DNA of 64,000 bases, taken from assembly GCF_000722875.1 (NCBI RefSeq), contig NZ_JFHR01000006.1, positions 1 to 64,000 of the forward strand. Reading direction: 5' to 3'. Below the pieces are notes generated by a model, which worked only from the letters and a program-made list of their open reading frames with translations, was not told the origin of the DNA and ran no database searches. The stretch is from Sphingobium chlorophenolicum. GTDB lineage: Bacteria > Pseudomonadota > Alphaproteobacteria > Sphingomonadales > Sphingomonadaceae. Positions 1 to 64,000 of this stretch are shown in pieces (the stretch's first letter is position 1; every line of letters starts with the position of its first letter). Made by a program: the position numbers and the translations under genes.

Positions 1-26
1 GGGTGTGCCAGTTGCGGGGGTGGGGT

Positions 27-710
27 TTAGGTGGTGAGCTTGTCCAGTAAGACCTTTGCCGCTGCCGTTTCCGCTTCCTGCTTTGAGCCGCCGGTGGCGC
101 TTGCTTCGCCCGCGCCCCTGATGCTGACCGTGACCGTGAATTTCAGCGCGTGGTGCGGACCGGAGCGGTCGGTCATCGCATATTCCGGGGGTTTGCGCTT
201 GTTGGCGGCGGCCCATTCCTGGAGGGCGGACTTGGGATGTTTGGGCGCGCTCGCCTGCGTGTCGACGCGGTCGGCCCAGAGGCGGCGGACGAGGGTGCGG
301 GCTTCCTTCAGCCCCCCCTCCAGATAGAGCGCGCCGATCAGCGCCTCCATCACGTCGCCCAGCACATTGTCGCTGTCGGCCGCGCCATCGTCGCGGGCTT
401 GCTTGCCAAGGATGAGGTGGGTCGGAACCCCGGCGCTGCGGGCCACTTCGGCGCAGGTTTCGCCCGACACCAGCGCGTTGAAGCGGCGGGACAGCTTGCC
501 TTCCGGTTCGGTCGAAAAGCGGTCATAGACCCATTCGGCGATCAGCAGACCAAGGATGCGGTCGCCCAGAAACTCCAGCCGTTCATAATTCACGGCATTG
601 GCGCTGCCATGGGTCAGCGCCTGGGTGAAGGCGGCCGGATCCTTCGGCTTGCGGCCGATCAGCGCCGTCAACCAGCCTTCGGTGTCCGGCCCATGCGCGG
701 TCGATTTCAA
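27..710 (-). CDS. rnc: Ribonuclease III
   Basis: Endoribonuclease for double-stranded RNA that processes rRNA precursors and structured mRNAs. The 227-residue protein has the RNase III signature ERLEFLGD at residues 43-50 and a second acidic cluster ending in EALIGALYLE at about 122-131. A C-terminal double-stranded RNA-binding domain follows from about residue 158. The start is taken as TTG at 710 because it overlaps the lepB stop in a TTGA junction, there is no ATG near the N-terminus, and the length fits the family. It follows lepB in the usual alphaproteobacterial lepB-rnc pair. era, which often comes next, would lie beyond the left edge. The function is secure; the start is inferred. Confidence 0.93.
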   Translation of the reverse strand: MKSTAHGPDTEGWLTALIGRKPKDPAAFTQALTHGSANAVNYERLEFLGDRILGLLIAEWVYDRFSTEPEGKLSRRFNALVSGETCAEVARSAGVPTHLILGKQARDDGAADSDNVLGDVMEALIGALYLEGGLKEARTLVRRLWADRVDTQASAPKHPKSALQEWAAANKRKPPEYAMTDRSGPHHALKFTVTVSIRGAGEASATGGSKQEAETAAAKVLLDKLTT

Positions 711-1531
711 AAGCCTTCCCCGATGCGGCTCCAGCGCGCTGCGGTGAACCAGGTCCAGGGGAGCAGCCAGTTGGCGCTGCCGTCGGTCGAAAAGACCGAG
801 ATCATTGCCTTGCCGACCAGATTTTCCTCCGGGACCAGACCGATGCCGCCGCCGTCGACCGCCGGGAAGCGGCTGTCGGCGCTGCGGTCGCGATTGTCGC
901 CCATCATGAAGAGATGGCCTTCGGGCACCACCACCGTGTCGCGGTCGTCCGCCGCGCCGTCCGGCACCAGGTCGAGGACATTGTAGCTCTTGCCGCCGGG
1001 CAGGGTTTCGCGGAACTGCGGGTAGCGGCATTGGCGGCCGCCGCCGGCAAGCGGTTCCTCGAACTTCGGGCGATAGCAGGGGGAGGGGCTGCCTTCCCTG
1101 GCCGCCGCATCCTCCATGTTGGGGGTCACGGGGATGACGAGGTCGGCCACCTTCTGCTTCGGCACAGCTTGGCCGTTCAGGTAAACCGTGCCGCCGCGCA
1201 CGGAGATCATGTCGCCGGGCAGGCCGATGACGCGCTTGATATAGTCGTTCTTCTGGTTCGGCGGCGCCTTGAACACCACCACGTCGCCGCGCTGGGGCGT
1301 GGAGGCGAGGATGCGGCCGGGGATCAGCGGAATGCCGAAGGGCAGAGAATAGCGTGAATAGCCATAGGGCCATTTCGCAACCAGCAGATAATCGCCGATC
1401 AGCAGGCGCGGCTGCATGGATTCAGAAGGGATGTTGAAGGGCGACACGATGAAGCTGCGCAGGACGAAGACGAACACCGCCAGCTTTGCGAGAAACCAGA
1501 GGAAATCCCGCGTTTCGGATTTTGCGCTCAT
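707..1531 (-). CDS. lepB: Signal peptidase I
   Basis: Inner-membrane serine protease that removes signal peptides from exported preproteins. One N-terminal transmembrane segment (about residues 10-30) precedes the catalytic Ser38 in PSESM. The general-base Lys99 lies in YIKRVIGLPGD, and the GDNRD-type motif is also present. The start is the ATG at 1531, which gives 274 residues. An upstream in-frame extension has no membrane or family character. A segment at about residues 130-185 contains two cysteines and is not part of the catalytic core. The gene is translationally coupled to rnc through TTGA. Confidence 0.95.
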   Translation of the reverse strand: MSAKSETRDFLWFLAKLAVFVFVLRSFIVSPFNIPSESMQPRLLIGDYLLVAKWPYGYSRYSLPFGIPLIPGRILASTPQRGDVVVFKAPPNQKNDYIKRVIGLPGDMISVRGGTVYLNGQAVPKQKVADLVIPVTPNMEDAAAREGSPSPCYRPKFEEPLAGGGRQCRYPQFRETLPGGKSYNVLDLVPDGAADDRDTVVVPEGHLFMMGDNRDRSADSRFPAVDGGGIGLVPEENLVGKAMISVFSTDGSANWLLPWTWFTAARWSRIGEGF

Positions 1532-1766
1532 GCTTTGGTCGTCTTTTCCTTCAATCCGCCTTGAAAACAGGCCGTCGCGGCTTTTGCGGGTTCGTAAAGC
1601 TGCCGTCAAGCGCGCTAGAGACCAAGCGATATTCACCCTATGCTGCCCTGCAACCCGAATTTTCTGCCCGAACGGTGCAATAGCGGAACGACTTGGCTAG
1701 GATGGGAAAGAATCGACAGGTGCAGTGTCGGCATCGATCAACGGCAAAACAAGAGGATATTTCCCA

Positions 1767-3272
1767 ATGTCCAGCCCTGCACTGGCAGCGCTCGCAGATC
1801 TTCCCCAGGCCGATCTGAAGTCCATCTTCACCGTCGATCCCGACCGGCTGAGCAAGTTCACGCTGACGCAGGGACCGATCCGTTTCGACTGGTCGAAAAC
1901 GCATCTGACCGATGATCTGTTCGCTGGCTTTCTGAAGCTGGCGGAGGAAAAGGGGTTTGCAGCGCAGCGGGACGCCCTGTTCGCGGGCGAGGCTGTTAAC
2001 AACACCGAAGGCCGCGCCGCCGAACATCCGGCTGAGCGGGGCGAGGGCAATGCCGACAGCGTGGCCTATGCGAAGATGCTGCATGCCCGGATGCGGGCGC
2101 TGATCGACGCGATCGAGGGGGAGGCGCTGGGGCCGATCCGGCATATATTGCATATCGGCATCGGCGGGTCGGCGCTGGGGCCGGACCTGATCATCGACGC
2201 GCTGGGCGGCGATGGGGCGCGTTATGACGTCGCCATCGTGTCCAATGTGGACGGCACGGCGCTGGAGCGGGCGATTTCCCGGTTCGATCCGGAAGCGACA
2301 TTGATTGCGGTCGCTTCCAAGACCTTCACCACGACCGAAACCATGCTGAACGCGGCGAGCGCGATCAACTGGATGGTCGAGGCGGGGGTGGACGATCCCT
2401 ATGGTCGGGTGATCGCGCTGACCGCTTCGCCGGACAGGGCCATCGAATGGGGCGTGGACGAGACGCGGGTGCTGCCCTTCGCGGAGTCTGTAGGCGGGCG
2501 TTATTCGCTCTGGTCGTCCATCGGTTTTCCGGCGGCGCTGGCGTTGGGGTGGGACGCGTTCGAGAGCCTGCTGGAAGGCGCGGCGGCGATGGACCGGCAT
2601 TTCCGGCTGAGCGATCCCAGGCAGAATGCGCCGCTGATCGCGGCATTCGTCGATCAATATTATGCGCGGATATTGGGGTGCCAGACGCGGGCCTTGTTCG
2701 CCTATGACGAGCGACTGCGGCTGCTGCCATCCTATCTCCAGCAACTGGAGATGGAGAGCAACGGCAAGAGCGTGACGCGGGACGGCGCGCCGGTCGACGG
2801 GCCGACGGCGGCGATCACCTGGGGCGGCGTCGGCACGGACGCGCAGCATGCGGTGTTCCAGTTGCTGCATCAGGGGACGATCCTGACGCCGGTGGAATTC
2901 ATCGCATCCATCGAGCCGGGCCATGCGCTCGACCCGGCGCATCATCGGGCGTTGCTGGTCAACTGCTTCGCGCAGGGGGCGGCGTTGATGCGGGGGAAGG
3001 AGAATGCGGCCGATCCGGCGCGGGCCTATCCGGGGAACCGGCCCTCGACCACCATCCTGCTGGACGATGTGACGCCGGAGGCTCTGGGGGCGCTGATCGC
3101 CTTTTACGAGCACCGGACCTTTGCCAATGCGGTGCTGATGGGGATCAATCCGTTCGATCAGTTCGGCGTCGAACTGGGCAAGGAAATCGCCAAATCCATC
3201 GAGGCGGAGGGGCCGAAGGGCTTCGATCCGTCGACCATGGCTTTGATCGATCTGGCGCTGGGCGGGATTTGA
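1767..3272 (+). CDS. pgi: Glucose-6-phosphate isomerase
   Basis: Interconverts glucose 6-phosphate and fructose 6-phosphate in the cytoplasm. The 501-residue protein shows the sugar-phosphate motif GIGGSALGP and both family signatures: VGGRYSLWSSIG, and the C-terminal segment NPFDQFGVELGKE. The catalytic Glu region LEMESNGKS is also present. The ATG at 1767 is preceded by AAGAGGA at good spacing. It is divergent from lepB across a 235-bp gap. Sphingomonads commonly use the Entner-Doudoroff route, so here the enzyme probably serves gluconeogenesis and sugar-nucleotide supply (inference). Confidence 0.96.
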   Translation: MSSPALAALADLPQADLKSIFTVDPDRLSKFTLTQGPIRFDWSKTHLTDDLFAGFLKLAEEKGFAAQRDALFAGEAVNNTEGRAAEHPAERGEGNADSVAYAKMLHARMRALIDAIEGEALGPIRHILHIGIGGSALGPDLIIDALGGDGARYDVAIVSNVDGTALERAISRFDPEATLIAVASKTFTTTETMLNAASAINWMVEAGVDDPYGRVIALTASPDRAIEWGVDETRVLPFAESVGGRYSLWSSIGFPAALALGWDAFESLLEGAAAMDRHFRLSDPRQNAPLIAAFVDQYYARILGCQTRALFAYDERLRLLPSYLQQLEMESNGKSVTRDGAPVDGPTAAITWGGVGTDAQHAVFQLLHQGTILTPVEFIASIEPGHALDPAHHRALLVNCFAQGAALMRGKENAADPARAYPGNRPSTTILLDDVTPEALGALIAFYEHRTFANAVLMGINPFDQFGVELGKEIAKSIEAEGPKGFDPSTMALIDLALGGI

Positions 3273-3372
3273 CGGACGAGCTCATCCTGCTTGCGGGATG
3301 GGCATAGTCAGATTCTGGTTTGTAACTCCGCCATGCACGCTCCATATGCGGCGCGATGCAGCGGAGGCATAT

Positions 3373-4719
3373 ATGAGCGATTACGACTTCGACCTTTTCG
3401 TCATCGGCGCGGGATCGGGCGGCGTGCGGGCTTCGCGCGTGGCGGCGGCTCATGGCGCGAAGGTGGCGGTGGCGGAGGAATATCGCGTCGGCGGCACCTG
3501 CGTCATTCGCGGCTGCGTGCCCAAGAAGCTGCTCATCTACGGCGCGCATTTCGCCGAGGATTTGAGGGATGCGCGGCGTTTCGGCTGGAAAGTGCCGGAT
3601 TGCGATTTCGAATGGACGACGTTGCGCGACAATGTGCTGGCCGATGTGGACCGGCTGGAGGGCCTCTACAGGAACACGCTGAATAGCCATGAGGTCGAAC
3701 TGATCCAGGAGCGGGCCACGATCACCGGGCCGCATAGCGTGAAGCTGGCGAGCGGGCGGGAGGTCAGCGCGAAATATATCCTGGTTTCGACCGGAGCCTG
3801 GCCCATCATTCCGGACATCGAGGGCGCGGAGCATGGCGTCACATCCAATGAGGTCTTCCATCTGGAGGAGTGCCCCAAGCGGATCGTGATCGTGGGCGGC
3901 GGCTATATCGCCAATGAATTTGCCGGGATTTTCCACGAGTTCGGCAGCCATGTGACCATTGTGAACCGTTCGGGCACGCTGCTGCGCGGGTATGACGAGC
4001 AGATACGCGACCGGCTGCTCCAGATTTCCATGATGAAAGGCATCAATTTCCGCTTCAATGCCGAGATGGAGAGGATCGAGAAGAAGGAGGACGGCACGCT
4101 GTCCGTCCGATTCAGGAACGGCGATCCGATAGACTGCGATCTGCTGCTGTTCGCTACCGGGCGCAAGCCGCATGTCGACGGGCTGGGGCTGGAAAATGCC
4201 GGGGTCGAACTGAGCGACAAGGGCGCGATCAAGGTCGATGAGTATAGCCGCACCAGTTGCCAGAGCATCTATGCGGTGGGCGACGTCACCGACCGAATGC
4301 AGTTGACGCCGGTGGCGATCCGTGAAGGGCATGCCTTTGCGGATACGGTGTTCGGGGATAATCCGCGTACTGTCGATTACGCCTGCGTGCCCTCTGCCGT
4401 GTTCAGCCAACCGCCGCTTGCCGGGGTCGGGATGACCGAGGCGGAGGCGAGGAACACGCTGGGCACGGTGAAGATCTATACCTCCGATTTCCGGCCGATG
4501 AAGAATGTGCTGGCCGGGCGGGACGAGCGTGCGCTCTACAAGATGGTGGTGGACGCCACGACCGACCGGGTGGTGGGGCTGCATATGATCGGCCCGGACG
4601 CGCCGGAGATATTGCAGGCGGCGGCCATTGCGGTGAAGGCGGGCCTTACCAAGCAGGCCTTTGACGACACGGTGGCCCTGCACCCCAGCATGGCCGAGGA
4701 ACTGGTGCTGCTTAAATAG
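3373..4719 (+). CDS. gor: Glutathione-disulfide reductase
   Basis: FAD- and NADPH-dependent enzyme that reduces oxidised glutathione. The 448-residue protein begins with the FAD-binding motif GAGSGG. The redox-active pair Cys43/Cys48 sits in GGTCVIRGCVPKK, and a second Rossmann motif GGGYIANEFAG follows. The C-terminus carries the HPSMAEE active-site segment, with His. The CVIRGC form is typical of glutathione reductase rather than dihydrolipoamide dehydrogenase. The ATG at 3373 has GGAGG just upstream. It ends 6 bp from the convergent dioxygenase gene. Confidence 0.94.
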   Translation: MSDYDFDLFVIGAGSGGVRASRVAAAHGAKVAVAEEYRVGGTCVIRGCVPKKLLIYGAHFAEDLRDARRFGWKVPDCDFEWTTLRDNVLADVDRLEGLYRNTLNSHEVELIQERATITGPHSVKLASGREVSAKYILVSTGAWPIIPDIEGAEHGVTSNEVFHLEECPKRIVIVGGGYIANEFAGIFHEFGSHVTIVNRSGTLLRGYDEQIRDRLLQISMMKGINFRFNAEMERIEKKEDGTLSVRFRNGDPIDCDLLLFATGRKPHVDGLGLENAGVELSDKGAIKVDEYSRTSCQSIYAVGDVTDRMQLTPVAIREGHAFADTVFGDNPRTVDYACVPSAVFSQPPLAGVGMTEAEARNTLGTVKIYTSDFRPMKNVLAGRDERALYKMVVDATTDRVVGLHMIGPDAPEILQAAAIAVKAGLTKQAFDDTVALHPSMAEELVLLK

Positions 4720-4725
4720 CTCCGG

Positions 4726-5436
4726 CTATTCGGCCGCGAAGGTCAGGACCAGTGCGTCGCGCCAGGCGGGTTGCGCGGGGTCCAGCGCATGGATTTCGGT
4801 GACGCCATGCATGATGCGGTGGTCATCGATCAACACGGCATCGCCGGGACGGGCGAGGGTGAATTCGCCCAGTTCCCGGCCCCCCGGCGCGCCGATGCGG
4901 GTGACGCCTTCGCGGACGTTGCGCCGTTCGACCAGCATGACGAAAACCCAGTCTACTCCATCGCGGTGCATCCCTTCGGGCGTGGGGCGGCCCAGTTCAC
5001 CGCTGCGCGCTTCGATGCGGAACTGATGGAGTTCGACATGCTGCGGCCCCTTCAGCGGAAAGCTGTGGGCGCAAAAGGCGAAGATGGACTGCATCGCCGT
5101 ATTGTCGATGGTCGCCTGCTCCACCGGGTCGAACCAGCGCTGCACATCGCCGTTCAGGGGGTTGTAGTCGCGGCTCTGGAAATGGGGTTGATGGGGCTTG
5201 GGTGTGAACCTGCCATGGTCGCAGGCGAAGGTCGCGTGGCGGCGGCGGCGGTAGCGGCCCCCGTCGGCCATGTAGAGGTCGGGGCCGAGATCGTCCCAGC
5301 TTTGGGCGAGCGCGGCCCAATCGGCGGCCCGGATGGCCAGCCTGTCGAACAGGTCGGAACCGGACAGGCGGGCATAGCCGTAATCCTCCAGTTCGTGCCG
5401 GAGGGATATGTTCGTCAGAATATCCGCGTCGCTCAT
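4726..5436 (-). CDS. 2OG-Fe(II) dioxygenase family protein (DUF2257 type)
   Basis: A 236-residue protein resembling the bacterial 2-oxoglutarate/Fe(II) dioxygenase family (PF10014), whose characterised members include free amino-acid hydroxylases such as an L-isoleucine dioxygenase. A plausible HxD...H iron triad is His157 and Asp159 in MHRDGVDW plus His210 in HRIMHGVTE. An aromatic and basic core lies before it. No signal peptide or membrane segment is seen, so it is likely cytoplasmic. It is convergent with gor and separated by 83 bp from the regulator on the same strand, so the context gives no substrate. The family call is moderate to good; the substrate is unknown. Confidence 0.8.
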   Translation of the reverse strand: MSDADILTNISLRHELEDYGYARLSGSDLFDRLAIRAADWAALAQSWDDLGPDLYMADGGRYRRRRHATFACDHGRFTPKPHQPHFQSRDYNPLNGDVQRWFDPVEQATIDNTAMQSIFAFCAHSFPLKGPQHVELHQFRIEARSGELGRPTPEGMHRDGVDWVFVMLVERRNVREGVTRIGAPGGRELGEFTLARPGDAVLIDDHRIMHGVTEIHALDPAQPAWRDALVLTFAAE

Positions 5437-5519
5437 CCATCATTCCTTATCCGGAAGGGCGGACGAGCGACAGGGCCAGTTCCCGCAAGCAGGATTGCCG
5501 GAAAAGCCGGTTTTGCTGC

Positions 5520-6935
5520 TCAGCCGATCCAGTAGGGCACGATCTGCCGGTTGTCGGGATCGACGCGGATGGGGCGGTCGGCGGGCGGGAAGGCGCGCTG
5601 GTCGCAGCTTTGACGGGGGCAGAGGCGGCAGGTGATGCCGATGGGGGTCGCCGCCCCCTCCACCTCCAGTTGCAGGCCGTCGGCGTAGACGAAATTCGCC
5701 GCATGGGCTGTCTCGCAGCCCAGCACCACGGCGAAGCGGCGCGGGGTGCGGCTGTAGCTGCCGGACGGCTTCACCAGCCCCTTCGCCATGGAGACATAGC
5801 GCACGCCGTCGGGCGTCTCGCCAAGCTGGATGTTGATCCGGTCGGGGACGGCGACTGCTTCATGGACGTTCCAGAGGGGGCAGGCGCCACCGAAGCGGGC
5901 GAATTGCAGGCGGGTGGCGCTGTGGCGCTTGGTGATGTTGCCCGCCATGTCGACGCGGCAGAAGAAGAAGGGGATGCCACGCAAGCCCGGCCGCTGGAGC
6001 GTGGACAGGCGATGGCAGGCCTGTTCGAAGCTGACGCCGAAGCGGCGGGCGAGGCGGTCTATGTCGTGGCGGACTTCGCGGGCGGCTTCGCGGAAAGGAG
6101 CGTAGGGCATGAGGAGCGCGCCAGCCGCATAATTGCCGAGGCCAATGGCCAGCAGGCGATCCGCGCCCATGACGGGCAGGCCCGCCTTGTTCACCACGTC
6201 GGCGATGACCGCCTGCCCCTCCAGCATCATGAGTTGGTGGGCGAGCATGAACTTGCGGCTTTCCGTGGGCAGGGCGGCGTTGACGAACAGGCGGCGTTCG
6301 CTGCTGGTGTAGGAGCGGAGCGCAGAGTCCGGCGTCTCCGCGATCAGCGTTTCGATGCCGTGGCGGCGGGCCAGCGCCTCCACCAGCATGCCCTCGTCCA
6401 GCGTCTGGCCGGCGGTGAAGCTGGCGGCCATATCCTCCGCCAGGCAGTCGAGCGCATGGACGTAATTGCCCGCCTCATGGAACCAGTCGCGGGCGGCTTC
6501 CCAAGGGAGGCGGGCCTGTACGGCGTGGTCGTTGGCGATCGCTTCTTCGATCATGTTGATGCGTTCATTGGCGCGCATATGGGCATTATAGAGATCGACA
6601 TAGCGCGCCGCAAATTCGGGGAATTGCAGGTGCAGTTTCTCGATCCGTTCCGGTTCCAGCGCTGGTCCGGGCAGTTCGGGATGGGCCAGCGCATAGGTGA
6701 AGGCGCCCAGAAGCTGCTCATCCTCCCGGCTGTCGAAGCTGGCCCAGTCGGTGGGAAAGGCGCTGGCGAGCGCGGCCTTCACCTTGGCGGTGAGGGGGCG
6801 GTCGTCATTCTCCATCTGGCTGAGATAGGAAACCGATATGCCGAGTGCCTGCGCCATCGTCGCCTGGTCCATGCGGTGGTCCAGCCGGAGTTGGCGCAGG
6901 CGGGGGCCTGCGAAGATTCTGTTGCCACGAGCCAT
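5520..6935 (-). CDS. Short-chain fatty acyl-CoA responsive regulator, ScfR/PrpR/RamB-like
   Basis: A 471-residue transcription factor. It has an N-terminal XRE-type helix-turn-helix (about residues 8-64, with MAQALGISVSYLSQMENDDR). The central region is IrrE-like but lacks an HExxH motif (AHQLMM at that place). The C-terminal domain is of DUF2083 type with Cys407, Cys436, Cys439 and Cys444. In mycobacterial PrpR this C-terminal region binds an Fe-S cluster and acyl-CoA, so the cysteine set fits. The start is the ATG at 6935 (MARGNRIF), just before the helix-turn-helix. It is divergent from pccB with four TTTGCAAA-like boxes between, so it probably controls the propionate operon and itself. 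Confidence 0.87.
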   Translation of the reverse strand: MARGNRIFAGPRLRQLRLDHRMDQATMAQALGISVSYLSQMENDDRPLTAKVKAALASAFPTDWASFDSREDEQLLGAFTYALAHPELPGPALEPERIEKLHLQFPEFAARYVDLYNAHMRANERINMIEEAIANDHAVQARLPWEAARDWFHEAGNYVHALDCLAEDMAASFTAGQTLDEGMLVEALARRHGIETLIAETPDSALRSYTSSERRLFVNAALPTESRKFMLAHQLMMLEGQAVIADVVNKAGLPVMGADRLLAIGLGNYAAGALLMPYAPFREAAREVRHDIDRLARRFGVSFEQACHRLSTLQRPGLRGIPFFFCRVDMAGNITKRHSATRLQFARFGGACPLWNVHEAVAVPDRINIQLGETPDGVRYVSMAKGLVKPSGSYSRTPRRFAVVLGCETAHAANFVYADGLQLEVEGAATPIGITCRLCPRQSCDQRAFPPADRPIRVDPDNRQIVPYWIG

Positions 6936-6948
6936 GGTTCGTCCATAA

Positions 6949-6993
6949 TTTGCGAAATCGCGATTTGCAAATTGGCAAAATCGCATTTGCGAA
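6949..6993. promoter_or_regulatory. Operator array of TTTGCAAA-like boxes between regulator and pccB
   Basis: Four related octamers lie in 45 bp of the 121-bp divergent gap: TTTGCGAA at 6949, TTTGCAAA at 6964, TTGGCAAA at 6972 and TTTGCGAA at 6986. Mycobacterial RamB and PrpR are known to bind TTTGCAAA-type sites, and the divergent regulator belongs to that family. The array would overlap both promoters. This is inferred from motif and context, without binding data. Confidence 0.72.
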
Positions 6994-7056
6994 AATGCGG
7001 AAAGATTGGGAAAGGGCGGGCAAACATGTCCGCGACAAGCCGGAGAAAAGCCTGAT

Positions 7057-8589
7057 ATGTCGAAGCTAGCCATCATCGAACAGTTGGAAGCCAAGCGCGA
7101 CGCCGCGCGCCTGGGCGGTGGCCAGCGCCGCATCGACGCCCAGCATGCCAAGGGCAAGCTGACCGCCCGCGAGCGGTTGGAAGTGCTGCTGGACGAGGAC
7201 AGTTTCGAAGAGCTGGACATGTATGTCGAGCATAATTGCATCGACTTCGGCATGGACGAGCAGCATATCCCCGGCGACGGCGTCGTCACCGGATCGGGCA
7301 CGATCAACGGGCGGCTGGTCTATGTGTTTTCGCAGGACTTCACCGTCTATGGCGGCGCAGTGTCGGAACGGCACGCGATGAAGATCTGCAAGATCATGGA
7401 CATCGCCATGAAGGTCGGCGCGCCGGTGATCGGCCTCAATGACTCAGGCGGCGCGCGCATTCAGGAAGGCGTGGCGTCGCTGGGCGGCTATGCGGAGATT
7501 TTCCAGCGCAACGTGCTGGCTTCGGGCGTGGTGCCGCAGATCAGCGTGATCATGGGACCCTGCGCGGGCGGCGCGGTTTACTCGCCCGCCATGACCGACT
7601 TCATCTTCATGGTGAAGGATAGCAGCTTCATGTTCGTGACCGGGCCGGACGTGGTGAAGACCGTTACCAACGAGGTCGTGACCCAGGAGGAACTGGGCGG
7701 CGCGGTGACGCACACCACTAAGTCCGGCGTGGCCGACGTGGCGTTCGACAATGATATCGAGGCGTTGCTGGCGGTGCGCGATTTCGTGGACTTCCTGCCT
7801 GCCTCCAACAAGGAGCCGGTGCCGGAGCGGCCGAGCGCCGATCCGTGGGATCGTCTGGAGGAAAGCCTGGACACGCTGATCCCGGCCAACGCGAACCAGC
7901 CCTATGATATGCACGAACTGATCCGCAAGGTGGTGGATGAGGGTGATTTCTTCGAGGTGCAGCCTGCCCATGCGGGCAATATCCTCTGCGGTTTCGGGCG
8001 GGTCGAGGGCAAGACCGTCGGTATCATCGCCAACCAGCCGATGGTGCTGGCGGGCGTGCTGGACATCAACTCCTCCAAGAAGGCCGGGCGGTTCGTGCGT
8101 TTCTGCGACGCTTTCGAAATTCCCATCGTCACCTTCGTCGACGTGCCGGGCTTCCTGCCGGGAACGGCGCAGGAGCATTCGGGCATCATCAAGCATGGCG
8201 CGAAGCTGCTGTTCGCCTATGCCGAGGCGACCGTGCCGAAGATCACCGTCATCACGCGCAAGGCCTATGGCGGCGCCTATGACGTTATGGCGTCCAAGCA
8301 TCTGCGCGGCGACCTGAACTATGCCTGGCCGACTGCGGAAATTGCGGTGATGGGCGCGAAGGGCGCGGTGGAGATCATCTTCCGCGGGAAGACGCCCGAA
8401 GAGATCGCGCAGAAGACCAAGGAATATGAGGACCGCTTCGCCAACCCCTTCGTTGCGGCGAGCAAGGGCTTCATCGACGAGGTGATCCAGCCGCATTCGA
8501 CGCGCAAGCGGATCGCCCTGGGTCTGCGCAAGCTGCGCAACAAGGCGTTGGAGAACCCCTGGAAGAAGCACGACAATATTCCGCTTTGA
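7057..8589 (+). CDS. pccB: Propionyl-CoA carboxylase beta subunit (carboxyltransferase)
   Basis: Transfers the carboxyl group from carboxybiotin on PccA to propionyl-CoA, giving methylmalonyl-CoA. The 510-residue protein is a full-length acyl-CoA carboxyltransferase. It has the paired crotonase-like glycine loops [19 protein letters not shown] and, in the C-terminal half, the AYGGAYDVM segment. The ATG at 7057 follows CGGAGAAAAG. It is the first gene of the operon and lies downstream of the operator array. Specificity for propionyl-CoA rather than another acyl-CoA is inferred from the linked epimerase and mutase. Confidence 0.94.
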
Positions 8590-8596
8590 TTACGCC

Positions 8597-8677
8597 CGTC
8601 ATCCCCGCGAAGGCGGGAATCTCAGGCGGCTATGTGGAACGTAAAGGCACGAGACCTCAGCCTTCGCTGGGGTGACG
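8597..8677. repeat. Hairpin repeat, family D (CGTCATCCCC...GGGGTGACG)
   Basis: An interrupted inverted repeat fills most of the pccB-epimerase gap. The left arm begins CGTCATCCCCGCGAAGG and the right arm ends CCTTCGCTGGGGTGACG. Elements of this kind recur widely between genes in alphaproteobacteria. It could stabilise or terminate part of the operon transcript. Only this copy is obvious in the window; a short related hairpin lies at 17961-17980. Confidence 0.65.
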
Positions 8678-8693
8678 AAGTAGGTGAAGTGAT

Positions 8694-9131
8694 ATGAAAC
8701 TCGGTCGCTTGAACCATATCGGCGTCGCGACGCCCTCGCTGGAAGCCAGCATCGCTTATTATCGCGACGTTATGGGCGCGACGATCACGCATGAGCCGTT
8801 CGACCTGCCCGCGCAGGGGGTGAAGGTTTGCTTCGTGGATACGCCGGGTGAGAATGGTACCGAGGGCACGCAGATCGAACTGATCGAGCCGCTGGGCGAG
8901 AACAGCCCGATCCACGGCTTCATCGCCAAGAACCCGGCCGGTGGGCAGCATCATATGTGCTATGAAGTGCCCGACATTCATGAGGCCAAGGCCTGGTTCG
9001 AGGGGCTGGGCAAGAAGGTGCTCGGCGAACCGCGCATCGGGGCGCACGGGACTTTGATCTTCTTCGTCCACCCCAAGGATATGAACGGGGTGCTGACGGA
9101 GATCATGGAGACGCCCAAGGAGGCGCATTGA
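8694..9131 (+). CDS. mce: Methylmalonyl-CoA epimerase
   Basis: Interconverts the two C2 epimers of methylmalonyl-CoA so that the mutase can use the product of the carboxylase. The 145-residue protein is a two-module vicinal-oxygen-chelate (glyoxalase-fold) protein. It starts MKLGRLNHIGVATPS, with His8 as the first metal ligand. GQHHMCYEV carries the middle ligand, and a C-terminal acidic ligand region is present. Length and motifs fit the family well. It is second in the propionate operon, between pccB and the mutase, which supports the assignment. Confidence 0.93.
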   Translation: MKLGRLNHIGVATPSLEASIAYYRDVMGATITHEPFDLPAQGVKVCFVDTPGENGTEGTQIELIEPLGENSPIHGFIAKNPAGGQHHMCYEVPDIHEAKAWFEGLGKKVLGEPRIGAHGTLIFFVHPKDMNGVLTEIMETPKEAH

Positions 9132-9137
9132 ATACGG

Positions 9138-9251
9138 CCGTTCGTCCTGAGTAGCCGCTGAGCTTGTCGAAGCGGCATATCGCAGGACGGGTTAAGCAAG
9201 GCCCTTCGATATGAGGCTTCGACAAGCTCAGCCTCTACTCAGGGCGAACGG
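9138..9251. repeat. Inverted repeat, family C, copy 1
   Basis: The ends are CCGTTCGTCCTGAGTAG and CTACTCAGGGCGAACGG. Inside are a second pair, CTGAGCTTGTCGAAG and CTTCGACAAGCTCAG. The element occupies the gap between the epimerase and the mutase. Related copies are at 12447-12547, 22591-22660 and 30582-30660. Confidence 0.75.
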
Positions 9252-9279
9252 ATTTGGGTTTGAGGGTAGGTTAGAAACG

Positions 9280-11433
9280 ATGACCGAGAAGCCGACGCTG
9301 GATCAGTGGGCCACCGCCGCCGCCAAGGAGGTGAAGGGCAAGGATTTGAACTGGGCGACCCCGGAAGGGATCACCGTCAAGCCGCTCTACACTGCCGAGG
9401 ATGTGACGGTCGATCCGGGCCTACCCGGCTTCGCGCCGTTCACGCGGGGCGTGCGCGCATCCATGTATGCGGGGCGGCCATGGACCATCCGGCAATATGC
9501 GGGCTTTTCGACCGCCGAGGAATCCAACGCCTTCTATCGCCGCAATCTGGCGGCGGGGCAGAAGGGGCTTTCGGTTGCCTTCGATCTGGCCACCCATCGC
9601 GGCTATGACAGCGACCATCCCCGCGTCGTCGGCGACGTCGGCAAGGCGGGGGTCGCCATCGACACGATCGAAGACATGAAGATCCTGTTCGACGGCATTC
9701 CGCTCGACAAGATGTCCGTTTCCATGACCATGAACGGCGCGGTGATCCCGATCCTGGCCTTCTTCATCGTCGCGGGCGAGGAGCAGGGGGTTGAGCGCAA
9801 GCTGCTGGACGGGACCATTCAGAACGACATTCTGAAGGAGTTCATGGTCCGCAACACCTATATCTACCCGCCCGAACCCAGCATGAGGATCATCTCCGAC
9901 ATTTTCGGCTATACCAGCCGGGAGATGCCGAAGTTCAACAGCATCTCCATCTCCGGCTATCATATGCAGGAGGCGGGGGCGACGCAGGTGCAGGAACTGG
10001 CCTTCACCATCGCGGACGGCGCGGAATATGTGCGCTATGGCGTGGCGAGCGGCCTGGATATCGACAAGTTCGCGGGGCGGCTGAGCTTCTTCTTCGCCAT
10101 CGGCATGAACTTCTTCATGGAGATCGCGAAGCTGCGCGCCGCCCGCGTGCTGTGGCATCGCGTCATGACGAAGCTGGGCGCGCAGGACGAGCGGTCCAAG
10201 ATGCTGCGCACCCATTGCCAGACGTCGGGCGTGTCGCTGACGGAGCAAGACCCCTATAACAACGTCATGCGCACCACCATCGAAGCGATGGCGGCGATGC
10301 TGGGCGGCACGCAGTCGCTGCACACCAACGCGCTGGACGAGGCGATTGCGCTGCCGACCGACTTTTCGGCTCGCATTGCGCGCAACACGCAGATCGTCAT
10401 CCAGGAAGAGACCGGCATGTGCAATGTCGTCGATCCGCTGGGCGGCAGCTATTATATCGAGGCGCTGACCCAGCAACTGGTGGACGCCGCGCAGGAGATC
10501 ATCGACCGCGTGGAGGCGGAGGGCGGCATGGCGAAGGCCGTGGCCGCTGGCTGGCCCAAGGCGATGATCGAAACCGCCGCCGCTGCCCGTCAGGCGCGGG
10601 TCGACCGGGGCGAGGATGTCATCGTCGGCGTCAACAAATATCGCCTGGCGAACGAAGACCTGCTGGAGACGCTGGAGGTCGACAACACCAAGGTTCGCGA
10701 GGCGCAGATCGCCCGTATCAACCGGGTGAAGGCCGAGCGTGACGAGGCCGCCTGCCAGGCCGCGCTGGAGGCGCTGCGCCAGGCGGCTGCGGGGCCGCAG
10801 TCGATTGAGAACAATCTGCTCGCCCATGCGGTGGAGGCGGCGCGCGCCCGCGCCACGCTGGGCGAAATCTCCTCCGCCATGGAGGACAGCTTCAACCGTT
10901 ACGGCACGGTGCCGACGCCGGTGAAGGGCGTCTATTCCAAGCCCTATGCGCAGGACAGCCGTTGGAAACAGGTTCTTGACGGGGTGCAGGCCGTCGAGCG
11001 GCGCCTCGGTCGCAAGCCGAAGATCCTCATCGCCAAGATGGGGCAGGACGGCCATGACCGGGGCGCCAACGTGATCGCGTCCGCTTTCGGGGACATGGGG
11101 TTCGACATCGTGTCGGGGCCGCTGTTCCAGACGCCGGAGGAAACGGTGGTGCTGGCGCTCGACAGCGGGGTCGACGTGGTCGGCGCTTCGTCGCTGGCGG
11201 CGGGGCACAAGACGCTGATCCCCGAACTCATCCGGCAGCTTCGGGAACAGGGTCGCAACGACATCAAGGTGATCGCGGGCGGGGTCATTCCGCCGCAGGA
11301 TTACGACTATCTCCGTGACGCGGGCGTTCAGGGCATTTATGGACCGGGTTCCAACGTCGTGGAGTGCGCCGCCGATGTGCTGCGCCTGCTCGGCCACAAC
11401 ATGCCCCCTGCGGGGCTGGAGGAAGCCGCTTGA
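9280..11433 (+). CDS. scpA: Methylmalonyl-CoA mutase, adenosylcobalamin-dependent
   Basis: Isomerises (R)-methylmalonyl-CoA to succinyl-CoA. This single 717-residue chain carries the N-terminal TIM-barrel domain ([15 protein letters not shown] region) and a C-terminal cobalamin-binding domain, with the axial-ligand His592 in QDGHDRG. It therefore resembles the large catalytic subunit (ScpA/MutB type). No small MutA-like subunit and no MeaB chaperone gene are seen in the window. The ATG at 9280 is preferred over the upstream in-frame ATG inside the repeat. Its stop overlaps the bioB start as TTGA. The enzyme makes the pathway vitamin B12-dependent. Confidence 0.95.
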
Positions 11434-12437
11434 CCCAGACTACCGCCCGCACCGACTGGACGCGCGACGAGATCGCCGCGCTGTTCGACCTGCCCTTCAA
11501 CGACCTGATGTTCGAAGCGCAGTCGATCCATCGTGCGAATTTCCCGCGCAATGAAGTGCAGTTGTCGACCCTGCTGTCGATCAAGACCGGCGGCTGTCCG
11601 GAGGATTGCGGCTATTGCAGCCAGTCGACCGAGGCGGAAAGCGGCCTGAAAGCCACCAAGCTGATGGACGTGCAGGCGGTGCTCCAGGCGGCGGCGCAGG
11701 CGAAGGACCATGGCTCCGGCCGTTTCTGCATGGGCGCGGCGTGGCGCAATCCCAAGGAACGGGACATGCCCAAGCTCATCGAGATGGTGCAGGGAGTCCG
11801 CCAGATGGGCATGGAAACCTGCATGACGCTGGGGATGCTGTCGGCCGGTCAGGCGAAGCAGCTCGCGGATGCGGGGCTGGATTATTACAACCACAATATC
11901 GACACATCGCCTGAGAATTACGCCAACGTCATCACCACCCGGACCTTCGAGGATCGGATCGAGACGCTGGAGAATGTGCGTTCGGCGGGCATCAACGTGT
12001 GCTGCGGCGGGATTGTCGGCATGGGCGAGACGCGGTCCGACCGGATCGGTTTCCTCCATGCGCTGGCTACCATGCCGCATCCTGAGAGCGTGCCGATCAA
12101 CGCGCTGGTGCCCGTGGCCGGGACCGTGCTGGGCGACATGTTGAAGGACACGCCGCTCGCCAAGATCGACGAGGTGGAGTTCGTGCGGACCGTCGCGGTG
12201 GCGCGGATCGTCATGCCGCAGTCGATGGTGCGGCTTTCCGCCGGGCGCGAGAGCATGAGCGAGGCCTGTCAGGCGCTCTGCTTCATGGCGGGTGCGAACA
12301 GCATCTTCACCGGCGACAAGCTGCTGACCGCGGCTAATGCCGGGGACGACAAGGATAGCGCGCTGCTTTCCAAGCTTGGGCTGGCCCCGATGATGGCGCA
12401 GCCGCACGGGCATCTGGAGGCCGTGGCAGCGGAATAG
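11430..12437 (+). CDS. bioB: Biotin synthase
   Basis: Radical-SAM enzyme that inserts sulfur into dethiobiotin. The 335-residue protein has the radical-SAM cluster motif Cys56-x3-Cys60-x2-Cys63 in [13 protein letters not shown]. It also has the conserved [11 protein letters not shown] segment and the C-terminal FTGDKLLT motif of BioB. The start is a TTG that overlaps the mutase stop (TTGA); no ATG exists before the conserved region. No other biotin gene (bioA, bioD, bioF) is present nearby. Its place between the mutase and the biotinylated PccA suggests co-supply of cofactor with the carboxylase. Confidence 0.94.
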
Positions 12438-12446
12438 AAAACATAG

Positions 12447-12547
12447 CCGTTCATTCTGAGTAGCCACTGAGCTTGTCGAAGTGGCGTATCGAAGGACCCT
12501 TCGATACGGGTCTTCGACTTCGCTCAGCCCCTACTCAGGGCGAACGG
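12447..12547. repeat. Inverted repeat, family C, copy 2
   Basis: The outer arms are CCGTTCATTCTGAGTAG and CTACTCAGGGCGAACGG. The inner arm CTGAGCTTGTCGAAG has a less exact partner. It fills the gap between bioB and pccA, so two copies of the same family sit inside one operon. Confidence 0.75.
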
Positions 12548-12576
12548 CAGCTTTAAGGACTGGGGCAAGGATAAAG

Positions 12577-14562
12577 ATGGCAATCACCAAGATCCTGATC
12601 GCGAACCGTGGCGAAATCGCGTGCCGCGTCATCCGCACGGCGCGGAAGATGGGTATCAAGACCGTGGCGGTCTATTCGGACGCCGATGCTCGCGCGCCGC
12701 ATGTGCTGATGGCTGACGAGGCTGTCCATATCGGCCCGTCGCCCGCTGCCCAATCCTATCTGATTGCCGAAAAGATCATCCAGGCGTGCAAGGATACTGG
12801 CGCCGATGCCGTGCATCCGGGCTATGGCTTCCTGTCGGAGCGCGAGAGCTTCCGCAAGGCGCTGGATGCCGAGGGCATCATCTTCGTAGGCCCGCCCGCC
12901 AACGCCATTGCCGCCATGGGCGACAAGATCGAGTCCAAGAAGCTCGCGAAAGCTGCGGGCGTCAATGTCGTTCCCGGCTTTGTCGGCGTGATCGAGGATA
13001 CGGAGCATGCCGTCCGCATCTCCAACGAGATCGGCTATCCGGTGATGATGAAGGCGTCGGCCGGCGGCGGAGGCAAGGGCATGCGCCTTGCCTATAGCGA
13101 GCAGGACGTGCGCGAAGGCTTCGAGGCGACCAAGCGCGAGGGGCTCAACAGCTTCGGCGACGACCGCGTGTTCATCGAGAAGTTCATCGAAAGCCCGCGC
13201 CATATCGAAATCCAGATATTGGGCGATCAGCACGGCAATATCCTTTACCTGAACGAGCGCGAATGCTCGATCCAGCGCCGTCACCAGAAGGTGGTCGAGG
13301 AAGCGCCTTCGCCCTTCGTGTCACCGGAAATGCGCAAGAAGATGGGCGAGCAGTGCGTCGCCCTGGCGCGGGCCGTGGGTTATTTCAGCGCGGGCACGGT
13401 CGAACTGATCGTGTCGGGCGCGGACAAGACGGGCGACGGCTTCTACTTCCTGGAAATGAACACCCGACTCCAGGTGGAGCATCCGGTCACCGAAGAGATC
13501 ACCGGCCTCGATCTGGTGGAGCAGATGATCCGCGTCGCCAATGGCGAGGAACTCTCCTTCTGTCAGGAGGATGTGAAGATCAATGGCTGGTCCATCGAGA
13601 ACCGCGTCTATGCCGAAGACCCCTATCGGGGCTTCCTGCCCTCGACGGGGCGTCTGATCCGCTACAATCCGCCTGAGGCCGTGGACGGCGTGCGCGTCGA
13701 CGACGGCGTGGTCGAGGGCGGCGAGGTATCGATGTTCTACGACCCGATGATCGCCAAGCTGATCACCTGGGCGCCGACCCGTCTGGAGGCCATCGACAAG
13801 CAGATCGCGGCGCTCGACCAGTTCGAGATCGAGGGGCCGGGGCATAATATCGATTTCGTCTCGGCGCTGATGCAGCATGAGCGCTTCCGTTCGGGCAACA
13901 TCACCACCGGCTTCATCGCGGAGGAATATCCGGAGGGGTTCGTCGGCGCTCCGGCATCCGAAACGCTGCTGAAGCGACTGTCGGCCATCGGCGCCTTCGC
14001 CGCCATGGCGCAGGCGGATCGGGCTCGCCGGATCGAGGGGCAGTTGGGCAAGCGGCTCGCTCCGCCCACCGGCTGGCAGGTTAAGATCGGGGACGCGATC
14101 CATGACGTCGTGATCAACGGCGACGACGTCACGGTGGACGGCGAGGCGATCGAACTGGCGCTGGAATATACGCCGGGCGACCGGCTGATCGAGGCGGAGT
14201 TCGGCGAGGAGCAACTGGCGGTGAAGATCGCGCCGGTGCGTTCGGGCTTCGTGCTGACGGCGCATGGCGCCAGCCACAAGCTGCGCATTCTGCCCGCTCA
14301 TGCGGCGGTGCATGCCAAGCATATGATCGAGAAGATTCCGCCGGATCTGTCGCGCTTCCTGATCTGTCCAATGCCGGGCCTGCTGGTCGCGCTGAACGTC
14401 AAGGAAGGCGACAAGGTCGAGATCGGCCAGCCGCTCGCCGTGATCGAGGCGATGAAGATGGAGAATATCCTGCGCGCCCAGAAGGCGGGCGTGGTGAAGA
14501 GCGTGTCCGCCGCTCAGGGCGAAAGCTTGCCGGTCGACGCGATCATCCTGGAACTGGAATAA
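12577..14562 (+). CDS. pccA: Propionyl-CoA carboxylase alpha subunit (biotin carboxylase and biotin carrier)
   Basis: Carboxylates its own biotin with ATP and bicarbonate. The 661-residue chain has an N-terminal biotin-carboxylase domain starting KILIANRGEIACRV. An ATP-grasp glycine loop (KASAGGGGKGMR) and the FLEMNTRLQVEHPVTE motif follow, then a BT-like middle domain. The C-terminal biotinyl domain has Lys627 in EAMKMEN. The ATG at 12577 follows a purine-rich stretch. With pccB it forms the complete carboxylase, although the repeat and three genes separate the two. Confidence 0.95.
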   Translation: MAITKILIANRGEIACRVIRTARKMGIKTVAVYSDADARAPHVLMADEAVHIGPSPAAQSYLIAEKIIQACKDTGADAVHPGYGFLSERESFRKALDAEGIIFVGPPANAIAAMGDKIESKKLAKAAGVNVVPGFVGVIEDTEHAVRISNEIGYPVMMKASAGGGGKGMRLAYSEQDVREGFEATKREGLNSFGDDRVFIEKFIESPRHIEIQILGDQHGNILYLNERECSIQRRHQKVVEEAPSPFVSPEMRKKMGEQCVALARAVGYFSAGTVELIVSGADKTGDGFYFLEMNTRLQVEHPVTEEITGLDLVEQMIRVANGEELSFCQEDVKINGWSIENRVYAEDPYRGFLPSTGRLIRYNPPEAVDGVRVDDGVVEGGEVSMFYDPMIAKLITWAPTRLEAIDKQIAALDQFEIEGPGHNIDFVSALMQHERFRSGNITTGFIAEEYPEGFVGAPASETLLKRLSAIGAFAAMAQADRARRIEGQLGKRLAPPTGWQVKIGDAIHDVVINGDDVTVDGEAIELALEYTPGDRLIEAEFGEEQLAVKIAPVRSGFVLTAHGASHKLRILPAHAAVHAKHMIEKIPPDLSRFLICPMPGLLVALNVKEGDKVEIGQPLAVIEAMKMENILRAQKAGVVKSVSAAQGESLPVDAIILELE

Positions 14563-14569
14563 GCGAACC

Positions 14570-14616
14570 CATGTCCGCCGCGCAGGGAAAGGCCTTTCCC
14601 CTGCGCGGCGGACATG
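14570..14616 (+). terminator. Long near-perfect hairpin between pccA and csaA
   Basis: The left arm begins CATGTCCGCCGCGCAGGG and the right arm ends CCCTGCGCGGCGGACATG, with AAAGG/CCTTT extending the stem towards the centre. One unpaired G interrupts an otherwise perfect stem of more than 20 bp. No T-run follows, so it is not a classic intrinsic terminator. It could act as an mRNA 3' end stabiliser or limit expression of csaA. Confidence 0.55.
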
Positions 14617-14628
14617 CTGTGATGGGGC

Positions 14629-15000
14629 ATGCATCTCGATCATGACCCCGCTTCGCCTGCGGGCGAAGCCATCAGCTTCGATGATTTTCTGAAGGTCGAT
14701 ATTCGCGTCGGCACGATCCTGTCGGCGGAGCCTTATCCTGAGGCGCGGAAACCCGCCTATAAGCTGCTGATCGATTTCGGGCCGGTGATCGGGCGAAAGA
14801 AATCGAGCGCGCAGATCACCGTAAATTATGCGCTGGAGGATTTGCCGGGGCGGCAGGTGGCGGCGGTCGTCAATTTTCCGCCGCGGCAGATCGGGAAATT
14901 CCTGTCCGAAGTGTTGACGCTGGGGTTTGCGGATGAGGCCGGAGCGGTGGTGCTGTTCGCGCCGGATCGGGCTGTGCCGGATGGGTCTCGGTTGTTTTGA
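14629..15000 (+). CDS. csaA: tRNA-binding protein, CsaA/Trbp111-like
   Basis: A 123-residue protein that is essentially one OB-fold tRNA-binding domain (DFLKVDIRVGTILSAE at the start, NFPPRQIGKFLSEVLTLGF near the end). CsaA proteins form dimers and have been linked to chaperone-like and export roles, and they resemble the C-terminal domain of some methionyl-tRNA synthetases. The metG at 57815 ends without such a domain, which fits a stand-alone version. It is the last gene after pccA, separated from it by the long hairpin. The family is clear; the cellular role is not. Confidence 0.88.
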   Translation: MHLDHDPASPAGEAISFDDFLKVDIRVGTILSAEPYPEARKPAYKLLIDFGPVIGRKKSSAQITVNYALEDLPGRQVAAVVNFPPRQIGKFLSEVLTLGFADEAGAVVLFAPDRAVPDGSRLF

Positions 15001-15029
15001 ATGGTTGCGGATTTGGGCTGTGAGTGGTC

Positions 15030-15167
15030 ATCAATTCCTCCCTGCGCGAAGCGTGGGGAGGGGGACCGCGCGAAGCGTGGTGGAGGGGAATGGGGCACGA
15101 CCTGTGTATTTCCCCTCCACCACTCGCTTCGCGAGCGGTCCCCCTCCCCATCTGCCGATGGGGAGGA
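15030..15167. repeat. Large GC-rich inverted repeat, family A, copy 1
   Basis: The arms include GGGGAGGGGGACC with GGTCCCCCTCCCC, and GGTGGAGGGGAA with TTCCCCTCCACC, around a central spacer. The whole 138-bp element is closely similar to 35727-35864. It fills most of the 277-bp gap between csaA and the transporter gene; the rest of the gap shows no gene. Confidence 0.8.
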
Positions 15168-15277
15168 ACAGGATGGGTGCGCTCTGCACCCATATCGACG
15201 ATAGTCCTTCTCCCGCTTGCCGGAATTCGGCGCTTCATTAGAACGTCACCGAACGGATCGGACGAGCAGGGGGTGGA

Positions 15278-16867
15278 ATGAGCGGGGAAGGCGTCGGCAC
15301 CGGCTATGTGATGGATGCGAAGCGGGATCGGCTGGTCATCACCGCGTCCGCGCTCGGTACATTGTTCGAATGGTATGATTTCTACATTTACGGCGTGCTG
15401 GCGCCGATCATCGGGCGGACATTTTTTCCGACCGACAATCCCACCGTCGAACTGCTCTATTCCCTCGCCGGTTTTGCCATCGGATTCGGGTTCCGGCCGT
15501 TGGGCGCGGCGCTGTTCGGCTATCTGGGCGACAGGCTGGGGCGCAAATATACTTTCCTGGCCACCATCGTGCTGATGGGCGCGGCGACTGCGGGCGTAGG
15601 ACTGACGCCGTCAGCCGCGAGCATCGGGGTCGCCGCGCCCATCATCCTGATCCTGCTGCGGATCGCGCAGGGGCTGGCGCTGGGTGGGGAATATGGCGGG
15701 GCGGCGATTTATGTCGCGGAACATGCGCCGCCGGGCAAGCGGGGTTTTTTCACCAGCTTCATTCAGGCGGGGGTAATTGGCGGCTTTATCCTGTCGCTGA
15801 TCGTCGTGGTCGGCACGCAATGGATTGTCGGCAAGGCAGTGTGGGACGATTGGGGCTGGCGGCTGCCCTTCATATTTTCGCTGGCTTTGCTTGGGATATC
15901 GCTCTGGATGCGGCTGATGCTGCGCGAAAGCCCCATCTTCGCGGCAATGAAGGCGGCGGGCGAACAATCGCGCAATCCGTTGAAGGAGGCGTTCACCTAT
16001 CCCGGCAACAAGCGGCGGATGCTGGTGGCGATGATCGGCATCGCGGCGGGCTTCACCGTCATCGCCTATACCGCGATGTTCCAGGCGCTGTATTTTCTGC
16101 AAAACGGCCTGCATGTATCGCCGGGGGTGGCGCAATTGCTGGTGGGGGGCAGCGCCTTTGCGGGCGTCGGCTCCTTCATCTTCTTCGGCTGGCTGTCGGA
16201 CCGGGTGGGGCGCAAGAAACCGATCGTCATCGGCTATGCGCTGCTGCTGGTGCTGCTGTTGCCGCTTTACCAGTTCATGGGGAGTGTGGGGAACCCGGCT
16301 CTCTATCAGGCGGCGCAGCGTGCGCCTGTGGTCGTCAGCGGACCCGATTGCAGCTTCGATCCATTCGCCAAGGTTCAGCCGACCGCTTGCGGCAAGCTGC
16401 TCGACCATTTTTCCAAGCGGGGCATCGCTTATGAAAAGCGGCAGGCGGCGGCGCCTTCGGTCAGCATCGGTTCCGTGACCGTCGCGGACCTCAGTCCCGA
16501 AGGGCTGGATGCGGCCTTGCATGCGGGGGGATATGATTCGGCGGCGGTGACGCCCGATTGGCCCCGTGCCTCGCTGCTGTTTCTGGCGCTGTTGCTGCTC
16601 TGGACCTTGTCGGGGGCGACCTATGGGCCGGTGGCGGCGCTGCTGTCGGAATATTTTCCGGCGCGGATACGCTATAGTTCGCTGTCCATCCCCTATCATA
16701 TCGGGACCGGCTATTTCGGCGGGTTCCTGCCGCTGGTCAGCCAATATATCGTGGCGCGGACGGGCGATCCCTATGCGGGCCTTTGGTACACCATCGCCGT
16801 GGTCGCCGTCGCCCTGCTGACCTGCATCATCGCCTTGCCGGAAACGCGCGGGGCGAAGATTGACTGA
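15278..16867 (+). CDS. MHS-family MFS transporter with a periplasmic insertion
   Basis: A 529-residue major-facilitator protein of the metabolite:H+ symporter type. The N-terminal ASALGTLFEWYDFYIYG and the loop motif GDRLGRK followed later by DRVGRKK are hallmarks of that family. Twelve membrane segments can be traced. Unusually, about 95 soluble residues (roughly 335-428), with Cys358 and Cys371, are inserted before the last three helices, so they should face the periplasm. The substrate is unknown; MHS members carry dicarboxylates, betaines or aromatic acids. The stop overlaps the possible TTG start of alr, so co-expression with alanine racemase is likely. Confidence 0.85.
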   Translation: MSGEGVGTGYVMDAKRDRLVITASALGTLFEWYDFYIYGVLAPIIGRTFFPTDNPTVELLYSLAGFAIGFGFRPLGAALFGYLGDRLGRKYTFLATIVLMGAATAGVGLTPSAASIGVAAPIILILLRIAQGLALGGEYGGAAIYVAEHAPPGKRGFFTSFIQAGVIGGFILSLIVVVGTQWIVGKAVWDDWGWRLPFIFSLALLGISLWMRLMLRESPIFAAMKAAGEQSRNPLKEAFTYPGNKRRMLVAMIGIAAGFTVIAYTAMFQALYFLQNGLHVSPGVAQLLVGGSAFAGVGSFIFFGWLSDRVGRKKPIVIGYALLLVLLLPLYQFMGSVGNPALYQAAQRAPVVVSGPDCSFDPFAKVQPTACGKLLDHFSKRGIAYEKRQAAAPSVSIGSVTVADLSPEGLDAALHAGGYDSAAVTPDWPRASLLFLALLLLWTLSGATYGPVAALLSEYFPARIRYSSLSIPYHIGTGYFGGFLPLVSQYIVARTGDPYAGLWYTIAVVAVALLTCIIALPETRGAKID

Positions 16868-16895
16868 TGCCTCGACGGACGCTATCCGGGCGGTC

Positions 16896-17942
16896 ATGAC
16901 TGAATTTTCCGCGCCGTTGCGCTTGCGTATGGATGAAGGGACGCTGCTTTCCAACTGGCGTTGGTTGAAGCGGCAGGGCGCCGGCGCGGCTTGCGGCGCG
17001 GCAATCAAGGCCGATGGCTATGGCCTGGGCGCGACGGAGGTGATGCGCCGCCTGCTGGATGCGGGTTGTCGGGATTTCTTCGTGTCCAACTGGGCCGAGG
17101 CGGCGGTTCTGGAGTCGTTCGTGACGGAGGGGGTGTCGCTTTCCGTGCTGCATGGCGTGCGGGAGGAGGATATGGCCGTGGCGCTGGCGTCCCGCGCACG
17201 ACCCGTGCTGTGCACCGAATGGCAGATTGCGCGTTGGAAGCAGGCGGGCGGCGGGCGTTGCGATGTCATGGTCGACACGGGCATGAACCGGTTGGGGCTG
17301 GATTGGCGCGGCGATGTTTCGGCGCGGGTGGCGGGGCTGGAAGTGGCGACCCTGCTCAGCCATCTGGCCTCCGCCGATGAGGACGGGCCGCTTACCCCCA
17401 TGCAATTGGAGCGGTTTTCGGCCTTGCAGGGGCAGGTGAGGGCGGCCCGCTACAGCCTGGCGAACAGCGCGGGCATCTGCATGGGTTCCGACTATGCCTT
17501 CGACATGACCCGGCCGGGAATCGCGCTTTATGGCGGGGTGCCGCGTCAGGAAGCCGCCGGAAATATCCGGCAGGTGGTGTTCCCTGAAACGCAGGTGCTG
17601 CAACGCCGCCGGGTCCGGGCGGGCGACACGATCGGCTATAATGCTACCTATCGCGCGGCTAAGGACATGGAAATCGCGGTCCTGAACCTGGGCTATGCCG
17701 ACGGTTATCTGCGCGGATTTTCCGGGCGCGGTTCCATGAGCGCCGGGGGCAGGCATCTGCCGGTGGTGGGGCGGATATCGATGGATTTGACGGCTGTCGA
17801 TGTGGGCGGCCTGCCCGATATTTCGGAAGGGGACTGGCTGGAGGTCGATTACAAGCTGGTCGACGCGGCGGCGGTTTCGGGCCTGTCGCAATATGAATTG
17901 CTGACGGGGCTGGGGGGGCGCTTCGACCGGGTTTGGCGCTGA
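16896..17942 (+). CDS. alr: Alanine racemase
   Basis: PLP enzyme that interconverts L- and D-alanine for peptidoglycan. Counting from the ATG at 16896, the PLP lysine is Lys38 in AIKADGYGLG. The second catalytic region IGYNATY carries the Tyr, and GRISMDLT is also present. The protein is 348 residues from this ATG. An in-frame TTG at 16860 overlaps the transporter stop and would add 12 residues. I prefer the ATG but cannot exclude the TTG, because this genome uses TTG at several stop overlaps. Confidence 0.9.
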   Translation: MTEFSAPLRLRMDEGTLLSNWRWLKRQGAGAACGAAIKADGYGLGATEVMRRLLDAGCRDFFVSNWAEAAVLESFVTEGVSLSVLHGVREEDMAVALASRARPVLCTEWQIARWKQAGGGRCDVMVDTGMNRLGLDWRGDVSARVAGLEVATLLSHLASADEDGPLTPMQLERFSALQGQVRAARYSLANSAGICMGSDYAFDMTRPGIALYGGVPRQEAAGNIRQVVFPETQVLQRRRVRAGDTIGYNATYRAAKDMEIAVLNLGYADGYLRGFSGRGSMSAGGRHLPVVGRISMDLTAVDVGGLPDISEGDWLEVDYKLVDAAAVSGLSQYELLTGLGGRFDRVWR

Positions 17943-17960
17943 GTTCAGATGTTGAACTGG

Positions 17961-17980
17961 GTTCCTGCCTTCGCAGGAAC
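17961..17980. repeat. Short perfect hairpin after alr
   Basis: GTTCCTGC and GCAGGAAC form a perfect 8-bp stem around CTTC, 18 bp after the alr stop. It resembles part of the family D arms. No T-run follows it directly. Confidence 0.5.
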
Positions 17981-18016
17981 ATGTCGTGCTTCAATCTTGC
18001 CTTTTTGGCTGACATG

Positions 18017-18060
18017 AAAAGGGCCGCCGATCTGCAATGAGACCGGCGGCCCTTTCATTT
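18017..18060. terminator. Bidirectional intrinsic terminator between alr and phaA
   Basis: GGGCCGCCGATC and GACCGGCGGCCC pair around TGCAATGA. On the + strand the stem is followed by TTTCATTTT, and on the minus strand by TTTTCATG. It therefore can end both the alr transcript and the convergent pha transcript. Confidence 0.8.
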
Positions 18061-18070
18061 TACCGCAGGC

Positions 18071-19243
18071 TCAGCGTTCGATGCACATGGCGACGCCCAT
18101 GCCGCCGCCGATGCAGAGCGTGGCCAGGCCCTTGCTGACATCGCGCTTCTGCATCTCGTAGATCAGGGTGGTGAGGACGCGCGCGCCCGAAGCGCCGATG
18201 GGATGGCCGATGGCGATGGCGCCGCCGTTCACATTGACCTTTTCAGCATCCCAGCCCAGTTCCTGGCCGACTGCCAGCGCCTGCGCTGCGAAGGCTTCAT
18301 TGGCCTCTATCAGGTCCAGATCGGCCAGCGACCAGCCCGCCTTGGCCAGCGCCTGGCGGCTGGCGTGGACAGGCGCGATGCCCATGATGGAGGGATCGAC
18401 GCCGACGGTCGCAAAACCGGCGATGCGGGCCAGCACGGGCGCGTCGCGCTTCGCCGCTTCCTCCGCGTTCATCAGCACCAGCGCGGCGGCGCCGTCGTTG
18501 ATGCCGCTGGCGTTGGCGGCGGTGACGGTGCCGTCCTTCTTGAAGGCGGGGCGCAGGCCCTGCATCGCCTCCAGCGTGGCGCCCGCGCGGATATATTCGT
18601 CCGTGTCGACGATGGTGTCGCCCTTGCGGCCTTTGACGGTCACGGGTGCGATCTCATCCTTGAAACGGCCCGATGCGCGGGCGGCTTCGGCCTTGTTCTG
18701 GCTGCCGACGGAGAAGGCGTCCTGCGCTTCGCGGCTGATCTGATATTTCTCGGCCAGATTTTCCGCCGTGATGCCCATGTGATAATGGTTGAAGGCATCG
18801 GTCAGGCCGTCATGCGTCATCGTGTCGACGAAGGAGATCGGACCCATCTTCGCGCCGCCGCGCAGATATTGGGCGTGCGGGGCGAGCGACATGCTTTCTT
18901 GGCCGCCAGCGACCATGATGCGGGCGTCCCCGGCGCGGATCGCCTGCGCGGCCAGAGCGACGGCGCGAAGGCCCGAACCGCAAAGCTGGTTGATGCCGAT
19001 AGCGGTGCGCTCGACCGGGATGCCCGCATTGACGGCGGCCTGACGGGCGGGGTTCTGGCCCTGTCCAGCGGTCAGCACCTGGCCCAATATGACCTCGTCC
19101 ACTTCCTCCGGCGCGACTCCGGCCTGGGCGAGGGCGGCGGCGATGGCGGTGCGGCCCAGCTCATGCGCGGGAATCGATCCGAAGGCGCCCATGAAGCCGC
19201 CGACGGCGGTCCGCTTGGCGGCGGTGATGACGATGTCTGACAA
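18071..19243 (-). CDS. phaA: Acetyl-CoA acetyltransferase (beta-ketothiolase)
   Basis: Condenses two acetyl-CoA, or cleaves acetoacetyl-CoA, using two cysteines. The 390-residue protein has Cys88 in NQLCGSG, His347 in [10 protein letters not shown] and Cys377 in LCIGGGMG, the complete thiolase set at biosynthetic-thiolase positions. The start is taken as the TTG at 19243 ([11 protein letters not shown]), which matches where family members begin and has AGGA upstream. It lies 51 bp after the PHA synthase-like gene on the same strand, so a phaCA unit is likely. A degradative role remains possible. Confidence 0.92.
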
Positions 19244-19294
19244 AGCCCTGATCCTCAAATATCGTGGATGGTGATTTCGCGGTTGCACATATCA

Positions 19295-20383
19295 TCATCC
19301 GCCATGGCTGGAAAGCCATTGGGACAGCGGCTCCCATAATGAAGCGCGCGCCCGGCCGCCAACGATCATGCCGACATGGCCCAGGCGCAGCGTGCTATTC
19401 TCCTGCATTTCCGGCGCTGCGGCGGCAGGAACGATGCGGTCGGCGGCGGAACGGATTGAAAGCGTGGGACAAGTCAGTCGGCGGGGATCGACGGGCTGCC
19501 CGCTTACCTGCCATTTTCCCCGTCCGCTCGCATTTGCGGCATAGAATAGTTCGAACAGATCGCGCCCCGCCGCATAGCTGAGCGGCGGTCCGGCATTGGC
19601 CCAATCCTCCACCGCCAGAAAGCCATGCTCCTCGTCGGAGCCGGGCGTCATCTCCGCGAAGGCGGCATATTTGCGGATGGTCCGGGCGGGGTCCATGGCC
19701 CAGAAGCCGGATTGCAGCACCTCCATCGGCACATAGCCCAAGCGCTGGCACATGGGTTTGGAACTGCGCCACAGCGCGCCGATCTCTTCCCGGTCGGCGG
19801 GAGAGAAGCCGTCGAAATCCCAAGGCGCGGCGATGGTCGCCAGCGCCCTGGCCGGTTGCAGCGTCGCAGCGCCGATAGCCAGATTTCCGCCCAGGCAATA
19901 TCCCACCAATATCGGCGGCCGGGGCAAGGTGCCCAGCATCGGCAGCAGCCGTTCCGTCACATGCCGGTCCAGGCCCAGCGCGCCATCATCCGCCGCCGGA
20001 GCGCCCCAGTCGACCAGATAGGCGTCATGTCCTGCTGCACCCATGTGGCGCAGCATGGAACGGCTGGCCGACAGGTCGAGCACCTGCGGCGGATTGATTA
20101 GGGATGGGATGAAAACGACCGGATGGCGGCCATTTTCCGTCCCATGGCGGAGCAGACGGGCGCTGCCCGCGGATGCGGCGACGGGAACCGCGGGGGGCGG
20201 GTCGGGGCGGTCAGCCTCCTGATATTTGCGCAAACCCTGAAAGGCGCGCTTCCGCAGGTCGGGATCGTCCTGCGTCTCCCACCATAGCATGTCGAGAAAA
20301 AGGGGTAATGGCCGCGGGCCATGTTGCGGCGCGGCATTGCCTTGTGCTAATGCGGAAAATGCAGGTGTGGGAGAGGTATCCAT
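19295..20383 (-). CDS. phaC: Small PHA synthase-like alpha/beta hydrolase (class III PhaC-like)
   Basis: A 362-residue protein with the PHA-synthase nucleophile box GYCLGG (Cys163 in place of the lipase Ser), Asp315 in SAADRIVP and His336 in GHVGM. This is the Cys-Asp-His triad of polyester synthases. The length fits class III PhaC (about 355 residues), but no phaE or short phaR-type synthase subunit is adjacent. The start at 20383 shares bases with the start of phaR and has no clear Shine-Dalgarno sequence, so it is uncertain. With phaA downstream and phaR divergent, a storage-polymer role is favoured. Whether it polymerises or is a related hydrolase is open. Confidence 0.82.
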   Translation of the reverse strand: MDTSPTPAFSALAQGNAAPQHGPRPLPLFLDMLWWETQDDPDLRKRAFQGLRKYQEADRPDPPPAVPVAASAGSARLLRHGTENGRHPVVFIPSLINPPQVLDLSASRSMLRHMGAAGHDAYLVDWGAPAADDGALGLDRHVTERLLPMLGTLPRPPILVGYCLGGNLAIGAATLQPARALATIAAPWDFDGFSPADREEIGALWRSSKPMCQRLGYVPMEVLQSGFWAMDPARTIRKYAAFAEMTPGSDEEHGFLAVEDWANAGPPLSYAAGRDLFELFYAANASGRGKWQVSGQPVDPRRLTCPTLSIRSAADRIVPAAAAPEMQENSTLRLGHVGMIVGGRARASLWEPLSQWLSSHGG

Positions 20384-20951
20384 GGCCAAATCTAAGACCG
20401 CGAACGAATCCGAACCGGTCGTTATCAAGAAGTACGCTAACAGGCGGCTCTATAACACAGAAACGTCGAGCTACATCACGCTGGATCTTTTGTCGCAGAT
20501 GACTCGCGAGGGGCGCGAGTTCGTCGTCGTCGATGCGAAGACCGGAGAGGACATCACGCATAATGTCCTCACGCAAATCATCATGGAGGAGGAGCAGCGG
20601 GGCAAGAATATGCTGCCCGTCAACTTCCTGCGTCAGTTGATCGCCATGTACGGCGATTCCATGCAGTCCATGGTGCCGCAATATCTGGAGGCGTCGATGG
20701 ACGCATTCCGCAAGAACCAGCAGCAGTTCCAGGAAGCGATGAAGGGCGCGTTCGGCGGCGGTCCGCTGGCGGAGATCGCCAAGCGCAACATGCAGATGTT
20801 CGAGGCGGCAGCCAGCGCCTTCGGCACGGGAATGCCGGGGATGCCGACACCCGCTTCCGCGCCCGCCTCCGACGAGGCGAAGGATGACGAGATCGCGGAA
20901 CTCAAGGCGCAGCTTGCCGCGCTCAACGCGAAGATCGACAAGCTGAGCTGA
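20382..20951 (+). CDS. phaR: Polyhydroxyalkanoate synthesis repressor
   Basis: A 189-residue regulator that in characterised bacteria binds both DNA and PHA granules and represses phasin and pha genes until polymer accumulates. The N-terminal PHB/PHA accumulation regulator domain is clear (VIKKYANRRLYNTETSSYI). The second domain has MLPVNFLRQLIAMYGDSMQ. The C-terminus is a short acidic, possibly coiled-coil tail after an Ala/Pro linker. GGAGAGG precedes the ATG. It is divergent from the phaC-like gene, and the two ATG codons overlap in CATG. Confidence 0.94.
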   Translation: MAKSKTANESEPVVIKKYANRRLYNTETSSYITLDLLSQMTREGREFVVVDAKTGEDITHNVLTQIIMEEEQRGKNMLPVNFLRQLIAMYGDSMQSMVPQYLEASMDAFRKNQQQFQEAMKGAFGGGPLAEIAKRNMQMFEAAASAFGTGMPGMPTPASAPASDEAKDDEIAELKAQLAALNAKIDKLS

Positions 20952-21057
20952 TTTTCGTCAGCCGGGCGTTTGCCCCGGATCGCGACCGTTGGGAGTCGAC
21001 ATGGACGGCGCGCTTGTCCTATGGCGCGCCATCCACTCGAATTTTAAGGTCGATCCC

Positions 21058-22584
21058 GTGAAGCACGCCCTTTCCGTTACCCGCGAACAGGATTTTTCCG
21101 CCTGGTATCAGGCCGTCATCTCCGAAGCCGACATGGCCGAGGAAAGCGGCGTGCGCGGTTGCATGGTCATCCGGCCCTGGGGCTACGGCATCTGGGAACG
21201 GATGCAGAAGCTGCTGGACGACCGGATCAAGGCGACCGGCCATGAAAATTGCTATTTCCCGCTGTTCATCCCGCTTTCCTATTTCGAGAAGGAAGCGGAG
21301 CATGTCGACGGCTTCGCAAAGGAAATGGCGGTCGTCACCCATCACCGGCTGATCCAGAAGGACGGCAGGCTGGTGCCCGATCCCGATGCGAAGCTGGAAG
21401 AGCCGCTGGTGGTTCGTCCGACTTCGGAGACGGTGATCGGCGCGGCCTTTTCCCGCTGGGTGCAGAGCTGGCGCGACCTGCCGGTGCTGATCAACCAGTG
21501 GGCGAACGTCGTCCGCTGGGAAATGCGTACGCGCATGTTCCTGCGCACGGCGGAGTTCCTGTGGCAGGAGGGGCATACCGCCCACGCCAGCGTCGAAGAG
21601 GCGATGGAAGAGACGCTCAAGATGCTGGAAGTCTATCGCAGCTTTGCCGAGGAATGCGTGGCGCTGCCGGTGATCGCGGGCGAGAAGCCGGAGAATGAAC
21701 GGTTTCCGGGTGCGGTGGCGACCTATTCCATCGAAGCGATGATGCAGGATGGGAAGGCCTTGCAGGCGGGGACTTCGCATTTCCTGGGCACCACTTTCTC
21801 GCAGGCGCAGAATATCAAGTTCCAGAATGCCGAAGGGCAGCAGGAACTGGCGCAGACCACCAGTTGGGGCGTGTCGACCCGGATGATCGGCGGGCTGATC
21901 ATGGTGCATGGCGACGATGACGGGCTGCGCGTGCCGCCGCGGGTAGCGCCCTATCAGATCGTGGTTGTGCCGATGCTGCGCGATACGGATGAGGATGCTG
22001 CGGTGCTGGATTATTGCGGCGCATTGGTGGCCGAACTGAACCGGCAGGACGTGTTCCGCGAGCCGGTTCGCGCCTTGCTGGACCGCAGGCCCGCTAAGGC
22101 GGCGAACAAGCGCTGGGGCTGGGTCAAGAAGGGTGCGCCGGTCGTGATCGAGGTCGGCGGGCGCGACGTGGCAGGCGGCAACGTGTCCGTCATCCGCCGC
22201 GACCGGCTCTATCGGGAGGATGGGAAGCTGGACAGCCAGGTCGTGGCCAAGGCGGACTTCCTTGGCGCGGCGACGGGGATGCTGGAAGAGATACAGCAGG
22301 CGCTGTTCGCGGATGCACAGGCCCGATTGCTGGGGAATATCGACAGGTCGGTGACTTCGCTGGATGGGCTGAAGGCCTATTTCGGTTCAGCCAAGAAGCC
22401 GGGCTGGGCGCTGGTGCAGTGGTCCAAGCCGACCGGCGCGGCGCTCGATAAGGTGGTCGAGTGGCTGAAGGGCGAGAAGCTGACGCTGCGCAACGTGCCT
22501 TCGGATGCGGAAGTGGCGGACGGGCTGTGCGTGTTCACCGGCGAGAAGGCGGTGGAGCGGGTGTTGGTGGGGCGTTCCTACTGA
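21058..22584 (+). CDS. proS: Prolyl-tRNA synthetase, archaeal/eukaryotic type
   Basis: Class II synthetase that charges tRNA-Pro. The 508-residue form lacks the editing insertion of the E. coli enzyme. It has the eukaryote-like motif GCMVIRPWGYGIWE and ends in a C-terminal Tyr (VLVGRSY), both typical of the archaeal/eukaryotic class. Motif 2 (RWEMRTRMFLRTAEFLWQEGH) is intact. The start is the GTG at 21058, with AAGG about 8 bp upstream. In-frame ATGs at 21001 and earlier are possible but lie outside the conserved region. Confidence 0.93.
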   Translation: MKHALSVTREQDFSAWYQAVISEADMAEESGVRGCMVIRPWGYGIWERMQKLLDDRIKATGHENCYFPLFIPLSYFEKEAEHVDGFAKEMAVVTHHRLIQKDGRLVPDPDAKLEEPLVVRPTSETVIGAAFSRWVQSWRDLPVLINQWANVVRWEMRTRMFLRTAEFLWQEGHTAHASVEEAMEETLKMLEVYRSFAEECVALPVIAGEKPENERFPGAVATYSIEAMMQDGKALQAGTSHFLGTTFSQAQNIKFQNAEGQQELAQTTSWGVSTRMIGGLIMVHGDDDGLRVPPRVAPYQIVVVPMLRDTDEDAAVLDYCGALVAELNRQDVFREPVRALLDRRPAKAANKRWGWVKKGAPVVIEVGGRDVAGGNVSVIRRDRLYREDGKLDSQVVAKADFLGAATGMLEEIQQALFADAQARLLGNIDRSVTSLDGLKAYFGSAKKPGWALVQWSKPTGAALDKVVEWLKGEKLTLRNVPSDAEVADGLCVFTGEKAVERVLVGRSY

Positions 22585-22590
22585 CACACA

Positions 22591-22660
22591 TCCGTTCGTA
22601 TCGAGCAAAGTCGAGATACGGTTGCGCAACCGCTTCTCGACTTCGCTCGAAGTGAACGGA
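22591..22660. repeat. Inverted repeat, family C-like, copy 3
   Basis: TCCGTTCGTATCGAG...AAGTGAACGGA, with internal TCGAGATACGGTTGC / GCAACCGCTTCTCGA. It shares the CCGTTCG end with family C, but its interior is different. It lies between the convergent proS and hslU genes. Confidence 0.65.
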
Positions 22661-22680
22661 GGTCAGCTTGAGAACTGACC
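22661..22680. terminator. Hairpin between proS and hslU
   Basis: GGTCAG and CTGACC pair around CTTGAGAA, 8 bp from the hslU stop. It is short of T residues on both sides. It may act as a weak terminator for the convergent genes together with the adjoining repeat. Confidence 0.45.
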
Positions 22681-22687
22681 TTAGAGA

Positions 22688-23989
22688 TTACAGGACATAT
22701 TTGCTGAGGTCGGTGTTGCGGGCCACCACGGCGAGCTGCTTCTCCACATAGGCGGCGTCCACCACCAGCGTTTCGCCCTGGCGATCCTCCGCGTCGAAGC
22801 TGACATCCTCCAGCAGCTTTTCCATCACCGTCTGGAGACGGCGGGCGCCGATATTCTCGACCTCGCTGTTCACCTCGGCCGCGATTTTCGCCACGGCGCG
22901 GATGCCGTCGGGCGTCAGGTCGATGGTCACGCCCTCGGTCGCCAGCAACGCGCGATATTGCGCAACAAGGCTGGCCTTCGTGTCGGAGAGGATCGACACG
23001 AAATCATCCTCCGTCAGCGCCTTCAATTCGACGCGGATCGGCAGACGGCCCTGCAATTCCGGCAGCAGGTCGCTGGGCTTGGCCACATGAAAAGCCCCGC
23101 TGGCGATGAAGAGGATATGGTCGGTCTTGAGCGGGCCATATTTGGTCGAGACTGTCGTGCCCTCGATCAGCGGCAGCAGGTCGCGCTGCACCCCCTCGCG
23201 GCTGACGGAGCCGCCGCGCACGTCGCTGACGGCGATTTTGTCGATCTCGTCGATGAAGACGATGCCGTTCTGCTCCGCGTTGGAAATGGCGACGCGGGCG
23301 ACATCGTCCTGGTCCAGGCGCTTGTCCTGCTCTTCCTCGACCAGCTTGTCCCAGGCTTCGGCGACGCGCAGCTTGCGGCGCTTCTTCTGTTGCTGGCCGA
23401 AGGCCTTGGACATCATGTCGGACAGGTTGATCATACCGATCTGGCCGCCCATGCCGGGGATTTCCATCGGCATGGAGGGGCTGTCGGCGACTTCCACCTC
23501 GACCTCGACATCGTTCATCTGGTTGTTCTCGATCCGCTGGCGGAAGGAGAGGCGGGTCGCCTCACTCGCTTCCTTGCCGGTGAGCGCGTCGAGCAGGCGG
23601 GCCATGGCGGCTTCGGATGCCGCTTCGCGCACGGCTTCGCGGCGGCGATCCTTTTCCAGGCGCACCGCTTCTTCCACCAGGTCGCGGACGATCTGCTCCA
23701 CATCGCGGCCGACATAGCCGACTTCGGTGAATTTCGTGGCTTCGACCTTGACGAAGGGCGCGTCGGCCAGCTTGGCGAGGCGGCGGCTGATCTCCGTCTT
23801 GCCGCAGCCGGTGGGGCCGATCATCAGGATGTTCTTCGGCGTCACCTCGTCCCGCAGGTCGGCGGACAGGCGCTGTCTGCGCCAGCGGTTGCGCAGGGCG
23901 ACCGCGACGGCGCGCTTGGCGTCGGCCTGGCCGATGATATGGGCGTCCAGGGCGGCAACTATGGCTTTGGGGGTCAGATTGTCGTTCAT
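22688..23989 (-). CDS. hslU: ATP-dependent protease ATPase subunit HslU
   Basis: AAA+ unfoldase that feeds substrates into HslV. The 433-residue protein has Walker [10 protein letters not shown], Walker [10 protein letters not shown] and the conserved C-terminal YVL that inserts into HslV. The I-domain lies at about residues 105-230. Two adjacent ATGs exist, at 23995 and 23989. The conserved sequence starts right after the second ([11 protein letters not shown]), while GGGGAG is better spaced for the first. It is downstream of hslV on the same strand, separated by the family B repeat. Confidence 0.95.
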
Positions 23990-24000
23990 CTTCATCTCGC

Positions 24001-24133
24001 TCCCCTCCCTTTCAAGGGAGGGGCAGGGGGTGGATGCGATTGCGCCAGCAATCGCCTGCAACGCTTCGGGATAGGTTGGAAGCTCGCTTTGCTCGCGGCC
24101 CACCCCCAACCCTCCCGCTTGCGGGAGGGGCTT
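24001..24133. repeat. Large inverted repeat, family B, copy 1, between hslV and hslU
   Basis: Terminal arms CCCCTCCC...GGGAGGGG occur at both ends, and the internal GGGGGTGG pairs with CCACCCCC. The overall layout is the same as 47357-47485. It separates two genes whose products must be made in a fixed ratio, so folding of this segment in the hslVU transcript may matter. Confidence 0.75.
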
Positions 24134-24135
24134 TA

Positions 24136-24702
24136 TTATGTCGCGCTTTCCAGCTCTTCGACCACAAGCTGGTCGTTGGTGTAGACGCAGATGTCCGCCG
24201 CCACCGCCATCGCCTTGCGGGCGAGGGTTTCGGCATCTTCCTCATATTCCACCAGCGCGCGAGCGGCGGCGAGGGCGAAATTGCCTCCGGAACCGATGGC
24301 TGCAACCCCGCCGATCGGCTCCAGCACGTCGCCGTTGCCGGTCAGGATCAGCGTCACTTCCTTGTCCGCGACGATCATCATCGCTTCCAGGTTGCGCAGA
24401 TATTTGTCCGTCCGCCAGTCCTTGGCCAGTTCCACGGCGGCGCGCATCAACTGGCCGTTATGGCGCTCCAGCTTCGCTTCCAGCCGTTCGAACAGAGTAA
24501 AGGCGTCCGCCGTCGCGCCCGCGAAACCGCCGATGACCGATCCGTCGTGGAGGCGGCGGACCTTGCGGGCATTGGGTTTCATCACTGTCTGGCCCATGGA
24601 GACCTGGCCGTCGCCGGCGACGATCACCTTCCCGTTCTTGCGTACCGACATGATGGTGGTGCCATGCCAGACCGGCATGGAACTAGAGTGTTGGTCGTTC
24701 AT
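24136..24702 (-). CDS. hslV: ATP-dependent protease proteolytic subunit HslV
   Basis: Threonine peptidase of the bacterial proteasome-like HslVU complex. From the ATG at 24702 the protein is 188 residues. The expected mature N-terminal Thr15 follows WHG, so a 14-residue propeptide must be removed, unlike E. coli HslV where only Met is lost. GGDGQVS-like and [14 protein letters not shown] motifs follow. The start is uncertain: an RpoH-like promoter places transcription initiation almost at this ATG, and the internal ATG at 24678 would still keep MPVWHGTT. Confidence 0.94.
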
Positions 24703-24710
24703 GGTCCGGC

Positions 24711-24739
24711 ATATGGGAGCGATAATGACAACGCGCAAG
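24711..24739 (-). promoter_or_regulatory. RpoH (heat-shock sigma)-like promoter of hslVU
   Basis: On the minus strand CTTGCGC (24739-24733) is followed after 15 bp by CCCATAT (24717-24711). The heat-shock consensus is CTTGAAA, then about 13-17 bp, then CCCCATnT. hslVU is a classic heat-shock operon. Transcription would begin around 24702-24706, at or next to the annotated ATG. Confidence 0.55.
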
Positions 24740-24818
24740 CATCCCCTGCATCAGCGCCGGATCGTGCCGTTTTCTGGACGGATTTATTTCAATTCGTTCA
24801 GGAACCAATCTGCATCGA

Positions 24819-24847
24819 TTGACATTGTGCAGCGCAATAACAATCAT
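24819..24847 (+). promoter_or_regulatory. Candidate promoter of the Cys-rich small ORF
   Basis: A perfect TTGACA at 24819-24824 is followed by a weak -10 (AATCAT) after 17 bp. The small ORF begins 26 bp further on, with AGAGAGGCGG upstream of its ATG. Confidence 0.35.
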
Positions 24848-24873
24848 TCACGCATGTTGCAGAGAGGCGGAAT

Positions 24874-25062
24874 ATGACCCTCAAGGCGAGAGCGCGGGAA
24901 AAGGTCGAGCGAGCGGGAATATCCAACTATTCCTTCGACCATGACGTGCTGGTGATGTGCGGGGTCCGCTATACCATCGCGGCTTGCGATTGCGGGGAGG
25001 CCGACTGCGACGGCGTGCGACTGGAAAAGGATGCGGCCGCCGCGGGCCGCATCCTCCAATGA
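24874..25062 (+). CDS. Small Cys-rich hypothetical protein
   Basis: A 62-residue ORF with a good ribosome-binding site (AGAGAGGCGG) and no signal peptide. The N-terminal half is basic and the C-terminal half acidic. Four cysteines (29, 38, 40 and 45) include the cluster CDCGEADC, which could bind a metal or be redox active. It stands alone between hslV (divergent) and the entericidin-like gene (convergent). I do not recognise a family. The ribosome-binding site and its isolated, in-frame position argue that it is real. Confidence 0.6.
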   Translation: MTLKARAREKVERAGISNYSFDHDVLVMCGVRYTIAACDCGEADCDGVRLEKDAAAAGRILQ

Positions 25063-25080
25063 TCTGGCGATCCGGCCGGG

Positions 25081-25209
25081 TCAGTTGATGGCCTTTTCCC
25101 CGGCGCGGCCGACGGATTCGATGTCCCGGCCCGCACCCTTCACGGTGTTGCAGGCGGCCAGCGAGGAAAGAAGCAGCCCCGCGATGACGAGGGCGACGGT
25201 TTGACGCAT
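25081..25209 (-). CDS. Entericidin A/B-like small lipoprotein
   Basis: A 42-residue protein consisting of a lipoprotein signal (hydrophobic segment, lipobox LAAC at about residues 17-20) and a short mature part NTVKGAGRDIESVGRAGEKA. That mature part matches the entericidin EcnA/B family. It should be anchored in a membrane by the N-terminal Cys. AGGAG precedes the ATG at 25209. It is a single gene with its own promoter. Entericidins were described as a toxin/antidote pair, but alphaproteobacterial homologues are often solitary and of unknown role; no partner is seen here. Confidence 0.85.
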   Translation of the reverse strand: MRQTVALVIAGLLLSSLAACNTVKGAGRDIESVGRAGEKAIN

Positions 25210-25239
25210 GGGATATGCACTCCTTTTGATAACGGCTCG

Positions 25240-25269
25240 ATTATAACGCCTTTGGAGCGAATAAGTCCA
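25240..25269 (-). promoter_or_regulatory. Housekeeping-type promoter of the entericidin-like gene
   Basis: On the minus strand TGGACT (25269-25264) and a perfect TATAAT (25245-25240) are 18 bp apart, about 30 bp before the ATG. Confidence 0.5.
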
Positions 25270-25296
25270 TTTCCGGAAAAATGGTTGGAGCCATGC

Positions 25297-25325
25297 TTGA
25301 CAGGTGGCGCGCCGGATGCCAATGG
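25297..25325 (+). promoter_or_regulatory. Candidate promoter of tRNA-Val
   Basis: A perfect TTGACA at 25297-25302 is followed 17 bp later by CAATGG, a weak -10. The mature tRNA starts 18 bp further on. Confidence 0.4.
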
Positions 25326-25343
25326 CCGCTTCCTCCTTACAGG

Positions 25344-25418
25344 GGGCGCGTAGCTCAGCGGTAGAGCACACCCTTCACACGGGTGGGGTCGCAGGTTCAA
25401 TCCCTGCCGCGCCCACCA
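25344..25418 (+). tRNA. tRNA-Val (anticodon CAC)
   Basis: A 75-nt cloverleaf with encoded CCA. The acceptor GGGCGCG pairs with CGCGCCC. The D arm is GCTC...GAGC, the anticodon loop TTCACAC has CAC in the centre, and the T arm contains GGTTCAATCC. It reads GUG codons. It is a single gene, not part of a tRNA cluster. Confidence 0.95.
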
Positions 25419-25725
25419 TTTTTCTCCTTGTTTCCAAGGGGTTTAATGGTCGGATGCCTCAAATAGGCAAAATCTAAAATGCAGAATGAAACAGGAATTT
25501 ACGTCTGTTTCCGGCAGCTATTCGTACAAAACCCGTACAGCCATAATGCTGATCGCGCGCTTTCCGCGAATCTGACTGGAGTTACAGGTTCATTCTTGTT
25601 GCGCGCCACAATCCGGGCGGCCACGGTGAGAAATATTATTTCCCAACATTGATCTTTTCATCCACCTCGCGCTAATTTCGCGGGCATGTGCCGTGGCTCT
25701 GCCGTGGCCCAAGCAAGGGATGAAG
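25419..25725. other. Low-GC non-coding stretch downstream of tRNA-Val
   Basis: No gene is seen in these 307 bp. The first 270 bp are visibly poorer in G+C than the rest of the window and contain the short direct repeat CGTACA...CGTACA (around 25525). The position behind a tRNA is typical for integration scars, but no copy of the tRNA 3' end and no integrase gene are found. Confidence 0.5.
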
Positions 25726-27942
25726 ATGTCGCCATATCTGAAAAGCGGCGCGGCTGTCGGCGCGCTGTTGCTTTCCGTCATTTCCGCTCACGCGCAGGAA
25801 AAGCTGACGCTGGAGCGGGTGTTCGCCAGTCCTGACCTGTCGGGATCGCAGCCAAGAGCGTTGAAGCTGTCGCCCGACGGCAAGCTGGTGACGCTGCTCA
25901 AACCCCGTGCCGATGAGAAGGAGCGGCTGGACCTGTGGGCGGTGGACACGTCGACCGGCGCGGAGCGGATGCTGGTCGATTCGAAGAAGACCGGCAGCGG
26001 CGCGGAACTTTCCGAGGCGGAGAAGATGCAGCGGGAACGCGACCGCAGCGTGGCGGGCAATAGCGGCATCGTCAGCTATGACTGGGCGCCGGACGGGAAA
26101 TCCATCTTAGTGCCGGTCGATGGCGACCTGTATCTGGCGGCGCTGGACGGGAAGGTGACGCGGCTCACCGATACGCCCGATGGCGAACTGAACGGCGTGG
26201 TCAGCCCCAAAGGCGGCTTCGTGTCCTTCGTGCGGGGCGGCGATTTCTTCGTCCAGCCGATGGGCGGGACGGCCAAGCAGTTGACGCAGGGTTCCAGCGA
26301 TACGGTGAGTTGGGGCGTCGCCGAATTCGTGGCGCAGGAGGAAATGGACCGGCGGACCGGCTATTGGTGGTCGCCGGACGACAGGCTGATCGCGGTCGCG
26401 CGCGTTGATGAAGGTCCGGTCGGCACCGTCACCCGCACCGCCATCGGCGGGGAGGGGACAAAGGTCTATGCGCAGCGCTATCCTGCGGCGGGGACGCCCA
26501 ATGCGCTGGTCGACCTTTATGTGATGAAGCCGGAGGGCGGAGCGCCTGTGAAGGTCGATCTGGGAACGGAAAGGGATATCTACCTCGCCCGCGTCGACTG
26601 GTCGAAGGACGGCAGGACATTCTATGTCCAGCGCGAGAGCCGGGATCAGAAGATACTGGACCTGCTGGCGGTCGATCCCGCGACAGGCCGGAGCAGGGTG
26701 ATCCTGACCGAGAAGGCGAAAAGCTGGATCAACCTCAGCAACAATTTCACGCCGCTCAAGGACGGCAGTTTCCTATGGTGGTCGGAAAGGACCGGCCATG
26801 GGCATCTATACCATGTGCGGGGCGGCAAGTGGACGGCGCTTACCAGCGGCGATTGGGAAGTGCGCGACGTGGTGGGCGTGGATGAGGGGAGGGGCCTCGT
26901 CTATTTCACCGGCAACCGGGAAACGCCGTTGGAGCAGCAGCTTTATGCCGCGCCGCTCGCCAAGGCGGGACCGCTGAGGCTATTGACGGCGACCGGCTGG
27001 TGGAATGACGCGGTGATGGATGGAGCGGCGAGCCGCATCGTCGTCGCGCGCAGCAATGCGGATCAGCCCAGGCAGGTCTATCTGGCCGACAGCGCGGGGA
27101 AGCAACTGAACTGGCTGTCGGAAAATGCGATCCGGGGCGATCATCCCTATGCGCCTTATCTCGCCAGCCATGCGAAGACGAAGTTCGGCACGATCAAGGC
27201 AGCCGACGGGTCCATCCTTTATACGCGCATCATGATGCCGCCGCTGGAGGCCGGGAAGCGCTATCCGGTCTTCATGCTGCATTATGGGGGGCCGGGCGCG
27301 GGGCGGCAGGTCACGAACTCCTGGGGTTCGCCCATCTACCAATATCTGGTGGATCGGGGTTGGATCGTCTTTGCCGTCGACAATCGCGGCACGCCGGATC
27401 GCGGCAAGGCGTTCGAGGACCAGATCTACCGCGCCATGGGCACGGTCGAGGTGGACGATCAGTTGAAGGGCGTCGAGTGGCTGAAAGCGCAGCCCTATGT
27501 CGATGCCGGTCGGATCGCGACTTATGGCTGGTCCTATGGGGGCTATATGTCGCTGAAGCTGCTGGAGAAGGCGCCGGGGGTTTTCTCGGCAGCGGTGGCG
27601 GGCGCGCCGGTGACGAAGTGGGAATTGTACGACACCCATTATACCGAGCGCTATCTGGGACGGCCGCAGGACAGGCCGAGCGCCTATCCCGCTTCCGGCG
27701 CGGTGGATGAGGCGGTGAAGATCAAAGACCCGCTGCTGCTGATCCACGGCATGTCGGACGACAATGTGGTGTTCGACAACTCCACCGCGCTGGTTGCGAA
27801 GATGCAGGGGGCGGCCGTGCCGTTCGAGATGATGGTCTATCCGGGCCAGACCCATCGCGTCGGCGGGCCAGGGGTCAGCGTGCATCTGTGGCGGACCATC
27901 GAGGATTTCCTGGCGCGGGAGGGGACGGGGCCGGAAAAATAA
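25726..27942 (+). CDS. Dipeptidyl-peptidase IV-type serine peptidase (S9 family)
   Basis: A secreted or periplasmic prolyl oligopeptidase-family enzyme of 738 residues, likely releasing X-Pro dipeptides. A signal peptide (about residues 1-23, ending AHAQ) is followed by the eight-bladed beta-propeller domain. DPP IV-like EE-type glutamates lie in EFVAQEEMDR. The C-terminal alpha/beta hydrolase has Ser603 in GWSYGG, Asp678 in HGMSDDNV and His710 in GQTHR. The ATG at 25726 is chosen because AAGGGA lies at proper distance; the ATG at 25720 is too close. It is a single gene. Confidence 0.93.
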   Translation: MSPYLKSGAAVGALLLSVISAHAQEKLTLERVFASPDLSGSQPRALKLSPDGKLVTLLKPRADEKERLDLWAVDTSTGAERMLVDSKKTGSGAELSEAEKMQRERDRSVAGNSGIVSYDWAPDGKSILVPVDGDLYLAALDGKVTRLTDTPDGELNGVVSPKGGFVSFVRGGDFFVQPMGGTAKQLTQGSSDTVSWGVAEFVAQEEMDRRTGYWWSPDDRLIAVARVDEGPVGTVTRTAIGGEGTKVYAQRYPAAGTPNALVDLYVMKPEGGAPVKVDLGTERDIYLARVDWSKDGRTFYVQRESRDQKILDLLAVDPATGRSRVILTEKAKSWINLSNNFTPLKDGSFLWWSERTGHGHLYHVRGGKWTALTSGDWEVRDVVGVDEGRGLVYFTGNRETPLEQQLYAAPLAKAGPLRLLTATGWWNDAVMDGAASRIVVARSNADQPRQVYLADSAGKQLNWLSENAIRGDHPYAPYLASHAKTKFGTIKAADGSILYTRIMMPPLEAGKRYPVFMLHYGGPGAGRQVTNSWGSPIYQYLVDRGWIVFAVDNRGTPDRGKAFEDQIYRAMGTVEVDDQLKGVEWLKAQPYVDAGRIATYGWSYGGYMSLKLLEKAPGVFSAAVAGAPVTKWELYDTHYTERYLGRPQDRPSAYPASGAVDEAVKIKDPLLLIHGMSDDNVVFDNSTALVAKMQGAAVPFEMMVYPGQTHRVGGPGVSVHLWRTIEDFLAREGTGPEK

Positions 27943-28077
27943 GCTTCCATGTTCGGAGCGGCAGAACGGAGATAAGAAGCCCCGCTTTGGCGCAATAAAC
28001 CCCTTGCCGCTGGACAAACGGCGATATGCCGCTATGGCGCGCACTCCGCATTTGTGCATGGAGTGGAGTGTTAAGTC

Positions 28078-29103
28078 ATGGGCTACAAGGTCGTCGTCGT
28101 TGGTGCCACCGGTAATGTGGGCCGCGAGATGCTGACCATTCTCGCCGAGCGCGAGTTCCCTATTGACGAGATCGCGGCGGTCGCATCGCCCCGGTCGCAG
28201 GGCACCGAAATCGATTTCGGCGACACCGGCAAGACGCTCAAATGCAAGAATATCGAGCATTTCGACTTCACCGGCTGGGACATCGCCCTGTTCGCCGCGG
28301 GTTCCGGCCCGACGGCGGAATATGCGCCCAAGGCGGCCGCGGCCGGTTGCGTGGTGATCGACAATAGCTCGCTCTACCGCATGGACCCGGACGTGCCTTT
28401 GATCGTGCCCGAAGTGAATCCGGACGCCATCGACGGCTATAAGAAGAAGAACATCATCGCGAATCCGAACTGCTCGACCGCGCAGATGGTCGTGGCGCTG
28501 AAGCCGCTGCATGACGCCGCGACGATCAAGCGTGTCGTCGTCGCCACCTACCAATCGGTTTCCGGCGCGGGCAAGGCGGGCATGGACGAGCTGTTCGAAC
28601 AGTCGCGCAACATCTTCGTCGGCGATCCGGCGGAACCCAAGAAGTTCACCAAGCAGATCGCCTTCAACGTGATCCCGCATATCGACGTTTTCCTGGACGA
28701 CGGTTCGACCAAGGAAGAATGGAAGATGGTCGCGGAAACGAAGAAGATCCTCGATCCCAAGGTGAAGGTCACGGCGACTTGCGTGCGTGTGCCGGTGTTC
28801 GTCGGCCATTCCGAAGCGATCAACCTTGAGTTCGAGAAGGAAATTTCGGCCAAGGAAGCGCAGGATATCCTGCGCGAGGCGCCGGGCGTGATGCTGGTCG
28901 ACAAGCGCGAGGATGGCGGTTACGTCACCCCGGTCGAGTGCGTGGGCGACTATGCGACCTTCATCAGCCGCGTGCGCGAGGATTCGACCATCGACAATGG
29001 CCTGAACCTGTGGTGCGTCAGCGACAATCTGCGCAAGGGCGCGGCGCTCAATGCCGTGCAGATCGCGGAACTGCTGGGCCGCCGTCACCTGAAGAAGGGC
29101 TGA
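28078..29103 (+). CDS. asd: Aspartate-semialdehyde dehydrogenase
   Basis: Reduces aspartyl phosphate to aspartate semialdehyde with NADPH, a branch point to lysine/diaminopimelate, methionine and threonine. The 341-residue protein has the nucleotide motif GATGNVGREM near the start. The catalytic Cys132 lies in NPNCSTAQ, and the substrate-binding segments around RVPVFVGHSEA are present. The C-terminus (LRKGAALNAVQIAELL) is characteristic. It is followed after 9 bp by a membrane protein gene that is probably co-transcribed. Confidence 0.96.
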   Translation: MGYKVVVVGATGNVGREMLTILAEREFPIDEIAAVASPRSQGTEIDFGDTGKTLKCKNIEHFDFTGWDIALFAAGSGPTAEYAPKAAAAGCVVIDNSSLYRMDPDVPLIVPEVNPDAIDGYKKKNIIANPNCSTAQMVVALKPLHDAATIKRVVVATYQSVSGAGKAGMDELFEQSRNIFVGDPAEPKKFTKQIAFNVIPHIDVFLDDGSTKEEWKMVAETKKILDPKVKVTATCVRVPVFVGHSEAINLEFEKEISAKEAQDILREAPGVMLVDKREDGGYVTPVECVGDYATFISRVREDSTIDNGLNLWCVSDNLRKGAALNAVQIAELLGRRHLKKG

Positions 29104-29112
29104 GGCCTTTTC

Positions 29113-29784
29113 ATGATCCCCGGCGCTGCGGCAGTCTGGAAAGCCCTTCCAGTCGCGCAGCGCCGGATGATCATTCTGCTGGTCGCGGCCATCATCGCCG
29201 CCAATATCGATCAGCCCTATCCTGAACTCGCACCGCTCCAGCATGGGCCGACGGTCCTGCTCGTCCTTGCCGCGCCATGGTTGCTGCGCCGCTGGCCTTT
29301 GTCGAACGGGTCGGTGGGATGCATGCTTCTCTTCCTGCTGCTGCATACGCTGGGCGGGCGCTATATTTATTCCTATGTGCCTTATGATGCATGGGCGCGG
29401 GCGGTCAGCGGGCATGATATTTCCGGCACATTCGGCATTGCCCGCAACGGTTACGACCGGCTGGTGCATTTCGCCTTCGGGGCCTTGCTGACGGCGCCCT
29501 TTGCCGAGGCGGCGCGGCGCTATGGCGTCATGCGCATGGGGTGGAGCATGGCGTTCGCCTTTGTTGCAGTGGGGTTCGTGGGCGCGATCTACGAGATTTT
29601 CGAATGGCTGTTGAGCGTGGTCGCGGCGGGGCAGACGGCCGACTGGTATAACGGCCAGCAGGGCGATATGTGGGATCCGCAGAAGGATATGGCGGCGGCG
29701 CAGATCGGCAGTCTGGCCGCGCTGATCTGGCTCCGCGCCACTCGACAAGGGCATGCGGAAGCCATATCGGCGGACGCGGATTAG
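29113..29784 (+). CDS. DUF2238 (YjdF-type) integral membrane protein
   Basis: A 223-residue protein with about six hydrophobic segments. The family signatures are HTLGGRYIYSYVPYD and RNGYDRLVHFAFG, followed by an EIFEW motif and the late segment GQQGDMWDPQKDM. It lies in the inner membrane. No function is established for the family; conserved charged residues within or near the helices suggest an enzymatic or transport role (inference). It sits between asd and an alpha/beta hydrolase with short spacers, so the three probably form one transcript. Confidence 0.85.
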   Translation: MIPGAAAVWKALPVAQRRMIILLVAAIIAANIDQPYPELAPLQHGPTVLLVLAAPWLLRRWPLSNGSVGCMLLFLLLHTLGGRYIYSYVPYDAWARAVSGHDISGTFGIARNGYDRLVHFAFGALLTAPFAEAARRYGVMRMGWSMAFAFVAVGFVGAIYEIFEWLLSVVAAGQTADWYNGQQGDMWDPQKDMAAAQIGSLAALIWLRATRQGHAEAISADAD

Positions 29785-29800
29785 CCAAGGAGTATCGCCC

Positions 29801-30562
29801 ATGTCCGACCTTCCCATCGAAAAGCTGGAGATTGAAGGTCTGGGCGGGTTGCCGATTGCGGTGCATGTCGTGGGCGAAGGGCGCGACCTGGTGCTGATCC
29901 ATGGCTATTTCTCCAACGCCTGGACCAACTGGATACGCTATGGCCATGCCGCGAAGCTGGTGGAGGCGGGGTTTCGGCTGATCCTGCCTGACCTGCGCGG
30001 CCATGGGGAGAGCGGCAAGCCGCATGACGCCGCCGCCTATCCGCCCGACGCGCTGACGGAGGATGGGCTGGCGCTGGTCGAGCAGCTTGGGCTGACCGAC
30101 TATGACCTGGGCGGTTATTCGCTGGGCGCGCGGACGACCGTGCGGATGCTGGCGCGGGGCGCAACGCCGCGCAGGGTCATATTGGCGGGCATGGGGCTGC
30201 GGGGGCTTGTGCAGACGCTGGACAATGGGGGCTATTATCGCAAGGTGCTGACCAATCTCGGCACGTTCGAGCGCGGCACTTCGGAGTGGATGACAGAGGC
30301 CTTCCTCAAGACCACCAAGGGAGATCCGGTGGCGATGCTGAATATCCTCAACACTTTCGTCGATACGCCAAGGGAGGTGATCGCCGGATTCCAGCAGCCG
30401 ACGGAGGTGATCTGCGGCGCTGACGACCGGGACAATGGCGTGGCGCAGGAATTGGCCGATCTGTTGCCCAACGGGCGCTATGTCGAAATTCCGGGGAACC
30501 ATATGAACGCCGTCACCCGGAAGGAATTGGGTCAGGCGATGGTGGATTTTCTGACGGCCTGA
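29801..30562 (+). CDS. Alpha/beta-fold hydrolase
   Basis: A 253-residue soluble hydrolase. The oxyanion-hole region is LIHGYFSNAWTNW, the nucleophile is the Ser in GYSLGART, and the catalytic His is in GNHMNAVT near the C-terminus. A candidate acid lies in CGADDRDNG. The DLRGHGESGKP segment is typical of the epoxide-hydrolase and haloperoxidase-like branch of the superfamily. A perfect AAGGAG precedes the ATG. Substrate unknown; the neighbours do not suggest one. Confidence 0.85.
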   Translation: MSDLPIEKLEIEGLGGLPIAVHVVGEGRDLVLIHGYFSNAWTNWIRYGHAAKLVEAGFRLILPDLRGHGESGKPHDAAAYPPDALTEDGLALVEQLGLTDYDLGGYSLGARTTVRMLARGATPRRVILAGMGLRGLVQTLDNGGYYRKVLTNLGTFERGTSEWMTEAFLKTTKGDPVAMLNILNTFVDTPREVIAGFQQPTEVICGADDRDNGVAQELADLLPNGRYVEIPGNHMNAVTRKELGQAMVDFLTA

Positions 30563-30581
30563 CTGTCCGGCATTCACTCTT

Positions 30582-30660
30582 CTCCGTTCGCCCTGAGCTT
30601 GTCGAAGGGCCTTACTTCTTGAAAAGAAAGAGGCTTCGACAGGCTCAGCCCGAACGGAGG
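30582..30660. repeat. Inverted repeat, family C, copy 4
   Basis: CTCCGTTCGCCCTGAGCTTG and its partner CAGGCTCAGCCCGAACGGAG form long arms, with GTCGAAGG / CCTTCGAC-like continuation and an A/T-rich centre. It sits between the convergent hydrolase and amn genes and could end both transcripts. Confidence 0.75.
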
Positions 30661-30690
30661 AGGGGAAGAGTTTTTAGGACAGGGCCTTCC

Positions 30691-32145
30691 TTAACGAAAT
30701 GGGGGTTCGTTGAAGGCCCGCAGCTTGCGACTATGCAGTTTCGGCCCTTCCTGCCGCAGCAGTTCGCAGGTCATCAGGCCCACGCGCAAATGGCCCGCAA
30801 TCGCCTCTTCATAAAATCGGTTGGCCTGTCCGGGCAGCTTCAATTCCCCATGGATCGGCTTGTCCGACACGCACAGCAGCGTTCCATAAGGCACGCGGAA
30901 ACGGTAGCCCTGCGCCGCGATGGTCGCCGATTCCATATCGATGCCGACGGCGCGGGACAGGCTGAAGCGCAAGGCGGAACTGGAATAGCGCAGTTCCCAA
31001 TTACGGTCGTCCGTGGTGACGACCGTACCGGTGCGCAGCCGGCGCTTGAAATCCTCCCTATCGCCGCCGCCCAGCACTTCCTCCGCCGCCCTGGCGAGCG
31101 CGACCTGCACCTCTGCGATCGCGGGCACCGGGATTTCCGGCGGCAGCATCTCGTCCAGCACATGGTCGTCGCGCAGATAGGCATGGGCCAGCACATAATC
31201 GCCAATCCGCTGGCTGGGGCGCAGGCCGCCGCAATGGCCGATCATCAGCCAGGCCTCCGGCCGCACCACGGCCAGATGGTCGCAGATCGTCTTGGCGTTG
31301 GACGGGCCGACACCGATATTGACCAAAGTGATACCGCTGCGGTCCGGAGCGATCAGGTGATAGGCTGGCATCTGATGCCTGCGCCAAGCGCTGTCCGCGA
31401 TCATCTGCGCAGGGTCGGCCGTTTCGGGCGTCACATAGACGCCGCCCGCCCCCGAAAGCGCCGTGTAACGCGTCCCATCCCTCTGCAATTCGGCGCAGGC
31501 CCAGGCCACGAATTCATCGACATAGCGGTGATAGTTGGTGAACAATATATAGCGCTGCACATGCTCGGCGGGCGTGCCGGTATAATGTTTGAGGCGCGCA
31601 AGCGAGAAGTCCGTGCGCAGCCCGTCGAACAGGGCGAGCGGCCTTTCGCCCTCCGCATCCGGCGTGAACAGGCCGTCCGCTATCTCGTCGCCGATTTCCG
31701 CCAGTTCGGTCGCCGGAAAATGCCGCGCCAGTTCGGTCGGCGGCGTGCCGTCGAGGGCACTGATGTCCAGCCCGTCCAGCACATAGGGGAAGGGGATTTG
31801 CTGATCGCTGATCGCGGTTTCGACCTCCACCCCATAATCGCGGACCAGCAGGTCGATCTGTTCGGCCAGATATTCCCCGAACATCGCGGGCCGGGTCACG
31901 GTGGTCACATATTGCCCCGGCTTCGACAGGCGGGCGAAGGACCGGCCCGGCGGCGGCGCATCGGTTTCCGCATGATGGGTGATCCGCAGTTCCGGATAGC
32001 AGAATCGGCGGTCGCTCGCGGCTTCGGGCGGCGGCACGCTGCCGTCGCGGGCGTAGGCGCGCATGGCCTCGCGGAGATTTTCGATGGATTTCCGATAAAT
32101 TTCGTCGAGTTCAGCGACGATCGCACTGCCGATGCTTCTTGTCAT
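30691..32145 (-). CDS. amn: AMP nucleosidase
   Basis: Hydrolyses AMP to adenine and ribose 5-phosphate, adjusting adenylate pools. The 484-residue protein has the N-terminal AMP-nucleosidase domain (through about residue 170). The C-terminal half is a purine nucleoside phosphorylase-like domain (TLVNIGVGPSNAKTICDH, then the GIDMESAT motif typical of the fold). The start is the ATG at 32145 with AGAG upstream; an in-frame codon at 32163 is less likely. It is a single gene between repeats and a peroxiredoxin gene 72 bp away. Confidence 0.92.
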   Translation of the reverse strand: MTRSIGSAIVAELDEIYRKSIENLREAMRAYARDGSVPPPEAASDRRFCYPELRITHHAETDAPPPGRSFARLSKPGQYVTTVTRPAMFGEYLAEQIDLLVRDYGVEVETAISDQQIPFPYVLDGLDISALDGTPPTELARHFPATELAEIGDEIADGLFTPDAEGERPLALFDGLRTDFSLARLKHYTGTPAEHVQRYILFTNYHRYVDEFVAWACAELQRDGTRYTALSGAGGVYVTPETADPAQMIADSAWRRHQMPAYHLIAPDRSGITLVNIGVGPSNAKTICDHLAVVRPEAWLMIGHCGGLRPSQRIGDYVLAHAYLRDDHVLDEMLPPEIPVPAIAEVQVALARAAEEVLGGGDREDFKRRLRTGTVVTTDDRNWELRYSSSALRFSLSRAVGIDMESATIAAQGYRFRVPYGTLLCVSDKPIHGELKLPGQANRFYEEAIAGHLRVGLMTCELLRQEGPKLHSRKLRAFNEPPFR

Positions 32146-32217
32146 CGACTCTTGGTAACGCACTTATATGACCGAAGAAAGATGCGCGCCCAAATAGCGG
32201 GCGCGCATCTCCGGAAA

Positions 32218-32700
32218 TCAGATCTGGTCGAGCAGATATTCCGCCGACGAAACCTTGAAGTCGCCCGGCGCTTCGACGTTCAGTTCGCTCACGACGCCGT
32301 CCTTGACGATCATCGAGAAACGCTGGCCGCGCGTGCCCATGCCAAAGCCGCTGCCGTCCATGGTGAGGCCCACCGCCTTGGCGAAATCGGCATTGCCGTC
32401 GGCCAGCATCGTCACCTTGCCTTCGGCATTGGCGGACTTGCCCCACGCGCCCATGACGAAGGCGTCGTTGACGGCGGTGCAGGCGATTTCGTCCACGCCC
32501 TTGCCCTTGATATCCTCCGCCTTGTCGACAAAGCCCGGCAGGTGGCGCGCCGAGCAGGTCGGCGTGAACGCCCCCGGCACGGAGAAGAGCGCGACCGTGC
32601 GGCCCGCGAAATAATCGTCCGAAGCGACCTTTTCGGGGCCGTTCTCGGTCATCTTGACGAAAGTGGTGCTGGGGATGCGGTCGCCCTTCGAAATGGTCAT
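32218..32700 (-). CDS. Peroxiredoxin, Prx5/AhpE-like
   Basis: A 160-residue thiol peroxidase that reduces hydrogen peroxide and organic hydroperoxides. The peroxidatic Cys49 sits in PGAFTPTCS, the Prx5 signature, and Cys74 (EIACTAVND) is a possible further thiol. No glutaredoxin domain is fused, so an external thiol such as glutathione or thioredoxin is needed. gor and trxA elsewhere in the window could serve. The ATG at 32700 has AGGAG upstream; longer in-frame starts lack support. Confidence 0.92.
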   Translation of the reverse strand: MTISKGDRIPSTTFVKMTENGPEKVASDDYFAGRTVALFSVPGAFTPTCSARHLPGFVDKAEDIKGKGVDEIACTAVNDAFVMGAWGKSANAEGKVTMLADGNADFAKAVGLTMDGSGFGMGTRGQRFSMIVKDGVVSELNVEAPGDFKVSSAEYLLDQI

Positions 32701-32846
32701 TGCCTGTCTCCTGGCCTTTTTGAACGCGGCGCAGGTTGGGGCAGCGCGCTCTTCTGTCAAGGGGGCGGCGGAGGAATGTGCCGCGCCGACCCGTCCAAGC
32801 GACGGCTCGCCATTGGCAAAGGCGGTGAGCGGCGTATAGTCGCCCC

Positions 32847-33407
32847 ATGACCACAGCGCGCTCCTATGCCGGCCAGTTTCTCCTTGCCCTGCCGGGCATG
32901 GAGGATGCGCGGTTCGACCATAGCGTCATCGCCATGTGCGTGCATGATGAAAATGGCGCGCTGGGGATATCCGTCAGCGACGAGATTGACGGCGTCACCC
33001 TGCACGATCTGCTGGAAAGCTTCGATATCGAGCCGGGCGACGTGCCGGACATGCCGGTGCTGAGCGGCGGGCCGGTTGAACCCCGACGCGGCTTCGTGCT
33101 GCATTCGCTCGACTGGACGGGGCATGACATGGTCGTGGTGGGCGACGGCTGGGGCCTGTCGGGCTCGCTCGAAATATTGAAGGCCATCGCGGAGGGCACG
33201 GGGCCGAGTCGCTATCTGGTGGCGCTGGGCTATGCCGGGTGGGGCGCGGGACAGCTTGACGAGGAAATGAGCGGGGAAAGCTGGTTTCCCACCGAATGCA
33301 CCGCCGCCCTTCTGTTCGACACGCCTACCCACCGGAAATGGTCGGCCGCCTATGCCGCCGCCGGAGTCGATGCCGCCCATCTGGTCAGCGGCGCGGGGTC
33401 GGCCTGA
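32847..33407 (+). CDS. yqgE: YqgE/AlgH family protein
   Basis: A 186-residue cytoplasmic protein of the UPF0301 (YqgE/AlgH) family. It starts YAGQFLLALPGMEDARFDHSVI, has the central conserved GGPVEPRRGFVLHS segment, and ends with YAGWGAGQLDEEM. The biochemical role is not established. The gene is divergent from the peroxiredoxin and followed by a secreted unknown. In many proteobacteria yqgE is next to yqgF, which is not the case here. Confidence 0.92.
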   Translation: MTTARSYAGQFLLALPGMEDARFDHSVIAMCVHDENGALGISVSDEIDGVTLHDLLESFDIEPGDVPDMPVLSGGPVEPRRGFVLHSLDWTGHDMVVVGDGWGLSGSLEILKAIAEGTGPSRYLVALGYAGWGAGQLDEEMSGESWFPTECTAALLFDTPTHRKWSAAYAAAGVDAAHLVSGAGSA

Positions 33408-33571
33408 CCTGGGCTTCGATACGCTTTCGTAAGGCATGGCCATCGAGGCGGCTTGTTTCCCCAGCGTAACTGAACCATTTGCGGTAAAATTCGGCTAAGG
33501 ATTTCCATTGGGATTCCGGCAACCGAACGGGCGCACCCTGATCCACGGGCAATTGGACGGGGGTTCAAACC

Positions 33572-34123
33572 ATGAGGAAATTGATTGCAGCGGCGCTTGC
33601 CGCGACGATGCCGCTTGCGCCGGCGACAGCCGCGACCTGTTGGAAGCAGACCGCCGTGGAAGCAGCGCAAATCCGCGATTTCGAAATGATGCTGATGGTG
33701 TCGGCGCTGCGGTGCCGGGCGACGGGAAATAATTTCCTGGCCAGCTATAACCGGCTCATCCGGGAAAAGCGCGACGCGCTGACGCAGGTGAATGACGAAT
33801 TGCGCGAGCATTTCCGCTCCGCCGCCGGGCCGTTGGGGGCGCTGGGCGCTTATGATAATTATGTCACCAGCCTGGCCAACGTCTACGGCGCGGGAGCGGA
33901 GGGGCTTGCCTGCCGCGACCTCCAGTCGATCACCGATGCGGCCAACGCCTTGCCGCCGACGCGATCGGCGCTGCTGGAACTGGCCGACGCCGCGGGGATC
34001 AGCCCGCATTTGTCGGGCGCGCGCTGCGATGTGGTGGTGGCCGTGGCTGGAAAGACCCAGAAATCCGACGATATTGCCGATAATGAGCCGATGAAGGTCG
34101 CATCGCGGGGCCCTGCGGATTAG
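33572..34123 (+). CDS. Secreted hypothetical protein with four cysteines
   Basis: A 183-residue protein with a clear Sec signal peptide (about residues 1-21, ending TAA before TCW). The mature part is largely helical by appearance and has exactly four cysteines (23, 48, 114 and 152), enough for two disulfides in the periplasm. The C-terminal 30 residues look unstructured. I recognise no family. The ribosome-binding site is weak (GGGGG 9 bp upstream). It lies between yqgE and ahcY with its own 164-bp upstream gap. Confidence 0.7.
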   Translation: MRKLIAAALAATMPLAPATAATCWKQTAVEAAQIRDFEMMLMVSALRCRATGNNFLASYNRLIREKRDALTQVNDELREHFRSAAGPLGALGAYDNYVTSLANVYGAGAEGLACRDLQSITDAANALPPTRSALLELADAAGISPHLSGARCDVVVAVAGKTQKSDDIADNEPMKVASRGPAD

Positions 34124-34179
34124 GATATTGGGGGCTTGCGGAATAAGACATAAAGAAAACTTTATATTGAGTTGCCTTG

Positions 34180-34233
34180 AACGGCGGCGATTGGTAAAGC
34201 GCAGCCCATCGCCGCCGTTCGTTCGTTCGTTCG
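34180..34233 (+). promoter_or_regulatory. ahcY leader: 12-bp perfect hairpin followed by a CGTT tandem repeat
   Basis: AACGGCGGCGAT (34180-34191) and ATCGCCGCCGTT (34208-34219) pair perfectly across a 16-nt loop. The right arm runs into four tandem CGTT units. The element lies 37 bp before the ahcY start. Known SAM or SAH riboswitch sequences are not recognisable. It may control translation or mRNA stability. Confidence 0.5.
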
Positions 34234-34269
34234 AGCGGTCGCCTCATCTTAACCAATGGAGACACGCTC

Positions 34270-35679
34270 GTGGCCACCGCACCCGCCACCCAGGCGCAGG
34301 ATTATGTGATCCGCGACATCAGCCTTGCCGCTTTCGGCCGCAAGGAAATCGAAATCGCCGAAACCGAAATGCCGGGCCTGATGGCCCTGCGCGCCGAATT
34401 CGGCGCCGCCAAGCCGCTGAAGGGCGCGCGTATAACCGGTTCGCTGCATATGACGATCCAGACCGCCGTGCTGATCGAGACGCTGGCCGAACTGGGCGCG
34501 GAAATCCGCTGGGCATCGTGCAACATCTTCTCCACCCAGGACCATGCCGCCGCCGCCATCGCGCAGCGCGGCATTCCCGTCTTCGCCGTGAAGGGCGAGA
34601 CGTTGGAAGAATATTGGGACTATGTCATCCGCATCTTCGACTGGGGCGACACCGTCTGCAACATGATCCTGGACGATGGCGGCGACGCCACCATGTTCGC
34701 GCTGTGGGGCGCGCGCGTCGAGGCCGGGGAGGAATTGTTCACGCCGGGCAATGAGGAAGAGGAAATCTTCGTCGCCACGCTGAAGCGCTTCCTGGCCGAA
34801 CGTCCTGGCTATCTGACCAAGACGGTCGCCGCCATCAAGGGTGTGTCGGAAGAGACCACCACCGGCGTCCATCGCCTGTATGAACTCGCGAAGAAGGGCA
34901 AGCTGCCTTTCCCGGCGATCAACGTCAACGACAGCGTCACCAAGTCGAAATTCGACAATCTCTACGGCTGCAAGGAATCGCTGGTGGACGCCATCCGTCG
35001 CGCCACCGACGTCATGCTGGCCGGTAAGGTCGCCTGCGTTGCGGGCTTCGGCGACGTTGGCAAGGGTTCGGCTGCTTCGCTGCGCAACGGAGGCGCTCGC
35101 GTGCTGGTCACCGAAGTCGATCCGATCTGCGCGCTGCAGGCGGCGATGGAGGGCTATGAAGTCGTGACGATGGAGGAAGCGGCGACCCGCGCCGACATCT
35201 TCGTCACCGCGACCGGCAACGAAGCTGTCATCACCGTCGATCACATGCGCGCCATGAAGAATATGGCCATCGTCTGCAACATCGGCCATTTCGACAGCGA
35301 GATCGAGATTGCCGGCCTCAACAACATGCAGTGGACCGAGATCAAGCCGCAGGTGGACGAAGTTCAGTTCCCTGACGGCAAGAAGATCATCGTTCTTGCC
35401 AAGGGCCGTCTGGTGAACCTGGGCTGCGCTACTGGCCATCCCAGCTTCGTGATGTCGTCGTCCTTCACCAATCAGGTGCTGGCGCAGATCGAACTGTGGA
35501 CCAAGTCGGACACCTATCAGAACGAAGTCTATGTCCTGCCCAAGCATCTGGACGAGAAGGTCGCCGCGCTCCACCTGGAGAAGCTGGGCGTGAAGCTGTC
35601 GAAGCTGACCCCGAAGCAGGCCGCCTATATCGGCGTGTCGGCGGAAGGGCCGTTCAAGCCGGATCATTACCGCTACTGA
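34270..35679 (+). CDS. ahcY: S-adenosylhomocysteine hydrolase
   Basis: Splits S-adenosylhomocysteine into adenosine and homocysteine and so keeps methylation going. The 469-residue protein has the signature segments [15 protein letters not shown] and the NAD-binding loop [14 protein letters not shown]. The C-terminus KPDHYRY is conserved through the family. The start is GTG, with GGAGA upstream (MATAPATQ). It is the first gene of the alphaproteobacterial cluster running to trxA and is separated from divL by a strong terminator and a repeat. Confidence 0.96.
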
Positions 35680-35692
35680 TGCGGACGGGAAG

Positions 35693-35719
35693 GGGGAGGC
35701 GATTGCCTCCCCTTTTTTT
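35693..35719 (+). terminator. Intrinsic terminator after ahcY
   Basis: GGGGAGGC and GCCTCCCC form a perfect stem around GATT, followed by seven T residues, 14 bp after the ahcY stop. Confidence 0.88.
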
Positions 35720-35726
35720 GTGGGAC

Positions 35727-35864
35727 ATCAATTTCTCCCCACGCGCAGCGTGGGGAGGGGGACCGGCCGAAGGCTGGTGGAGGGGAAATGGCGCGACCTG
35801 CGTATCTTCCCCTCCACCACCGCTTTCAGCGGCGGTCCCCCTCCCCATCTCCCGATGGGGAGGA
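35727..35864. repeat. Large GC-rich inverted repeat, family A, copy 2
   Basis: The same 138-bp architecture and mostly the same sequence as 15030-15167: GGGGAGGGGGACC / GGTCCCCCTCCCC outer arms and GGTGGAGGGGAA / TTCCCCTCCACC inner arms. It lies between the ahcY terminator and divL. The remaining 134 bp before divL show no gene. Confidence 0.8.
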
Positions 35865-35998
35865 TTTGGACGGGTCGCTTCATAGCCCCACGCATAATTC
35901 TTCCATCTCGGCGCTTCACGCTGCGCCGGACTTGGGTTAGTCCCCTCAAGACCATGGACGGGGGCAGATATTTCGCGATGAAGGTGAAGTAGGGCGTA

Positions 35999-38344
35999 AT
36001 GACGTTGACCCCACTTGCCGCCGTGATCTTCGGCGTCGTGCTGGCTGCATGGCTGGGCGCGGCGGTCTGGGCGCTGTCGAGCGGCCAGCGGCGGCGGCGG
36101 GAGGGCATGCAGGCGCAGGGAAAGCTCGACCGCCTCTCGGTCCTGCTCGCATCCGCGCCCGCAGCGCCCATCGTCGTCCATCCCGACGGCAGGCTGGAGG
36201 CCGCCGACCGCCTCGCCAAATGGCTTGGCAAGGATCGCGGGCCGACCTTCCTGTCCGAACTGACCGCGCCCGACGGAGGATTGGAAGCCGATGACGCCGC
36301 TGCGCTGGCGCAGGAGATCGCCGCCGCCCAGCGCGCCGGGCGCAGCTTCGCCCTGGCGGTGCGGGGCGTCGATTCGTCGCGACTGTTGCTGGTGCGGGGC
36401 GCGCCCGCCGGGCCGGTGCTGGCCGAAAGCGGTGGCGTCGTGCTCTGGATATTCGACGCGACTGACAGCCAGTCGGAAATCCAGTCGCTGAAGGGCAAGG
36501 TCGAACAATTGCGCGAGGCGCTGGAGGCGATGGCGGGGCTGGTCGAGGCCGCGCCATTCCCGATGTGGCACCGCACGGCGGACATGCGGCTCAGCCTCGT
36601 CAACACCGCCTATGTCCGCGCCGTGGACGGCGAAAGCGCCCGCGAGGTCATCGCCCACGGCACCGAACTGGTCGAGACGGTCGGTGGCCTCACGCCGCAG
36701 GCCGCCGCCGCTCAGACCCTCACCGACGGCGCGCCTGTCGAGCGCATGGTTCCCGCGACCATCGACGGCGAAAGACGGACTATCCGCGTGGTCGACGTTC
36801 CGCTGGGCGCGGCGGGCGTGGCCGGTTTCGCCATGGACCAGAATGAACTGGAGCAGGCCCGCGTCGAACATCGGCGGCTGGAGGCGGCGCAGCGCGACCT
36901 GCTGGATCGCCTGTCCGCTGGCGTGGCGCGCTTCGGGTCCGACCGGGCGCTGCGCTTCTGGAACCAGCCCTTCATGAGCCTGTTCGGGCTGGACCAGGAA
37001 AGGCTGTCCGACAATCCGCCGTTCGAACGGGTGCTGGACCAAATGCGCGAGGCGCGGCGTCTGCCCGAAAACCGGGATTTCCCGGCATGGCGGGCGGAGC
37101 GGCGCGACTGGTTCCTCTCGCCCGATCCGCGCGAGGAAAATTGGCTGCTGGCGGACGGTACCCATTTGCGCGTCTATGCGCAGCCGTTGCCCGACGGCGG
37201 CCTGCTGCTGATCTTCGAGGATCGGACCGAGCAGGTTCAATTGTCGAGCGCCCGCGACACGCTGCTCCGCGTCCGCACGGCGACGTTCGACAATCTGTTC
37301 GAATCCATCGGCGTCTTTTCCTCCGACGGCCGTCTGCACCTGTGGAACAGTCGTTTCCGGACGATCTGGGATGTTTCGGAGGATTTGTTGGCCCAGCATC
37401 CGCGCATCGACGAACTGATGCGGACGGTCCAGTCCCGGCTGGCTAAGCCGCAGCAGGGCAACCTCGTCCGCGAACTGGTGCGCGCCGCCACGGTGGAGCG
37501 CAAGCAGCGCGTCGGCCATGTCGGCTTCGCGGACGGGCGCATATTCGAATTCGCCGCCATTCCGCTGCCGGACGGCAATGCGCTGTTCACCATGCTGGAC
37601 GTGACCGATAGTCGCCGCGTGGAGCAGGTGCTGCGCGACCGCAACGACGCGCTGGAGCAGGCGGACAAGGTGAAGACCGCCTTCGTCACCAATATGAGCT
37701 ACGAACTGCGCACGCCCCTGACCACCATCGCCGGTTTCGCCGAGATGATGAGCGCGGGCTATGCGGGGGAACTCAGCACGTCGGCCAAGGAATATGTCGA
37801 CGGCATATTGCAGAGCACCAACCGGCTTTCGATGCTGATCGACAATGTGCTGGACCTGACCCAGGGCGAGGCGGGGATGCTGCCGGTGGAGAAAGCGCCG
37901 GTGGACCTGGCGGCGGAGGCTCGCGACGCCGTGGCGCGGATTAAGGGCGACGCCACTGCCAAGGGGATAGACCTGGCCCTCTCGCTCCAGACCAGCCTGG
38001 GCACGATACAGGGCGACAAGCGGCGGATCGGGCAGGCGCTGGACCATCTGCTGGAAAATGCGGTGCGATATTGCAGCCGGGGCGGCCGGGTGCTGCTGCA
38101 TGGCGACGGGACGGTGGATAATGCGCGTCTCGTCGTGTCGGACAATGGGCCGGGCATCGACGCCAAGCGGCAGGCGACGATCTTCGACGCGTCATCCCGG
38201 ACGGAGCAGGCGCGCAATGGCGGCAAGGCGGGGATCGGCCTGCCGCTGGCCCGGCAGTTGGCGCAGGCGCATGGCGGGACGCTGCAACTGGTGTCGGAAC
38301 CGGGGCAGGGCACCATGGTCGTGATCGAGCTGCCCCGTGGCTGA
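35999..38344 (+). CDS. divL: DivL-like PAS sensor pseudokinase with Tyr in the H-box
   Basis: A 781-residue protein with one N-terminal membrane segment (about 8-27) and several PAS-like regions between about 45 and 540. A dimerisation/H-box helix and an intact-looking HATPase domain follow (Asn687 in LLENAVRY, DNGPG at 715-719, GIGLPLAR). The H-box reads NMSYELRTPL with Tyr568 in place of His, as in Caulobacter DivL, where Tyr550 replaces His. DivL there is an allosteric partner of CckA in the CtrA cell-cycle pathway. The neighbours tsaE, amgK, murU and addAB support the same orthologue group. The stop overlaps the tsaE start by 8 bp. Confidence 0.85.
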   Translation: MTLTPLAAVIFGVVLAAWLGAAVWALSSGQRRRREGMQAQGKLDRLSVLLASAPAAPIVVHPDGRLEAADRLAKWLGKDRGPTFLSELTAPDGGLEADDAAALAQEIAAAQRAGRSFALAVRGVDSSRLLLVRGAPAGPVLAESGGVVLWIFDATDSQSEIQSLKGKVEQLREALEAMAGLVEAAPFPMWHRTADMRLSLVNTAYVRAVDGESAREVIAHGTELVETVGGLTPQAAAAQTLTDGAPVERMVPATIDGERRTIRVVDVPLGAAGVAGFAMDQNELEQARVEHRRLEAAQRDLLDRLSAGVARFGSDRALRFWNQPFMSLFGLDQERLSDNPPFERVLDQMREARRLPENRDFPAWRAERRDWFLSPDPREENWLLADGTHLRVYAQPLPDGGLLLIFEDRTEQVQLSSARDTLLRVRTATFDNLFESIGVFSSDGRLHLWNSRFRTIWDVSEDLLAQHPRIDELMRTVQSRLAKPQQGNLVRELVRAATVERKQRVGHVGFADGRIFEFAAIPLPDGNALFTMLDVTDSRRVEQVLRDRNDALEQADKVKTAFVTNMSYELRTPLTTIAGFAEMMSAGYAGELSTSAKEYVDGILQSTNRLSMLIDNVLDLTQGEAGMLPVEKAPVDLAAEARDAVARIKGDATAKGIDLALSLQTSLGTIQGDKRRIGQALDHLLENAVRYCSRGGRVLLHGDGTVDNARLVVSDNGPGIDAKRQATIFDASSRTEQARNGGKAGIGLPLARQLAQAHGGTLQLVSEPGQGTMVVIELPRG

Positions 38345-38795
38345 GAGCGAGATCGTCCTCTCCGGAGAGGGAGAGATGCTGGCGTTCGGGCGTCGGCTGG
38401 CCGCTCTCGTCCGCATCGGCGACGTGATCGCGCTGGAAGGCGGGCTTGGTGCGGGCAAGACGACGCTTGCGCGGGGCCTGTTGGAAGGATTGGGATTGGA
38501 GGAGGAAGCGCCCAGCCCCAGCTTCGCCATCGTCCAGCCCTATGACATTCCGGAAGTCCGCCTGCCGGTTGCTCATGTCGACCTCTATCGGCTCGACGGG
38601 CCGGAGGAAGCCGAGGAACTGGCGCTGGATGAGTATCTGATGGACAGCCTGCTGATCGTGGAATGGCCCGACCGGCTGGGCGAAGGTGCATGGCCCGATG
38701 CGTTGCGCTTCCACATCCGCATGGAACCCGACGGCGCTCGGCGCTTGACAGCGGACGTGCCGGGCGCTTGGACGGAGCGATGGTCACAGATATGA
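38337..38795 (+). CDS. tsaE: tRNA t6A synthesis ATPase TsaE
   Basis: P-loop ATPase that works with TsaB and TsaD to form N6-threonylcarbamoyl-adenosine at tRNA position 37. The 152-residue protein has Walker A GGLGAGKTTLARGLL and the family segments SPSFAIVQPY, HVDLYRL and VEWPDRLG. The start is GTG at 38337, overlapping the end of divL by 8 bp; no other start precedes the P-loop. The C-terminal reading frame overlaps amgK. Confidence 0.94.
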   Translation: MAESEIVLSGEGEMLAFGRRLAALVRIGDVIALEGGLGAGKTTLARGLLEGLGLEEEAPSPSFAIVQPYDIPEVRLPVAHVDLYRLDGPEEAEELALDEYLMDSLLIVEWPDRLGEGAWPDALRFHIRMEPDGARRLTADVPGAWTERWSQI

Positions 38796-39778
38796 TCCCG
38801 CCCGCCGCCGCTCCCGCCTTTCTCGCGCAGGCGGGGTGGGAACATGCCGCCATCGTGCCGCTGGCCGGGGATGCGTCCTTCCGCCGCTATTTCCGGGTGA
38901 TCGACGGCGCGCGCAGGGCGGTGTTGATGGATGCCCCGCCGCCGCATGAAGACCCGCGCCCCTTCATCGCCATTGCCCGGCATCTGACGGAGAAGGGCTT
39001 TGCCGCGCCCCGGATATTGGCGCAGGATCTGGACGAAGGGCTGGTCCTGATCGAGGATTTCGGCGACCTTCGCGTCAAGGAACATGTCGAGGATGCGCCG
39101 GATGCGGAACGCGACGTATATGGCCGCGCCGTCGACCTGCTCGCCGCCCTGCATCGCCTGCCTGCCGCCGACGTGCCGCCCTATGACCGTGAAGTTTATC
39201 AGCGGGAAGCGGGCCTGCTGACCGAATGGTATTGCCCCGCCATTGGCCTGCCGGTGGATGAGGCGGGCTATGTCGCGGCATGGGACGCGGTCTTGCCGGT
39301 CGTGGAGCAATCGGCCAGCCCGGTCGTCACGGTGCTGCGCGATTATCATGCGGAAAATATCATGCTGATCGACCGGGCGGAATCGCACGGGCTGGGTCTG
39401 CTCGACTTTCAGGACGCGCTGGCTGGACATCCGGCCTATGATCTCGTCTCGCTGTTGCAGGATGCCCGGCGCGACGTGTCGCCCGCGCTGGAGGCGGCGA
39501 TGCTCGCCCATTATCGCGCCGTCGCCAACCCGCCCGCCGATTTCGACGCCGCCTATGCCGTGTTGGGCGCGCAGAGGAATGCGAAGATCATCGGCATCTT
39601 CACGCGCCTGTGGAAACGCGACGGCAAGCCGCGTTACCTGAGCTTCCTGCCGCGTATGTGGGATTTGCTGGAGCGCGACCTTGCCCATCCGGCGCTGGCG
39701 CCCGTGGCGACGTGGTTCGCGGCCAATATCCCCGCCGACAAGCGCCATCACGCGTTAGAGGAATTCGCCCCCGCATGA
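38780..39778 (+). CDS. amgK: Anomeric MurNAc/GlcNAc kinase
   Basis: Aminoglycoside phosphotransferase-fold sugar kinase that phosphorylates C1 of N-acetylmuramate and N-acetylglucosamine released from the wall. The 332-residue protein has LAGDASFRRYFRV at the nucleotide end, the Brenner-type catalytic loop VLRDYHAENIML and the metal motif GLLDFQDALAGHPAYDL. It is directly followed by a nucleotidyltransferase, the pair known as AmgK-MurU in Pseudomonas and Caulobacter. The start at 38780 (GGAG upstream) is preferred over ATG 38792, which overlaps the tsaE stop as ATGA. Confidence 0.88.
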   Translation: MVTDMIPPAAAPAFLAQAGWEHAAIVPLAGDASFRRYFRVIDGARRAVLMDAPPPHEDPRPFIAIARHLTEKGFAAPRILAQDLDEGLVLIEDFGDLRVKEHVEDAPDAERDVYGRAVDLLAALHRLPAADVPPYDREVYQREAGLLTEWYCPAIGLPVDEAGYVAAWDAVLPVVEQSASPVVTVLRDYHAENIMLIDRAESHGLGLLDFQDALAGHPAYDLVSLLQDARRDVSPALEAAMLAHYRAVANPPADFDAAYAVLGAQRNAKIIGIFTRLWKRDGKPRYLSFLPRMWDLLERDLAHPALAPVATWFAANIPADKRHHALEEFAPA

Positions 39779-40485
39779 TCGACACCGCGATGCTGATGGC
39801 CGCCGGACTGGGCAAGCGGATGCGCCCGCTGACCGCGACCCGCCCCAAGCCGCTGGTCAAGGTGGCGGGCAAGCCGCTGATGGACCATGCGCTGGACCGG
39901 CTGACGGCGGGCGGTATCCGCAAGGTGGTGGTCAATGTCCATTATCTGGCCGATACGGTCGAGGCGCATCTTCAGGCCCACTGCAACGGCATGACTGTCG
40001 CCATTTCCGATGAGCGGAAGAAGTTGCTGGAAACGGGCGGCGGGCTGATCCACGCCAGGGAGCAGTTGGGCGACGCGCCCTTCTTCTGCGCGAACAGCGA
40101 CAATCTGTGGATCGACGGGCCGCAGGAAACGCTGGGCATGATGCGGAAGATCTGGGACCCGGATCGGATGGACGCGCTATTGCTGCTGGTGCCGCTCGCC
40201 CGCGCCAATTGCCACAGCGGACCGGGCGATTTCCACATGGATGCGGACGGCCGCCTGACGCGGCGCAAGACCGCGCATGTCGCGCCCTTCGTCTTCACCG
40301 GCGTCCAGATCATGTCGCCCAGCCTGCTGGTCGATCCGCCGTCGGAGGTGTTTTCCACCAATATCTTCTGGAACCGGGCGATAGAGGCGGGGCGGCTATA
40401 CGGCGTTTCGCATCAGGGGCTGTGGTTCGACGTCGGCACGCCGCAGGCCATTCCAGTGGTGGAGACGATGCTGGCCTATGGGTGA
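39775..40485 (+). CDS. murU: N-acetylmuramate-1-phosphate uridylyltransferase
   Basis: Makes UDP-MurNAc from MurNAc 1-phosphate and UTP, by-passing MurA and hence fosfomycin-sensitive synthesis in bacteria that have the pathway. The 236-residue protein has the nucleotidyltransferase motif MAAGLGKRMRPLTATRPKPL, then FFCANSDNLW and WFDVGTP. The ATGA overlap with amgK implies translational coupling. Other sugar-1-phosphate nucleotidyltransferases share this fold, so the exact substrate rests on the amgK pairing. Confidence 0.87.
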   Translation: MIDTAMLMAAGLGKRMRPLTATRPKPLVKVAGKPLMDHALDRLTAGGIRKVVVNVHYLADTVEAHLQAHCNGMTVAISDERKKLLETGGGLIHAREQLGDAPFFCANSDNLWIDGPQETLGMMRKIWDPDRMDALLLLVPLARANCHSGPGDFHMDADGRLTRRKTAHVAPFVFTGVQIMSPSLLVDPPSEVFSTNIFWNRAIEAGRLYGVSHQGLWFDVGTPQAIPVVETMLAYG

Positions 40486-43453
40486 TCGCACCCGCCCGGC
40501 GCTGTTCAACATCCCCGCGCATCGCGCCTTTTCCGATGCGCTGGTGGCGGGCGTCCTCGCCCAGCATGGCGACGATCCGATAAGGCTGGCGCAGGGCATG
40601 ATCCTGCTGCCCAATAATCGCGCCATTCGTTCGGTCAGCGACGCTTTCGTGCGGAAATCGGGGGGCGGGCTGCTGCTGCCGCGCCTTGTCGCCTTGGGCG
40701 ATCCCGATCTGGGCGAACAGGTGGGCGGCGCGCTCGATCCCTTGGGGGAGGATGAGGCGGTCCCCCCCGCCATAGCGCCGATGCGCCGCCAGATGATCCT
40801 GGCGCGCATGGTGCAGCAGGCGTCCGCGCATCCGATAGACGCGGGGCAGGCGCTGAAGCTCGCCCAGGCGCTTGGCGCGGTGCTGGACCAGATTCAGGTC
40901 GAGCGGCTGTCCGTCACCGTGCTGGCCGACCTCACTTTGTCGGACGAATTGTCGCAGCATTGGCAGACGTCGCTCAGGCTGTTCGGGATATTGCTGGCGC
41001 AATGGCCGCAGGAATTGGCGCGGCTTGGCTGCATCGATCTGGGGGACCGGCGCAACCGGCTGCTGGATCGGGTCGCGGCGCGCTGGGCTAAGGCGCCTCC
41101 CGAAGGTTTTGTGATTGCCGCGGGCATGTCGGCAACGGCTCCGGCAATTGCCGGGCTGTTGCGCCGGATCGCGCTGCTGCCCAAGGGGGCCGTCGTCTTT
41201 GCCGGTCTGGATCAGGAGATGGATGGGGATGCGTGGGACGCCATCGGTCCCTTTGACGCCGATCCGCTGACTGGCCGGGCGCCTGCGGGGCATGAAACCC
41301 ATCCGCAATATGCCCTGAAACGGCTGCTCGACCGCATGAGCGCGACCCGCGACGATGTGGCGCTCTGGCGCTGGGGCAGCGAGCATGACGCCCGCGCCGT
41401 CAGGGGGCGCAACATCTCCAACGCCATGCTGCCGCCGCGCCTGACTAGCCGCTGGCGCGACTTGAAGACCGCAGACCGTTCGCTAGCCGGGGTGGAGGCG
41501 CTGGAAGTCGCGACGCCCGGAGAGGAAGCGCAGGCCATCGCCATCGCCCTGCGCGAAGCGGTAGAGACGCCGGGCCGCACCGCCGCGCTGGTGACGCCGG
41601 ACCGGCAATTGGCGACCCGCGTGTCGGCGCATCTGCGGCGTTGGGGCATAGAGGCCGACGATTCCGCAGGACAACCGCTGTCCCGCCTGCCGCCCGGAAC
41701 CCTGCTGATCGCCATGGCGGAGGCTTTGGCGGAGCGGTTCGCGCCGGTCGCGCTGCTGACCCTGCTCAAGCATCCGCTCGTCATGCGGGGGGAGGAGCGG
41801 CTCGGCTGGCTGGAGGGGGTGCGCGGGCTCGACCTGCTGCTGCGCGGGCCACGGCCGCAAGCGGGTATCGTCGGCCTCGACCTGTTGCTGGCGGAGCGGG
41901 AAGGCGAAGACCGGCAGCGCGTTCTGCGCACCCGCACGCGGCTCTGGTGGGCGGAGGCTCGCGCCCTGCTGGAACCGTTGGAGCAGGCTTTTCTGGCCGC
42001 GCCCGACTTTGCCGGGCAGTTAGCGGCCATTCGCGAACATGCCGGTCGCCTGTCGCATGATGCGGTCTGGGCCGGGCATCAGGGCCATGCCGCCGCCGAT
42101 CTCTTCGCCGAGATGGAGGATGCCGCCAGCGAAGGGCCGCGTCAGGCAGACATTCGTGCCCTGCCTGCCCTGTTCGACCATCTTCTGGGCGGCGTGTCCG
42201 TCCGCCCGCCGCAGGGTGGGCATCCGCGCATCGCCATATTGGGCCTGATCGAAGCGCGGCTGGTGCAGACGGACCTCATGATCCTGGGTGGGCTTAATGA
42301 GGGGACATGGCCGGGCCTGCCCGCGCCCGACCCCTGGCTGGCCCCACGCATCCGGCGGGAGATCGGCCTGCCGGGGCTGGAAAGCCGCATCGGCCTTGCC
42401 GCCCATGATTTCGCCAGCGCGTTGGGCGCGCCGCAAGTGCTGATCACCCGCGCCCGGCGAGGATCGGGCGGTCCGGCTGTCGCCTCCCGCTTCTGGCTGC
42501 GGTTGAAGGCTATGGCAGGGCCGCAATGGAAAAGCGCCGACCGCTATGCCGCGCTGGCGCAGTCTATCGACCATGCGGCGGAGCACAAGCCCGCCAGCCG
42601 CCCCGCGCCGGTGCCGCCGCTATCGGTGCGGCCGAAGGTCATTCCCGTCACCGATGTCGACCGGTTGAAGGCCGATCCCTACGCCTTCTATGCCAAGCGC
42701 ATCCTGCGTCTGGCGCGGTTCGACCCGGTGGACGCTGATGCGGGACCGGCGTGGCGCGGCACGGCAGTGCATGAAATCCTGCAACAATGGGCGGAGGCGG
42801 GCAGCAGCGACCTTGCCGATCTGGAGGCGCGGGCGCGGGCGATGTTCGACCGGCCCGATGTGCATCCGTTGCTGAAGGCGCTTTGGCAGCCGCGCCTGAT
42901 CGAAGCCATCCGCTGGATCGCCGCCGAGGTGGCGAGCGATCTGGCGGCGGGGCGCAAAATCCTTTCGGTTGAAATCGAAGGCCAGGCCGAGATCGCCGGG
43001 GTGACGCTGACCGGCAAGGCCGACCGCATCGACCTGTTGCCGGACGGAAAGCTGGGCATCGTCGATTACAAGACCGGCAAGCCGCCCAGCGCGCGGCAGG
43101 TCAAGGCGGGCTATGCGCTGCAACTCGGGCTGCTGGGACTGATTGCGGAGCATGACGGCTTTCCCGGCACCCATGCGGCCCCGGTCGCAGGCGGCTTCGA
43201 ATATTGGTCGCTCGCCAAGAAGGGCGACGCCTTCGGCTATCGCGAAAGCCCGGTCGACCCGCTGGGCAAGCGGGACAAGATCATCACTGCCGACTTCACA
43301 TCGCAGGTCTATTCACAGTTCGAGGATATGGTCGCCGCCTGGCTCACCGGATCGGCGCCCTTCGACGCGCAGGTGAACCCGGAAGTCGCCAATTATGGCG
43401 ATTATGACCAGCTCATGCGGCTGGAGGAATGGTATGGCCGCGACGATGGCTAA
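40478..43453 (+). CDS. addB: ATP-dependent helicase-nuclease subunit B
   Basis: One half of the AddAB enzyme, which processes double-strand ends for RecA. The 991-residue protein is an inactivated-helicase-type subunit with a C-terminal PD-(D/E)xK nuclease domain (HEILQQWAE, then GIVDYKTGKPPS with the Asp and Lys of the active site). Only one Cys is present in the whole chain (in RLGCIDLG). The four-Cys Fe-S clamp known around the Bacillus AddB nuclease domain is therefore absent. It overlaps murU by 8 bp and addA by 20 bp. Confidence 0.92.
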   Translation: MGDRTRPALFNIPAHRAFSDALVAGVLAQHGDDPIRLAQGMILLPNNRAIRSVSDAFVRKSGGGLLLPRLVALGDPDLGEQVGGALDPLGEDEAVPPAIAPMRRQMILARMVQQASAHPIDAGQALKLAQALGAVLDQIQVERLSVTVLADLTLSDELSQHWQTSLRLFGILLAQWPQELARLGCIDLGDRRNRLLDRVAARWAKAPPEGFVIAAGMSATAPAIAGLLRRIALLPKGAVVFAGLDQEMDGDAWDAIGPFDADPLTGRAPAGHETHPQYALKRLLDRMSATRDDVALWRWGSEHDARAVRGRNISNAMLPPRLTSRWRDLKTADRSLAGVEALEVATPGEEAQAIAIALREAVETPGRTAALVTPDRQLATRVSAHLRRWGIEADDSAGQPLSRLPPGTLLIAMAEALAERFAPVALLTLLKHPLVMRGEERLGWLEGVRGLDLLLRGPRPQAGIVGLDLLLAEREGEDRQRVLRTRTRLWWAEARALLEPLEQAFLAAPDFAGQLAAIREHAGRLSHDAVWAGHQGHAAADLFAEMEDAASEGPRQADIRALPALFDHLLGGVSVRPPQGGHPRIAILGLIEARLVQTDLMILGGLNEGTWPGLPAPDPWLAPRIRREIGLPGLESRIGLAAHDFASALGAPQVLITRARRGSGGPAVASRFWLRLKAMAGPQWKSADRYAALAQSIDHAAEHKPASRPAPVPPLSVRPKVIPVTDVDRLKADPYAFYAKRILRLARFDPVDADAGPAWRGTAVHEILQQWAEAGSSDLADLEARARAMFDRPDVHPLLKALWQPRLIEAIRWIAAEVASDLAAGRKILSVEIEGQAEIAGVTLTGKADRIDLLPDGKLGIVDYKTGKPPSARQVKAGYALQLGLLGLIAEHDGFPGTHAAPVAGGFEYWSLAKKGDAFGYRESPVDPLGKRDKIITADFTSQVYSQFEDMVAAWLTGSAPFDAQVNPEVANYGDYDQLMRLEEWYGRDDG

Positions 43454-46400
43454 TAAGGCAAAGGCCCTGCAACCGCTGGCGGGCGCTCAGGCGCAGGCGG
43501 CGGCGCCCGACGCTCATGTGTGGCTGTCGGCGTCGGCGGGCACGGGCAAGACCCATGTGCTGACGGCCCGCGTGTTCCGCTTGCTGTTGCAAGGGGTACG
43601 GCCGGAAAATATCCTCTGCCTCACCTTCACCAAGGCGGGTGCGGCGGAAATGGCGGATCGCGTCCATGACCGGCTGGCCGCATGGGTGCAGATGAGCGGC
43701 CCCGCCCTTGCCGCCGATCTGATGGCGCTGGGGGAGGATCATGGGCAGGAAATGCAGGATGTCGCCCGCCGCCTCTTCGCCGAAGTGCTGGAGTCGACCG
43801 GCGGAGGCCTGCGTATCCAGACGATCCATGGGTTTTGCCAGCAATTGCTGACGGCTTTCCCACTGGAGGCCGACCTGCCGCCCGGTTTCCGGCCGCTCGA
43901 CCAGCGGGAGCAGGCGGGGCTGGCGCGCGAGACATTGGCCGACATGGCGGTGGTCGCGCAGCAGCGGGATGATGAGGCGCTGATCGAGGCTTTGCAGGTG
44001 CTGAGCCTGCGGATGGGCGAGAGCGGGGCGGAGAATTTCCTGCTGCGCTGCGCGGCACGGCTGGATGCGCTGGAGGCTTTGCCGGAAGATATCGCGCCCT
44101 GGCTGCTGCGGGAACTGGGCCTGCCGGAAGGCGATATCGACGCGCATATTACGGAACAGTGTGCGGACGAGCTGTTTGATATGCGCACGCTATCGTGGAT
44201 CGCGCAGACTAATGCGGATTGGGGCACGGGCAGGGCGCTGGAGCGTTGCGATCGGATAGCGCGCTGGCGGAATCTTGGTCCGGCGGAGCGGGCGGCTGCG
44301 CTGACCGATCTTCATGGCGTTTGGGCGAAGGTTGATGGCGAACTCATCTCCACCGCGAAGGGATGGGCGCCGCAGGTGGACGGCTATGGCGATGCCATTG
44401 CGCGAATGCATGAACGATGTGGTGAATTGCTGGGGATTCGGGTTCGGGCTGCCTATGCAATCCTATTGGCGAAGGGGTTGCATGCAGGGCGCGTCTATGC
44501 CCGGTCCTATGCGGAGGCGAAGCAGTTGGCGGGGGCGGTCGATTTCAATGACTTGATCGCCAATACCGCACAATTGCTGTCCCAGCCGGGCATTGCCGAC
44601 TGGATACGCTACAAGCTGGATCAGCGGATCGACCATATTCTGGTGGACGAGGCGCAGGACACCAATGCCGATCAATGGCGGATCGTCAGGAGCATCGCTG
44701 AGGAATTTTTCACCAGCGAGTGGGAGCCGGGGCAGAAGGTCCGCACCATCTTCACCGTCGGCGATTTCAAGCAGGCTATCTTCGGCTTCCAGGGGACCAG
44801 CCCCCAGAATTTTGCGGCGGCGCAATTCCTGTTCGAACGGGATGCGCGGCAGGCCGGGCATCTCTTCCACGATCTATCGCTGGAACGCAGCTTCCGGTCC
44901 ACGCCCGCCGTGCTGGATGTGGTCGACCGCACCATCGCGACGCTGAGCGCCGAGCGTTTCGGGTTGGAGGCGGGCGAAGTCCGGCATGTCAGCGCGAACC
45001 GCTTTCCCGGCGAAGTTCTGCTGTGGAAGCCGGTGATCGCGGGCCTGTCCGACGAGGCGGAGGGGGAGGAGGATTGGGCCGCCGATCAGGAGCGGGTGCT
45101 GGCGCAGACCATCGCGCGCCAGATCGGGCAGTGGATCGATGAGGGGCTGATGCTGGAGAGCCGGGGCCGCCCGGTGACGGCGGGCGACATCATGATCCTG
45201 GTCCGCCGCCGCAGCGAACTGGCGCGGCTGATCGTGGCGCGGCTTTATGAGGAGAAGGTGGCGGTGGCGGGCATCGACCGGCTGCGCCTGAACGCGCCGC
45301 TGGCGGTGCGCGACCTGCTGGCGGCGCTGCGTTTCGCGGTGCAGCCGGAAGATGATCTGAATTTGGCCGCTTTGCTGGTGTCGCCGCTGATCGGGTGGAC
45401 GCAGGATGAGCTGATGGATCGCCTGATCGGTCGTCGCACCGGATTGTGGCAGCATCTGACGCAGACGCTGGACGCCGCGCTGCTGGAGCCTTTGCGGGGT
45501 TTGTTGGGGCAGGCGGATTTCACCACGCCCTATCGCTATCTGGAAGCCATATTGTCCGGCCCGATGGATGGCCGCCGCCGCCTGATCGAGCGGCTTGGCG
45601 CAGAGGCGGCCGACCCGATCGAGGAATTGCTGAACGCCGCTCTCGCCTTCGAGAATGACGATTATCCCTCGCTCCAGCGCTTCATCGACTGGTTCGATCG
45701 GGGGGAGGTGGAGATTGTGCGCGATGCCGCCGCGCAAGGGGATATGCTCCGCCTGCTGACGGTGCATGGCGCTAAGGGGTTGCAGGCCCCTATCGTCATC
45801 CTGGCCGATGCCTGTCTTGACCCTGACGCCGGAAATCGCGCCGATTCGCTGGAATGGAACGGCCTGCCCATCATCGCGCCGCGCAAGGCGGAGCGGCAGG
45901 GCGCGATAGGGCAGGTGGCCGAGGAGGCGAGCGCCGTCGAACGGGCCGAACATTGGCGGCTGCTCTATGTCGCGCTGACGCGGGCGGAGGAGAGGCTGGT
46001 CGTGACCGGATCGCTCGGCCCCCGCGCCAAGGGAGAGGTCAAGCCGGAAAGCTGGTATGCCGCCGTCGAGGGGGCGCTGATCTCGCTTGATGCGGAGTGG
46101 GAGGCCGATCCGCTTTGGGGCGCGCGTCGCAGGTGGCGGGGGCATGAGATATTGCCCCCCAAGGCGGCCGATCCGGATATTGCCGAGAACGGCGCGGTTC
46201 ATGGCGAGCCTGTATGGCTTCGCCAGCCTGCGCCTGTGGAGGCCCGGCCGCCGCGCCCGCTCGCTCCTTCGGCGACCGTGGAGGATGATGTGCCCTATCC
46301 GCCGCCTACCCCGGCGATGCGGGATGCGGCGGAGCGAGGGCGCTGGCTGCACCGGTTGTTCGAGCGGCTGGCCGATGTGCCGCCCGACGACCGCCGCGCC

Positions 46401-46877
46401 CGCGCTGACAAATGGCTGGCGCAGCAGGGGCTGGGCGATGCGGCGCGGCGGCATGACGTCATCGAACAGGCGCTGCGCGTGATCGAAGACCCGCAATATG
46501 CCGCGCTGTTCGGGCCGGATGCGTTGGCCGAAGCGCCCATCGCCGCCGTGGTCGGGGAGGCGGTGATCGCGGGAACCGTCGACCGGCTGCGCATAGAGGA
46601 CGATCTGGTGCAACTGATCGATTTCAAGACCGGCCGCATATCGCCGCTCGCCGTGGAGGAGGTGCCGCTGGCCCATATCCGGCAGATGGCCGCCTATGCC
46701 GCCGCCTTGCAGGTGATCTTCCCCGGCCGCCGGATCGAGGCGGGATTGCTCTACACCGCCGCGCCCCGGTTGATCACCCTGCCGCTGGACCTGCTGGCGC
46801 GGCACAAGCCGGGCTTTTTGTCCGCGCAGGAGAATTTGCCGCTTTCGCCTGTTGAGACGGATGCGTCACCATCCTAA
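43434..46877 (+). CDS. addA: ATP-dependent helicase-nuclease subunit A
   Basis: The motor and nuclease subunit of AddAB. The 1147-residue protein starts with UvrD-type motif I SASAGTGKTHVLTARV and continues with NILCLTFTKAGAAEM. It has the Walker B segment LVDEAQDTN, RSFRSTPAVLDVV and the late helicase motif RLLYVALTRAEERL. The C-terminal nuclease motif is LIDFKTGRISP. The start at 43434 has GGAGG at ideal distance inside addB; a second ATG at 43446 is possible. It is followed by trxA after 28 bp. Confidence 0.94.
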   Translation: MAATMANKAKALQPLAGAQAQAAAPDAHVWLSASAGTGKTHVLTARVFRLLLQGVRPENILCLTFTKAGAAEMADRVHDRLAAWVQMSGPALAADLMALGEDHGQEMQDVARRLFAEVLESTGGGLRIQTIHGFCQQLLTAFPLEADLPPGFRPLDQREQAGLARETLADMAVVAQQRDDEALIEALQVLSLRMGESGAENFLLRCAARLDALEALPEDIAPWLLRELGLPEGDIDAHITEQCADELFDMRTLSWIAQTNADWGTGRALERCDRIARWRNLGPAERAAALTDLHGVWAKVDGELISTAKGWAPQVDGYGDAIARMHERCGELLGIRVRAAYAILLAKGLHAGRVYARSYAEAKQLAGAVDFNDLIANTAQLLSQPGIADWIRYKLDQRIDHILVDEAQDTNADQWRIVRSIAEEFFTSEWEPGQKVRTIFTVGDFKQAIFGFQGTSPQNFAAAQFLFERDARQAGHLFHDLSLERSFRSTPAVLDVVDRTIATLSAERFGLEAGEVRHVSANRFPGEVLLWKPVIAGLSDEAEGEEDWAADQERVLAQTIARQIGQWIDEGLMLESRGRPVTAGDIMILVRRRSELARLIVARLYEEKVAVAGIDRLRLNAPLAVRDLLAALRFAVQPEDDLNLAALLVSPLIGWTQDELMDRLIGRRTGLWQHLTQTLDAALLEPLRGLLGQADFTTPYRYLEAILSGPMDGRRRLIERLGAEAADPIEELLNAALAFENDDYPSLQRFIDWFDRGEVEIVRDAAAQGDMLRLLTVHGAKGLQAPIVILADACLDPDAGNRADSLEWNGLPIIAPRKAERQGAIGQVAEEASAVERAEHWRLLYVALTRAEERLVVTGSLGPRAKGEVKPESWYAAVEGALISLDAEWEADPLWGARRRWRGHEILPPKAADPDIAENGAVHGEPVWLRQPAPVEARPPRPLAPSATVEDDVPYPPPTPAMRDAAERGRWLHRLFERLADVPPDDRRARADKWLAQQGLGDAARRHDVIEQALRVIEDPQYAALFGPDALAEAPIAAVVGEAVIAGTVDRLRIEDDLVQLIDFKTGRISPLAVEEVPLAHIRQMAAYAAALQVIFPGRRIEAGLLYTAAPRLITLPLDLLARHKPGFLSAQENLPLSPVETDASPS

Positions 46878-46905
46878 ATAGCTGCCAACTTAAGGAGATA
46901 CCCAA

Positions 46906-47226
46906 ATGGCTACCAAGGCAGTCACCGACCTGAGCTTCAAGCAAGACGTCATCGATGCGGACAAGCCCGTTCTGGTCGATTTCTGGGCGGAATGGTGCGG
47001 TCCGTGCAAGATGATCGGCCCGGCTCTGGAAGAGATTTCGGAAGAATTGGCTGACAAGGTCGTCATCGCGAAGATCAATATCGACGAGAATCCCGATGCG
47101 CCCGGCCGTTATGGCGTGCGCGGCATTCCGACGATGATTTTGTTCAAGAATGGTGAGGCCGCCGCGACGAAGGTTGGCGCTGCGCCCAAGAGCGCGCTCA
47201 AGGGCTGGATCGAAAGCGTTCTTTGA
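46906..47226 (+). CDS. trxA: Thioredoxin
   Basis: A 106-residue general thiol-disulfide reductant with the canonical active site WCGPCK (Cys31, Cys34) and the cis-Pro segment [17 protein letters not shown] precedes the ATG, a strong ribosome-binding site. Linkage to addAB is usual in alphaproteobacteria. A near-perfect hairpin 43 bp after the stop probably ends the transcript. Confidence 0.97.
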
Positions 47227-47269
47227 TGGGCGGTGGGAAGGGTTTGAATGGCCCTTCCCCTCGTGACCC

Positions 47270-47297
47270 TTGAAGCGAGTCACGTGCCTCGCTTCAA
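47270..47297. repeat. Family E hairpin after trxA
   Basis: TTGAAGCGAG and CTCGCTTCAA form a perfect 10-bp stem around TCACGTGC. On the minus strand the core GTTGAAGCGAGGCACGTGAC matches the element after secA (52593-52638) except at one position. No T-run follows, so it may be a repeat that doubles as a transcript end. Confidence 0.65.
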
Positions 47298-47356
47298 CGC
47301 GGCGTATGAAAAGTATGTGAGCACGGGATTGCCGGAAAATGGCCATCCCAAGACAT

Positions 47357-47485
47357 TCCCCTCCCGCAGGCGGGAGGGGCTAGGGGTGGGCGCGAGCGTA
47401 GCGAGCTTCTGACTTAGCCGTTGCAAAACAACACGAATGTCGCGCTAGCCCACCCCCTAACCCCCTCCCGCTTGCGGGAGGGGGG
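47357..47485. repeat. Large inverted repeat, family B, copy 2
   Basis: The ends are CCCCTCCCGCAGGCGGGAGG and CCCTCCCGCTTGCGGGAGGG, each themselves a hairpin, with GGGGTGGGC / GCCCACCCC inside. The plan matches 24001-24133. Together with the family E hairpin it accounts for most of the 332-bp gap between trxA and the convergent phosphatase gene; nothing else is seen there. Confidence 0.75.
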
Positions 47486-47558
47486 ATGACGGCTTCCCAC
47501 TCACATCACTCAGTCCAGCGGGTTTTGAATTTGTCCACGCTGCCTAGGGTCGACGGGA

Positions 47559-48359
47559 TCAGCCGCGTAGCAGCCGGTCCGCCGCCAGATCCCAAAGGCG
47601 CGGGGATGAAGCCCCCAGCAACCCGCGCCGCGTATCGCCCACGACATAGGGCGATCCGTCCAGCCGCTGGCATCGTCCGCCCGCTTCATTCAGGAACAGC
47701 GTCCCCGCCGCATGGTCCCAGGGCAGGGTGCGCGAAAAGACCGAAACGTCATTCTGTCCCAGCACCAAGCGCGGATATTGTTCGGCGGCGCAGCGGGGGA
47801 TGTCGACCAGTCGGAAATGATCCTTCGACTGGCGCTGGATGTGGGCGCGCTCTTCCTCCGTCATGTAATAGACGGCCAGCGCGGCTATGGGGAGCGCCTC
47901 GCCGCTTTCCCGCGCATGGACCTGCTGCCCGTCGATATGACTGCCTGCGCCCAGAATCGCGTGGCACAGGCGGCCCGTCAGCGGGTCCAATATCCATCCG
48001 GCCAAAATCGTCCCGGCATCGGCCAGCGCGACGATGATGCCGAAGGGCGGCTTTCCCGCCGCGAAATTGCCGGTGCCGTCGATGGGATCGACGATCCAGT
48101 TCAGCCCTTCGCCTGCCCGGTCCAATATGGCGGGATCGGCGGCGCAGGCCTCTTCCCCGATGACGCCCGCTTCGGGCAGGATGGCGGACAGCCCTTCGGC
48201 CAGCCGGATTTCGCTTTCCTTGTCGGCGATGGTGACGAAATCGTCGGCGGCCTTCTCGCTCACCTCATGGCTGGCGAGATTCCGGTAGCGCGGCATCACG
48301 ATGTCCCGCGCCACGTCGCGCATCAGCGCGACGACAGGCTCGTGCAATTCCGTCGGCAT
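47559..48359 (-). CDS. Inositol monophosphatase family phosphatase
   Basis: A 266-residue Mg-dependent phosphatase with the lithium-sensitive family motifs in order: GVIGEEA, WIVDPIDGTGNFAAG and PWDHAAGTLFLNEAGG. These coordinate the metals. Members act on inositol phosphate, histidinol phosphate (HisN), PAP (CysQ) or NADP, and the sequence alone does not decide which. It follows argJ on the same strand with a 12-bp spacer, so the two are co-transcribed. A histidinol-phosphatase role would fit an amino-acid context, but this is only a suggestion. Confidence 0.85.
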   Translation of the reverse strand: MPTELHEPVVALMRDVARDIVMPRYRNLASHEVSEKAADDFVTIADKESEIRLAEGLSAILPEAGVIGEEACAADPAILDRAGEGLNWIVDPIDGTGNFAAGKPPFGIIVALADAGTILAGWILDPLTGRLCHAILGAGSHIDGQQVHARESGEALPIAALAVYYMTEEERAHIQRQSKDHFRLVDIPRCAAEQYPRLVLGQNDVSVFSRTLPWDHAAGTLFLNEAGGRCQRLDGSPYVVGDTRRGLLGASSPRLWDLAADRLLRG

Positions 48360-48371
48360 AGGCCCAGACCT

Positions 48372-49598
48372 TTAGCTACGATAATCCGCGTTGATCGAGA
48401 TATAGCCGTGGGTCAGGTCGCATGTCCAAACCGTGGCCCTGCCTTCGCCCAGCCCCAGATCGACGCCGATCAATATGTCCTGCCCTTTCAGATGGGCGGC
48501 CACTGGTGCTTCGTCATAGCCCTCGACCGCCAGGCCGCCGGAAGCGACCTGAGTCGCGCCGAAGCGGATGGAGAGCCGGTCCCGGTCGGCGGGCTCGCCC
48601 GCCTTGCCGATGGCGGCGACCACGCGGCCCCAATTGGCGTCCTCGCCCGCTATGGCCGTCTTCACCAGCGGCGAATTGGCGATGGAGAGGGCGATGCGAT
48701 GCGCGCTGGCGTCGCTTTCCGCGCCCTCGACAGTGATCTCCACGAATTTGGTCGCGCCCTCGCCGTCGCGCACCACCAGATGCGCAAGCTGGCGGCAGAG
48801 ATCGCCCAAGGCCGCCGCAAAGGCGTCCGCCCCGGCATCCTCCATGGAGGTCAGCGGCGCATTGCCCGCCTTGCCCGTCGCGAAGGCCAGCACCGTATCG
48901 CTGGTCGACGTGTCGCTGTCGACCGTGATGCAGGAGAAGGTCCGCTTGTTGGCGGTGGACAGCATCTGCTGCAACAGCTTGGGATCGATGGCTGCGTCGG
49001 TGAAGATATAGCCCAGCATCGTCGCCATATCCGGCGCGATCATGCCGGAGCCCTTGATGATGCCGACCAGTTCGACCCGCGTTCCGCCGATCATGGCGGC
49101 GGCATGGGCGCCCTTGGCATAGGTGTCGGTCGTGCCGATGGTGGTCGCCGCATCCTCCCAGCCGCAGGGGGTGGCGGTGAAGGCGGCTTCCAGTCCGGCT
49201 TCGGCCTTGTCCACCGGCAGTGGGACGCCAATCACGCCGGTCGAGGAGATGAAGATATCCGAAGGCTGGCAGTCGAGGTGATTGGCGACCTTGGCGGCGA
49301 TGGCCTCCACGGCGGCGCGGCCCCGATGGCCGGTGAAGGCGTTGGCGTTGCCTGCATTCACCACCAGCGCGCGCGCCGATCCCAGTGGAATCGCGTCCCG
49401 GCACCATTCGACTTCGGGGGAGGGGCATTTGCTCTGCGTCGTGACGCCGGCGACCGCCGTGCCTTCGCTCAGTTCGACATAGGTGAGGTCGCACCTGTCC
49501 CAATTCTTGTAGCGCGCCCGCGCCACGCGCGCCGTGACGCCCGCGATGGGCGGAAGGTCGGGGAAAGCGGCGGGGGCAAGGGGCGAACGTTCGGTCAT
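48372..49598 (-). CDS. argJ: Glutamate N-acetyltransferase / amino-acid acetyltransferase
   Basis: Bifunctional arginine enzyme that recycles the acetyl group from N-acetylornithine to glutamate. The 408-residue precursor cleaves itself before Thr193 in PDMATMLGY, leaving Thr as nucleophile. The oxyanion-hole motif SSTGVIG and KGSGMIAP are intact. The C-terminus HGYISINADYRS is the family ending. It is divergent from secA. Whether it also accepts acetyl-CoA (first step) cannot be read from sequence. Confidence 0.95.
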   Translation of the reverse strand: MTERSPLAPAAFPDLPPIAGVTARVARARYKNWDRCDLTYVELSEGTAVAGVTTQSKCPSPEVEWCRDAIPLGSARALVVNAGNANAFTGHRGRAAVEAIAAKVANHLDCQPSDIFISSTGVIGVPLPVDKAEAGLEAAFTATPCGWEDAATTIGTTDTYAKGAHAAAMIGGTRVELVGIIKGSGMIAPDMATMLGYIFTDAAIDPKLLQQMLSTANKRTFSCITVDSDTSTSDTVLAFATGKAGNAPLTSMEDAGADAFAAALGDLCRQLAHLVVRDGEGATKFVEITVEGAESDASAHRIALSIANSPLVKTAIAGEDANWGRVVAAIGKAGEPADRDRLSIRFGATQVASGGLAVEGYDEAPVAAHLKGQDILIGVDLGLGEGRATVWTCDLTHGYISINADYRS

Positions 49599-49660
49599 GC
49601 CCGTCGCTTAGCGCAATATGCCCGCCCGTCAACGGCGAAGGGCAAGCGGCGGGGGTAGGA

Positions 49661-49686
49661 GGAAAAGTCGCGCTACGCGACTTTCC
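49661..49686. repeat. Perfect hairpin upstream of secA
   Basis: AAAGTCGCG and CGCGACTTT pair perfectly around CTA, extended by GGA/TCC with one bulge. It lies between the divergent argJ and secA genes, upstream of the likely secA promoter, so it is not an obvious terminator for either. Confidence 0.5.
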
Positions 49687-49740
49687 GCTGTTGGGGGCCG
49701 TCATCCGCCTGTTTGCGCCTTGCCGACATGCCTGCTCTGA

Positions 49741-49769
49741 TTGACTAACGCCTGTCCGCCCCCTAAATC
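49741..49769 (+). promoter_or_regulatory. Candidate housekeeping promoter of secA
   Basis: TTGACT at 49741-49746 and TAAATC at 49764-49769 are 17 bp apart, 62 bp before the secA ATG. Confidence 0.5.
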
Positions 49770-49831
49770 GCCGCGCATGTCTGTGTGCGTCTTCTTGAAG
49801 GTGCATGCGTCCCATTTTGTCAGGAACTTGC

Positions 49832-52564
49832 ATGTTCGGCGCACTCGCCAAGTCTATTTTCGGCTCCTCCAACGACCGCTATGTGAAGTCGCTGGGCAAG
49901 ACCGTCGAACAAATCGCGTCTTTCGAACCCACCATCTCCGCCATGACCGACGAGGAACTGGTGGCGCAGACCGTGCGATTCCGCGAGCGGCTGGCGCAGG
50001 GCGAGACGCTGGACGACCTGTTGCCCGAAGCCTTCGCCACCGTGCGCGAGGCGGCGAAGCGGACTTTGGGGCAGCGCCATTATGATGTGCAGATGGTCGG
50101 CGGCATCGTGCTTCATCGCGGCGAAATCGCGGAAATGCGCACGGGCGAGGGTAAGACGCTGGTTGCGACGCTAGCTACCTACCTCAACGCGCTGGAGGGG
50201 AAGGGCGTTCACGTCGTCACCGTGAACGACTATCTGGCCAGCCGCGACTGCGAGTGGATGGGGCAGGTCTATCGTTTCCTGGGCCTGACGACCGGCGTGA
50301 TCGTGCCGAACCTGTCGGAGGATCAGCGGCGCGAGGCTTATAACGCCGACATCACCTATGCGACGAACAACGAGCTTGGCTTCGATTATCTGCGCGACAA
50401 TATGAAGTATGACCGCGCATCGATGGTGCAGCGGCCCTTCAACTTCGCCATCGTCGACGAGGTGGACTCGATCCTGATCGACGAAGCGCGCACGCCGCTG
50501 ATCATTTCGGGGCCGACCGACGACAAGTCGGAGCTGTATGTCGCCGTCGACGCCATCGTGAAGCGGCTGGACGAGGCCGATTATGAGAAGGACGAGAAGC
50601 AGCGCACCGTCACCTTGACCGAGGACGGGACCGAGAAGATCGAGCGCATGCTGGAGGAGGCGGGGCTGCTGCAAGGCGCCAACCTCTATGATTTCGAGAA
50701 CACCGCCGTCGTCCACCACGTCAATCAGGCGCTGCGCGCGAACGCCATGTTCCGCCGCGACATCGATTATATCGTCAAGGACGGCAAGGTCATCATCATC
50801 GACGAGTTCACCGGCCGCATGATGGACGGCCGCCGCTGGTCGGACGGCCTGCACCAGGCGGTGGAAGCCAAGGAAGGCGTGAATATCGAGCCGGAGAACC
50901 AGACTCTGGCCTCCATCACCTTCCAGAATTATTTCCGCATGTATCCCAAGCTGGGCGGCATGACCGGCACGGCGGCTACCGAAGCGACCGAATTCTTCGA
51001 AATCTACAAGATGAACGTTGTCACCATCCCGACCAACCGGCCGGTGCAGCGTGTCGATGAGGAAGATAGCTTCTACAAGAATCTGGAAGACAAGTTCCGC
51101 GGCATCGCCCGCACCATTCGCGAGCATCAGGAAAAGGGCCAGCCGGTCCTCGTCGGCACGGTGTCGATTGAAAAGTCGGAAATGCTGTCCGAATTCCTCA
51201 ATCAGGAGGGCGTCAAGCACGCCGTCCTGAACGCCCGCTTCCATGAGAGCGAAGCGCATATCGTCGCTCAGGCGGGCCGCAAGGGCGCCGTCACCATCGC
51301 CACCAACATGGCGGGTCGCGGCACCGACATCAAGCTGGGCGGCAACCTGGAGATGCGTGTCGAGGACGAATTGCGCGACGTGCCGGAGGGGCCGGAGCGC
51401 GAAGCGGCCATCGCTCGCATCGACGCGGAGATCGAGGCGGAAAAGGCCGAGGTGCTCGCCGCCGGTGGTTTGTTCGTGCTGGCTACCGAACGGCATGAAA
51501 GCCGCCGCATCGACAACCAGCTACGCGGCCGTTCGGGCCGTCAGGGCGATCCCGGCCTGTCGCGCTTCTACCTCAGCCTCGATGACGATCTGATGCGCAT
51601 CTTCGGGCCGGACACCATGTTCGCCAAGATGATCCGCTCCAACCTGGAGGATGGGGAGGCGCTGCCGCCTTCGAAGTGGCTCAGCAAGGCCATCGAGACC
51701 GCGCAGAAGAAGGTCGAGGCGCGCAACTACGACATCCGCAAGCAGGTCGTCGAATATGACGACGTGATGAACGACCAGCGCAAGGTCATCTACGAACAGC
51801 GCAGCGACATCATGGATGCGGAGACGGTGGACGATGTCGTCACCGACATGCGGCATGAGACGGTCAACGATCTGGTCGGCGCGTCCTGCCCGCCGGGCAC
51901 CTATCCCGAACAGTGGGACATGGATCGGCTGAAGGCCCGCACGGCCGAGGTGCTGAACCTGGAACCCGATTTCGACGCCTGGCTGGCGGAAGATCATGTC
52001 GACCCGGAAATGATCGAGGAGCGGCTGACCGCGCTCGCCGACGCGGCCGTGGCGGACAAGGTCAAGGAACTCGATCCCGAAAACTGGCACATGATCGAAA
52101 AGTCGATCCTGCTCCAGAGCCTGGACCATCATTGGAAGGAGCATCTGTCGACCCTGGACGCGCTCCGCCAGGTCGTGCACCTACGCGCCTATGCGCAGAA
52201 GACGCCGATCAACGAATATAAGCAGGAAGCCTTCGCCTTGTTCGAGCGCATGCTGGGCAATATCCGCGAGGATGTGACCGGCTCCATCGCCCGCGTCCAG
52301 TTCCGCATGGAAGAGCCGCTGCCCGAATTCAACCTGCCGGTGCTGCCCGATTTCATCACCACGCATATCGACCCGTTTTCGGGCGAGGATAATAGCGCGG
52401 ACATCGACGGCGGGCAGATCGGCGGCATCACCACGACGCTGCCGCGTCCGCCCGTGGGCGGTGGTCAGGCCGGGGAATTCGCCAATCTGGACATCAGCCG
52501 CAACGCGCCATGCCCCTGCGGTTCAGGCCAGAAATACAAGCATTGCCACGGCGCGCTCAGCTAA
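49832..52564 (+). CDS. secA: Protein translocase ATPase SecA
   Basis: Motor of the Sec pathway that pushes preproteins through SecYEG. The 910-residue protein has [13 protein letters not shown] (Walker A), [20 protein letters not shown] (Walker B) and the RGTDIKLGG / [11 protein letters not shown] helicase motifs. The C-terminal zinc-binding tail [13 protein letters not shown], used for SecB and lipid contact, is present. The ATG at 49832 ([11 protein letters not shown]) fits the family start, with AGGAAC upstream. A hairpin repeat follows the stop. Confidence 0.97.
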
Positions 52565-52592
52565 GCCGCATCGACCTTCAGAAGATGGTGAG

Positions 52593-52638
52593 CCGAAATG
52601 GTTGAAGCGAGGCACATGACCCGCCTCGACCATTTCGG
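52593..52638. repeat. Family E hairpin after secA
   Basis: CCGAAATGG and CCATTTCGG pair at the base. GTTGAAGCGAGGC and GCCTCGA continue the stem around ACATGACCC. The core GTTGAAGCGAGGCACATGAC is the partner of the element after trxA. It probably serves as the 3' end of the secA transcript, although no T-run follows. Confidence 0.65.
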
Positions 52639-52653
52639 TCGGCAAGTGCGGAA

Positions 52654-53112
52654 CTAGTCGCGGGGCCGGTCGCCATGCAACTTCGCCCATAATTGGGCGG
52701 TTCCGGCCTCCTGCGCCTTGTTCACATATTGCGCTGCGATCAGCCATCCCTTGATCGGCCGCAACGGCAGGACCGTCGTCAGGATCAGCACCGGAACGCC
52801 GACCGCCAGATGCACCCATAATCCCGGCCTGGCCAGTATCTCCAACATGATGATGAACACCACGCCCGGCACGCAGGCGAACAATTGCACGAACACCGCA
52901 GGCCCGTCAGCCGGATCGGCAAAGTCGTAATTCAGCCCGCAAATCTCGCAATGATCGCGCACCGTCAGGAATCCGCGGAAGATATGTCCCTTGCCGCAAC
53001 GCGGGCATCGGCCGAAGGGGCCGGTCTCCATGGGCGACCGCCGGACCCATGGCCCGCCATCTTCCGCCGCCGTAATCCCGATTGAAATCCCGTCTTTATC
53101 ATCCATCGCCAT
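52654..53112 (-). CDS. DUF983 family membrane protein
   Basis: A 152-residue protein with an N-terminal zinc-ribbon-like part (CPRCGKGHIF and CEICGL, four cysteines). Two hydrophobic helices follow (about residues 78-92 and 100-118). The DPADGPAVFVQLF segment and the PLRPIKGWLIAAQY ending are typical of DUF983. The family is common in alphaproteobacteria, often near cytochrome oxidase genes, but no oxidase gene is nearby here. Function unknown. It is convergent with secA. Confidence 0.88.
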   Translation of the reverse strand: MAMDDKDGISIGITAAEDGGPWVRRSPMETGPFGRCPRCGKGHIFRGFLTVRDHCEICGLNYDFADPADGPAVFVQLFACVPGVVFIIMLEILARPGLWVHLAVGVPVLILTTVLPLRPIKGWLIAAQYVNKAQEAGTAQLWAKLHGDRPRD

Positions 53113-53194
53113 GCCATCCTGCCAACGGCGTAAATGTCGCTATTGCGGGCGGATTTTCAATTGGGCTTTTTGCCCCAGGGGCACGTGTCGTCAG

Positions 53195-53345
53195 CCAAAA
53201 GCTTTCCGTTACGGAAAGCAGGGCTATCTACCATCGGATAGATTGCCAAACCGCTTTCCCTCCATTATGGAGGGGCCGATTTGGATGCCCGACAGCAAAC
53301 AAGTCGCGCTCCCGGCTATCCCTTGCCCGGGAGCGCTTTTTTTTT
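53195..53345 (+). ncRNA. Candidate small RNA or switch-like transcript with intrinsic terminator
   Basis: No + strand gene ends nearby: secA stops 740 bp upstream with its own hairpin, and the nearest genes are on minus. The segment has hairpin 1 GCTTTCCG/CGGAAAGC (53201-53219), hairpin 2 CTATC/GATAG (53224-53241), hairpin 3 CCCTCCA/TGGAGGG (53258-53274) and a terminator with nine T. GCTTTCC occurs again at 53253-53259, so GGAAAGC at 53213-53219 can pair either way. Hairpin 3 carries CCTCC and GGAGG sequences able to mimic or bind ribosome-binding sites. The 5' end is not determined, no clear promoter is visible, and I recognise no known family. Confidence 0.6.
53306..53345 (+). terminator. 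Canonical intrinsic terminator of the candidate small RNA
   Basis: GCGCTCCCGG and CCGGGAGCGC form a perfect 10-bp stem followed by nine T residues. There is no T-run on the opposite strand, so it acts on + strand transcription. Confidence 0.9.
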
Positions 53346-53377
53346 AATTCGCTATCCAGGCTGTTCCCGCCAGTCGG

Positions 53378-53578
53378 TCAGGACTCTCTTTCCATCGCGT
53401 CGTGCAGAACCTGATCCGGGCAGGACATCGCCAAGGCCCTGACCTTGTAGCGCAGCGCAAGTTCGCGATGAGCCGCAACTTCCTGCGACGAAGCGCTCCG
53501 TTTGACCGCGGCCTCGGCTTTCGCGGCCTCTTCTTTCGCGCGCCGGAACAGATAACGGGCGTCGGTATCGACAGACAT
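53378..53578 (-). CDS. Small conserved-looking hypothetical protein
   Basis: A 66-residue soluble, charged, probably helical protein (MSVDTDARYLFRRAKEEA at the start, no Cys-rich or membrane part). The single Cys is in AMSCPDQ. GGAGG lies 5 bp before the ATG at 53578; a second ATG at 53581 is too close to it. It is an isolated gene between the small RNA terminator and tRNA-Ser. No family recognised. Strong ribosome-binding site and coding-type composition support it. Confidence 0.6.
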   Translation of the reverse strand: MSVDTDARYLFRRAKEEAAKAEAAVKRSASSQEVAAHRELALRYKVRALAMSCPDQVLHDAMERES

Positions 53579-53668
53579 CATCACCTCCGATGATAAGCGA
53601 TCCGATAGTAGCACGGGAAAATCGTTCCGCTTTAACCGGGATCAATTTTGCCGATTTCATGGAGGGGG

Positions 53669-53758
53669 TGGCGGACAGGGTGGGATTCGAACCCACGGTG
53701 AGCGTAAACCCACGGCGGTTTTCAAGACCGCTGCCTTAAACCACTCGGCCACCTGTCC
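53669..53758 (-). tRNA. tRNA-Ser (anticodon TGA)
   Basis: A 90-nt class II tRNA with a long variable arm and encoded CCA. The acceptor GGACAGG pairs with CCTGTCC. The anticodon stem GCGGT/ACCGC encloses CTTGAAA with TGA in the centre, and the T arm has GGTTCGAATCC. It reads UCA and related Ser codons. Confidence 0.95.
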
Positions 53759-53768
53759 GTCGCCACGC

Positions 53769-53796
53769 TTCCTAGCGAACCGGGCGGCCATGCCAA
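53769..53796 (-). promoter_or_regulatory. Candidate promoter of tRNA-Ser
   Basis: On the minus strand TTGGCA (53796-53791) and TAGGAA (53774-53769) are 16 bp apart, 10 bp before the mature tRNA. Confidence 0.35.
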
Positions 53797-53906
53797 GCGC
53801 AAAATCGCGGCAACCCGCTTTCGCCGCTGGAATGACGCGAAGCGCCAATAAGGGGATTCACGCCACGCCATCCCTGTGCAACAAAAGGGGATAGGGAGAT
53901 TCTTCA

Positions 53907-54944
53907 ATGCGTTCTTCGATCCTGTCGCTGTTGCTGGGCCTGGCCGCGATAATGGCGGCCGGCCTGACGGCGGACAGCGTGATGGCGCAGGAAGACCCCG
54001 CCTTCCGCGCCTATCTGGAATCGCTCCGCCCCAGGGCACGGGCGCTGGGAATTCGGGATGCGACCCTGGACAGCGTGTTTCCCGGCCTCACGCCCAATCC
54101 CCGCGTCGTCCAGCTCGACCAGAATCAGCCCGGCGGCGGCGCCTATGCGCCCATCCCCAATTTCGAACCCTATCGCCGCCAGCATGTCGACGCGGCGCGC
54201 ATCGGCCGTGGCCGCACCGCTTATATCGCCAACCGCGCCCGGCTCGCCCGGATCGAGGCGGAAACCGGCGTGCCGGAGGAGATCATGGTCGCCATCTATG
54301 GCCATGAAACCAATTACGGCTCCTATACCGGGGATTTCGACCTGATCCGTTCGCTGGCGACACTCTCCTACGAAGGGCGCCGTCGCGCCCTATTCGAGCC
54401 GGAACTGCTGGCGACGCTCAAGATGCTGGACAATGGCGTCCCGCGCAGCCGTCTGGTCGGCAGTTGGGCGGGGGCTACCGGATATCCGCAATTCCTGCCC
54501 AGCGTCTATCTGCGGCTGGGCAAGGATGGCGACGGGGACGGCCGGGTCGACATCTGGAACAGCGAAGCCGACGCGCTGGCCTCCATCGCCAATTATTTCG
54601 TCCATGCCGGTTGGCGGCGGGGCCAGCCCTGGGGCGTCGCCGTATCGGTGCCCGCCGGTCTCGACCGCGCAAGTATCGCGGCGCGCACCAGGCCCGCCCG
54701 GTGCGACCGCGTGTTCAACCGGCACAGCCGCTGGCTCAGCATGGCCGAATGGCGGCGCATGGGGATCGTCCCGACCGGCGGCGGCTGGCCCGCCGACAGG
54801 GTGCTGGCGACGCTGCTGGAACCCGACGGCCCCGGCAAGACGGCCTATCTGCTCACCAGCAATTACCGGGCGATCCTCGATTATAACTGCTCCAACTTTT
54901 ACGCCCTGTCGGTCGGCCTGCTGGCCGATGCGGTGAAGCAATAG
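53907..54944 (+). CDS. mltB: Lytic murein transglycosylase, MltB family
   Basis: Periplasmic enzyme that cleaves the MurNAc-GlcNAc bond with formation of 1,6-anhydro-MurNAc. The 345-residue protein has a signal peptide (about 1-27, ending VMAQ). The catalytic Glu134 lies in IYGHETNYGSYTG, and the MltB-type GSWAGATGYPQFLPS segment follows. There is no lipobox, so it is soluble, unlike E. coli MltB. Its products could enter the AmgK/MurU recycling route encoded at 38780-40485 after further steps. It is followed by the PBP5-like carboxypeptidase. Confidence 0.92.
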   Translation: MRSSILSLLLGLAAIMAAGLTADSVMAQEDPAFRAYLESLRPRARALGIRDATLDSVFPGLTPNPRVVQLDQNQPGGGAYAPIPNFEPYRRQHVDAARIGRGRTAYIANRARLARIEAETGVPEEIMVAIYGHETNYGSYTGDFDLIRSLATLSYEGRRRALFEPELLATLKMLDNGVPRSRLVGSWAGATGYPQFLPSVYLRLGKDGDGDGRVDIWNSEADALASIANYFVHAGWRRGQPWGVAVSVPAGLDRASIAARTRPARCDRVFNRHSRWLSMAEWRRMGIVPTGGGWPADRVLATLLEPDGPGKTAYLLTSNYRAILDYNCSNFYALSVGLLADAVKQ

Positions 54945-55024
54945 AGCGCTTTGAGATCGGCCCTGTCATGGCTAATGAAAGCGTCAGGCACTCCAAGAAT
55001 CCACCAGTCCGAAGGCAGTCCCGC

Positions 55025-56188
55025 ATGAAGAAGTCCGTCGCCGCCCTCCTTTTCGTCGGGCTGCTGTCCCAGCCGCTGACCGCCGCCGCGCCGCCCTATA
55101 CCAGCGAAGCGCCGATCGCTTATCTCAAGGATCTGTCGTCGGGCGCCGTCCTCTATGACAAGGGGGGCGAGACGCGGATGCCGCCTGCCTCCATGGCGAA
55201 GATGATGACGGTCCACGTCGCCTTCCGCCTGATCCAGAAGGGCGACCTGAAACTCGACCAGAAATTCACCGTCCGCCCGGAAACCTGGCAGCAATGGCAC
55301 GGCCCGCAAGCCGGTTCGACCATGTTCCTGTCCCCCGGCGAGCAGGTGTCGGTGGAAAATCTGCTGCACGGCATCGTCACCCTCTCCGGCAACGACGCCT
55401 GCGTAGTGCTGGCGGAGGGCATTGCCGGGACCGAGCAGGCCTTCGTCGCGCTGATGAACCAGGAAGCGAAGCGGCTTGGCCTGAAAAACAGCAATTTCGG
55501 CACCAGCAACGGCTGGCCGGATGAGGGCGTGACCTATGTGACCGCCGCCGACCTGGCCAGCCTGGCCGAAGCGACGATCGAGGAGACGCCCAGCCTCTAC
55601 AAGAAATTCTACGCCACCCGCGCCTTCACCTGGGGCAAGACGATGGGCGGCGCGGATATCGAGCAGGGCAATCGCAATCCCATATTGGGCAAGGTGGCGG
55701 GCGCCGACGGGCTGAAGACCGGCCATACCGAGGAAGCGGGCTATGGCTTCACCGGATCGGCCGAGCAGGAGGGCCGCCGACTGGTGATGGTCGTCGCCGG
55801 GCTGACCAGCGCCAATCAGCGCATTGCCGAATCCGTGCGCTTCATGGACTGGGGATTCCGCGCATGGAAGGCGCAGCCGCTGTTCAAGAAGGGGCAGACC
55901 GTCGAAACCGCCGAGGTTCAGCTTGGCAGCGTCACCAAGGTCGCGCTGGTCGCGCCGCAGGATATGGCGGTGACGCTGCCCCGCGCCGCATCGTCCGGCA
56001 TTTCGGTCAAGGTCGCCTATACCGGCCCGATCAAGGCGCCCATCGCCAAGGGACAGAAGATCGCCCAGCTTATCGTGTCGACCCCCGACACCCCGCCGCA
56101 GATCCTGCCGCTGGTCGCGGGTGAGGACGTGTCCGAAGCGGGCATATTCGGTCGCCTTTGGAACGGGCTGAAGTCCTTCTTCGGGTGA
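55025..56188 (+). CDS. dacC: D-alanyl-D-alanine carboxypeptidase, PBP5/6 type
   Basis: Removes the terminal D-Ala from peptidoglycan pentapeptides. The 387-residue precursor has a signal peptide (about 1-21). The active site is Ser56-x-x-Lys59 in PASMAKMM, with SGND (SxN) and LKTGHT (KTG). The PBP5 C-terminal beta domain precedes an amphipathic C-terminal helix (FGRLWNGLKSFFG), which should anchor it to the outer face of the inner membrane. The start is the ATG at 55025; a longer in-frame start at 54968 would hide the signal peptide. It is coupled to tmk by a GTGA overlap. Confidence 0.94.
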   Translation: MKKSVAALLFVGLLSQPLTAAAPPYTSEAPIAYLKDLSSGAVLYDKGGETRMPPASMAKMMTVHVAFRLIQKGDLKLDQKFTVRPETWQQWHGPQAGSTMFLSPGEQVSVENLLHGIVTLSGNDACVVLAEGIAGTEQAFVALMNQEAKRLGLKNSNFGTSNGWPDEGVTYVTAADLASLAEATIEETPSLYKKFYATRAFTWGKTMGGADIEQGNRNPILGKVAGADGLKTGHTEEAGYGFTGSAEQEGRRLVMVVAGLTSANQRIAESVRFMDWGFRAWKAQPLFKKGQTVETAEVQLGSVTKVALVAPQDMAVTLPRAASSGISVKVAYTGPIKAPIAKGQKIAQLIVSTPDTPPQILPLVAGEDVSEAGIFGRLWNGLKSFFG

Positions 56189-56811
56189 CGCAGGGTCGCT
56201 TCATTTCTCTGGAAGGCGGGGAGGGCGCGGGCAAGTCGACCCAGATCAGGGCGCTTGCCGCGGCCTTGCGCCTGCGCGGGCTGGAGGTCGTCGAGACCCG
56301 CGAACCGGGCGGCAGCGAGGGGGCGGAGGCCATTCGCGCCCTGTTGCTGACCGGCGGCGCAGACCGCTGGAGCCCGCGTGCCGAAGCGTTGTTGTTCGCC
56401 GCCGCCCGCGCCGATCATGTCGAAAAGACGATCCGGCCTGCGCTGGATCGCGGTGCCTGGGTGTTGTCGGATCGCTTTCTGGACAGCAGCCGGGCCTATC
56501 AGGGCATGGGCGATCTGACCGACGCTGACATATTGGCGCTCCACCGGATCGGCAGCGGGGGATTTCTGCCCGACCGCACCCTCTTCCTCACCCTGCCCGA
56601 AGCGGAAGCGACGGCGCGCGCCCGGTCCCGCGACGGCGACGCCTCCGACCGGATCGGTGGGCGTGACCCGGCCTTTCATCGGGCGGTTGCCAGCGCCTTC
56701 ACGCGCTTTGCCGAACAGGAACCGGCGCGTTTTCTGTCGGTCGATGCGTCCGGCGACAGCGCGGCCGTGACGGAACGGCTGCTGCTTGCCCTGCAAGGCC
56801 TGCTGCCATGA
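56185..56811 (+). CDS. tmk: Thymidylate kinase
   Basis: Phosphorylates dTMP to dTDP. The 208-residue protein has the P-loop SLEGGEGAGKSTQ near the N-terminus, REPGGSEGAEAIR, the DRFLDSSRAYQG thymidine-binding segment and a lid region with several arginines. The start is GTG at 56185, overlapping the dacC stop (GTGA). It overlaps holB by 4 bp (ATGA). The tmk-holB-metG-tatD order is conserved in alphaproteobacteria. Confidence 0.95.
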   Translation: MTQGRFISLEGGEGAGKSTQIRALAAALRLRGLEVVETREPGGSEGAEAIRALLLTGGADRWSPRAEALLFAAARADHVEKTIRPALDRGAWVLSDRFLDSSRAYQGMGDLTDADILALHRIGSGGFLPDRTLFLTLPEAEATARARSRDGDASDRIGGRDPAFHRAVASAFTRFAEQEPARFLSVDASGDSAAVTERLLLALQGLLP

Positions 56812-57770
56812 CGTCGCTTCTGGGTCATGACTCGCAGGCGCGCACATTGCTGGGCGCGGCGCGGAGCGGGCGGTTGCACCATGGCTGGATATTGGCCGGG
56901 CCACGCGGCATCGGCAAGGCCGGCTTCGCCCGCGCCATGGCTCTGCGCCTGCTGGCAGAAGCCGCAGGACCGCCGGTCACGGGCGAAGGGCTGGACGTGC
57001 CGCCGGATCACCCGATCCGCCGTCTGTTCGAAGCCGATGCGCATCCCGACTATGCCGATCTCTATTGCCTGGAAAAGGAGAGCGGCACGGCGCGCAACAT
57101 CACGGTCGATCAGATCCGGGGCCTGCAGCGGCTGATCCAGTCGGCCCCGTCCATGTCGTCACGTCGGGTCGTGGTGATCGACAGCGCCGACGATCTGGAG
57201 CGGGGGGCCGCCAACGCGCTGCTCAAGAATCTGGAAGAACCGCCCGCCGACATGCTGTTCCTGCTGGTCAGCCATGCGCCGGGCCGCCTGCTTCCCACCA
57301 TCCGTTCCCGTTGCCGCACGCTGCGCTTCGACGCGCTGAGTGATGACGCGATGCGCTCCATATTGCGCGCCGCGGACGAAACGCTGCCCGCAAAGGAACT
57401 GGAGGCGCTGATCCATGCGGGGGAGGGGTCGCCGGGCAAGGCGCTCCGCTATGCGGGGCTGAACATCGCGGATATCGAACAGGCGCTGGCCGCCATCGCC
57501 GCCGATGGGGACCCCGGCAACCGTCAACGCCTTATCCTCGCCAAGGCGCTGGCGTCGAAGGCGGCGCGGCCCCGCTATGAAGCCTTTCTGGAGCGCGCGC
57601 CCGCCTTCATCGCGGAGGCCGCTCGCCAACGGCAGGGAAATGATCTCGGCCGGGCGCTCGACCATTGGGAGGCTGCCCGGCAGCTTGCGGGCGGGGCGAT
57701 CATCCTGTCGCTGGAACCGGGGGCGGTGGTGTTCGAACTGGCCGGGCATGTCGCGGCGCTTGCGCGCTGA
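56808..57770 (+). CDS. holB: DNA polymerase III delta-prime subunit
   Basis: Stator subunit of the clamp loader. The 320-residue protein has the AAA+ fold with a degenerate P-loop GPRGIGKAGF, lacking the Ser/Thr needed for ATP binding, as expected for delta-prime. LLKNLEEPP and the SRC-type arginine-finger motif (RSRCRTLRFD) follow. The zinc-module cysteines found in E. coli delta-prime are not present between the P-loop and residue 100. It is translationally coupled to tmk. Confidence 0.92.
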   Translation: MTSLLGHDSQARTLLGAARSGRLHHGWILAGPRGIGKAGFARAMALRLLAEAAGPPVTGEGLDVPPDHPIRRLFEADAHPDYADLYCLEKESGTARNITVDQIRGLQRLIQSAPSMSSRRVVVIDSADDLERGAANALLKNLEEPPADMLFLLVSHAPGRLLPTIRSRCRTLRFDALSDDAMRSILRAADETLPAKELEALIHAGEGSPGKALRYAGLNIADIEQALAAIAADGDPGNRQRLILAKALASKAARPRYEAFLERAPAFIAEAARQRQGNDLGRALDHWEAARQLAGGAIILSLEPGAVVFELAGHVAALAR

Positions 57771-57814
57771 AAAGCGGCTTTGCGCAAGGGCGAACAACCG
57801 CTAGGGAAGGCCGC

Positions 57815-59377
57815 ATGTCCAAGCCCTATACCATCACCACCGCCATCAGCTACCCCAATGGCCGCCCGCATATCGGCCACGCCTATGAAGTGATCGCCAC
57901 CGACGCGATCGCCCGTTTCCAGCGGATGATGGACCGCGACGTCTTCTTCCAGACCGGCACCGACGAACATGGTCTGAAAATGGCCCAGACAGCCCGCAAC
58001 CGGGGCATCGAGCCGCGTGAACTGGCCGATGAAATGTCAAGCTATTTCAAGGCTATGAACGATGGCCTGAATATCAGCTATGATCGCTTCATCCGCACAA
58101 GCGAGCCGGATCACCACAGCGCCAGCCAGGCCATTTGGCAGGCGATGGAGGCCAATGGCGACCTCTATCTCGGTCGTTACGAGGGCTGGTATTCGGTCCG
58201 CGACGAAGCCTTTTACGACGAAAAGGAACTGACCGAAGGGGAGGGCGGGCAGAAGCTATCGGCCCAGGGCACGCCGGTCGAATGGACCGTCGAGGAAAGC
58301 TGGTTCTTCCGCCTGTCCGCCTATCAGCAGAAGCTGCTGGACCTTTACACCAGCCAGCCGGATTTCATTCAGCCCGACAGCCGCCGCAACGAGATCATGC
58401 GCTTTGTCGAGGGCGGTCTTTCGGACCTCAGCGTATCCCGCACCAGCTTCGACTGGGGCGTGAAGGTGCCAGGCAGCGACGGCCATGTCATGTATGTGTG
58501 GGTCGATGCGCTGACCAATTATCTGACCGGCTGCGGCTATCCGGACGATGCGGAGCGCATGGCTCGCTATTGGTCCCAAGGCGGCGACATCACGCATATT
58601 ATCGGCAAGGATATCGTGCGTTTTCATACGGTTTACTGGCCAGCCTTCCTGATGAGCGCGAAGCTGCCCTTGCCGAAACAGGTGTTCGGGCACGGCTTCC
58701 TCCTCAACCGGGGGGAGAAGATGTCCAAGTCGCTCGGCAATGTCGCCGATCCGATGGAACTGGCGGAGCGTTTCGGCGTGGACCAGTTGCGCTATTTCCT
58801 GCTGTCCGAAGTCACCTTCGGCAATGACGGCAGCTACAGCGCGGAAGCCATTGTCGCCCGATCCAACAGCGATCTCGCCAACAGCTTCGGCAATCTTGCC
58901 CAGCGGACGCTGAGCTTCATCGCCAAGAATCTCGAAGGCAGGCTGCCCGAACCGGCGCCGCAGGAAGTGGACGGCGACCTGCTCCAGACCGTCGCTGAGG
59001 CTGCACAGAGTTTCCAGTCCGCCATGGCCGATCTTGCGCCCTCCACCGCCATAGAAGCATGGATGCGGGCGGTCTTCGCCTGCAACGCCTATATCGACGC
59101 GCAGGCCCCCTGGACGCTCCGCAAGATCGACCCCGCCCGGATGGAGGCCGTGCTCGCAACCCTCTACGAGGCCATCGCGCATCTTGCCATCATCGTCCAG
59201 CCGGTGATTCCGGCCAGCGCCTCGGCCCTGCTGGACCAGATGGGCGTGGCAGGGCACGGGCGGAATTATGCCGCCATCGGCAGCGGTTGGTATGCGACGC
59301 TGCGCGCTTCGGGCTTCGTACTCGGCGCGCCCAAGCCGCTTTTCCCGCGCCTCGAACTGCCTGCGGAAGAGGCGTGA
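57815..59377 (+). CDS. metG: Methionyl-tRNA synthetase
   Basis: Charges initiator and elongator tRNA-Met. The 520-residue class I enzyme has the HIGH motif in RPHIGHAYE and KMSKS in RGEKMSKSLGN. It also has the conserved GTDEHGLKMAQTA and VWVDALTNYLTG segments. It is the short form without the C-terminal OB-fold dimerisation domain. A similar OB-fold exists separately as csaA at 14629. AGGGAAGG precedes the ATG. Confidence 0.96.
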   Translation: MSKPYTITTAISYPNGRPHIGHAYEVIATDAIARFQRMMDRDVFFQTGTDEHGLKMAQTARNRGIEPRELADEMSSYFKAMNDGLNISYDRFIRTSEPDHHSASQAIWQAMEANGDLYLGRYEGWYSVRDEAFYDEKELTEGEGGQKLSAQGTPVEWTVEESWFFRLSAYQQKLLDLYTSQPDFIQPDSRRNEIMRFVEGGLSDLSVSRTSFDWGVKVPGSDGHVMYVWVDALTNYLTGCGYPDDAERMARYWSQGGDITHIIGKDIVRFHTVYWPAFLMSAKLPLPKQVFGHGFLLNRGEKMSKSLGNVADPMELAERFGVDQLRYFLLSEVTFGNDGSYSAEAIVARSNSDLANSFGNLAQRTLSFIAKNLEGRLPEPAPQEVDGDLLQTVAEAAQSFQSAMADLAPSTAIEAWMRAVFACNAYIDAQAPWTLRKIDPARMEAVLATLYEAIAHLAIIVQPVIPASASALLDQMGVAGHGRNYAAIGSGWYATLRASGFVLGAPKPLFPRLELPAEEA

Positions 59378-59381
59378 CGTC

Positions 59382-60155
59382 ATGTTGATCGACAGCCATT
59401 GCCATTTGAATTACAAGGGGTTGATCGAGGATCAGCAGAATGTGCTTGAACGGGCGCGGAGTGTCGGAGTCGGCCTGATGCTCAACATCGCCACCCGCGA
59501 AAGCGAGTGGGACGACGTGCTGGGCACGGCGCTGCGCGAACCCGATGTCTGGGCGACCGTCGGCATCCACCCGCATGAAGCGGACGAGCATCCCCATGTC
59601 GACACCGCCAAGCTGGTCGAACGCGCCGCCCATCCGCGCATCGTCGGCATAGGCGAAACGGGCCTTGATTATTATTATGACCATAGCGACCGCGAACGGC
59701 AGCAACGCAGCTTCCGTTCGCATATCGCGGCGTCCCGCGAAACCGGCCTGCCGCTGATCGTCCACACCCGCGATGCGGAGGAGGATACGCTGGCCATCAT
59801 GCGCGATGAAATGGGGAAGGGGGCCTATGGCGGCGTCATCCACTGTTTCACCGCCAGCGGCGCCTTTGCCGATGCGGCGATGGAACTGGGCTTCTACATC
59901 AGCATTTCCGGTATCGTGACCTTCAAGAGTGCCAAGGATTTGCAGGAGACAGCGGCGCGCCTGCCGCTCGACCGGCTACTGATCGAGACGGACTCGCCGT
60001 TCCTGGCGCCCGTGCCCCATCGCGGCAGGCCCTGCGAACCCGCCTTCGTGGCCGATACCGCCCGTTTCCTCGCCCATCTGCGGGGCGAAAGCGTCGAGCA
60101 ACTGGCCGAAGCGACCTCCGCCAATTTCCGCACGCTGTTCAGCAAGGCGGCATGA
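59382..60155 (+). CDS. tatD: TatD family metal-dependent hydrolase
   Basis: A 257-residue TIM-barrel nuclease-like hydrolase. It has the metal-ligand motifs DSHCHL (start), GIHPHEAD, GETGLDYY, VHTRDAEED, HCFTAS and ETDSPFLAP in the right order. TatD proteins have 3'-5' exonuclease activity and are linked to DNA repair. It is the penultimate gene of the tmk-holB-metG cluster, with an ATGA overlap to the next gene. Confidence 0.94.
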   Translation: MLIDSHCHLNYKGLIEDQQNVLERARSVGVGLMLNIATRESEWDDVLGTALREPDVWATVGIHPHEADEHPHVDTAKLVERAAHPRIVGIGETGLDYYYDHSDRERQQRSFRSHIAASRETGLPLIVHTRDAEEDTLAIMRDEMGKGAYGGVIHCFTASGAFADAAMELGFYISISGIVTFKSAKDLQETAARLPLDRLLIETDSPFLAPVPHRGRPCEPAFVADTARFLAHLRGESVEQLAEATSANFRTLFSKAA

Positions 60156-60931
60156 GCCTGAAGCTCACCATCCTGGGCAGCGGCACCTCCTCCGGCGTTC
60201 CCCGGATCGGCAATGACTGGGGCGCCTGCGATCCGCAGGAGCCGAAGAACCGCCGCACCCGCGCATCCATATTGGTCGAAAGCCCGACGACGCGGCTGCT
60301 GATCGACACCTCGCCTGACATGCGCGCCCAATTGCTGGCGGCGGACGTCGTGCAGATCGATGCGATCCTGTGGACGCATGACCATGCCGATCACAGTCAC
60401 GGACTGGACGATGTGCGTCAGCTCTACCACTATCGCGGCACGCCGGTGCCCGGCTATGCCCGCCCGCAGACGCTGAAATTGCTGCGGGAACGGTTTGGCT
60501 ACGCCTTTGAGGGGCGGCATGGTTATCATGCGACGATCGACGCCCATGCCTTGCCCGACGGGCTGCGCATCGGGGACATCGGCATCGCCTGCACCGATCA
60601 GCCCCATGGCGAAATCTTCTCCACCGGGTTTCGTTTCACATATAATGGCCACTCCATTGGCTATGCCACTGATTTTCATGATATTACGCCCGATATGCTG
60701 GCCCTTTACGACGATCTCGACATCTGGGTGGTCGATGCGCTGCGGGAAAAGCCGCATCCCACCCATGCGCATCTGGCGCTCACGCTGGACGCCGTGCAGG
60801 CGGTGCGGCCCCGGCGCGCCATATTGATCCATATGGACCAGAGCATGGACTACGCTACGCTATGCCGGACTCTCCCGGCGGGGGTCGAACCGGGCTATGA
60901 CGGGCTGGTGGCGGAATTGGGCGGGACTTAG
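60152..60931 (+). CDS. Metallo-beta-lactamase fold hydrolase, PhnP-like
   Basis: A 259-residue MBL-fold protein. The metal site motif is THDHADH, with further ligands in ATDFHD and the late His in LIHMDQSMDY. The N-terminus LTILGSGTSSGVPRIGNDWGAC, with a Cys-rich turn, resembles PhnP-type phosphodiesterases that cleave cyclic phosphates. No phn genes are near. The stop-start overlap with tatD suggests a shared role in nucleotide or nucleic-acid turnover (inference). Confidence 0.88.
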   Translation: MSLKLTILGSGTSSGVPRIGNDWGACDPQEPKNRRTRASILVESPTTRLLIDTSPDMRAQLLAADVVQIDAILWTHDHADHSHGLDDVRQLYHYRGTPVPGYARPQTLKLLRERFGYAFEGRHGYHATIDAHALPDGLRIGDIGIACTDQPHGEIFSTGFRFTYNGHSIGYATDFHDITPDMLALYDDLDIWVVDALREKPHPTHAHLALTLDAVQAVRPRRAILIHMDQSMDYATLCRTLPAGVEPGYDGLVAELGGT

Positions 60932-60948
60932 AAAGCGGGGGTGGGGGC

Positions 60949-61584
60949 ATGGATGGCGATCAGGCGATGTCCAGTCTCTGGTATGTGCTGGCGCTCGTCC
61001 TGGTCGGATCGGCCCTGTTGGCCCGGCGCGCGCCGATGGGCGGCCTCATGCGGATGGCGATGCTGTGGATCGTCATCTTCGCCACGCTGCTCGGCCTGTT
61101 CAAGGCGGGGGAGAAATTCGGCCTGTTTTCCAGCCGACTGGAAGGGGAAGGGGACAGGCCCGCAGCCTCGGCCAGCGATGGCGGGCCGCCGCCCATCCCC
61201 GCAGCGCTGGCTGAAGGGCAGGCGTTGCGCATTCCCGTCGCGCCCGACGGCCATTATTGGGTGGAAGCCATGGTGAACGGCACCCCGACCCGCTTCCTGA
61301 TCGACAGCGGCGCCAGCGTCACGGCCCTGTCCATGGCGTCCGCCCGCGGATCCGGCCTGAATTTCGACCTGAACGCTCCCGGCGTCGGCATGATGACCGC
61401 CAACGGCAAGATCGACGCCAAACGCTCCACCATCGCGACGCTCGTCATCGGCCCGATCCGCACCAGCGACCTGGATATCGTCATTTCGCCCGCCTTCGGC
61501 GACGTGAACGTGATCGGCATGAACATGTTGTCGCGGCTGAAAAGCTGGGGCGTGCAGGATAAGGAAATGGTGCTGACCCCATGA
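60949..61584 (+). CDS. Membrane-anchored retropepsin-like aspartic protease
   Basis: A 211-residue protein with two N-terminal hydrophobic segments (about 8-24 and 34-52). A single retropepsin-like domain carries the aspartic motif FLIDSGAS (Asp119), the flap-like MTANGKIDAKR region and the closing hydrophobic-hydrophobic-Gly motif NVIGMNMLSR. One catalytic Asp means it should act as a homodimer. Similar proteins are grouped as clan AA aspartic proteases in alphaproteobacteria. An alternative start at 60967 is possible. It overlaps the next transporter gene by 4 bp. Confidence 0.84.
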   Translation: MDGDQAMSSLWYVLALVLVGSALLARRAPMGGLMRMAMLWIVIFATLLGLFKAGEKFGLFSSRLEGEGDRPAASASDGGPPPIPAALAEGQALRIPVAPDGHYWVEAMVNGTPTRFLIDSGASVTALSMASARGSGLNFDLNAPGVGMMTANGKIDAKRSTIATLVIGPIRTSDLDIVISPAFGDVNVIGMNMLSRLKSWGVQDKEMVLTP

Positions 61585-62876
61585 CGTCATCGATTGCCGC
61601 GCCCGACCAGCGCCAGCGCCTGAAAGCCATTATCGGCGGTTCCACCGGCAATCTGGTGGAATGGTATGACTGGTATGCCTATTCCGCCTTCACCCTTTAT
61701 TTCGCCCAGCATTTCTTTCCCAGCGAAGATCGCACGGCCCAGTTGCTGAGCGCCGCGGGCATTTTCGCCGTGGGTTTCCTGATGCGGCCCATCGGCGCCT
61801 GGCTGATGGGCGTCTATGCCGACCGCCATGGGCGAAAGAGCGGCCTGACCCTGTCCGTCGCGTTGATGTGCGCCGGCTCTCTGCTGATCGCGGTCACGCC
61901 TTCCTACGCGACAATCGGGGTGGGGGCGCCGTTGCTGCTGGTGCTGGCCCGGCTGATGCAGGGGCTTTCCATCGGCGGCGAATATGGCGCCAGCGCGACC
62001 TATCTGTCCGAAATGGCGGGCCGCAACCGGCGCGGTTTTTACTCCAGCTTTCAGTATGTCACGCTGATCGCCGGGCAATTGGTCGCCATTTGCGTCCTGC
62101 TACTGCTCCAGGCGACGTTGAGCGAAGCCGAACTCGACGCCTGGGGATGGCGTATTCCGTTCCTGATCGGCGGGGCGCTGGCCGTCATCGTCTTCTGGCT
62201 CCGGCGCGGCCTTTCCGAAACGCAGAGCTTTGCCATCGCCAGGGCGGAGGGCGCGCCCAAATCGGGCTTCATCGAACTGGTAACCCGGCACCCCAGGGAA
62301 ACTTTGACAGTGATGCTGCTGACGGCGGGCGGTACCATCGCCTTCTACGCCTATTCCATCTACATGCAGAAATTCCTGGTCAATACCAGCGGACTTAGCC
62401 GGGAAACAGCGTCTCAGATCAATGGGATAACGCTGTTTCTTTTTATGATGATTCAACCGCTTGCGGGCGCGCTTTCTGATCGCATCGGACGCAAGCCGTT
62501 GATGATCGGTTTCGGCGTGCTGGGCGTTATCTGCACTTATCCGATCTTCGCGACATTAGCCGTCACCAAAGACCCGTTGCTGGCGGGCTTGCTCGTGATG
62601 GCGGGGCTGATCATCGTCACCGGCTACACGTCGATCAACGCCGTCGTGAAGGCGGAGCTTTTTCCGGCCCATATCCGGGCGCTGGGCGTGGCGCTGCCAT
62701 ATGCGCTGGCCAACACCTTGTTTGGCGGGACGGCGGAATTCGTCGCGCTGTGGTTCAAGAAGATGGGCATGGAACAGGCATTCTATGTCTATGTCACGGT
62801 GATGATCGGCATTTCGCTGATCGTATATATCCGGATGCGGGATACCCAGAGGCACAGCCGGATATTGGAAGATTGA
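61581..62876 (+). CDS. MHS-family MFS transporter (alpha-ketoglutarate permease-like)
   Basis: A 431-residue twelve-helix symporter. The first-helix motif GGSTGNLVEWYDWYAYSAF, the loop motif ADRHGRKSGL and the central SIGGEYGASATYLSEMA are typical of KgtP-like metabolite:H+ symporters. Unlike the transporter at 15278 it has no soluble insertion. The substrate is inferred as a dicarboxylate from the family only. It is coupled to the aspartic protease gene by ATGA. The 111-bp gap after it is AT-rich. Confidence 0.86.
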   Translation: MTSSIAAPDQRQRLKAIIGGSTGNLVEWYDWYAYSAFTLYFAQHFFPSEDRTAQLLSAAGIFAVGFLMRPIGAWLMGVYADRHGRKSGLTLSVALMCAGSLLIAVTPSYATIGVGAPLLLVLARLMQGLSIGGEYGASATYLSEMAGRNRRGFYSSFQYVTLIAGQLVAICVLLLLQATLSEAELDAWGWRIPFLIGGALAVIVFWLRRGLSETQSFAIARAEGAPKSGFIELVTRHPRETLTVMLLTAGGTIAFYAYSIYMQKFLVNTSGLSRETASQINGITLFLFMMIQPLAGALSDRIGRKPLMIGFGVLGVICTYPIFATLAVTKDPLLAGLLVMAGLIIVTGYTSINAVVKAELFPAHIRALGVALPYALANTLFGGTAEFVALWFKKMGMEQAFYVYVTVMIGISLIVYIRMRDTQRHSRILED

Positions 62877-62987
62877 TGGATAGATATTTAACATAATCCT
62901 TATTATCGAACTAATATATGCCGACGGGCAAGGCTGGCCATTGTCCCCTCAGCGTCCTATTTCCCATTATCATCTCAAAGGTTCTGC

Positions 62988-63776
62988 ATGTCTTCCTCCC
63001 GCACAGCGAGTCCCGCCGACATCATGCCGCTTGCCAATGTCATGGCGCGGCTTCGCGATCCGGAAACCGGCTGCCCGTGGGACATCGAACAGGATTTCGC
63101 CAGCATCGCGCCCTATACGATCGAGGAAGCCTATGAGGTCGCCGACGCCATAGAGCGCAACGACATGGCGGCGTTGCGCGACGAGCTGGGCGACCTGCTC
63201 CTCCAGGTCGCCTTTCACAGCTGCATGGCGGAACAGGGCGGTCATTTCGCGTTGCAGGACGTGATCGACGCCATCACGGAAAAGATGATCCGCCGCCACC
63301 CGCATGTCTTCGAGGAAGGTGCAGCCCGCGAGGACGGCCATGCCCAGTGGGAAGCGATCAAGGCGGCTGAACGGGCCGAAAAGGAACCCGACCCCAGCGC
63401 GCTCGCGGGCGTGGCGATTGCGCTGCCCGCCCTGCTCCGCGCCGAAAAGATTCAAAAGCGAGCGGCCCGCACGGGTTTCGACTGGCCGGATACGGTTGGC
63501 GCCATCGACAAGGTCGAGGAGGAATTGGCCGAAGTGCAGGCGGCGGAATCCCAGGCGGATCGGGAAGAGGAAATAGGCGATCTGCTCTTCGCCGTCGTCA
63601 ACCTCGCCCGCCATTTGAAGGTTGATCCGGAAGTTGCCCTGCGCGCCGCCAACGCCAAGTTCGACCGGCGCTTCCGCGTCATGGAAAATCTGGCTGGCGG
63701 CGGTTTTCCTGCCCTTTCCCTCGATGAGAAGGAAGCCCTTTGGCAGCAGGCGAAGCAGCAGTTGAAGAGGCCCTGA
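62988..63776 (+). CDS. mazG: Nucleoside triphosphate pyrophosphohydrolase
   Basis: Hydrolyses (d)NTPs to NMP and pyrophosphate; in E. coli it also lowers ppGpp-dependent responses. The 262-residue protein has two MazG domains. The first has CPWDIEQDFASIAPYTIEEAYE-type and ELGDLLLQVAFH motifs; the second has KVEEELAEV and EEIGDLLFAVVNLARHL. These are the ExxE-x-ExxD metal-binding sets. The ATG at 62988 is preceded by AAAGG. It converges with hflX, 12 bp apart. Confidence 0.94.
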   Translation: MSSSRTASPADIMPLANVMARLRDPETGCPWDIEQDFASIAPYTIEEAYEVADAIERNDMAALRDELGDLLLQVAFHSCMAEQGGHFALQDVIDAITEKMIRRHPHVFEEGAAREDGHAQWEAIKAAERAEKEPDPSALAGVAIALPALLRAEKIQKRAARTGFDWPDTVGAIDKVEEELAEVQAAESQADREEEIGDLLFAVVNLARHLKVDPEVALRAANAKFDRRFRVMENLAGGGFPALSLDEKEALWQQAKQQLKRP

Positions 63777-63788
63777 TACGGGCTGCTC

Positions 63789-64000
63789 TCAACTTTCCCG
63801 CCGCTTGAGGAACCGCGCCAGCGCAGAGTCCGATAGCCGGACTTCCACCAGCATATCCTCGCCGTCTGCCCGGCTGGCGATCACTTCGCCATGTTCGTGC
63901 AGCCACGCCACCGCCGCGCCATCGGCCACCGGCACGCGCAACTGATGCACCTGCGCGCCCGACGTCAGCCGCGCGCTGATCGCCCGCTGGAGGTCATCCA
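63789..64000 (-). CDS. hflX: GTPase HflX, C-terminal end (partial)
   Basis: The 3' end of a gene that runs off the right edge. About 69 residues are visible, ending LARFLKRRES before a TGA at 63791-63789. The fragment contains the WLHEHGEVI segment and the VRLSD-type strand of the HflX C-terminal domain. The hflX-mazG neighbourhood is common in alphaproteobacteria, with hfq usually upstream of hflX outside this window. The identity rests on the C-terminal domain and context; the GTPase domain is not in view. Confidence 0.8.
   Translation of the reverse strand, partial: DDLQRAISARLTSGAQVHQLRVPVADGAAVAWLHEHGEVIASRADGEDMLVEVRLSDSALARFLKRRES

Follow-up and report, generated by a model that had tools for sequence, protein, structure and literature searches.

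A candidate small RNA family nearly limited to Sphingobium, with a conserved hairpin and its own terminator

Background

The Cuckoo RNAs of Rhodobacter (CcsR1-4) are small two-hairpin RNAs that occur in several copies and carry conserved, C-rich loops of the anti-Shine-Dalgarno (anti-SD) type. Another described system is the suhB/alpha-r8 family (Rfam RF00519), to which, going by its name only, we presume that the SuhB RNA of Sphingopyxis belongs. The alpha-r8 siblings share an anti-SD 10-mer, UUUCCUCCCU, according to the part of the published account drawn on here (PMC12559287), and Sphingopyxis SuhB is presented, in the portion of its report used here, as a 61-nt small RNA (sRNA) that acts with Hfq in carbon catabolite repression (PMC6563040).

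Here, we describe a predicted RNA gene of Sphingobium chlorophenolicum, found in a window of 64,000 nt (the whole stretch of DNA that was analyzed), to which coordinates refer unless a genome is named. Comparison of its copies gives good support to the view that it represents an uncatalogued sRNA family whose general kind is known. Much work has been devoted to Sphingobium species as degraders of pollutants and lignin compounds; in a literature search that covered few subscription journals, no title or abstract reported a Sphingobium sRNA and nothing described this RNA.

Methods

When 100 genomes were first searched at the DNA level, 25 had matches, including the source genome itself, and many of these matches covered only the last 60–70 bases of the locus. 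The 29 copies that these 25 genomes supplied were used to build a covariance model, R1 (69 positions, 19 pairs), and 95 R1 matches a second model, R2. A motif script run over the loci examined returned 205 rows, and in 134 of these the loop is enclosed by a stem of 7 or more pairs; five rows from unrelated organisms were removed, and the remaining 129 were sorted by sequence rules into class I (17), class II (74) and class III (38). Because these rules demand two near-exact motifs plus the stem, some copies with a model match (L102, L279, L287, L014 and L026) fall outside the classes.

Results

A conserved hairpin and terminator at the 3' end of the locus

The locus lies between the stop codon (52564) of a gene that we take, by recognition of its sequence, to be secA (uvrA, below, is named in the same way) and the next long plus-strand gene, which begins at 53907. 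The DUF983 gene (52654–53112), a 78-aa frame without a Pfam match (53378–53614) and the tRNA-Ser that then follows stand between them, all on the minus strand. A sequence-only reading of this region had pointed to an intrinsic terminator where no plus-strand gene ends, which we confirm: the stem GCGCTCCCGG (53306–53315) pairs with CCGGGAGCGC (53327–53336) and is followed by nine T (53337–53345), and only minus-strand genes separate the secA stop from 53907. Immediately before this terminator (53306–53345, plus strand), which has TCCCTTGC at 53319–53326 in its loop region, is a core hairpin (53278–53305, plus strand) with an outer stem GATTTG/CAAGTC, an inner stem TGC/GCA and a CCGACA loop (53289–53294), that is, GAUUUG-GA-UGC-CCGACA-GCA-AA-CAAGUC as RNA. 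The two would make up a small RNA of about 64–68 nt (53278–53345, plus strand), and the covariance match extends over 53274–53342 with E-values of 1.8e-16 (R1) and 4.2e-14 (R2), both from models built with this sequence included. The conserved anti-SD-like stretch, UCCCUUGC, is read in the terminator loop region.

In an alignment of the 17 secA-locus copies, positions 53278–53336 are strongly conserved and the 83 bases upstream drift. The core hairpin is complete in 16/16 orthologs, as is its inner stem, and the terminator stem in 15/16; 99.7% of the cells of the core structure are paired in the orthologs against 98.0% in shuffles (0/500 as high), with slid versions of the structure at 30–49%. 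Among 94 distinct copies, in an alignment that is biased in favor of the model because it was fitted to it, 94.9% of cells are paired against 82.2% in shuffles and 41–49% in slid versions, double changes occur in 17 of the 19 pairs, and 233 double-change cells compare with 59.7 in shuffles, none of 500 of which reached any of the five measures. Double changes across classes affect all ten terminator stem pairs, and the outer stem of the core covaries between classes. An earlier alignment, in which the 29 sequences were aligned independently of the model, points the same way, with 91.7% of cells paired (shuffles, 86.5%), 8 double-change pairs (3.8), 39 double-change cells (9.3) and a covariation score of 0.252 (0.162), each of these four measures being matched by 0/500 shuffles; the number of pair types was unremarkable (60/500 as high). 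Ensemble prediction leaves CCGACA and UAUCCCUU unpaired. Within UCCCUUGC, it has the G paired (unpaired 0.01) and, for the most part, the last C as well (unpaired 0.39), so that only UAUCCCUU would be freely open.

A putative promoter in the region read as a switch

For the region upstream, three ordered hairpins had been proposed, as part of a transcript of about 150 nt, a regulatory RNA able to switch between two mutually exclusive folds by way of GGAAAGC. The repeats behind this proposal are real: GCTTTCC stands at 53201–53207 and 53253–53259, GGAAAGC at 53213–53219, and CCCTCCA (53258–53264) faces TGGAGGG (53268–53274). They are not noise in this strain either, because the upstream 83 nt alone fold better than dinucleotide shuffles (z −3.61; for the 3' 68 nt alone the value is −5.73 and for the whole 153 nt −5.96), and the alternative fold can be formed, at −60.2 kcal/mol against an optimum of −67.4, which makes it 7.2 kcal/mol worse. 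The comparison with relatives tells against the switch. Present in this strain, the three hairpins are complete in only 1, 0 and 0 of 16 orthologs; each of the two competing helices is complete in 1/16, and of the 112 cells of the switch helix 46 are paired. The first palindrome, whose 3' half is CGTTACGGAAAGC (53207–53219, plus strand), is complete in 1/16. Over 17 orthologs, the three hairpins have 55.9% of cells paired against 50.4% in shuffles (1/500 as high), a covariation score equaled by 3/500 shuffles, and slid versions at 37–46%, an excess qualified by the derivation of the structure from one of the compared sequences; lying a little above its controls, it speaks against dismissing these hairpins totally.

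On the minus strand, the first palindrome (53201–53219) with the TTTT after it was listed by a scan as a terminator-like site, of which the surrounding 6-kb region contains 4 against 4.6 in shuffles; in this strain, the transcript of the 78-aa frame may end there.

The class I copies have in common, within the same region, what appear to be promoter boxes. The window has a −35 box TTGCCA (53243–53248, plus strand) and a −10 box TATGGA (53266–53271, plus strand) separated by a 17-nt spacer, and ahead of the RNA the class I alignment is invariant only at AC (53211–53212), ATTG (53242–53245) and TA (53266–53267, 17/17). A TTG lies 35 nt (13 copies) or 36 nt (4 copies) before GATTTG in all 17 copies and is, together with ATT, the most shared triplet of the class I upstream region; by eye, 15/17 copies have an extended −10 (TGN before the box), which the window copy lacks, and most class I promoters are preceded by ACGYTACGG. 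A scan for the sigma-70 consensus did not return this promoter, which emerged only by comparison. Class III has a TTG 34–35 nt before the stem TCC in 27 of the 33 rows examined (the other five of the 38 were left out, four because they lack the TCC anchor and the fifth because it is truncated), and a looser scan of 37 class III rows found TTG common to 31, AAA to 30 and TAT to 29; since AAA and TAT are nearly as shared, TTG is no outlier by conservation in this class. In class II, many of the 74 rows show by eye a TATGATG-like box about 100 nt upstream and an extra inverted repeat in the leader.

Judging from the −10 box, the class I RNA would start at about 53277–53279 and be some 65 nt long, in place of the 150 nt first suggested. 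If the boxes are the promoter and the start is near 53278, hairpins 1 and 2 are wholly upstream of the RNA and hairpin 3 spans the −10 box; indeed, hairpins 1 and 2 precede the −35 box, and the second GCTTTCC copy falls in the −35/−10 spacer. The CCTCC/GGAGG content, read earlier as a sign of action on ribosome-binding sites, is found around the −10 box, upstream of the predicted start; the RNA itself may act on such sites. Conserved −35 and −10 boxes inside the supposed switch, added to its poor conservation and costly fold, make a 150-nt switching RNA extremely improbable. The sequence-only reading is partly supported: a plus-strand RNA gene with its own terminator is upheld by the conserved hairpin, the terminator and the promoter boxes, and the stem conservation by which it could be judged is found in the core hairpin and terminator and not in the upstream hairpins, the conserved object being only the 3' end, approximately 53278–53345. 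In the manner of trans-encoded sRNAs, the gene would have its own promoter in an intergenic region, recognized in silico by boxes at a fixed distance, and it ends in an intrinsic terminator with a U-tail.

Distribution and locus classes

Of the 94 genus genomes, 80 had an R1 match at E ≤ 0.01 (71/83 among good assemblies), 55 of 69 being independent because 25 of the 80 had supplied R1 sequences, and R2 matched 80/94 at E ≤ 0.001, a result dependent on R1. The R1 and R2 searches detected no copy in 14 of the 94 genomes; up to four matches were found in one genome (G008). Across the order, R1 matched 13/296 genomes (8 of the genus and 5 others, E 0.001–0.008); R2 matched 17/397 across the family (8 of the genus, one strong and 8 weak) and 1/289 across the class, namely the source genome. 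These counts suggest an RNA family nearly limited to one genus, Sphingobium, and rarely present elsewhere. Named contigs with a model match mostly carry the name Sphingobium; the rest come from Novosphingobium sp. Chol11 or from MAGs with a broader name. G461 is a MAG in which the core sequence of the match is identical to that of a Sphingobium MAG contig (L160), and it may be misbinned. The weak matches in other genera that were inspected consist partly of lone terminators with a similar loop and partly of sequences without visible likeness; terminators of the former sort, devoid of the CCGACA hairpin, imply that the loop may matter in its own right. Among 164 terminator-like hairpins in the sphingomonad loci examined, 39 have CCCTTG near the loop and 125 do not, and all 39, as read from the locus identifiers, belong to loci chosen for a model match. 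A lone terminator-like hairpin with a TCCCTTGC loop and no CCGACA hairpin was observed in the source genome (G000 C9:13873-13920, L077), and such a lone hairpin is kept in a second genome (G048 C1:2652253-2652275, L307).

The copies occupy three unrelated locus classes with different stems, next to secA (I), uvrA/urcA/lytTR (II) or cstA/xdhC (III). Class I copies are flanked by secA, DUF983 and the 78-aa frame in 16/17 cases, the remaining copy being without DUF983; at least one of the uvrA, urcA-like and lytTR genes accompanies 74/74 class II copies; and class III copies adjoin cstA or xdhC in 32/38, secA in one and a uvrA-type gene in one, with four lacking the test genes. Pfam matches among the neighbors include CstA, XdhC, LytTR, His_kinase, DPBB_1 and SLT_2, and the names UrcA-like and RlpA-like are ones that we presume to apply.

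Among the copies examined, secA-side and cstA-side copies never occur together in any of the 80 genomes. Two more copies, L258 and L291, stand on the secA side, although by sequence L258 was placed in class III, and at L215 a single genome has two model matches separated by about 1.3 kb (G127 C3:579368 and 580638). Two plasmid records carry a copy, both on plasmids typed as conjugative, in Sphingobium sp. EP60837 (L026, G003:C3) and Sphingobium herbicidovorans (L225, G107:C3); a like copy (L014, G035:C82) sits on a contig of unknown kind. Spread by phages or plasmids was considered and rejected; the sole viral contig with a match at E ≤ 0.01 (L198, among eight pattern matches) has its copy within a host cstA/xdhC flank.

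An element that ends in an intrinsic terminator might be the leader or attenuator of a following gene or the mere terminator of a neighboring one, and the class II copies, which stand upstream of a plus-strand urcA-like gene in the same direction, would suit a cis-acting role. Such a co-directional downstream gene is missing in class I and in the one class III copy whose surroundings were read completely: in the window, a minus-strand frame and tRNA-Ser intervene before the plus-strand gene at 53907, and in that class III copy an xdhC gene follows on the other strand, convergent with the RNA. As a terminator of secA, the element would lie beyond the minus-strand DUF983 gene, and secA is followed by an inverted repeat of its own at 52593–52638. 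We therefore hold this family of explanations to be very unlikely. The latter repeat (CCGAAATGGT...ACCATTTCGG) is long, separates the convergent secA and DUF983 genes and possibly forms the transcript ends of both.

Conservation of this region could also reflect a small peptide gene, reading ATG CCC GAC AGC (MPDS...). Ahead of CCCGACAGC, class I has ATG (15) or TTG (2) in 17/17 copies and class II has GTG in 57/74, 72 of the 129 rows are free of stops within 40 codons, and the window frame stays open to 53347. Yet the gap between the two motifs varies, at 21–22 nt in class I, 20–24 in class II and 21–26 in class III (where another 8 rows have a value of 12, presumably a mis-hit of the one-mismatch rule), so that the reading frame is not kept; moreover, 16/74 class II copies have GAG or TAG at the start position, stops are scattered, and the stems covary. 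A peptide gene is scarcely credible on this evidence, and a conserved structure without a kept frame is again what a trans-encoded sRNA presents.

Comparison with known RNA families

At the gathering score, Rfam returned only two tRNAs in the window, which agrees with the earlier statement that no known family was recognizable. Under relaxed conditions (E up to 5), the feature gave only sub-threshold matches, among them ftsZ-DE (0.98), anti-hemB (1.6) and ctRNA_p42d (3.3), with a sub-threshold IR_84 (E 0.35) on the minus strand. At 15 further loci, tRNAs were returned along with matches below threshold, but the RNA itself had none. Membership in suhB/alpha-r8 was rejected: RF00519 has no match here at the gathering score or at E up to 5, UUUCCUCCCU is absent from the 68 nt, and hairpin and terminator are directly adjacent (53305/53306). 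In the source genome (G000), RF00519 has five matches, four over the cut-off and none at this locus (C6:78205-78280, C9:71795-71868, C14:34050-34123, C14:41212-41285 and C37:17854-17933).

Up to nine suhB matches occur in relatives, and most of 20 suhB upstream regions contain elements resembling GATTGC...GCAATC and CGCANTTGC, which sets them apart from the promoter of the Sphingobium RNA. A transcription-factor palindrome, TTTCCGTTACGGAAA, seemed common to class I upstream, some class II downstream and some suhB upstream regions, and was rejected as a regulon marker: forward plus reverse counts against the reversed pattern were 6 vs 14 in G000, with no enrichment, and a second count gave 6 vs 10 (G000), 10 vs 5 (G003) and 6 vs 8 (G050). 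TTCCGTTACGGAAAGC lies about 70–95 nt upstream of a suhB match (G009 C34:48357-48527, L029), and a like sequence occurs upstream of the window RNA; whole-genome counts of such sequences are without enrichment in two of three genomes.

The conserved loops and candidate partners

UCCCUUGC is complementary to GCAAGGGA, a plausible SD sequence. GCAAGGGA stands before an ATG 26 times in the source genome against 6 for the reversed pattern, and 24 times against 8 in G048, counts expected without any RNA because GCAAGGGA is a generic SD-like word. When the sites of these two close genomes (26 and 24, frames of at least 30 aa) were compared, six pairs of downstream frames were shared, two of them short (52 and 62 aa) and probably not genes; the four plausible candidates encode three peptidases (DPP IV-like, M13 and M24) and a protein of 83 aa that has no Pfam match, and we take them as a lead and make no target claim because conserved candidates are too few. 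The DPP IV-like gene (25726–27942) has GCAAGGGA at 25713–25720 and, at 25753–25760, GCTGTCGG, an early-codon 8-mer complementary to the first loop region that codes for part of an apparent signal peptide, which may be why it is conserved. Complements of the loop-1 8-mers fall within −150 to +60 of two of the four genes in G000 and one in G048, and the window contains 24 (both strands, overlapping words counted apart).

These sites could be read as a split seed on one mRNA, with GCAAGGGA at the ribosome-binding site and GCUGUCGG just within the gene, by which a genus-wide regulon of exported peptidases would be repressed and linked to carbon starvation through the cstA-side copies. Three of the four plausible two-genome GCAAGGGA genes are peptidases (DPP IV, M13 and M24), and the DPP IV gene has both loop complements in the order needed for a two-loop contact; we nevertheless regard this elaboration as rather improbable.

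The loops may alternatively be protein contacts and not mRNA seeds, the structured RNA working through a bound protein as a sponge or scaffold. The stems drift but GCCCGACAGC persists in every one of the three classes, among copies found by a script that demanded GCCCGACAGC nearly exactly and so cannot show how often it changes, and this pattern would be expected of a protein site too. CsrB and RsmZ are multi-copy RNAs that work through a bound protein. No partner is known for the present RNA, its second loop is complementary to an SD sequence and the RNA is very short, so a protein-bound role appears unlikely but deserves some weight.

Discussion

We consider it probable, with real room for doubt, that the locus is an independent gene for a trans-acting, multi-copy sRNA that pairs with SD sequences. 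A housekeeping-type promoter (53243–53271) would start transcription near 53278, and transcription would end at the intrinsic terminator (53337–53345), giving an RNA of about 65 nt if the gene is expressed as predicted. This RNA would consist of two hairpins back to back with the conserved loops CCGACA and UAUCCCUU(GC). Most likely it would act in trans, UCCCUUGC pairing with GCAAGGGA-type SD sequences and thereby blocking translation; the CCGACA hairpin may provide a second contact, with mRNA or protein, and the U-tail a possible Hfq site. Matches in 80 of 94 genomes, with up to four in one genome, make the RNA a good candidate for a post-transcriptional regulator in Sphingobium, and a covariance model with strong compensatory evidence, together with two explicit loop motifs, offers simple mutational tests.

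Among known systems, the Cuckoo RNAs, compared here by their general description, are arranged in tandem and have CCUCCUCCC loops, whereas the Sphingobium RNA has other loops and occupies unrelated loci. The Qrr sRNAs of Vibrio, a different lineage, offer a likeness as sibling RNAs with overlapping targets, as far as the section of the account drawn on here describes them (PMC12559287). The closest resemblance in kind is to the suhB/alpha-r8 RNAs (MmgR, SisA-D and SuhB), which, in the parts of the two reports used, are also short, trans-encoded and multi-copy and combine a hairpin and terminator with an anti-SD-type motif (PMC12559287, PMC6563040). In those same parts, the alpha-r8 UUUCCUCCCU is an internal single-stranded stretch, whereas UCCCUUGC of the Sphingobium RNA belongs to the terminator loop region. 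The suhB copies have other upstream elements, and the Sphingobium RNA appears nearly limited to its one genus. Since RF00519 is present as a separate family in the same genome, the Sphingobium RNA is no member of it and may work as such sRNAs do.
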